Shown in pieces: positions 1-64,000 of a stretch of 64,000 bases of DNA. The translations under genes were made by a program, and so were the position numbers. The notes below the pieces were generated by a model, which was not told the DNA's origin, ran no database searches, and saw only the letters and a program-made list of their open reading frames with translations. This stretch comes from Nymphaea colorata. Lineage: Eukaryota > Streptophyta > Magnoliopsida > Nymphaeales > Nymphaeaceae. The stretch spans positions 11,168,972-11,232,971 of the forward strand of contig NC_045146.1 of assembly GCF_008831285.2 (NCBI RefSeq), in the 5' to 3' direction. Every line of letters starts with the position of its first letter. The stretch's first letter is position 1.

Positions 1-890
1 CTTGGCTGTTGATGACTTCAAGTTTCTAGTTATAAGAAATGTGACCGCTTATATTGCCGCGCTTTCGTAGGATTCCAACGTTCATATTGCATCCTCCAAT
101 CCATAGAAGGGTGAAGTATTCTCTTTGTTCTTCCTTTTTTTTGTCACTGATCATGGCCAGATATGCCAGTAGTTAAGGTTTTCTAGTTTTCTAGATGGTG
201 GGCGACTTGCACGATTTCAGTAACCATTTCATCGATGTGCAGGATCTCAGACTTAGGTTGGGTCCTCTAATCTGTTGCATTTCTTCGGTGAGTCTTCTAT
301 ACTGACTTCTTTTGTTTCTGATGATTCTAAACTGCATTTTCTTACTAGCCATAGTAATAGACGTATGGTATTTGCTAGAACTGCTAGTTGCTCGTAGTAA
401 TAACAACATACATTTTCTTACTAGCACAGTAATAACAGCATACATTTTCTTATCTCTGTTTTTTGGTTTGGCAATGATAAAAAAGGGCTTTCTCTCCAAA
501 ACAACTCCTGCATTAATGGTAAGTTTTGCAGAACTACTAGTTGCTGCCTTGCTTTGATTCTCAACATAATTAGCCTAACCAAGAGCTCTTCGCATTGATG
601 CAGTGTTGTAAAATAGAACTAGACCTTATTTAGAAGGTTATATTTCTTACTTTAACTGACAAATGACATATTTATTGCAGTTAAAGCAAACTCAGTTGGA
701 TATTGAATTGCTTGACGATTACAAGTGTGAGCTAGATGTATTCTTAGTATGGTGTGAAAGAGAAATTCATATGTACTACTGACTCAACTAGAACACATAT
801 TTAGTGGTCAAGTTAAACCATATATCTTTAGTGGTTTAATCAATATTTTATTTTTATTTTTTATACATGCAATTTATGGATTCTATAACA
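1..890. other. AT-rich spacer, no gene recognised
   Basis: I see no recognisable coding region. The short open frames near 190-560 have no domain, no similarity I can name, and amino-acid composition typical of AT-rich noncoding DNA. Two short near-repeats containing 'cattttcttactag' occur near 335 and 410. The stretch lies upstream of a decayed hAT transposase and could hold its lost 5' end, but I found no terminal inverted repeat here. Confidence 0.5.
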
Positions 891-894
891 TTTG

Positions 895-2941
895 GTGCCA
901 ATGCTTTTAGTTTTGTCTCCGCTAACAATATAGAAGCTGACATGATTCATACGAAAGCCAAGTGACTAAGATCAGCTATATGGAAGGAGTTTAGCAAGAT
1001 AATAAACAAATCATGTATTCAATGTGCTATTTGTCAATACTGTAAAGTATCTATGGATTGCAATAGTAAGATGAGCATCACATGTTTAAAGAATCATTTA
1101 AAAGTATGTCCTAAAATGCCTAACTTAAAATTAGGCCAACAACGTCTGGCCATTGGAGAAAAGACTAATGATGAAAAATGTACTATTGGTACTTTCAAGT
1201 TTGATTCAAATAAAAGCTAACTTGATTTAGCCAATATGATTATTCTTCATGAATATCCATTTTGTATAGTTGGTCGTTCAGACTTTCAAAAGTTTATTAA
1301 AGGATTACAATCACAGTTTAAGATATTGTCACGTAACACTGTCGGATCAAATTGTATATACATTTATAAAGATGAAATGACAAAATTATGTAATATTTTA
1401 GAGAAAACTAATGAGAGGATTAATCTCACATCTGACATGTGGACTTCGTCTTGTCAGAAACGTTGTTATTTATGTTTGACTGCACATTATATTGATAATA
1501 GTTGGAAAATAAAAATGAAAGTTCTCAACTTTGTTGAAACACATCATAGAGGAGAAAAACTTGCATCAGTCATCAAAGATTGTTTACTAAAATGGAAGAT
1601 TGATCGCAAGTTATTTTCAATTACATTAGATAATTGTTCGACAAATGACATCATGGTTACAAAATTGATAGAGTGGCTTTTTGAAAAGGATGCACTTGTT
1701 TGTAATGAATTTTTTTTTCAAGTTAGATGTGCTGCTCATATCTTAATTTGGTTGTACAAGATGGTGTGAAAGAAATAAGTGATGTTATTGACAAGATTAG
1801 AGAAAACATAAAACAAATTAAGGCATCTCCAGCTCGATGTGAAATTTTTGATCGAGCAGTGCGTCATGTCAAAGTTACTTGTGAGAAAAAGTTATGTCTT
1901 GATGTTCCAACTAGATGGAACTCAACATTTCTTTTGCTTGATGTAGCTTTACAATATAAAGAATCTTTTGGTTGTTTTCAAGAATTTGATCGTCACTATC
2001 ATTTGACACCAACTAAGGACGAGTGGAAGAAGACTACTATTATTGATAATAGTTTAAAAATATTTTATGATGCTACTAATGCCATTTCTGCAGTCAAGTG
2101 TCCAACTTCTAGTATCTTCCTCAAAGAGTTTTGTGAGATAAAGATGAAAATTGAAAAAATGTGTTCAAGTTCAAATATTTGTCTTTCAAATATGGCAGTA
2201 AGGATGAAAACAAAGTTTGACAAATATTGAGATATATGCAATTTAATCGTAGCAATTGCAGTAGTATTTGATTCTCATTATAAGATGAAAATAATTGAGT
2301 TTTATTGTATGCAATTTTATAAAGATGAAACATATGAATATGTCTCTACAATTAAAAACTACCTTTTTGATCTTTAGCTACTTATGCATTAAAGACACTC
2401 TCTACTGGTGCTGGTTATATTGTTGATGTTGATAAGGATAATGATGCATTTAGCTTTACTTCTTTCATTAAATTTTCTTCTAAGCCTAGAACAAGTGGAC
2501 TAAATGACTTTTTTGAAGAATCATCACAAAACCAACGTACACAATCATATTTGGAGTTGTATTTGGAAGAGCTCATTTACCTAAAAAACAATCCAATTGA
2601 CATTTTAACAAGGTGGAACGTCAATGCACCTAAATACCTTGTGTTATCTAAAATGGTATGTGATATTTTGACTATTCCTATATCAATTGTTGCATCAGAG
2701 TCAACATTTAGTACATGTAGAGTATTCTTGATTTAGATTAGGTACAAAAACCCTGGAGGCTCTGATTTGTGCGTAAGATTGGTTGCGAGATTAGGCTGAA
2801 GGAAATTTACTTATTATTAATGCTTTTAAAATATTTTTGTGTTGCTTATTTTATTTTGTTGTTAGATGATTCCAATTTGCCTACAACTTTACCTGAAGAG
2901 GAAGCACCATTTGCATCTGCATATATTGAAATTGAATCATA
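895..2941 (+). pseudogene. hAT-superfamily transposase (BED-finger type), decayed
   Basis: Relic of a hAT DNA transposase, the enzyme that cuts and pastes hAT elements. A BED zinc finger lies at about 965-1,115, with CAIC, a second cysteine and a later H-x(4)-C pair. The RNase H-like catalytic region spans about 1,236-2,390: 'NLTSDMWTS', 'TLDNCSTND', then 'FQVRCAAHI' and 'LNLVVQDGVKEI'. The latter two are in different frames, so one base is missing near 1,741. The region continues with 'KFDKY', followed by a stop where a Trp is usual (2,228), and 'VVFDSHYKMK'. The hAT dimerisation domain is at 2,551-2,736 ('DILTRWNVNAPKYLVLSKM', 'ASESTFST'), then 'LEALICA', a stop and 'DWLR' near 2,757-2,790. 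An acidic tail ending in a stop at about 2,941 may be a last exon. Several frameshifts and stops make it non-functional. Family assignment is firm; the limits of the gene are approximate. Confidence 0.88.
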
Positions 2942-3316
2942 AATTAGAGGTGCATATTCTTTTGTACTTATCTGTTTTCATTACATTAATTAAAACCTAC
3001 AGTTATGTGTGTTTAAGATGTTTATTTAATTAAAATTTTCATTTGAATAATGCAAATTAATTTGATAGAATTATCCTCAGGACCTTAATATAGTATCAAC
3101 ATGGTTGAAGTATATATTCCAATAGAAAGATCATATCCATTGTGGCAAATGGAGGCATTGAAAGAAAAATTTTGCAAGCTTGGACTATATGGCAATTTTT
3201 TTTATTACTGAAGTTGTCAAGGATGACTCGTCTAGTCTCTTGTTGCATCAACGAATAACGACCAAGTACAATTTTTGAAAATTTAAATTTGCATGGTCTA
3301 GAGAATGAAGTTTGAT

Positions 3317-3376
3317 ATATATATATATATATAGACAGACACACACACACTTGCTCTCTCTCTCTTTCTCTTTTAA
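3317..3376. repeat. Compound microsatellite (AT)n-(AC)n-(CT)n
   Basis: A run of 'atat', then 'gacagacacacacac', then 'ctctctctctct' is read directly. It sits in otherwise featureless AT-rich DNA between the hAT transposase relic and the repeat at 3,460. Nothing else is recognisable in 2,942-3,459. Confidence 0.9.
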
Positions 3377-3459
3377 TAAGCATGGCAATTATCACCATTC
3401 AAGTTTGAGCTAGTATGATGTTAAGATTGGGTTTCATAGTTCATTTACTGTTTACTATA

Positions 3460-3796
3460 TATTTTTCGTACATAAATCGGATTTGGATCAGATTTACACA
3501 TGACTTAAAAGTTATAAATCAGATTCGGATATAACTTAAAAGTTAGATTCATATATCATTTAAAAGTTGGATTCAGATCGGATTAGGATATAACTTAAAA
3601 TTCGGATTCGGATCAGATTCAAGTATAACTTAAAAATTGGATTCGGATATTAGATTTTAAAGTTGGATTCGAATATGGTATAAAATTGTTTTCATCCAAA
3701 TTCGAATCCTAATTTGAATCCGAATATATGAATATCTAAAAAATCAGATATGGTAAAAAGTATATTCGATTCAAATCCGTTCCATTTCCATCCCTA
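3460..3796. repeat. Degenerate ~38-bp tandem repeats ending in a hAT-like terminus
   Basis: About six imperfect copies of a unit built from 'ggattcggat' and 'ataacttaaaa' run from roughly 3,475 to 3,690. After this the sequence switches to the opposite orientation ('ttcgaatcc', 'gaatccgaatat') and ends in 'tttccatccctat'. Ends of the form TAGGGATG...CATCCCTA occur on some plant hAT elements, and the mirror form 'tagggatgtcaa' is present at 28,670. I infer that position 3,796 may be the right end of the hAT element whose transposase lies upstream. No matching left end was found, so this stays tentative. Confidence 0.45.
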
Positions 3797-4327
3797 TATG
3801 GACGGAATACGGCAATACAATGTTCAAAAATTATGAGAACGTCTCCCTTCATAATATAAAATGGATGAAGAATAACAAAAGGAGGGGGGTGGGGGAGAGG
3901 GAGAGAGAGAGAGAGAAAGAGAGATGGTTACCTAAAAAAGGCTGGAAGACGCTGCTGAAATCTGACGTTGAGAACTTGTGAACATGAGAACGAGGGCTGA
4001 AAACCACTGCTGCAGAGTCAAAAGATTGGGAACTCGTGAACAGGAGAACGAGGGAAAGAATTTTGGTTTTCAGTCATTGTTTAGGTTAAGGGCCTTTTGT
4101 ATTTTTAGGCAGTAAAGAAGGGCTCTTTGGTAGTCTCTGGTTGAATAGTTTTTTCCGTCAACCACCGTTACGAAGGTGGTGGTTTGTGACTAATGAGCAA
4201 AAGTTGAGAGCCACTTAACAAGTTAAGGATGAATTTGATATAGGCTCAAAATATGTGTAATTTTTTCTTATTTATTTTTTTTGGTTGCCCAGCGAAGTGA
4301 TCTCTCTTTCTTCCAACAGACAGTGTC
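3797..4327. other. Spacer with purine-rich GA tract
   Basis: This stretch holds a GA-rich low-complexity tract at about 3,881-3,924. It also has a short imperfect duplication containing 'gaacttgtgaac'/'aactcgtgaac' and 'gagaacgaggg' near 3,970 and 4,030. No gene is recognised. Confidence 0.6.
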
Positions 4328-4335
4328 AGCGCGGT

Positions 4336-4507
4336 CAGGGGCGGAGCCAGGATTTTTTCTAAGGTCGGGCCAAGACTATTCGCGGGCCGGGCCAAGAGGA
4401 GCGATCGGTCGGGCCAAACTAAAAAAATTTGATTTTTTCAATGTAAAAAAAAAAAATTTCCTGCGCTCATCCGAGCCATGGCCCGGGCAGCCCCCCCTCT
4501 GCCCCTG
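4336..4507. mobile_element. 172-bp non-autonomous hAT-type MITE
   Basis: The left end reads 'caggggcggagcc'. The right end, reverse-complemented, reads 'caggggcagaggg', so the terminal inverted repeats match at 10 of the first 11 bases. The flanks are an exact 8-bp duplication 'agcgcggt' (4,328-4,335 and 4,508-4,515), the length made by hAT transposases. The element is too short to encode protein. An open frame running through it is fortuitous. Confidence 0.85.
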
Positions 4508-4515
4508 AGCGCGGT

Positions 4516-6050
4516 AGATTGCTTCGCCCTCTGTCTGGACCTACTCACTTTTTTTTTCTTCTGATTTATTTTCTTTCACCATTTTTGGTTACAGATATTA
4601 CACAAAGTCGCCGCACAGAAGTACAGATTGACTATGGCGGCTCAAGCAAAGAAATACAACAAGCAGAGAGAAATCAATTGTGAAAAGGAAAGGAGGGGGT
4701 ACAGTCTGTTCAACAAACAACCTAAAATAGAGATGTTCTTGCTCTTCCTCTCCCTTGTTGTATTTAGTGTTGTGGCCTCTACTGCTGATTTCCTCTTCTT
4801 TTTCCTTTTTTCAAAGGGATGCTGCACTATTATTGATGTCAGTAGACTAAGATAATAAAGGCCTTCTGCTGTGCAGAAAGTCTCTGTTCATAACTGGGCG
4901 CCTCCTGTTTTAACTAGAACACACTCGAGCATGTGCAGGAAGTGCCAACAATAGTTTATATTTGTTTGGTTGTTTGTCTTTCATTTTCTGTACTTCAGAT
5001 TTCATTAAGTCTACCAGAACTCTCGATTCACCAAAAAGGCACTGCCGTTACTAATAAAGGCAAAACACAACAAAGGAAAACAACAGATGTGTATATGCAC
5101 GGTACTAAAATAAACTTTCAGTCTAACTTAGGGGAGCGAGAAGCGCTTATGTTAAGTCTGTTTATGCTATTTCTCTTTATTGATTTCCTATATATGTAAT
5201 GGACTATAGGATGATTTTCGTGCACATTAAGGAAACGCAAACGCTGTAAATGTATATACTTGTGCGGAACGTTCTATATTAATCTGAAATAGTAGGCATA
5301 CACAAGCTTTTGATGGCATCAAGCAGATTTATGTACTGCTACATCTAACACGTTTCAGACGTTAAAAATAAGTCTATCAAGTGCATTTAGTTTTCTGTTT
5401 TCTTCAATTTCTAGCATGCTAGATAGCCTATCAATATACTGAAACCTACTTACTTGTTTCGGATGGGGTAGATCTCCTAGTCTCTTATACCACTGTTGGA
5501 TTTACTGCAGCAGAAGAATCGTGCTAACCCTTGAACCCCCTCAGCACGTTCACCAGTGGAGTCCCCAGATTGTGAACACTAATGGCAGAAGCAGTAAAAG
5601 TAGCAGAGAGTGGCAGAAGCCGTAGAGCAAGAGAACAAGGGAGAGAGAAAGTAGAATGGCGAGCTGCGTTACAGGTTTGCTTCTATGAGGCAAATGCAAG
5701 GGTATTCTGCTGATGAACCCTAATGAAGAGGTTGTTGGGCTATTAATGCGAGCCTTATATGATTTCCTGCAAGCCCCGTATGCTGTAAATGAAAACTGCT
5801 GCATTTTGAAATGTAGTTTGCAATGTTCATCTCGTAACTGCGAATGGGCATCACTGAATGTGGGAGAGAAGAGAACGACTAGTATTGTGTTCTTCCTTGA
5901 TTTGTTTACTAATATGAGGCTCTCTCTCTCTCTCTCTCTAGTTATTTTTGGCAACCTTTTTTACGTCTTTCCCCACCTATTTCTGATCTGTTCTTCCCAC
6001 TTTTCACAAAAAAAGGAAAAATGTTTCAGCCAACGCTAATTCTCTTGTTT
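4516..6050. other. Spacer, no gene recognised; (CT)n at 5,920-5,939
   Basis: The open frames here (for example 4,628-4,855, 4,933-5,199 and 5,550-6,039 on either strand) show no domain or known motif and overlap one another on opposite strands. A CT dinucleotide run is at 5,920-5,939. The frame at 4,628 has a hydrophobic stretch but is Phe- and Leu-rich in a way explained by T-rich sequence. I do not call any of them. Confidence 0.5.
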
Positions 6051-6054
6051 GCAA

Positions 6055-6215
6055 TGAATTGGCCGATTCACTTTGAATCGGCTCACTGAAACATGATTTG
6101 ACCGATTCTGCCAAAAATCAGTTGATTTTGAAGAACCTTTGAATCGCCCTTGTATTGAATTGTAAGGGTGGCGATTCGAATCATGATTCAGACCAATATT
6201 AACAACACTGTTACA
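6055..6215. repeat. GATTC/GAATC-rich inverted-repeat segment
   Basis: The segment has many 'gattc' and 'gaatc' words in both orientations, including a small hairpin with 8-bp arms 'gccgattc'/'gaatcggc' (6,062-6,069 and 6,075-6,082) and a palindrome 'gaatcatgattc' near 6,177. It looks like the interior of a small repeat or MITE, but I could not define its ends. Confidence 0.4.
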
Positions 6216-6731
6216 AAGTACTCCAAGAGGCTTTTTGATTCGTGTTCCATGGGATTGGATGGACATGAAGTCATATTCTCCACAATATTGTTTTGTCCTA
6301 ATAGACAAAACAATTCATGTCCGCTATTTAATGAAATTAATTAGGACAGGAGCACAGTGTTCGTTCTATCAGGCGTTTGATTCGCATAGGATATGTTTGT
6401 TTGTTTTGTTTATTCCGTTTTGTGTTTGATTCATGCAGAACATGTTTCTATTTCTTTCCATTATGTCCAACATTTATGTTGTTAGGGGGATCTATATCAG
6501 TGACTAGCAGCACTGCTATAGGCATGATATGAGGTTTTTTATTTCTTTTGGAAACCTTACATGAACTTGATGGTCGCTCAAAAGCGTCATATGAACCCAA
6601 CAATAAAAACGCAGCAAACAAAATAACGCAAGAAGGTAAGTTGCCATAGATGAAGGTCACCTTCAAGCAGGGGTGGAGTCAGGGAGCTGGCAGGTGATTT
6701 CTAATTTTTGCTTATTATGAACATAGGTACC
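6216..6731. other. Spacer, no gene recognised
   Basis: This is AT-rich sequence with no supported gene. 'caggggtggag' at 6,668 resembles a hAT-type end, but no 8-bp target duplication pairs it with the right end at 7,396, unlike the end at 6,740. Confidence 0.5.
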
Positions 6732-6739
6732 GTCAGGAT

Positions 6740-7396
6740 CACTGGCAGAGAGAGACAAGTTTTCTGGAGGGGGCACCCATTCATAGATTTTCACATACCA
6801 AGGGGCACTCACATATAGAACAAAGCAAATATTTAAAGATATTAATGTAAAAATAAACAAACATAGAGGGATGTTTGGCAAAGCTTTGATCTCCTCAGTC
6901 CTCAAGTGCGATTAGATCGCCAAACAAAAATCCTTCATAAATTAGACAAATTTGAAAACTGAAATTCATTACAGGAAAATCCTATAGGTTAAGTGCTACT
7001 GCTATCAGATTCCCCGCTTCTTCTTAATTTTCCACTAATAGTTAAGAAAAGAAACAAAAAAGCAGGAGCTAGGAGCAGCAGAGGCGGAGGAGACAGAAGC
7101 GATTAAATGCCAGACTCTCGGACATTTACCCCGCGGCCTGTCGCCAGCGATTTCGGTGTTGGCTTAGAATTCTCGAAAATCCCTGAACGAGATGCTTGCA
7201 GTAACCTCGCATGGAGGCTAGAGCATAACAGAAAGCGGGCTGGAGGCAGAGGAAAACGGTGGGGCGCGACCCAATTCTGACATGGCAACTGTCAAAACAT
7301 GCCTTGAAGCTCTGCATGTGAAGCTCCTTTTCACATGGAGCTTTATTGGGCTGGCGTGGGCCTCTGCCCACGCCAGCCCACGTAGCTCCGCTACTG
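6740..7396. mobile_element. 657-bp non-autonomous hAT-type element
   Basis: The left end is 'cactggcagag' and the right end, reverse-complemented, is 'cagtagcggag' (8 of 11 bases alike). Both resemble the ends of the MITE at 4,336. An exact 8-bp duplication 'gtcaggat' flanks it at 6,732-6,739 and 7,397-7,404. The interior shows no transposase. Overlapping frames at 7,103-7,371 and 7,282-7,545 have no recognisable domain. A perfect hairpin lies just inside the right end. Confidence 0.72.
7347..7380. repeat. Perfect 15-bp hairpin near the right end of the hAT-type element
   Basis: Arms 'tgggctggcgtgggc' (7,347-7,361) and 'gcccacgccagccca' (7,366-7,380) are perfectly complementary around a 4-base loop 'ctct'. 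The hairpin is GC-rich, unlike its surroundings, and lies 16 bp from the terminus. Confidence 0.9.
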
Positions 7397-7548
7397 GTCA
7401 GGATCCTTTGATTAGGGAGAGTGAGAATTCAGAAACAAGAGAGTCATATCATAAGAAACCAAGTTTTTTATACAGCTCTTTGTATGTAATGTCGGATGTA
7501 GACCCTACTACCAATATACATATTTACTTTAATGTCCACCCGTAGTGT

Positions 7549-7880
7549 CTGTCATTATCTCACTGTCATGATCTCATACCTATAGTGTCTGAGATAATGA
7601 CAGAGAATGGTATGAGATAATGATTATGGAATGAGATAAATAAAAGAGGTACGAGATAATGACATATGTATGAGATAACATTAAATGAAAGTATAAAATA
7701 ATGTTAAACAGAGGTATGGGATAACGTTAAAAAGGTATGAGATAATGTATATAAGATAACAAAAGAGATATGAGATAATGACAGATGTATGAGATAACAC
7801 TTAACAAATGTATGAGATAATGTATATGAGACAATTAAAGAGATATGAGATAATGACATATGTATGAGACAATGTAATGA
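7549..7880. repeat. Degenerate 'tatgagataatg' tandem array
   Basis: More than ten variants of 'tatgagataatg' or 'tatgagataaca', spaced 15-35 bp apart, run to about 7,875. The left edge is a perfect 14-bp inverted repeat, 'ctgtcattatctca' (7,549-7,562) and 'tgagataatgacag' (7,590-7,603), so the array starts with a change of orientation. There is no coding potential. Confidence 0.85.
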
Positions 7881-9237
7881 GCGGGACAAAAAAAGTGAAA
7901 TGTCTTTTTGCTGCTCAAAAGGGTATATTAGTTATAACGATATGCATATACGGACTGACAAGTTTTACCTATATCCATTCTCAAAATCTTTTTCTTGTAG
8001 TTTTCTTTTTTGTCCCTACACAAAGTTTTTTATTTGCATTAATCATGTGTATTTTTTCTCATTATTAAAAAAATTCATGCACGCACGACATATATAACCA
8101 ACTTTGGTTCTATAAATCATCATCACCGCAACATTAGCATCTTTTCTTCTTTGTCAGGCAACGCTTAGGTCGTCTATGTGATAATCTAGCCCTCGGGGAA
8201 AGATTGGCACCGGCAAATGGATGTAGATGGCTGAGAGCAGATTGCTTCGTATCGAAGCAGCTCTTTGCAAGCCCCAAGACCCACTGAAGCAATCATCCGT
8301 TGACAGCAGCAATCACAATGTGAGAACGCTGAATTCTCATGCAAAAGTGCATATCCTCATCTATAGAGGAGAACAAAATGAAAACATTTAATTATCAATG
8401 TGCGTAGAATAGACTTCATACCGAACGAAGGCAAAAGTTTATATTACAAATTTGAAAGTAGTTTCAATATTTAGGGATGCTGATAAATTATGACAAAATT
8501 GATTTTTATGATTTTCTATGCTATTTAACTCCTGCTTTGTCCTTATGCTAAGATAAACATGGATCCCAATAGGGAACCAATATGTCGCTTTGTATAGATG
8601 AGACTGTATACTCTTTGGGATAAACTTGACTTATTTATGTTTTTCTTTCTTTTCTTTCTTTGGTGTAATTCCCAAACATGCATACCTTATGATAGTAGCT
8701 TTACAAAGATTCTATTTATAAGGTTAAAATGAAAAAAAAAATTGGTCATCCAGTACTACCTAGATGAGGTTCCAAGGTTCCTTATTCCTACTACCTCTAG
8801 GGTCCTGAGCTACGTTGGGGCTTGGGTGGGCAGCAGACGAGCGCACCCTACATTTAATGGCCCAATAAACTAGTTCATGATGTTAACTGAATTTGAATGT
8901 AAGAATGCATTGACCATACATGATTACATAGAAATCATTCATTCCAACCATAACATTCATCTAAATTTCTCATTTTATTTATAAAATTGTTATAAGCATT
9001 TTTATGAAAAAAGAAATGTTTTTGAAAGAATGAGGTCAATATTGGGTCATTATTTGAGTTTCGATCTTGATGAAGTCAACAAATGAGAAATTAAAACGTT
9101 AGATCTTGAGAAAAAAATATTCGAAAGAATGAAAAAAGAAAATACTTTAATATGAGAGAAATAGGGAGAAAGAGAGAGAAAAGAGATTTTGAAATCACAA
9201 AATAAAATATTAAAAAAAAGAGAGATATACGTCTGTG

Positions 9238-9244
<7 letters not shown>
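7881..9244. other. Spacer, no gene recognised
   Basis: This is AT-rich DNA with T-rich low-complexity near 8,640-8,665 and an A/G-rich stretch from about 9,110. The open frames near 7,864-8,097 are Phe-rich and have no domain. Confidence 0.5.

Positions 9245-9320
<76 letters not shown>
9245..9320. repeat. (AT)n microsatellite, about 76 bp
   Basis: The run of alternating AT is nearly perfect. It is followed by GA-rich simple sequence (about 9,360-9,420) and shorter AT runs near 9,426 and 9,520. Confidence 0.95.
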
Positions 9321-9324
<4 letters not shown>

Positions 9325-10699
9325 ACTTGCGAAAAAGAAGTATTAAATCGAATGGAAGGGAGTAGAAGATTTTAGAAAGAAAGAGAGAGAGAGATTTTAG
9401 AAAGAGAGAGAGAAAAAGTGGAACACATATATATATTCATTTATATATATGAAAATTTGTAAAAGAGTATGTTAAATCATAAAGAAAGAATGTCAAAGTG
9501 AGAGTTATGTGCACACATACATATATAACGTATATATACACATATGCCTTAATAAGAGTTGAAATCAAAAGATAACTTAAAAATATCTGACTTCGATTTT
9601 TCTATGTAGGCCGGAAAAGAACTTGAGCTCATGAAAGAGCTTAGACTAAGTTTCCAAGGTCTCATTAAAGTGGGCTCTTACTTTTGAAAATCTTTTCGAA
9701 AACATGATTCTAAATATTTTTATATGTGAACATAAAACCATTATTATTTTGTTTATTATAAGAAAGTCTGTTTCTCCCACAATTGAGTATGGAAGAAAAT
9801 CAAATACACATGAAAAGGAGAGCAACATAATAAAACACTTATTGGGGTTCCTAATTGGGTGATTAAGAGAAAACTAGTCGTGAAAATGTCATGAAGATGC
9901 AGTTTAATATGTACATATTCGTGAAGGGCTTTTCCGGTTTGAACAAATCCTAACCTCAAAATCACCATAATAATGAAGAGAGATCTCAACCCAAACACTC
10001 ATTCTCACCATTCATTTTTTCATCAATTAATAAAAATTAATCTATCATGCATGAACATCACCTTAGATATAAACAATCAACAAAGCAAAATAATAAACAT
10101 ATTTTAGAAATAAATGAAGAAATTAAATTTATTTTGTCTTGCTCATGTTCTTGGTGCACTCAAGAGTAGCACTTGACTCTGAATAGGAAATCTTTAGAGC
10201 TTTCTTGCACGGCATAGGAAGGTTGCAAAAGGAAATGAAAATAAATGAAAACAAGAAGAGGATTACATACCTAAAATATAGATGATATTAGGAATGAGTC
10301 TCCTCATTTGAATGACCTTAGGGTCGCATTGCATGAAACTCTAAGATAATGAAGATATCCCACCAAGAGATTTCCTGGTGTTCCCTTGAAGAGTTTGAAC
10401 TTGGAGAAGCTTGCTCTCAAGGTTGGAGAAGAAGAAGAAGAAGAAAAGAAGAGAAAAACGAAAAGAGAGAACTAAAGAAAAATCTAGATTTTCAAGTGAG
10501 AAAGCACTAGAGGTTGGTTCATGCCTAAGAGAGAAAATTGTGAAGGTATTTATAGAGAGTTTTGGAACCAAAATTCAAAATTTGATTTTTTTTTAAATTT
10601 AACTGCATTTTCATGTAAATTCCAAGTATCTTTGAATAATTTTTATTTTTTTAAAATAGGTTTTGACCAAGTGAGATTGGCCATTAGCCCTGCAAATAC
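9321..10699. other. Spacer, no gene recognised; GAA-rich stretch
   Basis: No supported gene. A run of 'gaagaagaagaagaag' at about 10,428-10,445 and A/G-rich DNA to about 10,500 produce Glu/Lys-rich frames, which I treat as low-complexity. The layout (GAA run, then 'tatttatagag', then GC-rich DNA) would fit the noncoding end of an LTR retroelement, but no paired LTR is visible. Confidence 0.4.
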
Positions 10700-10915
10700 T
10701 GTTTTGGGGTGTGGGTAGGGCTAATGCCACCCAACGATGCCATAACCACCCCCGTGGTTTTAGCTAAGAAAGGGGCCCTGCGCAGCGGGCAGGCCCTATC
10801 TCGGCTCACAGTGCACAGCAGTGCAAGATGCGTGAATGCCCGCTCGCGTGACCGCACGGTGGGCAATTGTGCGCCAGTGCTCTGGCGCACCGGCCGCAAC
10901 GAGTTCACATGAAGA
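10700..10915. repeat. GC-rich island with 9-bp hairpin
   Basis: This GC-rich block stands out from its AT-rich surroundings. It holds a hairpin with arms 'gtgcgccag' (10,869-10,877) and 'ctggcgcac' (10,882-10,890) around the loop 'tgct'. Frames on both strands (10,684-11,022 minus, 10,709-10,912 plus) reflect high GC rather than a recognised protein. Its origin is unknown. Confidence 0.5.
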
Positions 10916-12199
10916 AGAGGCGAAATGACCCTCTTACTGTCTCGTATAGATTGACTGTTTAGTGGGTGTCTGTGCATAACACACATAGTGTGTGTACCAA
11001 CAGTCCATAGCCAAAAAACCATTATAGATTAGTCCTAACAAGGTAACCATACAAAAGGGCATCACCCTACAAGGCTATATGTACACAAAACATGCTCACA
11101 ACCAAAACAGGCAAGCATTAATCACACTGCCCAATGATCACCCTCTATCCTTACAGCTTCATGATCTCGAGATGCCACCCTCTTCAAAGTGAACACCTGA
11201 AAGTACATAACGATAAGCGTCAGAGATAACTCTGAATATGGCCTATCCCTAAGGCCCACACATACCTCATCAACTCATACACAAATAGCATAGGTAAAAC
11301 AATAGAGTTGCCAATGCGCCAGACATTCCATCTAAGCAATAATGATCAAAACGACATAGGGTGCACATTCAAATGCATAAATCTAAGCACTGAGCGACAA
11401 CATAGCCTCTGAATGAAATGTGAGGCTCCACAAGACCGATGCATAGGTTACGGTCATCATATACAACAATTGATTCACTGGAAAAATAATAAAACTTAGG
11501 GTACCCCTGCGGTGACTCCCAATAAGTGACCGCAGCTATAGCCGCTGCAGCAGCATGTCCCATGCTCTATGTGTGGATGGGGCCCTCGCTAGTAGCCCGA
11601 GTGAGGAGCACTTCACAATATAGTCTGTTCTCGATAAGTTCATTCTTGGAACTCAGGCCCCTATGTCACCCACCTAACCCCTTTTTACATTGGGCTGGAC
11701 TAGTATCTAGTTAGTACAGTATGTTCACGATAATTCCAGACCTAGGCCGTTGCCCCATGTCCAGCTCATGCTTAGGCTCTCAAAATCAGACTATTAATCA
11801 TAAACCAGCAAAACAAAATAGTGCATCTAGACAACATGTAGTCAACACACACACACACATATGTGACACAATCAGGCCTGTATGTCTGAAATCATAACAA
11901 CGTAGTCACATTCTAAGTTTGTTTATTTGTGCATATATCATCCATCAAGCAACTTACAGAGGTCTAACTCACTTGTATATCACAAACATGCCAGCCACAA
12001 TTTCAACCTCCACCTATCAGACATCCAAAGTATAGTCACATACAAAAGTTACATGTGTAAATAACATGCAACAATATTCATAACAAGTCACACTGCAGAC
12101 AAAATCTCAATTCCTGCCTTCTTTGGGGAGGATAATTAAAACAATTCATGGTGATATACTTTAACGATCACACGACATTGACTGGTGTCTCTAAGGCCT
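10916..12199. other. Spacer, no gene recognised
   Basis: This stretch has moderate GC content and no recognised domain on either strand. A short (AC)n run is at about 11,849-11,860. It could be noncoding sequence of an LTR element, but I found no primer-binding site or paired repeat. Confidence 0.45.
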
Positions 12200-12207
12200 G
12201 CTAAGGG

Positions 12208-12520
12208 TAGGGCTGCACACGAGCGAGCCGAGCCCGAGCTTGGCCAGCTCGAGCTCGACTCGATTAAAATTACTCGAGCTCGAACTCGACTCGAGCTCGA
12301 GTCGAGCTTCTTATATCAAGCTCGAGCTCGACTCGACTACACAAAGTCGAGCTCGAGCTCGACTCGATTAACCCAAATAACTCGTTAACTTTTTTAACAA
12401 TTTACTCGTTTAGCTCGTTTAGGCCGCGCTGGCTCGTTTAACTCGTTTAGGCCGGGCTGACTCGTTTAACTCGTTTAGCCACTGACTCTTCCTTTAGCTC
12501 GTTTAAGGTGTACATGATGA
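12208..12520. repeat. Left subterminal repeat region of the Pack-hAT
   Basis: There are dense copies of 'ctcgagctcgactcg' in both orientations (12,245-12,368), then at least six 'ctcgttta' words (12,378-12,510). The right end (about 16,192-16,247) has shorter versions of the same words. Such subterminal repeats are typical transposase-binding regions in hAT elements. The 67-residue Arg/Ser-rich frame across this region is not a gene. Confidence 0.8.
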
Positions 12521-12689
12521 AATTTTGCTATCTTTTTCACTTCATTGTTATGTAGCACGTGCACATGCAGGGGAATGACGTGCACTTCATTTTTTACATT
12601 GTAATTGCAACTAGGTACTTACAGAGCAACCAATGGAAAGGAAGCCCATGGTAAGGTTCAAAAGTAAGGTTCCTATTTTAACAAAGCGG

Positions 12690-14389
12690 TTAATGACAGT
12701 ATCGACAAGCCGAGGACATTCCATGATAGCACGTGCACATGCAGGAGAATGACGTGCAAAAGCAATAAGGACAGGTAGAAGGTATTCCTGAGCGAGTCAG
12801 CAACAACATTGTGATCCATCTGAAAAACAATAACCACAAGCATGAGAAAACAGAAACAACATTATGTGCTTCAAAATCACAACAGGGTAGACACAACTAA
12901 TGACTATAAAAAACTATTGCACATTCACTGATTCACTGATGACCCACATTAGTGGTATACATGGATCCTGCTTGGATGCAGCAAAGCTAAAAAGCAGACC
13001 TTGGGAAATGACTCCTAAAAAATTGCAGAGAACATATTGACCAATATGTGTGCAAGAAGGAGGTCACAGCAAGTTCCCTAATTACACAGTTGAAACAAAA
13101 TTAGCACATGGAACAGAGAAAATTCAATGAGAAAAATTTATGGTAACCTCCATGATGTAGCGGATTCTTGGGAGTACCCCCATCCTCATCAATCCTGCTG
13201 CAATTTCCTGCAACCTCTGATCAGTCTAAGACTCTAAGCACATGAATGTTCAGGGCAAAAAAAGAAGGTTCTTCACAACTTCTGGGGTATGGACCAAGAG
13301 TTTCAAAGTTCTTCTGTAAATAATTGTTGAGGTTTTCGGGATTGTGAGAGAGACAAAGTAAAATTAAATGCTTCTCAATTTGCACAATCAGTAAGTAAAG
13401 GAATCATAGTACATGAAACAGAAAAATAAAGATAACAGTAAAAGAAAAGTATAAATGGTTTGCTTCATCAAGAATTTCAATATTTCAAAATATTGAAAGA
13501 CATCTTCTCCAATCAATAAAAATATCATTGTTCCAGCCATCTTACATCTGTTGTACTTAACAAAGCAACTAACAATAGAAACATATACAATACACAGACA
13601 TAATTCCTTTTTATAATTTAGAAAATATGAATTAACTGTGGCATAATGAAGCACGTTTACATTGCATATCTACAAAGGACATAAGGCACCTACAAGAAGA
13701 CAAGCTTGGGAGGAGGTTTGCTGTAAGCCCATATAGCTTGTCAGACAATAGATATGTCAAGCGAAAGACAACCAGAAAGTTAGCAGACCATTTATACACT
13801 GTTGAACATTTATTTTTCCTTCTTCCAGAGAATGGTAACAAAGGATGCTAAAAGAAAATCCAGTGGAACAAATCCACCAAGTTTACAGATTATTTGTACA
13901 TGGCACCACATCTACTTTTGTTTCTTCCAAAGCTTCTTATGATAACCAAAAAAGACTAAAGAAAACTCAGTGAAGCAAATATTTATGTGTACATATAATG
14001 AGACATCTACCTTAAAGTTAAGATCAGTTCTGATTCTGGACCAATAGCGTAAGCCCAAAGAGCTTCACAGTCAACAGAATCATCACCATGTTGAGCGACA
14101 CCAAGTTCGCAACCAGTTACATTTTGTGGTTGTAAATTGCACAAAGCCTGTTCAAGTACGACAGCCAAAAGTTGCAAAGCAAGAGCTCGCTGTCCTGGAA
14201 TCTTGTCAAATGCAAATACAACAATGGAATCATAACTTTAGTAGACTATTGGTGACTATAACAGAACAGCTATAGAAGCAAACAGAATATCAGGGCTCTT
14301 GCTATGATACATGATCTGGTGCTCACCATGCTTCTAACCAGAGATACTGCCTCCTTGATTGTATATCCAGCAGCTCCAGGGTCGCATGG
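12690..14389 (-). pseudogene. IYO: Captured MINIYO/RPAP1-like gene fragment (exons with introns)
   Basis: MINIYO (RPAP1 family) is a plant RNA polymerase II-associated factor. Four exons follow one another on the minus strand in the protein's expected order. Exon 1 (14,389-14,327) gives 'DPGAAGYTIKEAVSLVRSM' and ends at a good donor, ATG|GTGAGC. Exon 2 (14,201-14,011) starts after 'ttgacaag', gives 'PGQRALALQLLAVVLEQAL' and 'ALWAYAIGPESELI', and ends at AAG|GTAGAT. Exon 3 (about 13,213-13,148) gives 'AAGLMRMGVLPRIRYIME' with donor GAG|GTTACC. Exon 4 (about 12,821-12,690) starts after 'tttttcag' and, after a frameshift, gives 'AFARHSPACARAIMECPRLV'. At least one exon expected between 2 and 3 is missing. 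Retained introns show DNA-level capture, not retroposition. Exon-like pieces at 14,905-14,850 and 14,760-14,700 ('LGVAAGSSLLALKS') are unassigned. Confidence 0.8.
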
Positions 14390-15904
14390 CTACATATGTG
14401 CATATCATTTTCTAATATCAAAAGCAAGAAAAAGTTTTGAAGTTGTACATAGAAATAACCAACAAATGTTTACAAGATTAAACAAATGACTCTGTCAATT
14501 AATAACTCACTTAACGACATTAAACTCTAGTACAAGCCAAGTTTAATGTGCATATATTGAATGGAAAGCACTTATCATTAGCTAACAAGTGAACGTGTGT
14601 TTTTATGTGTATCACTGAAATACTGAATACCATGAAGCGTGGATTCAAATAAGATCGAGAGAGACAGAGGGAGGAGAATGGGTGGTATATAATACTTTTC
14701 AGTGCAAGCAATGAAGAACCAGCTGCAACACCAAGTGTGCTAGATGGGTGGTCAGCTGCAATAAATAAACATTTGCAATTTAAATAAATAAACTCACAAA
14801 ACACAGCCAGCTGTCCAGTTAAACTCTTGATAAATAAAGAAAACTCACCTCTCTGTCAAGCACAATCCCTCTTGTTATCAACAAAAACAGTTGCAACAGA
14901 CCAATTTCTGCAATTTAAATTCCAAGCACAGACCTGTACATTGTTGATTTGTTCAATATAACAAATGGAAAGTATATCTATCAAACAAGCTGGAAATTCT
15001 GAAAGATTATTCATAAAGAATTTATTTGTAATCCAGGAAAATGGTTAATAAAAAAAATCAAGCACGAGAACAGGTATACATGTTTCTCAAATCAGACATC
15101 AGCTGTTTTCAGCACGATTATCTAGCTAAGAATCAATTCTTAGATCTTTTTTCATGAACAAAAGTCTTTCTAGTGTAATCATCTTGCCAAGAATCAACTC
15201 TTAGATCTTTTTTCCATGAACAAATATCTTTCAAGCCTCAAACATTTGAAACTTTATGGGCTATTCATTTTTTTAAGTCCCTGAAATACCTTTGCGAGGT
15301 ATATCTTGTAGCTCAAACCAACAAAAGTGACTTCTACTAACAAAAGAATATTAATATTCACATTCTGACAGACCATGCATCCTGCATAAACTGTTGAAAA
15401 CTATAAAAAGAGGAAGGTAAAGTACAAAACACTTTTCTGGTTTATGTAAGCACCAAAAATTGGGCTAAGCCATAACTTTCTATGTTGACGGAAGAACTGC
15501 ACAAAACACTGCATTTTCTGGCAAAATCCCGTCTGAAGACAATGTGTTAACATTCAAATCAGTTGTTATACACTAGATCACAACTGTGTTAGGAATCCAA
15601 CAAGAAATGGGGTAAAAAACAGATGAAATCGCTAGAAAATCAACTACAACAATAGCCGATCCTGTTCACGGTTTTGGGTGAAAGATCCATCGAGATTATT
15701 CCTTTAACTCTTAAAAGAAACATAAAACCTATCTACATAACACCCATATCGTTATCATAAATGAATCCCCAAAAATAACTACATAACATCAACAAACTCC
15801 AGTTACATGCACGCGAAGATAGATATTCTAAGTCTATCAACTACATGTTCAAGATGGGAGAACTAGAGTGACAGAACTGGAGACTGAGAAGTGGAAGACC
15901 TCAC

Positions 15905-16160
15905 CTTGAGCTGAAGGCAGAGCAGCCGACTGACCTTGAAGGCTGAAGTGGCCCATGGACGCGGCCCGCGGATGACTGGTTCCTCCTGCAGATGTCGGAG
16001 ACTCCCAGACGGGAGAACTAGAGAAGAGAGGAGAAGGAAAAGTCGGAGAGACCGAGAGGCGTCCGCATCAGGCGAGAGAGGGAGAGTCGGAGAGAGCTCA
16101 GAGAGGGAGAAGTGAGAATGAAAACGAAAAAAGGAAATGAGGAAACCCTAAAATTTTTCT
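15905..16160 (-). promoter_or_regulatory. Putative promoter/leader exon inside the Pack-hAT
   Basis: On the minus strand, a telo-box-like 'ttttagggtttcc' (about 16,140-16,152) is followed by a GC- and CT-rich leader-like stretch. It ends at a strong splice donor, CTCAAG|GTGAGG, at 15,905. This is what a plant 5' untranslated first exon looks like, and it points towards the MINIYO exons. It may be captured from a different gene or from MINIYO itself. Transcription is inferred. Confidence 0.5.
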
Positions 16161-16252
16161 CGCTTTGGCGCTTTCTCATCTGAACATAAGCAGCTCGTTT
16201 AAACATACGAGTCGAGCTCGAGTAGCTCGACTCGTTGAACAGCCCTACCTAA

Positions 16253-17450
16253 GGGGCCGTTTGATGCCCTGGAAATCCATTGTAGCAGTGGAAAAAAATT
16301 TCAAAATTTTAAAATTTTTCCTTCTCATCAAACTTAGAATTTTTTTTTTTTACTGTTAAAAGTGGAAACGGCAAAATATTTCTGGAAAAATTTTTCCAGC
16401 CAGAGGGATGGAAAAAATTTTCATGAAATATTTTTGTGACAGTTGGAGGAGGAAGGGAAGGAAGGAGGGAGGAGGAAGGAGGAGGAGGAAGGGAAGGAAG
16501 GAGGGAGGAGGAAGGAGGAGGAGGAAGGGAAGGAAGGAGGGAGGAGGAAGGGAAGGATGGAGGAGAAAGAAGGGGAGGAGGGCACGGTGAGGAGGGAAGG
16601 AGAAGAGGGGAAGAGGGCACAGCGAGGAGGGAAGGAGAAGAGGGCACGAGGAGGGAAGGGGAAGAGGGGAAGAAGGGGAAGTAGGGGAGGAGGGAAGGAG
16701 AAGAGGGGAAGAGGGGAAGAAGGGAGGAGGGCACACGAGGGGAAGGGGAAGAAGGGAAGGAGGGCACGCGAGGGGAAGGAGAAGAGGGGAAGAAGGGGAA
16801 GAGGGAGAAGAGGGGAAGAAGGGGAGGATGGCACGAGGAGGGAAGGAGAAGAGGGGAAGAAGGGAAGAAGGGAAAGAGGGAGAAGAGGGGAAGAGGGGAA
16901 GAAGGGAAAGAGGGAGAAGAGGGGAAGAGGGGAAGAAGGGGAGGAGGGCACGCAAGGGGAAGGAGAAGAGGGGAAGAAGGGGAAGAAGGGGAAGAGGGAG
17001 AAGAGGGGAAGAAGGGGAGGAGGGCACGCCAGGGCACCTCCCCACGTCCCCCGCCGCCGCCGCCAATGGCACCGCCTGACGCCTCTTCCCCAAAATCCTC
17101 CCTCCTTCCTTTCCCTTCCCTTCTTCCTCCTCCTTCCCTTCCCTTCCCTTCTTCCTCCTCCTCCCTTCTCTTCCCTTCTTCCTCCTTCTTCCTCCTCCCT
17201 CCTTCCCTTCCCTTCCCTTCCCTTCTTCCTCCTCCTCCTCCTCCTTCCCTTCCCTTCCCTTCCCTTCCCTTTCCTTCCCTTCTTCCATTTCTACCAAACG
17301 ACGAAATTTCTTTCCGGAAAAATATTTCTTACTTAACAAACACAAGCTTGTTTTGGAAATATGAAATTTTTTTTCCTATTTCTCAATTCCAGAAATATAT
17401 TTCTGGAAATTTTTTTCCGTTTCCATGGTTTCCAGCCATCAAACGGCCCC
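16253..17450. mobile_element. 1.2-kb PIF/Harbinger-like (Tourist-type) element
   Basis: The terminal inverted repeat is 'ggggccgtttgatg' at the left and its exact complement at the right, followed by further similarity ('cctggaaa' versus 'gctggaaa'). TAA flanks both sides (16,250-16,252 and 17,451-17,453), as for Tourist/Harbinger insertions. Inside the ends are complementary A/T-rich arms ('ggaaaaatttttcc', 'tttctggaaa'). Between these is a long purine tract followed by a pyrimidine tract. No transposase is seen. The left end is interrupted by the 4-kb hAT, which inserted across the TAA and first GGG. Confidence 0.72.
16440..17290. repeat. Long homopurine-then-homopyrimidine tract (GGA/GAA, CCTTC repeats)
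   Basis: From 16,440 to about 17,030 the plus strand is almost entirely G and A. It starts with three near-perfect 36-bp units and continues with variable units separated by 'gagggcac' motifs. After a short GC-rich spacer with (CCG)n at about 17,050-17,065, the plus strand is almost entirely C and T (about 17,090-17,290). The two halves are roughly complementary, so the whole is an imperfect inverted repeat. Long frames across it (up to 329 residues, Glu/Gly/Arg-rich on one strand, Pro/Ser/Leu-rich on the other) are translations of the repeat, not genes. Confidence 0.93.
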
Positions 17451-17453
17451 TAA

Positions 17454-18626
17454 GGGTGCCCGCATGACTAATCCAGCAATTGAGCAGGCGAGGGAATATG
17501 ACAAGATATGACATCACACAAACCCAAAAAACCCAAACAAGGGAAGGTGTATGGGCGCCCTTCAGGAAAACAAAACATGCCGTGTTTATAGCCAACGGTG
17601 GTGCCTAGCCATGCGCCAGCTATGGTCTGGCTAGGTATGCCATAGCTCGATCATGGCTGACTGGCCATAGGCAGTCGCTGGCCACTGGCAAAATAGTTAG
17701 GAAGACAAAAACTGCTCAAGCTATTGCCACTATTCAGCATGCAGATGGCATATGTCACGTCAATTTCTCTAAAAACAAGCCCCAAAAAGGCTATTTCACA
17801 AACTGGCTGATTGTGGGTTTGTAAAATATCCGCATCTGTGCCGTTTTTCATCAAGCAAAAATGCCAATACATAAAGCACTAGAAAAAGGCACGATTCCTA
17901 GAATATGGCACAAAGTTACATATTTACCGAATCAAAATCTATTCCATAGGCAAAAGGCAAACCCCAGCGCACCATTCCTGAAATAAACTCTGATTTTTAA
18001 CTTTTTAACCGTCTAAAAATTGCCAAACAACTGCTCCGAAGATCACCAGCTTCTCCTCCTCTCTTGGCCAACCCCCCTTTCCAACTCTCTCCCTCTCTTT
18101 CTCTCTCCTTTTCCCTCTCTTTCTCTCCCTTTCTCTTCCTCTTCCTCACGGTGGCGAATGGAGGTCCCGCAAGCTTGAATTGTTTTTTTTTTCAATTATA
18201 ATATATAATTTCTTATCTTTGTACATTTTATCTCAGAAATTTTTAATTATGATTTACCTTCAATTAAGCATAAATTAATTAATGTTAATTTATACTTAAC
18301 TCATAATTAAGCATATCTTAACCTTACTCAAGATCACTAATCTCCTGATTAACCAATTTACTAATTCACACATTATCTTACAGCTAAATTCCTTAAGGGT
18401 ACCCAATATTTTAAAATAAGCAGCTCGTTCGTTCATAGATGTCGCATTTATATTTTCCAAAATTCTCTAAAGAACTCAAACTTCCACAAATCAATTCTTC
18501 GCCATACGTGATTGAATGTCAGCATGGTTAGTGTCATTGGAAAGCTTATTACAAGTACTAATCTCATCTAGAGACAGTAGTCTAGGAGAAAGTTGCCCAC
18601 TAAAATTAGCAATATATAAGAAGCAG
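17454..18626. other. Spacer with GC-rich palindromic words and a CT tract
   Basis: A segment at about 17,580-17,700 is rich in 'gccat', 'ggcta' and 'ctggcca' words in both orientations. A polypyrimidine tract runs from about 18,050 to 18,150. The rest is AT-rich with 'taattaa' words. No gene is recognised. Confidence 0.5.
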
Positions 18627-18681
18627 CTTATATATATATATACACACACACACACACGCACACATACACACACACACACAT
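18627..18681. repeat. (TA)n(CA)n microsatellite
   Basis: An alternating TA run passes into CA repeats with a few interruptions ('cgcacacatacac'). Confidence 0.95.
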
Positions 18682-18719
18682 GGCTTAAAAAAAAAAAAAC
18701 TTGTAGTATGGAGTGTTAC

Positions 18720-18912
18720 ATTTTCTACCACCCTTAGAAAAAGTTTGCCCTCGAGATTTCCTAAGGGTGAGAAAATAGTGTGGATATCGAGATTGCATCT
18801 TTTGCTTTAGGCTCCCATGTGCACTCTGTCACTCCATGATGCAGCCATTCAACTTTAACAATTGGGATCATCTTGGTCCTCAGCACCTGCTCTTGCTGAT
18901 CACATGGCTAGG
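18720..18912 (-). pseudogene. Ty3/gypsy chromodomain and polyprotein end, fragment
   Basis: On the minus strand a frame reads 'DPSHVIS', then after a frameshift 'QEQVLRTKMIPIVKVEW', then 'LHHGVTECTWEP'. This is the conserved run into the chromodomain at the C-terminus of chromodomain-bearing Ty3/gypsy polyproteins. It is followed by a stop and then by 'tgtaacactcc', which looks like the start of an LTR (about 18,719 leftwards). The chromodomain targets integration to particular chromatin. Only this terminal piece is present. Confidence 0.75.
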
Positions 18913-18984
18913 GTCAGTACATATCACTGAAACATCGATACAACAAAAAAAATATGTATCAGGTAGTACTATGGAGGCAAAGCC

Positions 18985-19930
18985 AAACGGTACTATCTAT
19001 GGGCCCAAAGGGAGGGGTTTGATTTTGTGGTCAGGTATGAAGTCTGACATTGCTAATTTTGTGGCTAGGTGTTTGATATGATAGAATGTTAAGGTGGAAC
19101 ATCAAAGGCCATTTGGGTTATTACAACATCTTGAAATTTCACAATTGAAATGGGACAATACCACCATGGGTTTTATAATGGACTATTGAGAACTAAGAGA
19201 CAACATGTTGCCATCTCCGTGATGGACAAGTTGACTAAGTCAGCTCCTTTTCTACCAATCAGCAAGTCTCAGTTTGCACATGCATTGGCTAACTTATATA
19301 TTGGTGAGATAGTCAGATTGCAAGGAGTATCATGTAGTATTGTATCAGACTGAGATCCATTATTTACTTCATAAATTTGGAGGTCCCTACAACATGAATG
19401 TTCCATCCTCGAACCGGTGGGCATATAGAGAGAACGATTTTGACTCTTGAAGATATGCTTCGAGTTTGTTCTTTGGCATGGATAGGAGATTGGGATCGAC
19501 ATGTTAAGTTGGCAGAGTTTGCATATAATACTAGTTACCACTCAAGCATTGGGATGGCACCCTACAAATTGTGTACAGTAGACCATGTCATTCGCCGATA
19601 TACTAGGATGATATTAGAGACAAGTAGACAGAGGACCCTTTAGTTTTACAACATTATTTTGAAGAGGTGTGCATAATCAAAGAGAAGCTTATTAAGGCAT
19701 AGAGTTGTCAGAACCAGTTTGTTGATGCAAACCTTTGACATTTGAGGTAAAAATTCTGTTTTCTTAAAGTTTCTATAAGAAATGGCGTTTTTTAGATTTG
19801 GAAATAAGGGCAGGCTCAGTCCATAGTATATTGGGCCTTTCAAGTTTTTAGAAAGGATAGGTGAGATCCCAATTCACACTAAGTCTTCATATGTTTATGC
19901 TTGGACTCTCCTTCTGCCTCTATAGAATTA
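18985..19930 (+). pseudogene. Ty3/gypsy integrase fragment
   Basis: Pieces of a Ty3/gypsy integrase run on the plus strand in several frames. The zinc-binding region reads 'GMKSDIANFVARC' then '[13 protein letters not shown]'. The catalytic core follows with 'VMDKLTKSAPFLPI', 'CSIVSD' at about 19,335, 'FHPRTGGHIERTI' at about 19,400-19,440 and 'EFAYNTSYHSSIGMAPY' at about 19,515-19,565. The second Asp (VSD) and the Glu (ERTI) of the D,D,E set are still visible. A tail similar to 'YIGPFKFLERIGEI' lies near 19,830-19,870. Frameshifts and stops break it throughout. It is oriented opposite to the chromodomain fragment beside it. Confidence 0.85.
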
Positions 19931-20094
19931 GTTTGAATAGCTTAGTTTGAACTGAAGTAAAAAAAAAACATACATCGATTATCAGTAAATAGATGCCATA
20001 CCTCAATGTAGGGAAAAAACTTCACCACCCCACATGATACTATAAAACTGTACCACTTTGGTAGCCCTATACAACTTTGTCGAGCTTTCAACTC
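19873..20094. repeat. Direct duplication, copy 1 (222 bp)
   Basis: It begins 'ttcacactaagtcttcat' and ends 'gtcgagctttcaactc'. It matches 20,171-20,392 with scattered substitutions and compensating small indels. A 76-bp spacer separates the copies. No coding content is seen. Confidence 0.9.
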
Positions 20095-20170
20095 TCCTGA
20101 TCTGGCACCCACAATCTACCCTAAAATCAAACCCCTCCCTTTGGGCCATAGATAAAGCCTATTTTCCCGA

Positions 20171-20392
20171 TTCACACTAAGTCTTCATATATTTATACTC
20201 TAGACTCTCCTTCTGCATCTATAGAATTAGTTCGAATAATTTAGTTTGAGCTGAAGTAAAAAAAACCATACATTGATTTTCAGTAAATAGATGTCATACC
20301 TCGATGTAGGGAAAAAACTTCACCACCCCACATGCTACTATAAAACTGTACCACTTTGGTAGTCCTATACAACTTTGTCGAGCTTTCAACTC
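20171..20392. repeat. Direct duplication, copy 2 (222 bp)
   Basis: This is the second copy of the segment at 19,873, with the same start and end words. The moderate divergence suggests it is older than the tandem array on the right of the window. Nothing recognisable follows in 20,393-20,929 apart from AT-rich sequence. Confidence 0.9.
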
Positions 20393-20929
20393 ATTTCATC
20401 TCATAAATTTCCACTAGAAAAAGTTGTTTGTGTGTCATACCCTTCATGCACTAAACGAAATAAAGTTTATGCCCACCTAGTATTCTAGATCAATGATTTA
20501 GAGGGATTACTACGCTTGCCCTATGCCCATCTCTCAACATTCTTTTTGCAATGTAGTTTATGTTTTGCTCGGATCAACTCAAATTTTTATTCCCAGATGG
20601 ATTTTGGTAGATCACTACATTCATTGGGCCATCAGAGTTAGTGACATTTCCTAAACATTGATTCCCTCAATTTCATTGAATAGATCATCACAGTTTATAT
20701 TATGGTCCAGTTGAGATTTCCATTGTTCCATTGCTATAAAATTAATTAGAAAATGTTTATTCCTTAGAAAAGAAATTGAGATCACATTGACATCTTCTCA
20801 ACCAAAATACAAAATGTGATCGCTTAGCAAAGACCTTTTAACAAATGATGTAACTGACTTTTAAAATGTGATGTTTTATGCATGTTCCTTGCAAGCTAAA
20901 ACATGAATGTACATATGTACCAAGAGCGA

Positions 20930-21785
20930 AATTTTTGTGCATGAGTACTTGTGGATATCAAAGCATAAGATTGTATACCGATGTGTGACTTGTGTGTGAT
21001 GAAATATGAAATTTCCATGAAGCCTAAAATCATCTATTGAGGTACGAAAATGTGTGCCGAAGCATAAATCATGTGCTAAAGCCCATGAACCACGAAATCA
21101 TGCACTTAAGCATAAATACTTGTAAAAGCTTGCATGCACCGAAGTGTGAAATCATGTGCTACATGCACAAAATTGTGCGTTGAAGCAAAAATCATGTTGA
21201 GGTATGAAAATTTGTGCCAAAATGTGAAATCATGTGTTGAAGCTTGAAAAGGGGCATGAAACCATGAAATCATGTACCAAAGCATGAAATATGAAACTTG
21301 TGTGTGTCAAAGTGTGAATCATGTACCAAAGGCATGAAATTTTACATTGAAGTGTGAAGTCTAAAAAGTTAAAAACTTGTATTTGTCGAAACACACAATC
21401 ATGTGTTAATGTACAAAAATATGTGTCAGAGAGCCAAATCATGTGTCAAAGCACCTTGCGAAAGCATGAAATAATGTACTAAGGTATGAAATTTGAAACT
21501 TGTATGTGCTGATGTACAAATTGTGTGCCAGAGGCATGAAATTTAGAGACTTGTAAACTTGTGTGCATCAAAGTGCAAAATCATGTGTCAAATGCACAAA
21601 ATTTTGAAAACTTGTATGCACCAAAACATGAAATTGTGTGTCAAAGGCATGGAATTTTGGAAACTTGTAAAACTTTTGTGTGTCAAAGCACAAAATTATA
21701 TGCCAAAGACACAAAGTTTTGAAAATTACTTGTGTGTGCTGGAAGGCAAAATTGTGTGTCGAAGGCACAAATATTGAGAACTTGT
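20930..21785. repeat. Degenerate tandem array of 'gtgtcaaagcatgaaat' type units
   Basis: About 850 bp are filled with variants of 'catgaaatcatgtgtcaaagca', 'aaattgtgtgccaaaggcat' and 'gaaacttgtatgtgt'. The spacing is roughly 20-60 bp, giving a higher-order pattern near 'gaaaacttgt...aaagc...aaatt'. Variation is high, with no coding signal (the short frames are repeat translations). Confidence 0.85.
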
Positions 21786-22209
21786 CAAATTGCTTAGCAG
21801 AATATTTGATGTTTTTTTCCTATTGAAGCCCTTTGAAATTCTTGAAAATTTTGTTATATTTTGAACAAAACTTTGAAAATTTCCTTTCATAAGACTTTAT
21901 GGTCATCCTTCTCTATTAAAGTGCAGCATATGTCAACTTTGAAAAAAAGGATGCCACAGTATAAAAGGCAGCAAAGGAAGTGCATGAATCAAACAGAGAA
22001 TAAAGACTAGTCTAGCCATCAAAGAAATTGAGATGTTAAATGGAAAATCGACTTTATTTTAAAAAAAATTGAGGAAGGGAACACCACTCCCTACATTTCA
22101 AGGGAAGAGAATAAAAAACAAAGCAGTAATAAGTTCAACTTAGGCCCCTGCATTCTTCTCATGATTGAAGAATGGATTCTTGAGGATCTTAGGTTCCTAC
22201 TCCACTAAA
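21786..22209. other. Spacer before the copia LTR
   Basis: This is AT-rich DNA with no recognised gene. The last five bases before the LTR are 'ctaaa', one half of the expected 5-bp target duplication. The other half is not in this window. Confidence 0.5.
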
Positions 22210-22480
22210 TGTTGTGTTTCAATGAGATGCAATCTTCATTACTGTAGAAACAAAATGTGCACGAGAGTAGAAGAAAGCACACAGATGTAACGTGGAAAAC
22301 CCTCGACTCGAGGAAGAAAAACCACGGGTGAGGAGGTCTGGTGCCCACTAGCCTCCAGACACTCTCTCTCTTCAACACTTCATTAACACAAAGATTAGGG
22401 TTTACAGAAGTATAAGTAGTCCTAATTAGGACAACCGGATCGGGTACGGATCCGGACCCGAACAACAAAACCCGTCAACA
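22210..22480 (-). repeat. Copia 3' LTR, 271 bp, with adjacent polypurine tract
   Basis: Read on the minus strand it starts 'tgttgacggg' and ends 'gaaacacaaca', giving the TG...CA ends of an LTR. Immediately upstream on that strand is the polypurine tract 'cttgagggggag' (22,481-22,492), which primes plus-strand DNA synthesis. The polyprotein stop codon TGA falls inside the first bases of the LTR. Confidence 0.85.
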
Positions 22481-24539
22481 CTCCCCCTCAAGTTGGGCAT
22501 ACATATCAAACATGCCCAACTTGGATACATTTCTCTCAAATAGAGTTACACTTAAGGCCTTGGTTAGGACATCAGCAGTTTGGTCTTCAGACTTCATGTA
22601 AGGTAGCGTTAATTCCTTAGCATCAATTCTTTCTCTGATGAAAGTGACGGTCGATCTCCACATGCTTTGTTCGATCATGAAGAACCGGGTTGTTAGCCAA
22701 GTTAATTGCAGACTTATTATCACAATACATCCTCATAGGCCCTTCAATCTCTATTCCAATATCTGTCAGTAAGATCTTCAGCCATAACAATTCTGATACC
22801 CCAGTAGCCACAGCCCTATATTCAGCCTCTGCACTCGAGCGGGAACACACATCTTGTCTCTTGCTTCTCCAAACAACCAAATTTCCCCCCAAGTAGACGC
22901 AGTATCCTGAAGTAGATCTTCTGGTGTCAATACAGCCTGCCCAGTCTGCATCAGAATACCCTTCAACTTCATAGATCTTTGTTGCACATATAGAAGTCCC
23001 TTTCCGGGTTCTTCTTCAAGTAGCACAAAATTCTATCTACAGCCTTCAAGTGCATATCTGTAGGTGCATGCATGAACTGGCTCATCACATTTACAGCAAA
23101 TGTGATATCAGGTCTAGTCAGAGTGAGATAAATCAGTTGCCAACTAGACGTTGATATCTCCCTTTAGCTTCTTCACCCAACAGTTCTCCATCTTTGCTAC
23201 CAAGTTTATGCCCAGCATCTATAGGAGTAGAGGCTGGTCTGCATCCCAGTTTTCCTGTCTCCTTTAGTAGATCCAGGGTATACTTCCTTTGACTAAGTAC
23301 AAGAGTTGTACCTGATCTAGCAATTTCAATACCCAGAAAATACTTCAGCTTACCAAGATCTTTTAGATCGAATTCAGTAGATAGTAAACCCTTTAATCTT
23401 GCTATCTCTTCCTTATCATCACCTGTAACAATCATATCATCAACATAAACCAATAGTAGAGTAACTTTACTCTCTCTTCTCTTTACAAACAGGGTATGAT
23501 CTCCATTTCCTTGTTTGTAGCCATGTTTTCTTCATAACAAGTCTGAGCCGTTCAAAACCATGCTCGGGGAGACTGTTTCAGCCCATACAAAGCTTTCTTC
23601 AATTTACAGCATTTTTCCAGGCTTCTCAAAAACCTGGTGGCATGCACATGTACACTTCCTCTTCGAGATCTCCATTGAGAAAGGTATTTTTTACATCAAG
23701 TTGGCACATCTCCCAACCCTTCAGCACCGCCAATGAAATAATAACTCTAATAGTCTTCATCTTTGCACAGGAGCAAACGTCTCTAAGTAGTCGATCCCAT
23801 ATTTCTGACTGAACCCTTGGCACCAATCGTGCTTTGTACCCTTCAATGCTACCATCTGGTTTGTACTTAACAGTGTAGACCACTTCGACCCAACCAAGTG
23901 GGCTGCTTCAGGAATATCAACCACCTCCCATGTCTGATTTCTGTCTAAAGCTTCCATCTCTTCTTTCATTGCATGAGACCACTTAGTGTCACCCTGAGCC
24001 TCTGTAGCATTCCTGGGAATCACAACCACAGCCAAGGAGGATACAAAACATTTATAGTCAGTGCTCAATCTAGAGTAAGATACGAAGTTACCAATAGGGT
24101 GCTGGGTACATGACCTGACCCCCTTTCTCAAGGCAATAGGAAGATCCTCCTTTTCTTTTCCAACATCTTGCTTCTGAACACGACTTGGATCATCCAAGGA
24201 AGAAGTAGGATTGGGATTCGGTGTAACCTCCTCATCATCAATCACCTTGTCAGTACAAGCTCTTCTCCTGGAATACACCTGTCCAAACATATGATTACCC
24301 TCTTGTTCTGTCACCAAAGGATGCTCTCCCTCATTCTCCTGTTCATGTACATCAGTAGTCGTCCCCTCTTCATCTTTGCCATCTTCATCTTTGCCAAGCA
24401 CCTTGGCAACAGGATTCTCTTCACGCCTGTAATCCATAAAGTCTGTAAACTGAATTTCCTGTGTGGGAGAATACTCTTCCTTAGACATTAATTTCTCCCC
24501 CTGAAGAGAATTCTCACCAAAATAGGAGACATGTTCCAA
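22475..24539 (-). pseudogene. Copia reverse transcriptase and RNase H, frameshifted
   Basis: Order on the minus strand. An acidic linker and the reverse transcriptase entry ('AMKEEMEALDRNQTWEVVD') lie at 24,539-23,757. 'KARLVP' and 'QLDVKNTFLNGDLEEEVYM' lie at 23,883-23,626. The catalytic 'YVDDMIVTG' with 'DLGKLKYFLGIEI' lies at 23,453-23,133. RNase H with 'SSAEAEYRAVATGVSELLW' and 'CDNKSAINLANNPV' lies at 22,892-22,623, and the tail 'DQTADVLTKAL' at 22,723-22,475. The pieces are in different frames, so the gene is broken at three or more points. The catalytic YVDD is intact. The protein copied the element's RNA into DNA. Confidence 0.92.
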
Positions 24540-24583
24540 GAATGTGACATCTTTGGTAATGTGAAGACGACCAGTGGTAGGAT

Positions 24584-25700
24584 CTAGACATTTATAACTT
24601 TTTGAGTGGAAGAATACCCAAGAAAGACGCCCTTAATAGATTTGGGATCAAGTTTTTTCACATTGGGGCTGTGGTTATGTATGAAACACACACATCCAAA
24701 GACTCGAGGAGGAAGATGAAAAGGTTGACTACTCCCTGGAAGCATAGAGTATGGAGTACGACCCTTTAGCACACGACTGGGCATGCGATTAATCAAGTAG
24801 ACACTAGTAAGGATTGCATCACCCCAATAGTATTTTGGGAGATGTCTTTGGAACAGTATGGCTCGGGTGACATTGAGCAACTGACGATTTTTCCTCTCAG
24901 CAACCCCATTTTGAGGGGGATATAACTACAGGATGTCTCATGAACAATCCCCCTCTTTCGAAAGAATTCTTCAACAGTGAGACACAGATATTCACGAGCA
25001 TTATCAGACCGAAAAGTCTTGACAGAATTTCCATATTGGTTTTCCACTAGGAGGATGAAAGTTTCAATAATGTGAGGCACCTCACTACGATCTTTCAACA
25101 AATACACAAAGGTACATCTTGAATAATCATCTATAAAGGTTATAAAGTATTGAAAACCACCACGAGAATGAATGCCCGAAGGCCCCCACACATCAGAATG
25201 AACCAAGGAGAAAGCTTTATTAGAACGACTATTTGAAATTGGATAAGAAGCTCTAACATGCTTCGCAAACTGACACACATCACATGATAACATGGAAATG
25301 TTTAAACTAGAACATAGTTCAGGAACAAATGTTTCAAAATCCCAAATGGGAGATGACCAAGGCGTTCATGCCAAAACAAAAATAACTGACGACACTCTTC
25401 CTCCTTCTTCTCTGTTCTGCTGACTGCTGACATAAGAGCTGTGACAACGCGTATAGGAAGCCGATACAGTCTATCAGACACCAAAACCAATCCCAATCTT
25501 CTTCCCTGTCACCAAGTCCTGCAAAACACAACGTTTTTCAGAAAATATAAGCTCACACTTCAGTTCCTTGGTAATCTTACTAACAAATAACAAATTTAAG
25601 GGAAAATGAGGAACATGTAAGGCATCATGAACTAAAAAATTATTTAACAAGGAAAGACTCCCTTTCCCTGCCACTGAAGTAAAGAACCATCGGCAAGGGA
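24584..25700 (-). pseudogene. Copia integrase and pre-integrase region, frameshifted
   Basis: The region before integrase reads 'LHVPHFPLNLLFVSKITKEL' (25,674-25,474). The zinc-binding part has 'WHERLGHL' and 'CDVCQFAKH' (H,H,C,C). The catalytic core has 'VHSDVWGPSG', 'FIDDYSRCTFVYLLK' and 'RSDNAREYL' (D, D and E present) at 25,293-24,900, then 'YYWGDAILTSVYLINRMPS' at about 24,835-24,775 and 'VFGCVCFIHNHSPNVKKLDP' at about 24,700-24,640. Frame changes occur near 24,900 and 25,300. The sequence runs into the assembly gap, so the gag and protease are not seen. Confidence 0.9.
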
Positions 25701-25800
25701 NNNNNNNNNNNNNNNNNNNNNNNNNNNNNNNNNNNNNNNNNNNNNNNNNNNNNNNNNNNNNNNNNNNNNNNNNNNNNNNNNNNNNNNNNNNNNNNNNNNN
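25701..25800. other. Assembly gap (100 N)
   Basis: Exactly 100 N, a conventional placeholder for a gap of unknown size. Copia sequence is on the left and segmental duplication unit A on the right, so the junction between the two is not observed. Confidence 0.99.
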
Positions 25801-26165
25801 TATAGTTAAATTAACTGCATAAATTAATTTGATTTTTTAACTTATATTAATTTAAATTTCCAAATCAAATGGACTTCTGAAATTCCGTGACTAAATTCCG
25901 TAACTTTCCAGAAATTGAAAAATTCAACTTGCTAATTCAGATGATAAATAAGAAATAACTAATTCAAATGTATTAAACATATAGCAAGATTATTAAAAAT
26001 AAGTCAAATGGCATGCAAATATCGAAATACTCATGTTTGTTTTTGTTTTTGGATTGGCAAAGATACTTAGAACTCAGGGAGTTTGAACGACATATTATAA
26101 ATTTTATTAGTTCGTGGAAAATAGACATAGAAGGACAGTAGTGTAGTGCAAGACTCTATGACAAG

Positions 26166-26495
26166 CACTGCTGCAAAAAATGCCAATGGATAGATTGAGG
26201 GTGTGGAGAGGGAGCTAGATGCTGCGTTCAGCGGTGATTGTCGTCGCCGGTATTATTGGCTAAACCGGTGGCGCGTTCACCGGTATAGAATGATTCCAGC
26301 GGTGATTATTGTCACCTGTATAATTCTCTAGCGATGAAAAAAAGCACCGCTAGAGATGCCTACGCCGGTGATAATAATCGCCGGTATAACATTCTATAGC
26401 GGTGATACGTTCACCGGTATACATGTGCCACGGAATCTATACCGGTGATTTGCTCACCGTCTTCCCATCTATAGTGGTGATCAGCTCACCGCTAG
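26166..26495 (+). mobile_element. CACTA-like transposon left end with subterminal repeats, unit A
   Basis: 'cactgctgcaaaaaatgcc' at 26,166 resembles the CACTA-superfamily terminus (CACTR, a short spacer, then an A run). From 26,231 to 26,495 there are about ten copies of a CGGTGA motif in both orientations, such as 'ccggtgataataatcgccgg' and 'ggtgatcagctcacc', each forming a small hairpin. This is the usual subterminal transposase-binding array of plant CACTA elements. No matching right end was found within the unit. Confidence 0.65.
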
Positions 26496-27060
26496 TTTGA
26501 TGGATTAAGATGATGAATTTGATTTCTTCATTCTTCGTCCCCTTTTTCTTAGCACTTCTGTGTATGACAAGTGCATAGTAGGGTAAAATATCAGAGTGAT
26601 GAGAAGGGGTAGGAAAATATCGTGAGTGGGAGAGTCGAGAAGGCGATGTCGGTGCGGGCTGATGATCTTGGCTTAGACCTCCCATGGCTGAGGGGAGGTA
26701 CATCCACCTCCTCTATCACCAGCAGCTCCACTGGCTTCGAGCACATGGCCCCTGCATTCAGTTTCAGTAGGTGCTGTGTTGACATTAGATTCTTGTGAGA
26801 GAGAGATAGAGAGCAAGGGATGCATGTAGTTCATACGAATGGTCTTCCCTTTGGTAGCCATTGTTTATGATTGAAGGCAGGAAGACCAATCTTGCCTTTC
26901 TTAAGGTGCAACTTATGTTCATCAACCGATGCCCTCTCATATTCCGATTCCCTAGATAAATCCTTAATTCATTGTTCAACTCTTACTTGATCACATTCCC
27001 CTCTTTTGATGTCTTAATGCAGTTGATCAACCCGATTTCCTTCTCATTCCAAGTATACAA

Positions 27061-27827
27061 CATCCTCTGCATCTGACATAGCTCTTTTAGCGGTCTCTTT
27101 CAATCGTTCAATTTCCTTGCTTGCTTTCTCTAATTCTAACTGAAGAACATCATCTGTGCTGCTAGCGTTTCTCTTGTACCGCTCTGCGTCAGCCTTTTAA
27201 GTTCTCCAATTCTGCTTGAGCTGACGGAAGTTCGTCCTTCACTTGATTAGCTTCCATCGTGACTTCTTTGACTACAATTGCTAGATCGTCCAGAGCCTGC
27301 TTGCTCTTCTCTTCCGCTTTCCTCACGAATGAATCTCATCACACCCGCGAGCTTGCTTCTCTGCAAGATCCTCCATGTTTGAAATGGCCACTCCTCTCCA
27401 TCTCGTGCGAGTGCAAGATCTTTTTGCGCATTTTATAACTCCAACTTGAGTAATTCAATGGTTTCACCCATGTCATGAAGACCAATCTTGCCCTTCTTGA
27501 CACTTCTATGAGTGTCTTCAAGATCATCGCTGTTTGCCAGACCGATGCCTCCATCGCTTGAATCATCTCCCATAGAGAAGATATTTGAAGCTTAGTTTTC
27601 AAGAGACATCTTTGTTCCTCAAGCAGCTTTGTTAATGACTCCATCGATTCAAAGGCTCCATCCTTGGATGCTTTAGCCATCTGAATTTCCCTCTCCAGCT
27701 TCTCAATCATCTTCTTACTCTCCAATAACATACTTGATGGCTGGAATTCGGAATCTCTGGTACTATGAAGCCCCAAATTCAGTTTCTCCAGCAATTCTTC
27801 CCTTTCTCTTAACATTGACTCAACTTC
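27061..27827 (-). pseudogene. Coiled-coil protein gene fragment, unit A
   Basis: Minus-strand frames give a Glu/Lys/Leu-rich heptad pattern. After an acceptor-like 'acagtag' the exon reads 'EVESMLREREELLEKLNLGL', then 'KMIEKLEREIQMAK', then in another frame 'GETIELLKLELQNAQKDLAL', and finally 'LELEKASKEIERLKETAKR'. Long coiled-coil plant proteins of the WEB/PMI2 kind and other cytoskeleton-associated proteins look like this. I cannot assign the family. The frame is broken by several indels and by a stop after 'SSRCDEIHS'. The longest frame here has 158 residues only because of a private indel near 27,605. Confidence 0.6.
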
Positions 27828-28669
27828 CTACTGTCAAACCCAACGGCCACAAGCAGAACGTGATTGTTGAATTTTCCAGGAACTGAGATGCATACTGGAA
27901 TTTCGAAGTCATGATGCTTGGAAATTTTGACTACGGTTGAGAGGAAGAACATCAGCGAGAGAGATAGAGAGAGAGAGAGAGGAGCTGGCCAGAGGCAGGA
28001 TGGCATAATGATGCTGGCCTTTGTATTGTTTCTTTACCAAAACCCCTTTACTTTTCCGTCTTAGTTGCCAACAGAGCAATCCAACTATCCGGTCTACCTT
28101 TCTTCTCCCCCTCTCTCTCAACATATGAAAGGAAGTTCGGACTCTTTGAGCAAATATTCTCAAGCCAGCAGAAACTTGAAGCAACCGTCTTTAAAAGTTT
28201 AAGACCAGGTCCATCCTGTTCGACCTTTAAAAGAACGAAAGAGGACATCTATGTGCGTGTCTTTTGAGTCATAGATAGTGTCATTTGCATAGATGATCAG
28301 TAGCATACTTTAATGATTCTGAGAACAAATAATATCAATCGGATACAAGCCTCAGTAAATTAATTTATTCAGTAATTTTTGTAAATTATAATCGACCAAG
28401 CTCCAATTTGAAAAACAAGACCCTGAAACCTAAAAGCTTTAGGGAGCGTCTGGACAATTCATTGACAAAATGATTTTTTAGAAAACTTGGTCTTGTAAAA
28501 ATGATTTTTTTAATGAGTTTTAAAAACATAGTTTTTATGTTTGGGTGGACGGACCAAAAAAAGGTAAAAAAAAGGTTTTCTCTGCAAGAAGAACTTTGGG
28601 AGAACAGTCCATAAAAACAGGAACCAAGGTTTGGCCTTGTGTCTATCAACTTCACTCAAAAATTAATCA

Positions 28670-28890
28670 TAGGGATGTCAATATATTTGATTTGATCGGA
28701 CCATTTTGAAAAAATTGAAGTACCAAAAAAAAAATTAATACCTAACTAAGAAATCAAATCAAATGTCGATTTAAGAAATAATAGCTGATTCGGATCTAAA
28801 TTTGGATTCATATATACATAAATATCCTCGGATTAAGTATAAATAAATATCCATTTGCATTTGGATTGGATCTATAAAAAATATTTATAG
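28670..28890 (+). repeat. hAT-like terminus with ATCCGAAT repeats, unit A
   Basis: It starts 'tagggatgtcaatatattt' and continues with words such as 'gattcggatct', 'ggattcatata' and 'catttggattgg', similar to the tandem repeats at 3,460-3,796, which end in the complementary 'catcccta'. Probably a left-end remnant of a related hAT element. No right end is visible. The same remnant occurs at 46,738 and 62,655. Confidence 0.42.
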
Positions 28891-29044
28891 TTTTGCCCCA
28901 ACACCCCCGTCCTCGATGGCGAGTCTCCCTGTTACGCCCGTAAGTTTTAAAAAAGGTTGTGAAATTTAAAACTAAAGTGTGTTTTTGAAACGATACATAG
29001 TATTTAGGTCGATTTTGAAAGTTTGGTGAGAGGGAGGTTCATCG

Positions 29045-29237
29045 AGCCCTACCCGCCTCTTTCCTTCTTCCTAAAATCCAAGAGCACGGACAAACTTTCT
29101 GCCCGTTAGAGCATAATTTCTGTTTTTTGTCCTTGAGAAGGCTCGTCTTCCTCTTGCAGAAGCTCTCCGCTCCGCGTGCAGCTGCTCATTCTCGTATCGC
29201 ACGTCTGCATCAACTCCTCTTCCGCATCTGTGTCGAG
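29045..29237 (+). other. Leader-like exon with splice donor, unit A
   Basis: A CT-rich, GC-richer block after AT-rich DNA ends at a consensus donor, TCGAG|GTAAGG, at 29,237. A T-rich, intron-like sequence follows. This is the usual look of a plant 5' untranslated first exon. The 102-residue minus frame and the plus frame over it are not recognised as protein. It may have been captured together with one of the downstream gene pieces. Which gene it belonged to is unknown. Confidence 0.45.
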
Positions 29238-32200
29238 GTAAGGCGCAGGCTTGCCTCTTTCTATTGCGTTTTATTTCCAAACAGCCTGTGTTTCCTGTCT
29301 GCGTTTCCCCAAATCGCAGCCCTAGTCGTCTTCTTCGCCCTTCGACATAGGGAGGGTTGTTTTAGATCTACTTATGTTTGAAAACGTGTTTAATTGGATC
29401 ATAAGTTTGCAAAAGGACCTGCTTACGGCATGAATGTTATATGAATATCGGACTTTCACGCGTTGTTGTTCTTCTTTGTTGGTTGCTAAATACTTTTATC
29501 TGTTTAGTTATATTTGGGCCTGTCCATTGCCTAGCATTAATGACATTATTGGCTTTTGGTTCAAATTGTATTTGCAAATAATAAAAATTTTACCGTTCCC
29601 GAACAATATCTAAGTCTCTTTCTCTCTCTCTTTCTTTGTGTGTGTGTGTGTGTTGTGTGAAGCTTGAGGGTTCGAGGGTCTTGTGTATAGCGTCTATGAC
29701 TTCCTCCCCCTTTTTTGGTCAAAGCTTGTGAATCCTTTTTCAGCCTTCTTCAACTGTAATTTAGAATCTTAATGTATCACTGAAACATGTATATCTTCTA
29801 CTTTGCATTGTTTTGTGTTCTGCAACTGTTGGTTTCTTTGTTTGAATCAAAGACATCATCCAATTGACACAAAACAGGGCAAAAATAAGTATCCAGAAAC
29901 AACGCAAGAAACACTCTGATAAGAATCCTCCGTTTAGGTGATTTGCATCATAATGGAAGTTTTATTTCTGTGAATTAACATAGCATGCAAACTTATAGAG
30001 TTCCAAAACCCTATTGTATATAGAACTGCCTCTGATTTTCAGTTAGTTTTGACCATGCTAAAAAACTGAGCTTGCTGAGCAAACTTGCTGTCTTTCCAAA
30101 ACAGTTGAGACATGCCAAAGCCTTGCTTTAAACTTTTGCGATGCAAACCTGCAGGGAGTAGGGGCCTTTCTTGACCATTTTATTGAACAAAAATTGAAGC
30201 TATACACAAACATACGAATACAGCTGAGGTAGAATTACACTCTAGACATACAATGAGTGTACAAAAGTTATACAGCATTAAACCATCAAACACGTGACCC
30301 CAACAGGAGAACTAACACACAGCTCCTCGCACCGAAAGAATTATCTTTTCCAAAGTTTGGAGTTCTTCACGTCGGAAGAATAATCTTTTCGGAAGTTTGG
30401 AGTGGGATGTTACCATCATCAATTTTGAGTCTACAAGCCATGTTGAAGATATTAGGGAAGAATTTGAGGATCATATTTAGATATTTCCTATAATTCAGCT
30501 TTTCTTGTATTTGCAGTTATGACTTGTGACCTATTTTGCTGATGGCTGGTCAAATTTGTCGTGGAAAGGGAAGGCTCAATGAGGCAGCACATTGTTGTAG
30601 TTAGGCTTTAGCAGTCGTTGTCTGGTATGCTTTTTTTTCCTTTTCTTCTTCCTTTCCTTCTTCATTGGTGGATTGCACTTGTCTGTTGTCAAAAAATGTT
30701 CCCCCTTAGTGCAGCCCCAATTAATTGTCACAGCAACCTTTGGGGGAATATGATGAAGGTTCATGGTCCATTACAAGAAGTGAGTTGCTTTGTTCTTTAA
30801 AGAGGAAATTCGTTTTCTATAAATTCTATAGAATGACAATTGTTTGATTTCTTTGCTAATGTACTTTACATTTTCTTTTATTTGTACTATTCTTGCCCTG
30901 TGTGCTTGAGTGTTGTGTCTCCATCTTGGGTGCAAGCATTTTGTGTTTTGATCTTCTTGCATGTGATTATACTTTTCTGAATTTTTTGTGATTTTTACTT
31001 TCTTTGATAGTTTAATTAGGAAACATTGTTTTTGAGAATTCCGTTCTACTTTGTACAGAAACTGGGCAGAATAAAAAAAACACAAAACAAATACAAAAGT
31101 TGTTCAAAAAATTCTGCATTTTGGTTTTCTAAATTCCTCTACTTCTGTAGAGTAAAAAAATCCTTAGTTTTGGTACCATCTCTTTACAATATCATGTCTT
31201 TTTAACCCAGATTTATGAACCTGTTAGAACTCGAAAAGTTTGCCTCTATTCTATTTCCGAACACTTTTTTACTTTGCTTTCTGCAGACAGCCCTACATTC
31301 AAAGTCTAACAATGCCCAGTCCCGTAGTTGTCATTATCATTTCTCTAATGATTTTACAAAAGCCGCTGCATAGGACTGGTTTATCCTGGGCTTCCTTCAT
31401 GGAAAGAGAAGAGCTTAACCTAAACCTCTTGCAAAACTTTCAATTAGTTGATGACCTAACATTTATACAGATATGAGAACTCGCCACCCTTAAACCACCC
31501 TTTTATGTAGAATATCATACTTTTATGGGAGAATTGGTGAAGTTCGTTCTTCTACCTAGTCTACCCAGTTTGTTTTGCATTTACCCCTCTTTTAGGGAGT
31601 AGAGTTCATTCCTCCTGGTGATATACCATTTGATGTCAAGAACTATTTTAAAAGATTTTTTTTTTAATTTTGTTTAAAAACATTTTAAAAATGTCTTCTC
31701 TCAAAATGATGTCTTTGCTTTACTCTTAGTATCTTCCTGAGTAGGAGAAAATTTCAAGCTTTTGTTGTCAATCTATGGAAGAGGAAAACTGAAAATTCCT
31801 GGATTTGAACAGCAAGGAAAACTCCTATGAAGCTGAGAAAGTCAAGACTAGGAAATGCTATTGACTCTGGTGTTCATACATTTACAAGGATTTAACATGA
31901 GATATACTGAGAGAGAAGCCACAATGCTCTGTAAGATCTTGGCAGGTAGCAAAATGAGGGTTGAGAGATTGGCTCGGGGCTTGTGTAGTTGTTCCTCTAA
32001 GTTGGTAATCAAGAGTACCGGATAGGCATAAAGCTTATTTATGTCTATTTCGCGAAGATAATGACTTATGAGCCTTTGGCTCGTTGAAAACTCGTAAGAT
32101 GAAGCGGGTTGGACATGTGACAAAGCTACACATAACCACCAAAGCGGTGGAGCTTCGTAGTAGCCTTTGAGGTGGTGAGTATTCCCTCAAGGTGAAGGTC

Positions 32201-35200
32201 GGCCTGAAAAAAAAACATCAAAGGAAAAAAAATCAAAAAGGCAAAAAGCTGAATGCCAAAGAAAGAAAGAAAAAAAAAAAGTGTCTGCCAAGAGATGAAA
32301 GACATGAAGGCTGAACTCGCAGGAATTGAATGTGACAATCTTTCATGGATGTGCGATTTTGGGTCAATATCTGCTCCTCTTTTTGATTACCTAAGATGTC
32401 GAGGATGATTCTTTTATGTTCACATTTTGGAAATTGAAAGATATCCCTTCTAGAGGTTCGACGACATTGATGTGAAATGAATCCTAATTCTTGTATGGTA
32501 CTATGGGTAAATGAATGACATATTATTTGCACAACACGAGCACTCAATCTTATGAGTTAAATTCATAATTTTGAACTATTTCAAAGTAAAAACTTGACAT
32601 CTCTTGTTATGTTTTGAGGTTCTAGCATAAGAGGAACTAACCAATCCCCTTTGGTCTTGAAAGGTGTTTGCCATTTCATTAACAAACCACTAGTTCGTTC
32701 ATGGAATAGATGAAGTCATGAAACTCCTCAAACCTAGTCCACTTATGCTGAATGTGACAAATTGTCCATCTTTTCCTCTGTTTTAGGAGAGGCAGATCAT
32801 TTGGAACCTGACCCATTATTCCATCTTAACTGTGTGTCTTCAACCCGTTAAAATATCTTCAACCTGTTTTTCAATGACATAACCCATACTTAATGTTGTC
32901 ATGGAAGATCTCTATCCGTTTTCAAAAGAACCAGTCAATTTTGAACTGACATTTTTAAAAAGTTATATCCTTTGAAGTTGCATGAGTTTTGTTGTTGCTT
33001 TCATCTAATATTTGTCTTGGATTGAAATACATGGTCTTGCAAAATGGGGTGGAATTATTCTTCATCATCACCAACTACCCACCCATGCCTTTGCTTCGAC
33101 AGTTGGGTCCTTCATAGATTTGAGCCAGGTCATTATTCAGTTCTTTCTTCTTTCTTCTTGTGTCATGTTATGAATATTTTGACTAGTATGTGTTTGTTTA
33201 TTCATAAATCAGACAATATCCTGCATTGGGGAAAAAATATGATATTATTGAATCTTTTCTCATTGATGCTATTTATGTTGTGTCACTCATTTAAGGCTGG
33301 CTGTTCAACCTTCTCCTCGTCGATTGAGGCTATTGCTTTTAATCTAGTTCTTCCCCTTCCCATAACCGAGATGTTTTTCCTACATTGGAGGAGAAGGTGG
33401 GCTGAGGTTGGTCCAAAATTATATCAGAATGTAAGTTCTTTAGGCGTGAAAATGACACAGCTAAGGCTTATTTTAGAATGTCGTCGAAAGCTTGTTTTTG
33501 GATTTGTTGTTGGTCTTGAATTTTTTGATGTTCTTATCCAAATGTTGTTGCTGCAGGAAAGGCCCATGATCTTCAACTAGAAGGTTTTCTGAACTTGGTT
33601 GCCTGCCCATGCCTGTGTGGTTGGCGAACCAAGAGCCTCTGATGCCATTCACCATTCAATGACTTGTCTAGAAAAAACAAAATACTTAATACTACCAAAG
33701 GAGGTTGTTGAGTTGGTTGAAGTTATCCTTAGCAATGTGTTGTTGATGTACTGAACACGAAATAATGCCTTTTCTTTTTATGTTTGTTGTGGTTTAAAGC
33801 ATATGTTGCTGGCAACCGAAACTGTTTGATATCGGCATTTCCAATGGGTTAAACACTTGCTGGAAGCTCGAGTCCAGACATAGAATTGAGTTGCAGCTTA
33901 TGACCAAGAGATTGGAGTAAGGCCGAGAGGTATGCCATGAAACAACTTAGCCGTCAAAGGTGCAAAAGTTACAGCAGTTACTTCTGTTGTATGTACATGC
34001 AACAGCAACTAGGCCTTTAAGGTAGTTTTTGAATTAATCTTCATGTACACTTGTCGACAGAGCAAAGTTTGCTGGCCTAACACTTACCATGGGGGAGATG
34101 TTGATTGGAGAAAAAAGAGGGATTCCTTCCGACCAACCTCCAAAGTGCGAAAATGAAAAAGAAGAAAGAAAAGGGAGCACCAAGAGTGGGAGGGGGCAAA
34201 TTTCTCTCCATTGAGCTGAAGGTGATGGAATGATTTTCCTCGAAGCAAACCTCAAAGGTGCTTATAAAAAAAGAAAAGAAAAGAAAAAGAAACATATGGG
34301 GGCACCAAGACGGTGAGCTGAAGGTGATGTGTTTTGGATGATCATAAATCTCATTTTGTTCCGTTCTTCTTGGTAGACAATATTTGTGTGTTTTACAATT
34401 CACAGGTACACATAAATGCTTTATATTCTCCCTGCTGCCAAGGTGTATGCCTAGCTCTGTCTTCAAACACTGCTTTATAGTGCTCAGATGAGGCCTTCAA
34501 GGTACGTGCATCTGCACCATCACAATCATCTCTTTCTTTTGTTTTCTCTGTTCGTGCTTAGCTTTCCGTGTTGTCAAGGTGTATGCCTAGCTCTGTCCTC
34601 AAACACATGAAAGCACTAGTTGTGTTGCAAGGTGTATGCCTGTATTCTTGTAATTATTGTTACTGCATAACCTGACCCTGTATCTGTCTTTGGAGTATTT
34701 TCCATCTGTTGGCTACACAGTTCTTGGCATTGTTGTTGGTTGTTTTCCATCTGTAAGCATCATGGATGTTGGTTTTATCTGATTTGATAGTAACATGGTA
34801 TCTGCTCAACATTTGCAAGGGTTTGCAATGATCTGTTACTGTATCTAATTTGCTGACCTCATTATTTCTTGGTATCGTGTTTAGACTGTTTCTATAATGT
34901 GAATTTCATATTTAATGCATGACCTTACCATACATCAACTCAGACTTTGTGTACTTCTCTGCATGTTCTGTTTTCCTGGAACCTTCTTCAAGGCACTTAA
35001 TTATCTAGGTGCCTTGTTTTCCATCCATTTGATTTTTTTTTTTTTGAGCTTGTGGTGTTTTGGGCATGCTTGGTTCTGAATGGACATCAGTATTTGATTA
35101 TTGTATAGTTCTAATTTTTGTGGACCTCTATTGTTCCAAGTTCCTAACGTCCTTATGTTTTGACTTTTGACAAATTTGGCTTTCATCTGATCCTTTGATT

Positions 35201-37223
35201 TTGTAGAATTTAAATGTGCCTGAATATTTTGTTGTTACTTTTACTTATACATTCTTCCGTTAGTTTTGAATCTTATTGAATGAGTTGCCTCTGTTAAGAA
35301 TATCACTTTTCCAAAGATTTGATTTTGTAATAATTTGGAGTGTTCATAATTTGTTAGACATATGTTCAGTTTTTCACAAAGAAAGCCCACAAAATTTCAG
35401 GATTTTTTGAGCTTCCAGTCATTTTTGATAGATTTTTAAGCTATTCCCTGTTTTTGATTCTCACGTACCAAAATTTCTGAAAACCAAAATCAATTCTCAC
35501 TTTATTAATTGTATCTATTTAAGAGATTTTCAATTCTACTTTTTCTGAGTGTTTTGTCAAATTTTATAGTTTTGATTTTATTCTTATATTGAGGAAAATT
35601 TCTAGCTAGTAAAGCTCAACCAAAGTTGTGAAGAAAGGGATTAGGAGCATTTTATCATTTCTTTCTGTGCTTCAATGTACGAGTGCACGAAAAAGGACAT
35701 TTTTTAAGTTGAAGATTCATCTGGAAGCCAACATGAGCCATTAATGGAAGCCAACATGAGCCATTAATCACGTATCTTGTATGACATATGGATGTGTCCA
35801 ACGTTTTTGTATGCAGTGTATTTTCATACTGAGGAAAATTGCTGGCCAATGAAGCTCAACCAAGAGGTTGTGAAGAAACAGAGCTTCCAACGTTTCATCT
35901 TGGTGATGAAGCCTTGAAGCCCATGTCCTCTTGAATAGCCTATTCTCACGTCCTTAATTTGTTAACTTGAACGTGCTCATCTTCTTTGGGCATCCCACGT
36001 GAGCCAAGAGTCGTCCTACATTAAGAGATGGATTGTGCGCTGTGGATTGTTCAACAAAGGAGATGAATTGTCAAGCTTCTCCCCAAATACCAAGGTAGAA
36101 TTGCTGTTTTCTCTATGTAGGAACCTTTCATGCATGCATTGTAGAGTTGATTTATAGCATTGCATTAATTTTAATTTGTTTTACGATTTTCATGCTTCAT
36201 GTAGAGCATATTTAGCTGAAATTTTGATCCTTTGTTCATCGTAGGATTAGAGTTATGATTTATTATCACTGATTTGTTTGGAAAAGAACAAAAACAACTT
36301 AAAATTGCCTTTAGGAACAGTCTGTTTTCATTCGTATTCTTCATTAAAAAGGAAAAAGAATTATTTTTTTTTTCTTGTTTCTAGTTTGTGTTGGATCTTT
36401 TCTATGTGTAAAGAACTGTACATATCTGTTTTGGTTTAGCTTTCTAGTATTACTATACATTCTCGCTGCTCCTTCCTTTCTGTCTGAGTGATCAGATTGG
36501 CATGGCTGACATTTTCGAGAAGTAACTTAAGGTGTTGATTTCCAAAATATTTTAGCTGATCCCTGCTCCTTTTACTCTACATGCATTGTGCAAAAGGGAA
36601 AGATGCGTAAACAACAAACATAAGTTTGAAGTGCTTGGCCTACGACATGAAGTGCATCTGATTCAAACTTGGTAAGGTAGATGGGATATGTCACTTAGTT
36701 CCCCATCCAAGCCAGAAAGATCGTTAACTGGTTTTAAATGGTGAGGTTTTTTCTGGGGTATTTTTTGACAAAACTGAAAATCAGGAGGAAATCGTACATA
36801 ATAGTCATCATCACTAAGAGATGCTATCCAAATTCATACAGTCTAATATTCCTCAATGGATTTATGGCCCAATTGGTGAGCGGCGAAAGGATGGACAAAT
36901 ATCACAAGGGCGAGTGACACACACTATGCCTCATGTCCTGGTGTGAAGCATCATGATCACAAAGTGATTCCATGATGCTAAGAATAGGAATTAAGTTGGA
37001 GGAAGCAGGAAATGTGAACATTCCGGATAGATTTTTTTTTTTAAAGCAAGGGAATTATACTGCCTGAGTTTGTTGCCAATCTGAAAAGAAAATGTTCATC
37101 ATGTGGTTGCTGAAAACACTTATTTGAATGGGTTCCCTTTCCATCCTATCCTTCGATTCTAGGTGTACTCTTTCACGCTTAGCTGATATTGAACCTTCCA
37201 CAGTTAAATTAGAGAAGATGGTC
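29238..37223. other. Long noncoding tract of unit A
   Basis: T-rich, intron-like DNA. A (TG)n run is at about 29,637-29,655. Frames such as 30,257-30,493, 30,771-31,085, 31,848-32,123 and 33,044-33,580 are repeated in unit B (48,328, 48,843, 49,922, 51,134). Their frames are disturbed by indels between the copies (33,044-33,580 is split in B), and I recognise no domain. An exon-like block ends with 'ctgcag' near 33,557, but its protein is not identified. A 23-bp tandem duplicate, 'ggaagccaacatgagccatt' plus three bases, sits at about 35,726-35,771 in A only. Confidence 0.55.
34331..36540 (+). repeat. Lower-order module, unit A copy 1 (Sec61 part deleted)
   Basis: The module starts 'ttttggatgatcataaatct' and passes 'tttatattctccctgctgcc', 'gaggaaaatttctagctag' and 'ttttttaagttgaagattca'. 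It ends near 'ggcatggctgacattttcg'. In this copy the Sec61 exons are missing and the sequence jumps at 35,880 to 'cagagcttccaacg'. Confidence 0.75.
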
Positions 37224-37833
37224 ATGGCTACATATTTCTCTGGTTCTAGTATTCAAAGTGATGTTACGCCTACCTTGTATTTGAAGGATGGTAGTCAGAA
37301 TCGCTTCCTAGGTTGGCACTTCCTGGGCACATGATGTATATTAACTATTCAACTGCCAGTACATATACAAACAAACCTGCCAGATCTTGCACCTCGCCTT
37401 GAGGAAAGCATTTTGAATACGTGGAGGGATGGTAGGAAGGAATTGTTTATGCGACCAGCAGTTACTAATATGTTGGGCATCTGAGAACAAATAAATGGTG
37501 GTAATGATTTGGCCTGTGACACTTTGAATCTCAGCACTGAGCCGTGAGGTGGGTATGGGGACACAGTTGCAAATCTTGCAAAGTGGACAAGGGAGATGTA
37601 ACTGTTGTGCAAGGGCAAGGGCTATCTTTGAGCCTTGGGACGCACATATCATCTGCAATTGCAGCTTCTTCTTTCCAATTTAGTCATGGAATCCTGATGT
37701 TGCATTTGTAGGTTCGGAGATTTTGGAGAATGAAGCTCCCAAAAATGATGGATTCAGTTGTAAGCAGCCAAGTTGCAATAAATTTTCACCTGCCTTTTCA
37801 GGGATTGATCACCTAGCAAAAGGGGATTCTTAA
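37224..37833 (+). pseudogene. BEL1-like homeodomain N-terminal fragment, unit A
   Basis: BEL1-like proteins are plant TALE homeodomain transcription factors that pair with KNOX proteins. The fragment starts 'MATYFSGSS', with an acceptor-like 'gattctag' about 130 bp upstream. It continues in other frames with 'TWRDGRKELFM' and the conserved 'VVQGQGLSLSLGTHI', which in the family precedes the SKY/BELL (POX) domain. It ends with a stop after 'HLAKGDS'. The POX domain and homeodomain are absent. The frame is broken around 37,400 and 37,490-37,550. Compared with unit B, this copy lacks one base near 37,313 ('ggttggcac') and one near 37,593. Confidence 0.75.
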
Positions 37834-38695
37834 GCAATTTTCAACCGCCCCTAGTGGCAAAACAGATGCATATGGGCGGTCTTCATATTGGATTGATAAA
37901 TCTTGCACTAAGTAGTTACGAATTCCAATATCTCCTGCCCACGAACAGTTGCACTCACAAAGCTCAAGTTGAAATTCTTAGAGATTCTGGCAAATAAAGT
38001 TGTGGTCAGATTGATATATTGCTCACCTTTTGCTCATGAAAAAGCAAATTTTCAAACAAAATTCATCCACCTAGTTTTATTGTTACATCAAACTATTTTT
38101 CCCACAATTAATCCTTGCTGTCTTACTTCACCAATGGATCAAACCTAAGACTCTTTGTTAGAGTATTAAATCATAACCTTCATTTAAATCAATGACAACA
38201 CCCTGATGCTTGAAGAGGTCCTTGATGAGAAGCAACCATGTGTTTGTACTTCAACCAAAAATGCTTTCTTTGCAGGTTTGAGGGGAATGGAAGAGAGATG
38301 GCTAATTAGTTTGGCAGGACACCTTCTCAGTTTAGGAGGTGCAGTTAAGAGCCTTTTTTTTTTTTTTGTGACTTACCTTCCTCTTCTTAACTTCTCTTAT
38401 GGCAGACTGAATTAGTGGAGTTTGGTTTAGTTTGGGATTAACTTTAGGCCATGCTTGGCTGTGTTTGTATAATGGGGTTTTCTCCATTTTTTGTTTGTGA
38501 AGGGTCTACATGGTTAAAGTAACAGGTTAACCGCCAAAAAACTTCCCAAATTTGGGCCCCCCACCCTCTCTCTCTTTTTCTCCATGGTATTGATTTCCCT
38601 CTTCAGGTGAGTATTGTTCTGTTGTCATATTCAATTGTTTTTCTTTTCTTTAAAGGGTCCATCAAGGGTGGAAACCTAGTCCTCTTTCCAATATT
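37834..38695. other. Unit A block with no counterpart in unit B
   Basis: After the BEL1-like fragment, unit A continues with sequence absent from B ('cccacgaacagttgcactca' onwards, about 37,940-38,695). A 69-residue frame at 38,206 ends in a poly-T-derived Phe run and has no recognised domain. A 'ctctctctctttttc' tract is near 38,565. Confidence 0.55.
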
Positions 38696-40260
38696 GTTTT
38701 GGATGATCATAAATCTCATTTTGTTCTGTTTTTCTTGGTAGACAATATTTGTGTTTTACAATTCACACATACACATAAAAGATCACGTAATAGTGCTCTA
38801 GTTGGCAAAATGCTTTATATTCTCCCTGCTGCCAAAGTGTATGCCTTACTCTGTCTTCAAACACTGCTTTACGGTGCCTAGATGAGACCTTCAAGGTACG
38901 TGCATCTGCACCATCACAATCATCTGTTTTGTCAAATTTTATAGTTTTTATTTTATTTTTATATTGAGGAAAATTTCTAGCTAGTGAAGCTCAACCAAAC
39001 ATAAAAGGTTGTGAAGAAAGGGATTTTTTATCATTTCTTTCTATCAATGTACGAGTGCATGAAAAAGGACATTTTTTAAGTTGAAGATTCACCTGATGCG
39101 GTTGAAAACAAGTTCTGCTCACTTGTGAATCTGATGCGGTCCTTCTTTTTTCCTAGACATCTCGACTTCTCATCTGTTGTCGCAGAGAGTTGGCCTTTTA
39201 CGTTTGGAGAAATCTTGTCTCACATTCATTTCTCCAGAGCTTCCAACATCTCATCTTGGTGTTGAAGCCTTGAAGGCCATGTCCTCTTGAATAGCCTCTT
39301 AATTTCTTAACTTGAACATGCTCATCTTCTTTCTGCATCCCACGTGAGCCAAGAGTCGTCCTACATTAAGAGATGGATTGTGGCTGCGCATTGTTCAACA
39401 AAGGAGATCAATTGTCAAGCTTCTCCCCAAATACCAACGTAGAATTGCTCTATGTAGGATCCTTTCATGCATGCATTGTAGAGAAGCGTTGATTTATTGC
39501 GTTGTATTAATTTTGATTTGTTTTGCTATTTTCATGCTTCATGTATAGCATATTTAGCTGAACTTTTGATCATTTCATCATCTTAGGATTAGAGTTATGA
39601 TTAATTATTACTAATTTGTTTGAAAAAGAACAAAAAAGACTTAAAATTGCCTTTAGGAACTGGCTGTTTTCATTCCTATTCTTCATAAAAAAGGAAAAAA
39701 AATTGTTCTTTTTTATGTGTAAAGAATTGTACATTCTGTTTCTAGTTTCTGGGTGGCGTAGGATGGTTTGCTGTCTTGGGGTCCCCTATTTATTTTAGCA
39801 AATGTAACTGCACAAAAATTGAGGAATGTACTATACATTATACCTGCTCCTTTCTTTCTGTCTGAGTGATGAGATTGGCATGGCTGACATTTTCGAGGAA
39901 TAACCTAAGGTGTTGATTTCTGAAATATTGTTTCTGAAAAATGGTGCACGATCTATTTTTGCTACATGCATTGAGCGAAAGGGAACGATGTAAACAAACG
40001 TAAGTTTGAATTCACTCAGTTGTTTCTCCAAGCTGTCTACATTTGGTGAGCCATGCAGATTTCTCCAAACTGTCTGCATTTGGTGAGCCATGCAGATGTT
40101 GTAAACAATTAAGGTCTCGGGCTTCAGTATTGCCGAAATAGCACTGCATGTTAAAGGAGTGCTTGCGCTTGGCCTACGAATGAAGTGCATCTGATTCAAA
40201 CTTGGTAAGGTAGATGGGATACGTCACTAGTTCACCATCCATAGCCAGAATAGAAAGATC
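38696..40260 (+). repeat. Lower-order module, unit A copy 2 (Sec61 part absent)
   Basis: A second, shorter copy starting 'ttttggatgatcataaatct' and running to the 'ggcatggctgacattttcg' region (39,877). It too lacks Sec61 exons, and has a unique segment with 'gatgcggt' twice near 39,100. A 38-bp tandem duplicate ('catttggtgagccatgcag') is at about 40,022-40,098. Nearby, 'ttgaggcaacgttaattgc' occurs twice (about 40,410 and 40,455). Confidence 0.75.
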
Positions 40261-40639
40261 GTTAACAGGTGAGGTTTTTTCTGGGGTATTTTTTGACAAA
40301 ACTGAAAACCACGAGGAAATCTTGAAAAGAGTTTGACATTTTTTTTTCAAAAAGATGAGGTCTAAAAAAAAAAAGATAAATGAAAAAACTAACCGGAAAA
40401 CGTAAAAAATATTGAGGCAACGTTAATTGCTAGTGTGCATTTCCACTTGTTTAATATTGAGGCAACGTTAATTGCTAGGCACTTATGGGCTTCCCTCGAT
40501 TGACAATGAAAAATAAATATTACGACATGGCATCTTGGTAAATCTAGAATATATAAACATTTCAAGAAAACCCTGAAAATGGTTTTACACCTCCTAAAGG
40601 GTCCATCCAAGGGTGGAAGCCTAGTCCTCTTTTCAATAT

Positions 40640-43200
40640 TGTTTTGGAAGATCATAATCTCATTTTGTTCTGTTCTTCTTGGTAGACAATATTTGTGTGT
40701 TTTACAATTCACACATACACGTAAAAGATCACGTAATAGTGCTCTAGTTGGCAAAATGCTTTATATTCTCCCTGCTGCCGTGGTGTATGCCTAGCTCTGT
40801 CTTCAAACATTGCTTTATGGTGCGCAGATGAGGCCTTCAAGGTACGTGCATCTGCACCATCACAATCATCTCTTTCTTTTGTTTTCTCTGTTCGTGCTTA
40901 GCTTTCCTTGTTGCCAAGGTGTTTGCCTAGCTCTGTCCTCAAACACTTGAAAGCACTAGTTGTATTGCAAGTTGTATGCCTATATATAGAGCCTAGATGT
41001 GGTCTCTCTGTTCAAGCTTACCTTTTTTTTTCTAATTCTAGTGGTGGGACGTATCGATGTATGCCTTGTGCGATAAAATTGAATTTGGATTTCATTCTTG
41101 GTGATGTGTGAAAGTTAGCCCGCAAAATTTTGGGAGTTTTTGAACTTCGTTTCATTTTTGATAGATTTTTAAGCTATTCCCTGTTTTTGATTCTCACGAA
41201 CCAAAATTCTGAAAAACAAAATCAATTCTCACTTTTTTAATTCTATCTATTAAAGAGATTTTCAATGCTACTTTTTCTGAGTGTTTTGTCAAATTTTATA
41301 GTTTTTATTTTATTTTTATATTGAGGAAAATTTCTAGCTAGTGAAGCTCAACCAAACATAAAAGGTTGTGAAGAAAGGGATTGGGAGCATTTTATCATTT
41401 CTTTCGATCAATGTACGAGTGCATGAGAAAGGACATTTTTTAAGTTGAAGATTCACCTAATTCTTTCTATCAAAGAGATTTTCAATTCTACTTTTTCTGA
41501 GTGTTTTGTCAAATTTTATAGTTGTTTTTTCATTTTTATATTGAGGAAAGTTTCTAGCTAAGGAAGCTCAACCAAACATGAAAAGTTGTGAAGAAGGGGA
41601 TTAGGAGCATCTGCTTCAATGTACGAGTGCATGAAAAAGGACATTTTTTAAGTTGAAGATTCATCTGGAAGCCAACCTGGGCCATTAATCATGTATCTTG
41701 TATGACATATGGATGTGTCCGACATTTCTGTTTGCACTGTATTTTCATACTACTGAGGAAAATTGCTGGCAATGAAGCTCAACCAAGAGGTTGTGAAGAA
41801 ATGGATTAGGAGCATTTTATCATTTCTTCCTGTGTATTGTTCCTGTTGCAGTTGCTTTGCTGGAGGTACCGTTGAAATTTCCAGGAATACGGAAGGTATC
41901 TGAATATGTAGGTGGCCAGTTTATTCCTCTTGGTGGTATTTCTTACTACTTACAGCACCATCGAGGTGATTATTTTTCTTATTCATTTCCTTGCATTTAA
42001 ATGATGTATCTTGGTGCTGTTTTACCTATTTTTTTCCAAGCAATATTATGCTTTTTCTCCTCTTCTCATTACATAATTTGTCTACAAATCTGATAACTTG
42101 AAGATGTATTGCAGCCTTGCAGCCTGGCAGATATGGCAGCCAATCCATTCCGTGCTCTTTTCTTTATTGCTTTTATGATATTAGCATGTGCACTGTTCTC
42201 AAAGACTTGGATAGAAGTATTTGGTTTATCTTCTAGGGATGTTGGCAAAGCAGTTGATGGTAAAGATTTTTTTTTTTTTGATATTTCTGATTTATGCCAG
42301 CTTTTATATATTCTCCAATGAGCCTTTTCTTTTGTTTGTTTGCTTGTTTTTTTCTTGCTTTGTGGGTTAGGGGTACATACGGGCTTGGGTTTGTTAGGTG
42401 AGGTCTTGAACTCTTGAATGCCTCCAACATCTCATCTTGGTGAAGCCTTGAAGCCCATGTCCTCTTGAATAGCCTATTCTCACGTCCATAATTTCTTAAC
42501 TTGAACATGCTCATCTTCTTTGGGCATCCCACGTTAGCCAAGAGTCGTCCTACATTAAGAGATGGATTGTCAGCGGCGGATTGTTCAACAAAGGAGATGA
42601 ATTGTCAAGCTTCTCCCCAAATACCAAGGTAGAATTGCTGTCTTCTCTATGCAGGAACCTTTCATGCATGCATTGTAGAGAAGTGTTGATTTATAGAATT
42701 GCATTAATTTTAGTTTGTTTTGCCATTTTCATTCTTCATCTATAGCATATTTAGCTGAATTTTTTATCCTTTGTTCATCGTAGGATTAGAGTTATGATTT
42801 ATTATCACTGATTTGTTTGAAAAAGAACAAGAAAAACTTAAAATTGCCTTTAGGAACAGACTGTTTTCATTCGTATTCTTCATCAAAATGGAAAAAGAAT
42901 TGTTTTTTTTTTTCTTGTTTCTAGTTTGTGTTGGATCTTTTTTATGTGTAAATAATTGTACATATCTGTTTTGGTTTAGCTTTCAAGTATAGGTGGTTCT
43001 GTTTGTAATTTCTGGGCCGCCGTAGGATGGTTTGCTGTCTTGGGGTCCCCTATTTATTTTAGCAAATGTAACTGACAAAAATTGAGGAATGTACCATACA
43101 TTCTCTCTGCTCCTTCCTTTCTGTCTGAGTGATCAGATTGGCATGGCTGACATTTTCGAGAAATAACTTAAGGTGTTGATTTCCAAAATATTGTTTCTGA
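40640..43200 (+). repeat. Lower-order module, unit A copy 3 (with Sec61 exons)
   Basis: Third copy, starting 'gttttggaagatcataatct'. It retains the Sec61 exon pair at 41,852-42,259 and ends near 'ggcatggctgacattttcg' (43,140). It matches unit B 57,070-59,400 closely. Confidence 0.78.
41852..42259 (+). pseudogene. Sec61 alpha two-exon fragment, unit A
   Basis: Sec61 alpha is the channel subunit of the endoplasmic reticulum protein translocon. Exon 1 (41,852-41,965) follows 'ctgttgcag', reads 'SEYVGGQFIPLGGISYY' and ends TCGAG|GTGATT. Exon 2 (42,123-42,259) follows an AG, reads 'LADMAANPFRALFF' and 'CALFSKTWIEVFG', and ends GATG|GTAAAG. One base is missing just after 'ISYY', so the usual V-T-A-P-S-S join is out of frame. 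The membrane segment in exon 2 is intact, but no other Sec61 exons were found, so it is a captured piece. A 70-residue frame covers exon 2. Confidence 0.82.
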
Positions 43201-43753
43201 AAAATGGTGCACGATCTATTTTAGCTGATCCCTGCTCCTTTTATTCTACATGCATTGATGAACAGCCAATCTTTTTGATAAACTGAAAAATGTGTGTGTG
43301 TGTGTATTGGATTGAGTGCCAGCCAATCTTGTTGATGGACAGCCTATGCTAATCTACGTTAGTATTCATATTTTCTATTTGCTCATGTTGTGAAAAGTGA
43401 AACCATGCGCATGCATAGTTTGTATAAATAGAACTCATTTACATTCTAATTTCCAAGGTCTGCTATTTTTGATCATTTATTTGTCTTGATCTAAACCAAA
43501 AAATGTAGATCCTCGCGTGTGACCATAAGCTGGTCATGGTACAGAGCATGCCCCAGAAGGTAACTATTTGAGCAGCAATATTTGGTGTAGATCCAGAATC
43601 GTTAGCTCTTCTTGATTTTGATTTTTCTGCAAAACTCAAACAAAAACGATGTCACTAAAAGATTAAAAGTAAATCAGATAAAGTCGAAAACTTTGAAACC
43701 AGCAACCCCCACTTAAATGTTAACAAACAATGAGTAGTCTAGAAATGGATCTA

Positions 43754-43852
43754 ATCGGTTTCAAAAATAGAGTTGTGGGATGTATCGGTTTCAAGAACGG
43801 AGTTGTGTGAGGTGTACCGGTTTCAAGAAGCTGGTTGTGAGATGTATCGGTT
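43754..43852 (+). repeat. ~31-bp minisatellite 'atcggtttcaagaa..gttgtgngatgt', unit A
   Basis: Three imperfect units ('atcggtttcaaaaatagag', 'atcggtttcaagaacggag', 'accggtttcaagaagctgg') are followed by a partial 'atcggttttg'. At the same place in unit B (59,977-60,012) only one unit plus the partial remains. Confidence 0.88.
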
Positions 43853-44240
43853 TTGATTTATCCTAACGTTGATTATAGTTAAATTTAACTGCATAAATTA
43901 ATTTGATTTTTTAACTTATATTAATTTAAATTTCCAAATCAAATGGACTTCTGAAATTCCGTGACTAAATTCCGTAACTTTCCAGAAATTGAAAAATTCA
44001 ACTTGCTAATTCAGATGATAAATAAGAAATAACTAATTCAAATGTATTAAACATATAGCAAGATTATTAAAAATAAGTCAAATGGCATGCAAATATCGAA
44101 ATACTCATGTTTGTTTTTGTTTTTTGGATTGGCAAAGATACTTAGAACTCAGGGAGTTTGAACGACATATTATAAATTTTATTAGTTCGTGGAAAATAGA
44201 CATAGAAGGACAGTAGTGTAGTGCAAGACTCTATGACAAG

Positions 44241-44570
44241 CACTGCTGCAAAAAATGCCAATGGATAGATTGAGGGTGTGGGGAGGGAGCTAGATGCTGC
44301 GTTCAGCGGTGATTGTTGTCGCCGGTATTATTGGCTAAACCGGTGGCATGTTCACCGGTATAGAATGATTCCAGCGGTGATTATTGTCACCTGTATAATT
44401 CTCTAGCGATGAAAAAAAGCACCGCTAGAGATGCCTACGCCGGTGATAATAATCGCCGGTATAACATTCTATAGCGGTGATACGTTCACCGGTATACATG
44501 TGCCACGGAATCTATACCGGTGATTTTGCTCACCGTCTTCCATCTATAGTGGTGATCAGCTCACCGCTAG
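44241..44570 (+). mobile_element. CACTA-like left end with subterminal repeats, unit B
   Basis: Copy of the terminus in unit A, starting 'cactgctgcaaaaaatgcc', with the CGGTGA repeats at 44,306-44,570. The substitutions between the copies are few (for example 'ggtggcatg' for 'ggtggcgcg'). Confidence 0.65.
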
Positions 44571-45135
44571 TTTGATGGATTAAGATGATGAATTTGATTT
44601 CTTCATTCTTCGTCCCCTTTTCTTAGCACTTCTGTGTATGACAAGTGCATAGTAGGGTAAAATATCAGAGTGATGAGAAGGGGTAGGAAAATATCGTGAG
44701 TGGGAGAGTCGAGAAGGCGATGTCGGTGCGGGCTGATGATCTTGGCTTAGACCTCCCATGGCTGAGGGGAGGTACATCCACCTCCTCTATCACCAGCAGC
44801 TCCACTGGCTTCGAGCACATGGCCCCTGCATTCAGTTTCAGTAGGTGCTGTGTTGACATTAGATTCTTGTGAGAGAGAGATAGAGAGCAAGGGATGCATG
44901 TAGTTCATACGAATGGTCTTCCCTTTGGTAGCCATTGTTTATGATTGAAGGCAGGAAGACCAATCTTGCCTTTCTTAAGGTGCAACTTTATGTTCATCAA
45001 CCGATGCCCTCTCATATTCCGATTCCCTAGATAAATCCTTAATTCATTGTTCAACTCTTACTTGATCACATTCCCCTCTTTTGATGTCTTAATGCAGTTG
45101 ATCAACCCGATTTCCTTCTCATTCCAAGTATAACA

Positions 45136-45906
45136 ACATCCTCTGCATCTGACATAGCTCTTTTAGCGGTCTCTTTCAATCGTTCAATTTCCTTGCTTGC
45201 TTTCTCTAATTCTAACTGAAGAACATCATCTGTGCTGCTAGCGTTTCTCTTGTACCGCTCTGCGTCAGCCTTTTAAGTTCTCCAATTCTGCTTGAGCTGA
45301 CGGAAGTTCGTCCTTCACTTGATTAGCTTCCATCGTGACTTCTTTGACTACAATTGCTAGATCGTCCAGAGCCTGCTTGCTCTTCTCTTCCGCTTTCCTC
45401 ACGAATGAATCTCATCACACCGCGAGCTTGCTTCTTCTGCAAGATCCTCCATGTTTGAAATGGCCAACTCCTCTCCATCTCGTGCGAGTGCAAGATCTTT
45501 TTGCGCATTTTATAACTCCAACTTGAGTAATTCAATGGTTTCACCCATGTCATGAAGACCAATCTTGCCCTTCTTGACACTTCTATGAGTGTCTTCAAGA
45601 TCATCGCTGTTTGCCAGACCGATGCCTCCATCGCTTGAATCATCTCCCATAGAGAAGATATTTGAAGCTTAGTTTCTTCAAGAGACATCTTTGTTTCCTC
45701 AAGCAGCTTTGTTAATGACTCCATCGATTCAAGGCTCCATCCTTGGATGCTTTAGCCATCTGAATTTCCCTCTCCAGCTTCTCAATCATCTTCTTACTCT
45801 CCAATAACATACTTGATGGCTGGAATTCGGAATCTCTGGTACTATGAAGCCCCAAATTCAGTTTCTCCAGCAATTCTTCCCTTTCTCTTAACATTGACTC
45901 AACTTC
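45136..45906 (-). pseudogene. Coiled-coil protein gene fragment, unit B
   Basis: Copy of the fragment in unit A with the same acceptor-like start (45,906) and heptad-rich content. It keeps 'LTKLLEETKMSLEETKLQI' in one frame where unit A is shifted. It lacks one base near 45,730 that A has, which breaks the frame after 'AKASKDGA'. A, B and C thus carry different breaks on top of shared ones, so none is functional. Confidence 0.6.
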
Positions 45907-46737
45907 CTACTGTCAAACCCAACGGCCACAAGCAGAACGTGATTGTTGAATTTTCCAGAAACTGAGATGCATACTGGAATTTCGAAGTCATGATGCTTGG
46001 AAATTTTGACTACGGTTGAGAGGAAGAACATCAGCGAGAGAGATAGAGAGAGAGAGAGAGGAGCTGGCCAGAGGCAGGATGGCATAATGATGCTGGCCTT
46101 TGTATTGTTTCTTTACCAAAACCCCTTTACTTTTCCGTCTTAGTTGCCAACAGAGCAATCCAACTATCCGGTCTACCTTTCTTCTCCCCCTCTCTCTCAA
46201 CATATGAAAGGAAGTTCGGACTCTTTGAGCAAATATTCTCAAGCCAGCAGAAACTTGAAGCAACCGTCTTTAAAAGTTTAAGACCAGGTCCATCCTGTTC
46301 GACCTTTAAAAGAACGAAAGAGGACATCTATGTGCGTGTCTTTTGAGTCATAGATAGTGTCATTTGCATAGATGATCAGTAGCATACTTTAATGATTCTG
46401 AGAACAAATAATATCAATCGGATACAAGCCTCAGTAAATTAATTTATTCAGTAATTTTTGTAAATTATAATCGACCAAGCTCCAATTTGAAAAACAAGAC
46501 CCTGAAACCTAAAAGCTTTAGGGAGCGTCTGGACAATTCATTGACAAAATGATTTTTTAGAAAACTTGGACTTGTAAAAATGATTTTTTAATGAGTTTTA
46601 AAAACATAGTTTTTATGTTTGGGTGGACGGACCAAAAAAAGGTAAAAAAAAGGTTTTCTCTGCAAGAAGGACCTTGGTTCTAAGACAGGAACCAAGGTTT
46701 GGCCTTGTGTCTATCAACTTCATTGAAAAATTAATCA

Positions 46738-46958
46738 TAGGGATGTCAATATATTTGATTTGATCGGACCATTTTGAAAAAATTGAAGTACCAAAAAAAA
46801 AATTAATACCTAACTAAGAAATCAAATCAAATGTCGATTTAAGAAATAATAGCTGATTCGGATCTAAATTTGAATTCATATATACATAAATATCCTCGGA
46901 TTAAGTATAAATAAATATCCATTTGCATTTGGATTGGATCTATAAAAAATATTTATAG
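46738..46958 (+). repeat. hAT-like terminus remnant, unit B
   Basis: Copy of the remnant at 28,670, beginning 'tagggatgtcaat'. Confidence 0.42.
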
Positions 46959-47114
46959 TTTTGCCCCAACACCCCCGTCCTCGATGGCGAGTCTCCCTGT
47001 TACGCCCGTAAGTTTTAAAAAAGGTTGTGAAATTTAAAACTAAAGTGTGTTTTTGAAACGCTACATAGTATTTAGGTGGATTTTGAAAGTTTGGTGAGAG
47101 GGGAGGTTCATCGA

Positions 47115-47306
47115 GCCCTACCCGCCTCTTTCCTTCTTCCTAAAATCCAAGAGCACGGACAAACTTTCTGCCCGTTAGAGCATAATTTCTGTTTTTTGTC
47201 CTTGAGAAGGCTCGTCTTCCTCTTGCGGAAGCTCTCCGCTCCGCATGCAGCTGCTCATTCTCGTATCGCACGTCTGCATCAACTCCTCTTCCGCATCTCT
47301 GTCGAG
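47115..47306 (+). other. Leader-like exon with splice donor, unit B
   Basis: Copy of the leader-like exon of unit A, with donor TCGAG|GTAAGG at 47,306. A 114-residue frame is open across it in B and C (47,076-47,420) but contains the splice donor and intron-like DNA. It is not conserved in A, so I do not call a protein. Confidence 0.45.
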
Positions 47307-50300
47307 GTAAGGCGCAGGCTTGCCTCTTTCTATTGCGTTTTATTTCCAAACAGCCTGTGTTTCCTGTCTGCGTTTCCCCAAATCGCAGCCCTAGTCGTCT
47401 TCTTCGCCCTTTCGACATAGGGAGGGTTGTTTTAGATCTACTTCATGTTTGAAAACGTGTTTAATTGGATCATAAGTTTGCAAAAGGACCTGCTTACGGC
47501 ATGAATGTTATATGAATATCGGACTTTCACGCGTTGTTGTTCTTCTTTGTTGGTTGCTAAATACTTTTATCTGTTTAGTTATATTTGGGCCTGTCCATTG
47601 CCTAGCATTAATGACATTATTGGCTTTTGCTTCAAATTGTATTTGCAAATAATAAAAATTTTACCGTTCCCGAACAATATCTAAGTCTCTTTCTCTCTCT
47701 CTTTCTTTGTGTGTGTGTGTGTTGTGTGAAGCTTGAGGGTTCGAGGGTCTTGTGTATAGCGTCTATGACTTCCTCCCCCTTTTTTGGTCAAAGCTTGTGA
47801 ATCCTTTTTCAGCCTTCTTCAACTGTAATTTAGAATCTTAATGTATCACTGAAACATGTATATCTTCTACTTTGCATTGTTTTGTGTTCTGCAACTGTTG
47901 GTTTCTTTGTTTGAATCAAAGACATCATCCAATTGACACAAAACAGGGCAAAAATAAGTATCCAGAAACAACGCAAGAAACACTCTGATAAGAATCCTCC
48001 GTTTAGGTGATTTGCATCATAATGGAAGTTTTATTTCTGTGAATTAACATAGCATGCAAACTTATAGAGTTCCAAAACCCTATTGTATATAGAACTGCCT
48101 CTGATTTTCAGTTAGTTTTGACCATGCTAAAAAACTGAGCTTGCTGAGCAAACTTTGCTGTCTTTCCAAAACAAGTTGAGACATGCCAAAGCCTTGCTTT
48201 AAACTTTTGCGATGCAAACCTGCAGGGAGTAGGGGCCTTTCTTGACCATTTTATTGAACAAAAATTGAAGCTATACACAAACATACGAATACAGCTGAGG
48301 TAGAATTACACTCTAGACATACAATGAGTGTACAAAAGTTATACAGCATTAAACCATCAAACACGTGACCCCAACAGGAGAACTAACACACAGCTCCTCG
48401 CACCGAAAGAATTATCTTTTCCAAAGTTTGGAGTTCTTCACGTCGGAAGAATAATCTTTTCGGAAGTTTGGAGTGGGATGTTACCATCATCAATTTTGAG
48501 TCTACAAGCCATGTTGAAGATATTAGGGAAGAATTTGAGGATCATATTTAGATATTTCCTATAATTCAGCTTTTCTTGTATTTGCAGTTATGACTTGTGA
48601 CCTATTTTGCTGATGGCTGGTCAAATTTGTCGTGGAAAGGGAAGGCTCAATGAGGCAGCACATTGTTGTAGTTAGGCTTTAGCAGTCGTTGTCTGGTATG
48701 CTTTTTTTTCCTTTTCTTCTTCCTTTCCTTCTTCATTGGTGGATTGCACTTGTCTTGTTGTCAAAAAATGTTCCCCCTTAGTGCAGCCCCAATTAATTGT
48801 CACAGCAACCTTTGGGGGAATATGATGAAGGTTCATGGTCCATTACAAGAAGTGAGTTGCTTTGTTCTTTAAAGAGGAAATTCGTTTTCTATAAATTCTA
48901 TAGAATGACAATTGTTTGATTTCTTTGCTAATGTACTTTACATTTTCTTTTATTTGTACTATTCTTGCCCTGTGTGCTTGAGTGTTGTGTCTCCATCTTG
49001 GGTGCAAGCATTTTGTGTTTTGATCTTCTTGCATGTGATTATACTTTTCTGAATTTTTTGTGATTTTTACTTTCTTTGATAGTTTAATTAGGAAACATTG
49101 TTTTTGAGAATTCCGTTCTACTTTGTACAGAAACTGGGCAGAATAAAAAAAACACAAAACAAATACAAAAGTTGTTCAAAAAATTCTGCATTTTGGTTTT
49201 CTAAATTCCTCTACTTCTGTAGAGTAAAAAAATCCTTAGTTTTGGTACCATCTCTTTACAATATCATGTCTTTTTAACCCAGATTTATGAACCTGTTAGA
49301 ACTCGAAAAGTTTGCCTCTATTCTATTTCCGAACACTTTTTTACTTTCGCTTTCTGCAGACAGCCCTACATTCAAAGTCTAACAATGCCCAGTCCCGTAG
49401 TTGTCATTATCATTTCTCTAATGATTTTACAAAAGCCGCTGCATAGGACTGGTTTATCCTGGGCTTCCTTCATGGAAAGAGAAGAGCTTAACCTAAACCT
49501 CTTGCAAAACTTTCAATTAGTTGATGACCTAACATTTATACAGATATGAGAACTCGCCACCCTTAAACCACCCTTTTATGTAGAATATCATACTTTTATG
49601 GGAGAATTGGTGAAGTTCGTTCTTCTACCTAGTCTACCCAGTTTGTTTTGCATTTACCCCTCTCTTTAGGGAGTAGAGTTCATTCCTCCTGGTGATATAC
49701 CATTTGATGTCAAGAACTATTTTAAAAGATTTTTTTTTTAATTTTGTTTAAAAACATTTTAAAAATGTCTTCTCTCAAAATGATGTCTTTGCTTTACTCT
49801 TAGTATCTTCCTGAGTAGGAGAAAATTTCAAGCTTTTGTTGTCAATCTATGGAAGAGGAAAACTGAAAATTCCTGGATTTGAACAGCAAGGAAAACTCCT
49901 ATGAAGCTGAGAAAGTCAAGACTAGGAAATGCTATTGACTCTGGTGTTCATACATTTACAAGGATTTAACATGAGATATACTGAGAGAGAAGCCACAATG
50001 CTCTGTAAGATCTTGGCAGGTAGCAAAATGAGGGTTGAGAGATTGGCTCGGGGCTTGTGTAGTTGTTCCTCTAAGTTGGTAATCAAGAGTACCGGATAGG
50101 CATAAAGCTTATTTATGTCTATTTCGCGAAGATAATGACTTATGAGCCTTTGGCTCGTTGAAAACTCGTAAGATGAAGCGGGTTGGACATGTGACAAAGC
50201 TACACATAACCACCAAAGCGGTGGAGCTTCGTAGTAGCCTTTGAGGTGGTGATGTATTCCCTCAAAGGTGAAGGTCGGCCTGAAAAAAAAACATCAAAGG

Positions 50301-53300
50301 AAAAAAAATCAAAAAGGCAAAAAGCTGAATGCCAAAGAAAGAAAGAAAAAAAAAAAAGTGTCTGCCAAGAGATGAAAGACATGAAGGCTGAACTCGCAGG
50401 AATTGAATGTGACAATCTTTCATGGATGTGCGAATTTGGTGTCAATATCTGCTCCTCTTTTTGATTACCTAAGATGTCGAGGATGATTCTTTTATGTTCA
50501 CATTTTGGAAATTGAAAGATATCCCTTCTAGAGGTTCGACGACATTGATGTGAAATGAATCCTAATGCTTGTATGGTACTATGGGTAAATGAATGACATA
50601 TTATTTACACAACACGAGCACTCAATCTTATGAGTTAAATTCATAATTTTGAACTATTTCAAAGTAAAAACTTGACATCTCTTGTTATGTTTTGAGGTTT
50701 CTAGGCATAAGAGGAACTAACCAATCCCCTTTGGTCTTGAAAGGTGTTTGCCATTTCATTAACAAACCACTAGTTCGTTCATGGAATAGATGAAGTCATG
50801 AAACTCCTCAAACCTAGTCCACTTATGCTGAATGTGACAAATTGTCCATCTTTTCCTCTGTTTTAGGAGAGGCAGATCATTTGGGAACCTGACCCATTAT
50901 TCCATCTTAACTGTGTGTCTTCAACCCGTTAAAATATCTTCAACCTGTTTTTCAATGACATAACCCATACTTAGGGTTGATGTTGTCATGGAAGATCTCT
51001 TATCCGTTTTCAAAAGAACCAGTCAATTTTGAACTGTGACATTTTTAAAAAGTTATATCCTTTGAAGTTGCATGAGTTTTGTTGTTGCTTTCATCTAATA
51101 TTTGTCTTGGATTGAAATACATGGTCTTGCAAAATGGGGTGGAATTATTCTTCATCATCACCAACTACCCACCCATGCCTTTGCTTCGACAGTTGGGTCC
51201 TTCATAGATTTGAGCCAGGTCATTATTCAGTTCTTTCTTCTTTCTTCTTGTGTCATGTTATGAATATTTTGACTAGTATGTGTTTGTTTATTCATAAATC
51301 AAGACAATATCCTGCATTGGGGAAAAAATATGATATTATTGAATCTTTTCTCATTGATGCTATTTATGTTGTGTCACTCATTTAAGGCTGGCTGTTCAAC
51401 CTTCTCCTCGTCGATTGAGGCTATTGCTTTTAATCTAGTTCTTCCCCTTCCCATAACCGAGATGTTTTTCCTACATTGGAGGAGAAGGTGGGCTGAGGTT
51501 GGTCCAAAATTATATCAGAATGTAAGTTCTTTAGGCGTGAAAATGACACAGCTAAGGCTTATTTTAGAATGTCGTCGAAAGCTTGTTTTTGGATTTGTTG
51601 TTGGTCTTGAATTTTTTGATGTTCTTATCCAAATGTTGTTGCTGCAGGAAAGGCCCATGATCTTCAACTAGAAGGTTTTCTGAACTTGGTTGCCTGCCCA
51701 TGCCTGCTGTGGTTGGCGAACCAAGAGCCTCTGATGCCATTCACCATTCAATGACTTGTCTAGAAAAAACAAAATACTTAATACTACCAAAGGAGGTTGT
51801 TGAGTTGGTTGAAGTTATCCTTAGCAATGTGTTGTTGATGTACTGAACACGAAATAATGCCTTTTCTTTTTATGTTTGTTGTGGTTTAAAGCATATGTTG
51901 CTGGCAACCGAAACTGTTTGATATCGGCATTTCCAATGGGTTAAACACTTGCTGGAAGCTCGAGTCCAGACATAGAATTGAGTTGCAGCTTATGACCAAG
52001 AGATTGGAGTAAGGCCGAGAGGTATGCCATGAAACAACTTAGCCGTCAAAGGTGCAAAAGTTACAGCAGTTACTTCTGTTGTATGTACATGCAACAGCAA
52101 CTAGGCCTTTAAGGTAGTTTTTGAATTAATCTTCATGTACACTTGTCGACAGAGCAAAGTTTGCTGGCCTAACACTTACCATGGGGGAGATGTTGATTGG
52201 AGAAAAAAGAGGGATTCCTTCCGACCAACCTCCAAAGTGCGAAAATGAAAAAGAAGAAAGAAAAGGGAGCACCAAGAGTGGGAGGGGGCAAATTTCTCTC
52301 CATTGAGCTGAAGGTGATGGAATGATTTTCCTCGAAGCAAACCTCAAAGGTGCTTATAAAAAAAGAAAAGAAAAGAAAAAGAAACATATGGGGGCACCAA
52401 GACGGTGAGCTGAAGGTGATGTGTTTTGGATGATCATAAATCTCATTTTGTTCCGTTCTTCTTGGTAGACAATATTTGTGTGTTTTACAATTCACAGGTA
52501 CACATAAATGCTTTATATTCTCCCTGCTGCCAAGGTGTATGCCTAGCTCTGTCTTCAAACACTGCTTTATAGTGCTCAGATGAGGCCTTCAAGGTACGTG
52601 CATCTGCACCATCACAATCATCTCTTTCTTTTGTTTTCTCTGTTCGTGCTTAGCTTTCCGTGTTGTCAAGGTGTATGCCTAGCTCTGTCCTCAAACACAT
52701 GAAAGCACTAGTTGTGTTGCAAGGTGTATGCCTGTATTCTTGTAATTATTGTTACTGCATAACCTGACCCTGTATCTGTCTTTGGAGTATTTTCCATCTG
52801 TTGGCTACACAGTTCTTGGCATTGTTGTTGGTTGTTTTCCATCTGTAAGCATCATGGATGTTGGTTTTATCTGATTTGATAGTAACATGGTATCTGCTCA
52901 ACATTTGCAAGGGTTTGCAATGATCTGTTACTGTATCTAATTTGCTGACCTCATTATTTCTTGGTATCGTGTTTAGACTGTTTCTATAATGTGAATTTCA
53001 TATTTAATGCATGACCTTACCATACATCAACTCAGACTTTGTGTACTTCTCTGCATGTTCTGTTTTCCTGGAACCTTCTTCAAGGCACTTAATTATCTAG
53101 GTGCCTTGTTTTCCATCCATTTGATTTTTTTTTTTTTGAGCTTGTGGTGTTTTGGGCATGCTTGGTTCTGAATGGACATCAGTATTTGATTATTGTATAG
53201 TTCTAATTTTTGTGGACCTCTATTGTTCCAAGTTCCTAACGTCCTTATGTTTTGACTTTTGACAAATTTGGCTTTCATCTGATCCTTTGATTTTGTAGAA

Positions 53301-53997
53301 TTTAAATGTGCCTGAATATTTTGTTGTTACTTTTACTTATACATTCTTCCGTTAGTTTTGAATCTTATTGAATGAGTTGCCTCTGTTAAGAATATCACTT
53401 TTCCAAAGATTTGATTTTGTAATAATTTGGAGTGTTCATAATTTGTTAGACATATGTTCAGTTTTTCACAAAGAAAGCCCACAAAATTTCAGGATTTTTT
53501 GAGCTTCCAGTCATTTTTGATAGATTTTTAAGCTATTCCCTGTTTTTGATTCTCACGTACCAAAATTTCTGAAAACCAAAATCAATTCTCACTTTATTAA
53601 TTGTATCTATTTAAGAGATTTTCAATTCTACTTTTTCTGAGTGTTTTGTCAAATTTTATAGTTTTGATTTTATTCTTATATTGAGGAAAATTTCTAGCTA
53701 GTAAAGCTCAACCAAAGTTGTGAAGAAAGGGATTAGGAGCATTTTATCATTTCTTTCTGTGCTTCAATGTACGAGTGCATGAGAAAGGACATTTTTTAAG
53801 TTGAAGATTCATCTGGAAGCCAACATGAGCCATTAATCATGTATCTTGTATGACATATGGATGTGTCCAACGTTTTTGTATGTAGTGTATTTTCATACTG
53901 AGGAAAATTGCTGGCCAATGAAGCTCAACCAAGAGGTTGTGAAGAAATGGATTTGGAGCATTTTATCATTTCTTCCTGTGTATTGTTCCTGTTGCAG
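47307..53997. other. Long noncoding tract of unit B
   Basis: Counterpart of 29,238-35,880 with few differences. The frame corresponding to 33,044-33,580 is interrupted here by an extra base near 51,301. Nothing in it is recognised as coding. Confidence 0.55.
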
Positions 53998-55410
53998 TTG
54001 CTTCGCTGGAGGTACCGTTGAAATTTCTTGGGAAACGGAAGGAATCTGAATATGTAGATGTCCAGTTTATTCCTCTTGGTGGTATTTCTTACTACGTACA
54101 GCACCATCGAGGCGATTATTCTTTTTCTCCTCTTCTCATTACATAATTTGTCTGCAAATCTAATAACTTGAAGATGCATTGCAGCCTGGCAGATATGGCA
54201 GCCAATCCATTCCTTGCTCTTTTCTTTATTGTTTTTATGCTATTAGCATGTGCACTGTTCTCAAAGACTTGGATAGAAGTATTTGGCTTATCTTCTAGGG
54301 ATGTTGGCAAAGCAGTTGATGGTAAAGATTTTTTTTTTTTGATATTTCTGATTTATGCCAGCTTTTATATGTTCTCCAATGAGCCTTTTCTTTTGTTTGT
54401 TTGCTTGTTTTTTTCTTGCTTTGTGTGTTTCTTTTCCTGCCATACGCACTGGGGTTAGGGGTACATACAGGCTTGGGTTTGTTAGGTGAGGTCTTGAACT
54501 CTTGACTGCCTTCAACGTGAACGTCTCATGTCCAACATGGGAATTGCTTGTCCTCTGTTGAAATGACACTCACATATTTCCCCTAGGCCAGTGTTCGTGT
54601 GTTGTGATCACCTTAAGACTTTCGTCTAGCAAGATTTGTTTTTGAGCTTCATACTAGTGTTTTGTAGATTAGAAGAAATCAAATGTTCAGGTAGAGGTCT
54701 ATAAAATCTCTCCAAAAGGGGACAATGAGATCCATTCCCTTCCTTTGAAACTTCTTCCAGAGCTTCCAACGTTTCATCTTGGTGATGAAGCCTTGAAGCC
54801 CATGTCCTCTTGAATAGCCTATTCTCACGTCCTTAATTTGTTAACTTGAACGTGCTCATCTTCTTTGGGCATCCCACGTGAGCCAAGAGTCGTCCTACAT
54901 TAAGAGATGGATTGTGCGCTGTGGATTGTTCAACAAAGGAGATGAATTGTCAAGCTTCTCCCCAAATACCAAGGTAGAATTGCTGTTTTCTCTATGTAGG
55001 AACCTTTCATGCATGCATTGTAGAGTTGATTTATAGCATTGCATTAATTTTAATTTGTTTTGCGATTTTCATGCTTCATGTAGAGCATATTTAGCTGAAA
55101 TTTTGATCCTTTGTTCATCGTAGGATTAGAGTTATGATTTATTATCACTGATTTGTTTGGAAAAGAACAAAAAAAACTTAAAATTGCCTTTAGGAACAGT
55201 CTGTTTTCATTCGTATTCTTCATCAAAAAGGAAAAAGAATTGTTTTTTTTTTCTTGTTTCTAGTTTGTGTTGGATCTTTTCTATGTGTAAAGAACTGTAC
55301 ATATCTGTTTTGGTTTAGCTTTCTAGTATTACTATACATTCTCTCTGCTCCTTCCTTTCTGTCTGAGTGATCAGATTGGCATGGCTGACATTTTCGAGAA
55401 GTAACTTAAG
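52422..55410 (+). repeat. Lower-order module, unit B copy 1 (with Sec61 exons)
   Basis: Counterpart of 34,331-36,540, but with the 810-bp Sec61-bearing block (53,948-54,757) present. Confidence 0.78.
53998..54321 (+). pseudogene. Sec61 alpha two-exon fragment, unit B copy 1
   Basis: Exon 1 (53,998-54,111) reads 'KFLGKRKESEYVDVQFIPLG', closer in part to the normal protein. Its donor is changed from GT to GC (54,112). The intron is only 73 bp, because about 80 bp found in the other copies are absent. Exon 2 (54,185-54,321) reads 'LADMAANPFLALFFIVFMLL'. It carries the same missing base after 'GGISYY' as the other copies, so the three copies descend from one broken ancestor. Confidence 0.82.
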
Positions 55411-55532
55411 GTGCATCTGATTCAAACTTGGTAAGGTAGATGGGATATGTCACTTAGTTCCCCATCCAAGCCAGAAAGATCGTTAACTGGTTTTAAATGG
55501 TGAGGTTTTTTCTTGGGTATTTTTTGACAAAA

Positions 55533-56060
55533 CTGAAAATCAGGAGGAAATCGTACATAATAGTCATCATCACTAAGAGATGCTATCCAAATTCATACAG
55601 TCTAATATTCCTCAATGGATTTATGGCCCAATTGGTGAGCGGCGAAAGGATGGACAAATATCACAAGGGCGAGTGACACACACTATGCCTCATGTCCTTC
55701 TGGTGTGAAGCATCATGATCACAAAGTGATTCCATGATGCTAAGAATAGGAATTAAGTTGGAGGAAGCAGGAATCATGTGGTTGCTGAAAACACTTCTGA
55801 AAATCAGGAGGAAATCGTACATAATAGTCATCATCACTAAGAGATGCTATCCAAATTCATACAGTCTAATATTCCTCAATGGATTTATGGCCCAATTGGT
55901 GAGCGGCGAAAGGATGGACAAATATCACAAGGGCGAGTGACACACACTATGCCTCATGTCCTTCTGGTGTGAAGCATCATGATCACAAAGTGATTCCATG
56001 ATGCTAAGAATAGGAATTAAGTTGGAGGAAGCAGGAATCATGTGGTTGCTGAAAACACTT
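55533..56060 (+). repeat. 264-bp tandem duplication private to unit B
   Basis: 'ctgaaaatcaggaggaaatc' starts at 55,533 and again at 55,797. The two copies, ending in 'gtggttgctgaaaacactt', look identical or nearly so. Unit A has a single copy (about 36,774-37,110) with a different middle part ('gtgaacattccggatag'). Confidence 0.88.
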
Positions 56061-56162
56061 ATTTGAATGGGTTCCCTTTCCATCCTATCCTTCGATTCTA
56101 GGTGTACTCTTTCACGCTTAGCTGATATTGAACCTTCCACAGTTAAATTAGAGAAGATGGTC

Positions 56163-56775
56163 ATGGCTACATATTTCTCTGGTTCTAGTATTCAAAGTGA
56201 TGTTACGCCTACCTTGTATTTGAAGGATGGTAGTCAGAATCGCTTCCTAGGTTCGGCACTTCCTGGGCACATGATGTATATTAACTATTCAACTGCCAGT
56301 ACATATACAAACAAACCTGCTAGATCTTGCACCTCGCCTTGAGGAAAGCATTTTGAATACGTGGAGGGATGGTAGGAAGGAATTGTTTATGCGACCAGCA
56401 GTTACTAATATGTTGGGCATCTGAGAACAAATAAATGGTGGTAATGATTTGGCCTGTGACACTTTGAATCTCAGCACTGAGCCGTGAGGTGGGTATGGGG
56501 ACACAGTTGCAAATCTTGCAAAGTGGACAAGGGCAGATGTAACTGTTGTGCAAGGGCAAGGGCTATCTTTGAGCCTTGGGACGCACATATCATCTGCAAT
56601 TGCAGCTTCTTCTTTCCAATTTAGTCATGGAAATCCTGATGTTGCATTTGTAGGTTCGGAGATTTTGGAGAATGAAGCTCCCAAAAATGATGGATTCAGT
56701 TGTAAGCAGCCAAGTTGCAATAAATTTTCACCTGCCTTTTCAGGGATTGATCACCTAGCAAAAGGGGATTCTTAA
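56163..56775 (+). pseudogene. BEL1-like homeodomain N-terminal fragment, unit B
   Basis: This is the better-preserved copy. 'MATYFSGSS' runs to 'KPARSCTSP' and a stop. In the next frame come 'ESILNTWRDGRKELF' and a stop after 'TNMLGI', then 'VVQGQGLSLSLGTHI' and 'SHGNPDVAFVGSEI', ending 'HLAKGDS'. One frameshift and several stops are shared with unit A, so the fragment was broken before the duplication. Only the region ahead of the POX domain is present. Confidence 0.78.
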
Positions 56776-56879
56776 GCAATTTTCAACCGCCCCTAGTGGC
56801 AAAACAGATGCATATGGGCGGGTCTTCATATTGGATTGATAAATCTTGCACTAAGTAGTTACGAATTCCAATATCTCCT

Positions 56880-57017
56880 GCCTGAGTTTGTTGCCAATCT
56901 GAAAAGAAAATGTTCATCATGTGGTTGCTGAAAACACTTATTTGAATGGGTTCCCTTTCCATCCTATCCTTCGATTCTAGGTGTACTCTTTCACGCTTAG
57001 CTGATATTGAACCTTCC
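56880..57017 (+). repeat. Extra partial copy of the BEL1-like leader, unit B
   Basis: The leader just upstream of the BEL1-like ATG ('gcctgagtttgttgccaatc' through 'gatattgaaccttccac') is repeated here after the fragment. It is then cut off and joined to 'ctcctaaagggtccatcc', the start of the next module. This shows a recombination or strand-switch joint inside unit B. Confidence 0.75.
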
Positions 57018-57069
57018 ACCTCCTAAAGGGTCCATCCAAGGGTGGAAGCCTAGTCCTCTTTTCAATATT

Positions 57070-59400
57070 ATTGTTTTGGAAGATCATATTCTCATTTTGT
57101 TCTGTTCTTCTTGGTAGACAATATTTGTGTGTTCTACAATTCACACATACACGTAATCACGTAATAGTGCTCTAGTTGGCAAAATGCTTTATATTCTCCC
57201 TGATGCCATGGTGTATGCCTAGCTCTGTCTTCAAACACGGTGCCCAGATGAGGCCTTCAAGGTACGTGCATCTGCACCATCACAATCATCTCTTTCTTTT
57301 GTTTTCTCTGTTCGTGCTTAGCTTTCCTTGTTGCCAAGGTGTTTGCCTAGCACTGTCCTCAAACACTTGAAAGCACTAGTTGTATTGCAAGCTGTATGCC
57401 TATATAGAGCCTAGATGTGGTCTTCAAGATACCAGCACCATCACAATGATCTCTTTCTTCTGTTTTCTCTGTTCAAGCTTACCTTTTTTTTCTAATTCTA
57501 GTGGTGGGACGTATCAATGTATGCCTTGTGCGATAAAATTGAATTTGGATTTCATTCTTGGTGATGTGTGAAAGTAAGCCCACAAAATTTTGGGAGTTTT
57601 TCAACTTCGTTTCATTTTTGATAGATTTTTAAGCTATTCCCTGTTTTTTATTCTCACGAACCAAAATTCTGAAAAACAAAATCAATTCTCACTTTTTTAA
57701 TTCTTTCTATCAAAGAGATTTTCAATTCTACTTTTTCTGAGTGTTTTGTCAAATTTTATAGTTGTTATCTCATTTTTATATTGAGGAAAGTTTCTAGCTA
57801 AGGAAGCTCAACCAAACATGAAAAGTGGTGAAGTATCATTTCTTTCTCTGCTTCAATGTACGAGTGCATGAAAAAGGACGCTTTTTAAGTTGAAGATTCA
57901 TCTGGAAGCCAACCTGGGCCATTAATCATGTATCTTGTATGACATATGGATGTGTCCGACATTTCTGTACTGTATTTTCATACTACTGAGGAAAATTGCT
58001 GGCAATGAAGCTCAACCAAGAGGTTGTGAAGAAATGGATTAGGACCATTTTATCATTTCTTCCTGTGTATTATTCCTGTTGCAGTTGCTTTGCTGGAGGT
58101 ACCGTTGAAATTTCCAGGAATACGGAAGGTATCTGAATATGTAGGTGGCCAGTTTATTCCTCTTGGTGGTATTTCTTACTACTTACAGCACCATCGAGGT
58201 GATTATTTTTCTTATTCATTTCCTTGCATTTAAATGATGTATCTTGGTGCTGTTTTACCTATTTTTTTCCAAGCAATATTATGCTTTTTCTCCTCTTCTC
58301 ATTACATAATTTGTCTACAAATCTGATAACTTGAAGATGTATTGCAGCCTGGCAGATATGGCAGCCAATCCATTCCGTGCTCTTTTCTTTATTGCTTTTA
58401 TGATATTAGCATGTGCACTGTTCTCAAAGACTTGGATAGAAGTATTTGGTTTATCTTCTAGGGATGTTGGCAAAGCAGTTGATGGTAAAGATTTTTTTTT
58501 TTTTATATTTCTGATTTATGCCAGCTTTTATATATTCTCCAATGAGCCTTTTCTTTTGTTTGTTTGCTTGTTTTTTTCTTGCTTTGTGGGTTAGGGGTAC
58601 ATACGGGCTTGGGTTTGTTAGGTGAGGTCTTGAACTCTTGAATGCCTCCAACATCTCATCTTGGTGAAGCCTTGAAGCCCATGTCCTCTTGAATAGCCTA
58701 TTCTCACGTCCATAATTTCTTAACTTGAACATGCTCATCTTCTTTGGGCATCCCACGTTAGCCAAGAGTCGTCCTACATTAAGAGATGGATTGTCAGCGG
58801 CGGATTGTTCAACAAAGGAGATGAATTGTCAAGCTTCTCCCCAAATACCAAGGTAGAATTGCTGTCTTCTCTATGCAGGAACCTTTCATGCATGCATTGT
58901 AGAGAAGTGTTGATTTATAGAATTGCATTAATTTTAGTTTGTTTTGCCATTTTCATTCTTCATCTATAGCATATTTAGCTGAATTTTTTATCCTTTGTTC
59001 ATCGTAGGATTAGAGTTATGATTTATTATCACTGATTTGTTTGAAAAAGAACAAGAAAAACTTAAAATTGCCTTTAGGAACAGACTGTTTTCATTCGTAT
59101 TCTTCATCAAAATGGAAAAAGAATTGTTTTTTTTTTCTTGTTTCTAGTTTGTGTTGGATCTTTTTTATGTGTAAATAATTGTACATATCTGTTTTGGTTT
59201 AGCTTTCAAGTATAGGTGGTTCTGTTTGTAATTTCTGGGCCGCCGTAGGATGGTTTGCTGTCTTGGGGTCCCCTATTTATTTTAGCAAATGTAACTGACA
59301 AAAATTGAGGAATGTACCATACATTCTCTCTGCTCCTTCCTTTCTGTCTGAGTGATCAGATTGGCATGGCTGACATTTTCGAGAAATAACTTAAGGTGTT
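57070..59400 (+). repeat. Lower-order module, unit B copy 2 (with Sec61 exons)
   Basis: Counterpart of unit A copy 3, with the Sec61 exon pair at 58,085-58,484. The long unit A block that includes module copy 2 has no counterpart in B. Confidence 0.78.
58085..58484 (+). pseudogene. Sec61 alpha two-exon fragment, unit B copy 2
   Basis: Near-identical to the unit A copy: exon 1 58,085-58,198 with donor GTGATT, exon 2 58,348-58,484 with donor GTAAAG. It lacks the 8-bp duplication 'agccttgc' seen ahead of exon 2 in unit A. The frameshift after 'GGISYY' is shared. Confidence 0.82.
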
Positions 59401-60189
59401 GATTTCCAAAATATTGTTTCTGAAAAATGGTGCACGATCTATTTTAGCTGATCCCTGCTCCTTTTATTCTACATGCATTGATGAACAGCCAATCTTTTTG
59501 ATAAACTGAAAAATGTGTGTGTGTGTGTATTGGATTGAGTGCCAGCCAATCTTGTTGATGGACAGCCTATGCTAATCTACGTTAGTATTCATATTTTCTA
59601 TTTGCTCATGTTGTGAAAAGTGAAACCATGCGCATGCATAGTTTGTATAAATAGAACTCATTTACATTCTAATTTCCAAGGTCTGCTATTTTTGATCATT
59701 TATTTGTCTTGATCTAAACCAAAAAATGTAGATCCTCGCGTGTGACCATAAGCTGGTCATGGTACAGAGCATGCCCCAGAAGGTAACTATTTGAGCAGCA
59801 ATATTTGGTGTAGATCCAGAATCGTTAGCTCTTCTTGATTTTGATTTTTCTGCAAAACTCAAACAAAAACGATGTCACTAAAAGATTAAAAGTAAATCAG
59901 ATAAAGTCGAAAACTTTGAAACCAGCAACCCCCACTTAAATGTTAACAAACAATGAGTAGTCTAGAAATGGATCTAATCGGTTTCAAAAATAGAGTTGTG
60001 GGATGTATCGGTTTTGATTTATCCTAACGCTGATTATAGTTAAATTTAACTGCATAAATTAATTTGATTTTTTAACTTATATTAATTTAAATTTCCAAAT
60101 CAAATGGACTTCTGAAATTCCGTAACTTTCCAGAAATTGAAAAATATAAATTTTATTAGTTCATGGAAAATAGACATAGAAGGCCAAGC

Positions 60190-60495
60190 ACTGCTGCAAA
60201 AAATGCCAATGGATAGATTGAGGGTGTGGGTAGGGACAGCGTTGTTGTCGCCGGTATTATTGGCTAAACCGGTGGCGCGTTCACCGGTATAGAATTCCAG
60301 CGGTGATTATTGTCGCCTGTATAATTCTCTAGCGATGGAAAAGAGCACCGCTAGAGAAGCCTTCGCCGGTGATAATAATCGCCCGTATAACATTCTATAG
60401 CGGTGATGCGTTCACCGGTATACATGTGCCACGGAATCTATACCGGTGATTTTGCTCACCGTCTTCCATCTATAGTGGTGATCAGCTCACCGCTA
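60190..60495 (+). mobile_element. CACTA-like left end with subterminal repeats, unit C
   Basis: Same terminus. This copy is shorter: the flank before it lacks the 'gacagtagtgtagtgcaag' stretch found in A and B, and the repeat block begins later ('gttgttgtcgccggt'). One subterminal copy has changed ('atcgcccgt'). Confidence 0.62.
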
Positions 60496-61067
60496 GTTTG
60501 ATTGTTTTCTTTAAATGTTGGATTAAGATGATGAATTTGATTTCTTCATTCTTCGTCCCTCCCTTTTCTTAGCACTTCTGTGTATGACAAGTGCATAGTA
60601 GGGTAAAATATCAGAGAGATGAGAAGGGGTAGGAAAATATCCTGACTGGGAGAGTCGAGAAGGCTGATGATCTTGACTTAGACCTCCCATGGCTGAGGGG
60701 AGGTACATCCACCTCCTCTATCAGCAGCAGCTCCACTGGCTTCGAGCACATGGCCCCTGCATTCAGTTTCAGTAGGTGCTGTGTTGACATTAGATTCTTG
60801 TGAGAGAGAGATAGAGAGCAAGGGATGCATGTAGTTCATACGAATGGTCTTCCCTTTGGTAGCCATTGTTTATGATTGAAGGCAGGAAGACCAATCTTGC
60901 CTTTCTTAAGGTGCAACTTTTATGTTCATCAACCGATGCCCTCTCAAATTCCGATTCCCTAGATAAATCCTTAATTCATTGTTCAACTCTTACTTGATCA
61001 CATTCCCCTCTTTTGATGTCTTAATGCAGTTGATCAACCCGATTTCCTTCTCATTCCAATTATAACA

Positions 61068-61822
61068 ACATCCTCTGCATCTGACATAGCTCTTTTAGCG
61101 GTCTCTTTCAATCGTTCAATTTCCTTGCTTGCTTTCTCTAATTCTAACTGAAGAACATCATCTGTGCTGCTAGCGTTTCTCTTGTACCGCTCTGCGTCAG
61201 CCTTTTAAGTTCTCCAATTCTGCTTGAGCTGACGGAAGTTCGTCCTTCACTTGATTAGCTTCCATCGTGACTTCTTTGACTACAATTGCTAGATCGTCCA
61301 GAGCCTGCTTGCTCTTCTCTTCCGCTTTCCTCACGAATGAATCTCATCACACCGCGAGCTTGCTTCTTCTGCAAGATCCTCCATGTTTGAAATGGCCAAC
61401 TCCTCTCCATCTCGTGCGAGTGCAAGATCTTTTTGCGCATTTTATAACTCCAACTTGAGTAATTCAATGGTTTCACCCATGTCATGAAGACCAATCTTGC
61501 CCTTCTTGACACTTCTATGAGTGTCTTCAAGATCATCGCTGTTTGCCAGACCGATGCCTCCATCGCTTGAATCATCTCCCATAGAGAAGATATTTGAAGC
61601 TTAGTTTCTTCAAGAGACATCTTTGTTTCCTCAAGCAGCTTTGTTAATGACTCCATCCTTGGATGCTTTAGCCATCTGAATTTCCCTCTCCAGCTTCTCA
61701 ATCATCTTCTTACTCTCCAATAACATACTTGATGGCTGGAATTCGGAATCTCTGGTACTATGAAGCCCCAAATTCAGTTTCTCCAGCAATTCTTCCCTTT
61801 CTCTTAACATTGACTCAACTTC
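61068..61822 (-). pseudogene. Coiled-coil protein gene fragment, unit C
   Basis: Third copy, nearly identical to B except for a short deletion where 'actccatccttgg' replaces a longer version near 61,650. The open part reads 'MESLTKLLEETKMSLEETK' and further into frameshifted sequence. It shares the stop in the 'EEASSR' region with A and B. Confidence 0.6.
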
Positions 61823-62654
61823 CTACTGTCAAACCCAACGGCCACAAGCAGAACGTGATTGTTGAATTTTCCAGAAACTGAGATGCATACTGGAATTTCG
61901 AAGTCATGATGCTTGGAAATTTTGACTACGGTTGAGAGGAAGAACATCAGCGAGAGAGATAGAGAGAGAGAGAGAGGAGCTGGCCAGAGGCAGGATGGCA
62001 TAATGATGCTGGCCTTTGTATTGTTTCTTTACCAAAACCCCTTTACTTTTCCGTCTTAGTTGCCAACAGAGCAATCCAACTATCCGGTCTACCTTTCTTC
62101 TCCCCCTCTCTCTCAACATATGAAAGGAAGTTCGGACTCTTTGAGCAAATATTCTCAAGCCAGCAGAAACTTGAAGCAACCGTCTTTAAAAGTTTAAGAC
62201 CAGGTCCATCCTGTTCGACCTTTAAAAGAACGAAAGAGGACATCTATGTGCGTGTCTTTTGAGTCATAGATAGTGTCATTTGCATAGATGATCAGTAGCA
62301 TACTTTAATGATTCTGAGAACAAATAATATCAATCGGATACAAGCCTCAGTAAATTAATTTATTCAGTAATTTTTGTAAATTATAATCGACCAAGCTCCA
62401 ATTTGAAAAACAAGACCCTGAAACCTAAAAGCTTTAGGGAGCGTCTGGACAATTCATTGACAAAATGATTTTTTAGAAAACTTGGACTTGTAAAAATGAT
62501 TTTTTTAATGAGTTTTAAAAACATAGTTTTTATGTTTGGGTGGACGGACCAAAAAAAGGTAAAAAAAAGGTTTTCTCTGCAAGAAGGACCTTGGTTCTAA
62601 GACAGGAACCAAGGTTTGGCCTTGTGTCTATCAACTTCATTGAAAAATTAATCA

Positions 62655-62875
62655 TAGGGATGTCAATATATTTGATTTGATCGGACCATTTTGAAAAAAT
62701 TGAAGTACCAAAAAAAAAATTAATACCTAACTAAGAAATCAAATCAAATGTCGATTTAAGAAATAATAGCTGATTCGGATCTAAATTTGAATTCATATAT
62801 ACATAAATATCCTCGGATTAAGTATAAATAAATATCCATTTGCATTTGGATTGGATCTATAAAAAATATTTATAG
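62655..62875 (+). repeat. hAT-like terminus remnant, unit C
   Basis: Copy of the remnant at 28,670, beginning 'tagggatgtcaat'. Confidence 0.42.
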
Positions 62876-63031
62876 TTTTGCCCCAACACCCCCGTCCTCG
62901 ATGGCGAGTCTCCCTGTTACGCCCGTAAGTTTTAAAAAAGGTTGTGAAATTTAAAACTAAAGTGTGTTTTTGAAACGCTACATAGTATTTAGGTGGATTT
63001 TGAAAGTTTGGTGAGAGGGGAGGTTCATCGA

Positions 63032-63223
63032 GCCCTACCCGCCTCTTTCCTTCTTCCTAAAATCCAAGAGCACGGACAAACTTTCTGCCCGTTAGAGCAT
63101 AATTTCTGTTTTTTGTCCTTGAGAAGGCTCGTCTTCCTCTTGCGGAAGCTCTCCGCTCCGCATGCAGCTGCTCATTCTCGTATCGCACGTCTGCATCAAC
63201 TCCTCTTCCGCATCTCTGTCGAG
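63032..63223 (+). other. Leader-like exon with splice donor, unit C
   Basis: Third copy, essentially identical to unit B, donor at 63,223. The remaining sequence to 64,000 is noncoding, with a short (TG)n run near 63,626. Confidence 0.45.
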
Positions 63224-64000
63224 GTAAGGCGCAGGCTTGCCTCTTTCTATTGCGTTTTATTTCCAAACAGCCTGTGTTTCCTGTCTGCGTTTCCCCAAAT
63301 CGCAGCCCTAGTCGTCTTCTTCGCCCTTTCGACATAGGGAGGGTTGTTTTAGATCTACTTCATGTTTGAAAACGTGTTTAATTGGATCATAAGTTTGCAA
63401 AAGGACCTGCTTACGGCATGAATGTTATATGAATATCGGACTTTCACGCGTTGTTGTTCTTCTTTGTTGGTTGCTAAATACTTTTATCTGTTTAGTTATA
63501 TTTGGGCCTGTCCATTGCCTAGCATTAATGACATTATTGGCTTTTGCTTCAAATTGTATTTGCAAATAATAAAAATTTTACCGTTCCCGAACAATATCTA
63601 AGTCTCTTTCTCTCTCTCTTTCTTTGTGTGTGTGTGTGTTGTGTGAAGCTTGAGGGTTCGAGGGTCTTGTGTATAGCGTCTATGACTTCCTCCCCCTTTT
63701 TTGGTCAAAGCTTGTGAATCCTTTTTCAGCCTTCTTCAACTGTAATTTAGAATCTTAATGTATCACTGAAACATGTATATCTTCTACTTTGCATTGTTTT
63801 GTGTTCTGCAACTGTTGGTTTCTTTGTTTGAATCAAAGACATCATCCAATTGACACAAAACAGGGCAAAAATAAGTATCCAGAAACAACGCAAGAAACAC
63901 TCTGATAAGAATCCTCCGTTTAGGTGATTTGCATCATAATGGAAGTTTTATTTCTGTGAATTAACATAGCATGCAAACTTATAGAGTTCCAAAACCCTAT

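Follow-up and report, generated by a model that had tools for sequence, protein, structure and literature searches.

A Pack-type hAT element with MINIYO exons and a mosaic interior in the Nymphaea colorata genome

The element, its ends and its pieces

We analyzed a window of 64,000 nucleotides (C9:11168972-11232971) against the whole Nymphaea colorata assembly, which comprises 407.8 Mb in 783 contigs, written here as C1, C4 and so on. The copy numbers obtained from the repeat searches are lower bounds, and the best-scoring candidates alone were scored. Positions 12208-16247 of the window are occupied by a hAT element of 4040 bp in minus-strand orientation. Its terminal inverted repeats are short, TAGGGCTG starting at 12208 and CAGCCCTA finishing at 16247, and its flanks, GCTAAGGG and CCTAAGGG, form an 8-bp target-site duplication identical at 7/8 positions. 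No transposase was present between these ends in the comparison with a transposase-bearing relative on C13, whose matches to the window element are confined to both ends and one stretch of ∼95 bp. The first-pass annotation had described hAT-like ends, an 8-bp duplication with a single mismatch and a missing transposase, and all of these observations were borne out.

A second insertion of the entire element was identified on C7. It is 4204 bp long, shows 97.3% identity to the window copy and is flanked by a perfect 8/8 duplication of its own, GGTGTGGC, and the mosaic has thus moved as one unit. Beyond this copy, 12 members of the wider family are flanked by exact 8/8 duplications. A copy on the unplaced contig C647 has a flank and duplication identical to those of the window copy, and it was therefore regarded as the same insertion and left uncounted as an independent one. 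A matching duplication was not found for C7:6770050, C3:9315750 and the C12 element, nor for the C1:14479500 carrier, of which the 5′ end only was examined, or for C4:7607500, whose 3′ end lies outside the fetched sequence. Relative to the C7 copy, the window copy lacks a net 147 bp beside its 5′ terminus; shortened in this subterminal region, it may no longer be mobile. The window element is a confirmed Pack-hAT with MINIYO: it is non-autonomous, contains host gene DNA and moved after the capture. Its features are as follows, in order of window position.

12200..12207, no strand: left copy of the target duplication, GCTAAGGG (sequence)
12208..12511, minus: hAT 3′ end region, 3′ by transposase sense (∼84% to the M and C13 elements over the last 180 bp)
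12512..12664, minus: piece common to the C1:14479500 carrier (sequence match)
12665..14385, minus: MINIYO/RPAP1 gene fragment, internally deleted in comparison with the gene (Pfam and alignment to the C4 gene)
from 12819 down, minus: MINIYO exon D, acceptor kept, with an 8-bp insertion
13148 to about 13211, minus: remnant of MINIYO exon C, donor kept, upstream part replaced
14011-14201, minus: MINIYO exon B, complete, acceptor and donor kept
14327-14385, minus: MINIYO exon A, donor kept, 5′ side cut mid-exon at 14385
14385..14586, minus: piece related to C6:5054079-5054280 (96.5%)
14582..14947, minus: piece also present in hAT elements on C8 and C12 (95-96%)
14946..15070, minus: piece related to C6:5316818-5316938 (96.8%, sense; between frames of an ankyrin-repeat gene)
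15079..15365, minus: piece related to C10:13826489-13826775 (93.7%)
15365..15852, minus: pieces common to leader-bearing hAT copies (C3, C1, C7, C13) and a C8 tandem cluster
15853..16185, minus: 5′ leader module with telo-box, CT-rich tract and two donors (alignment of loci)
16186..16247, minus: hAT 5′ terminus (alignment)
16248..16255, no strand: right copy of the target duplication, CCTAAGGG (sequence)

The Pfam domain RPAP1_C (PF08620) was detected above its cut-off at window 14291-14383 on the minus strand, with an E value of 2.4e-7 in the translated frame. The best RPAP1_C match of the genome was located at C4:22004863-22004988, and, farther on in this locus, an 843-aa frame contains a TPR_RPAP1 match; we have taken the locus as the true MINIYO gene. 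A genome search for the intact MINIYO locus, as the first-pass annotation had proposed, thus led to C4. Positions 12665-14385 align to this gene in order, in sense and with introns, the pieces being 89-95% identical and one stretch reaching 94% across 1.16 kb, and four exon pieces with their introns can be followed in sense order. The earlier description of MINIYO-like exons on the minus strand, in the correct order and inside a Pack-type hAT, was accordingly upheld, with the source gene on C4. Neither of the adverse outcomes named beforehand, a lack of MINIYO similarity and ends that do not recur with 8-bp duplications, arose. The claim of usable splice sites held in part: exon B retains both sites, exons A and C their donors and exon D its acceptor, but exon A is cut, the upstream part of exon C is replaced and exon D carries an insertion. 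This insertion of 8 bp is missing from both the MINIYO gene and the C1 carrier, and it resembles an imperfect repeat of the adjacent eight bases, an appearance that may point to a hAT excision footprint. Part of exon D (12727-12758) is also repeated at 12553-12584.

MINIYO is the largest piece of a mosaic whose other pieces are related to several chromosomes. In a comparison of the element with 14 source regions of the genome, relatives were assigned to 3970 of its 4040 bp, and none to 12450-12511. The description of an element with MINIYO exons was therefore correct about MINIYO but not about the extent of the cargo, since the mosaic has other pieces besides MINIYO, which is also common to a second hAT clade. 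A chimeric junction between MINIYO and the first C6 piece lies at window 14385. The C8 hAT element that carries the 14582-14947 piece has a perfect duplication, GTCATGTC; an O-methyltransferase frame lies ∼2.8 kb from the related C10 region, and the C8 tandem cluster carries a peptidoglycan-binding domain. Microhomology was rejected as proof of template-switch repair, because the exact overlap exceeded 2 bp in only one of 13 junction tests; there it was 44 bp, but the two sources compared share that piece. Longer BLAST overlaps at the junctions contain mismatches and were left out of this test.

The leader of the window element contains two donors, one after 15935 (AAG/GTCAG) and one after 15905 (CAAG/GTGAG). 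Among 23 aligned loci, with the C13 element (A_C13) and locus L029 counted once because they are the same element, the former donor was present in 19 and the latter in 12, the telo-box core TAGGGTTT in 18 and a leader ATG in only 2. The leader also stands upstream of the transposase in several family relatives. A leader-like exon had been proposed earlier, and its telo-box, CT-rich tract and donors are indeed present, but it is not a separate acquisition of the window element, as shown by the 19/23 loci that share AAG/GTCAG. Capture of the leader by the window element from a host gene was rejected, since other family copies, transposase-bearing ones among them, have it too. An in-frame leader-MINIYO protein was rejected as well, for with neither donor does the frame read from the leader ATG continue into exon B or D as MINIYO, and a leader-MINIYO fusion protein is not supported by the sequence.

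Transposase-bearing relatives and a second clade with the same cargo

C13 and C3 each harbor an element of 6750 bp that is flanked by a perfect duplication. The two show 99.985% mutual identity and share the ends and the leader of the window element, behind which lies an open hAT transposase frame of 699 aa, in which Dimer_Tnp_hAT and hAT-like_RNase-H domains (PF05699, PF14372) were recognized. The C13 element is 91.5% identical to the C7 copy across the 5′ 480 bp. Transposases of this type (T) were compared in 14 loci, and the 5′ region was located in 13 of them; L074, which contains an LTR retrotransposon and whose 5′ end was not located, was excluded from the 13-locus set. The acceptor-like TTCAAATAGGA precedes the transposase in all 14 T-type loci, and the first 500 nt of the transposase show 89.0-98.8% identity to the C13 element (one locus over 247 nt). 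The order in these relatives is the 5′ end, the telo-box and CT-rich leader, a variable stretch, the conserved acceptor-like site and the transposase. With the variable stretch defined as base 500 to 260 bp before the transposase, the 13 loci fell into 8 groups, with coverage between groups of ≤33%, and genome searches with four of the variable stretches gave piecewise matches at many places.

The leader itself is variable too, because the window-type leader was matched through the donor region in only three of the 13 transposase-bearing loci (C13, L026, and L027); it was matched to about base 330 in two and merely to about base 215 in eight. The telo-box core was nevertheless found within the first 330 nt in 12/13 of these loci and in 2/2 elements of the second clade (M), and CT-rich tracts follow it in the leaders that were inspected.

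The 5′ end of the M clade is 60.2% identical to the C7 copy over 480 bp, the T and M transposases share 73% nucleotide identity over 1 kb, and the 3′ ends of T and M elements are ∼84% identical. The M transposase is so named because of this 73% nucleotide match to the C13 transposase, its 254-aa start having no Pfam match at the cut-offs used. The MINIYO cargo was found in six M loci together with the MINIYO-C6 junction of the window element, and this junction is identical in 9/9 cargo copies (the C647 duplicate included). Identity of the cargo across the clades reaches 96.5-98.1%, and the window cargo is 95.3% identical to the MINIYO gene. The six M copies have a common loss of ∼90 bp, and they group together (96/91), apart from the window type, in a tree of the shared block whose bootstrap is not settled. 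Two M elements of 6954 and 6922 bp with perfect duplications carry MINIYO upstream of the transposase region, in which the frame is interrupted. The clade also has miniature derivatives, three copies of 441-442 bp that are each flanked by a perfect duplication. Judged from these sequences, the cargo was most likely passed between hAT clades.

Other elements of the family carry further gene pieces. On C7, a 3662-bp element with the duplication CTGTTTCA combines the window-type leader with exon frames of PDS5 in sense (PF20168, E 2.6e-9), for which C3:17502901-17503349, 88-94% identical, is a likely donor. MINIYO and PDS5, the captured genes recognized by Pfam inside the elements, both lie in sense to the leader, and two cases prove no bias. 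No Pfam match was obtained at the cut-offs used for two AAA-like frames and a YIF1-like frame, nor for one frame of the PDS5 element, one of a C1 element and two of a C8 element.

Tolerance in an intron, exchange of cargo and competing explanations

We consider it probable that the window element is a non-autonomous, cargo-carrying hAT from a family that retains transposase-encoding members, and that its mosaic cargo arose through tolerance in an intron and exchange between elements. Both ends and the 5′ leader are retained in the window element, with the transposase gone and a mosaic filling the space between the leader and the 3′ end. The variable stretch of the relatives would correspond to the first intron of the transposase transcript, where foreign DNA would be spliced out and hence tolerated. 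Pieces may enter it through faulty repair after excision and may then pass from element to element, and transposase supplied in trans would have mobilized the window lineage. Once the transposase was lost, the leader and its donor would persist, and splicing from this donor to captured exons might yield a chimeric RNA without coding capacity for a MINIYO protein.

A more specific proposal, which we advance only tentatively, is that the first intron of the transposase may serve as a cargo bay, in which elements still able to move go on collecting gene pieces and from which these pass between diverged lineages, and that loss of the transposase exon may convert the leader and its donor into an exon trap. 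Almost any DNA could sit in such a bay, because it would lie between the leader exon and the conserved acceptor and be spliced out.

These proposals have to be weighed against explanations that need no special role for the family. The window element might be a one-off, ordinary Pack-hAT that acquired MINIYO and the leader of a host gene, then decayed, with a family that is uninformative. Pack-hATs and Ds elements holding gene pieces are known in print (PMC8903248, PMC3260210), but the leader is common to transposase-bearing relatives and PDS5 occurs in a second leader-bearing element. The cargo junction in two clades and the unrelated stretches at the matching place largely refute such an origin, which we regard as improbable. 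Vertical descent of the cargo in M and T carriers from one ancestor, without any exchange, would agree with the terminal sequences and gene order that both clades have in common and with their ∼84% identical 3′ ends. It would also require a cargo that evolves far slower than the ends and the transposase, the cargo being 96.5-98.1% identical where the 5′ ends are at 60% and the transposases at 73%, and exchange is thus the simpler explanation. Moreover, the gene is 95.3% identical to the window cargo, so that the capture is younger than the split of the clades, and descent without exchange is very unlikely.

The intron-tolerance and exchange model also leaves the origin of the leader to be considered. 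Telo-boxes and CT-rich leaders typically occur in housekeeping genes of plants. The similar make-up of the leader described here, together with the eight of 13 transposase-bearing loci in which agreement with the window-type leader stops at about base 215, makes it possible, but doubtful, that the part past base 215 is an old capture by an ancestor, from a host gene or another element, which then spread, leaders being swapped as well. On the other hand, the differing leaders share a similarly placed telo-box as well as CT-rich motifs, as expected of a single diverged leader, and no leader copy lacking hAT features was recognized among the fetched loci (best 40 candidates). As for function, the captured MINIYO piece might influence the MINIYO gene by way of antisense or small RNA, and its match to the gene at 94% across 1.16 kb and its several genomic copies would suit such an action. 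The piece lies in sense to the leader, however, the M copies have the ∼90-bp loss and the window type has the 8-bp insertion, and an effect of this kind appears highly improbable.

Relation to known systems and biological meaning

Gene capture by hAT elements had been put down in the first-pass annotation as much less common than capture by MULEs, Helitrons or CACTA elements, but it proves less rare in print than claimed (PMC2528002, PMC3260210, PMC8903248). The grapevine Hatvine-6 hATs, as reported in the sections available, have a common transposase and ends, with a remainder that is often unique and matches genic introns or exons (PMC2528002). The relatives found here share this combination of a conserved transposase and ends with unrelated interiors; the window element itself is without a transposase. 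Unlike in the part of the Hatvine-6 account available, the variable part here is bounded by a telo-box leader on one side and a conserved acceptor-like site on the other, and one chimeric cargo occurs in two diverged clades; in addition, the duplications are 8 bp here versus the 9 tabled for Hatvine-6 (PMC2528002). Pack-hATs of maize and rice are described as non-autonomous elements with TIRs, 8-bp duplications and host coding DNA inside (PMC8903248), all traits that resemble the window element, and the Pack-TYPE model of that article has neighboring insertions fuse. In contrast to the Pack-hATs in the portion of that article available, several sources contributed to a single element here, the leader was kept, and there are transposase-bearing carriers of the same cargo. 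In maize, two Ds2 and nine Ds-l4 elements with gene fragments have been reported, which are similar in being hATs with intron-containing fragments copied from other chromosomes, while no leader or clade-shared cargo like that found here is described for them in the sections available (PMC3260210).

Among MULEs, the KI-MULE elements amplify a captured gene sequence along with the element. The present family is like them in this respect, but KI-MULE belongs to another superfamily and holds one conserved captured gene rather than a changing set. These KAONASHI MULEs are named in PMC2528002. Transposon-mediated amplification of a housekeeping gene has been reported in fungi, in an article with many mentions of hAT and transduplication in the part available (PMC6710886), and the word hAT is absent from the main text, so far as available, of a review from 2026 on plant gene capture (PMC13317346). 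Within the literature titles and abstract openings covered, a scope outside which most subscription papers fall, none describes cargo that is located in a leader intron or shared by hAT clades.

How cut-and-paste transposons acquire gene fragments and yet keep their own transposase intact is an unsettled question, and the family described here makes it testable, as it offers open transposase frames, two near-identical copies, an identified source of MINIYO and, before the transposase, a hypervariable stretch. The shared chimeric junction is a marker of the passage of cargo between hAT lineages within one genome. The main interest of the family lies in its changing interior before a conserved transposase and in a cargo that apparently moves between lineages.

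Sequence features of the window element and its right flank

An 8-bp insertion interrupts MINIYO exon D at about 12790-12797 of the window, both in the window copy and in the C7 copy, the second insertion of the whole element, and it is missing from the MINIYO gene itself and from the C1 carrier, a MINIYO-bearing locus of the diverged M clade. This insertion resembles a footprint left by hAT excision. Window 15148-16400, which takes in the element's right part and the flank beyond it, is 99.8% identical to L003 (C9:8402400-8405600), about 2.8 Mb off on the same contig; the pair would represent either a segmental duplication of recent date or a stretch duplicated in the assembly. A GGA-rich low-complexity stretch (window about 16430-17340) adjoins the element on the right and gives spurious long open frames on both strands. 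Elsewhere in the window, the minus strand holds a 260-aa open frame (23757-24539), which resembles part of a Copia-type retrotransposon polyprotein.

Related elements elsewhere in the genome

Relatives of the window element
L004+L040 (C1:14479500-14490500): M-type MINIYO carrier, longest MINIYO piece
L067, L068, L069: three miniature M-clade derivatives, 441-442 bp, perfect 8-bp duplications
L066+L012 (C7:1549000-1553600): leader-bearing hAT element, 3662 bp, duplication CTGTTTCA
L041+L029 (C13) and L042+L030 (C3): transposase-bearing elements, 6750 bp each, on separate contigs

The M-type carrier has a clear 5' end and an inverted-repeat element close by; no matching 3' end was found within C1:14479500-14490500. 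PDS5 exon frames lie in sense orientation inside the leader-bearing element on C7. The transposase-bearing elements on C13 and C3 are 99.985% identical, and each is bordered by a perfect duplication, the two duplications being different, which points to recent movement.
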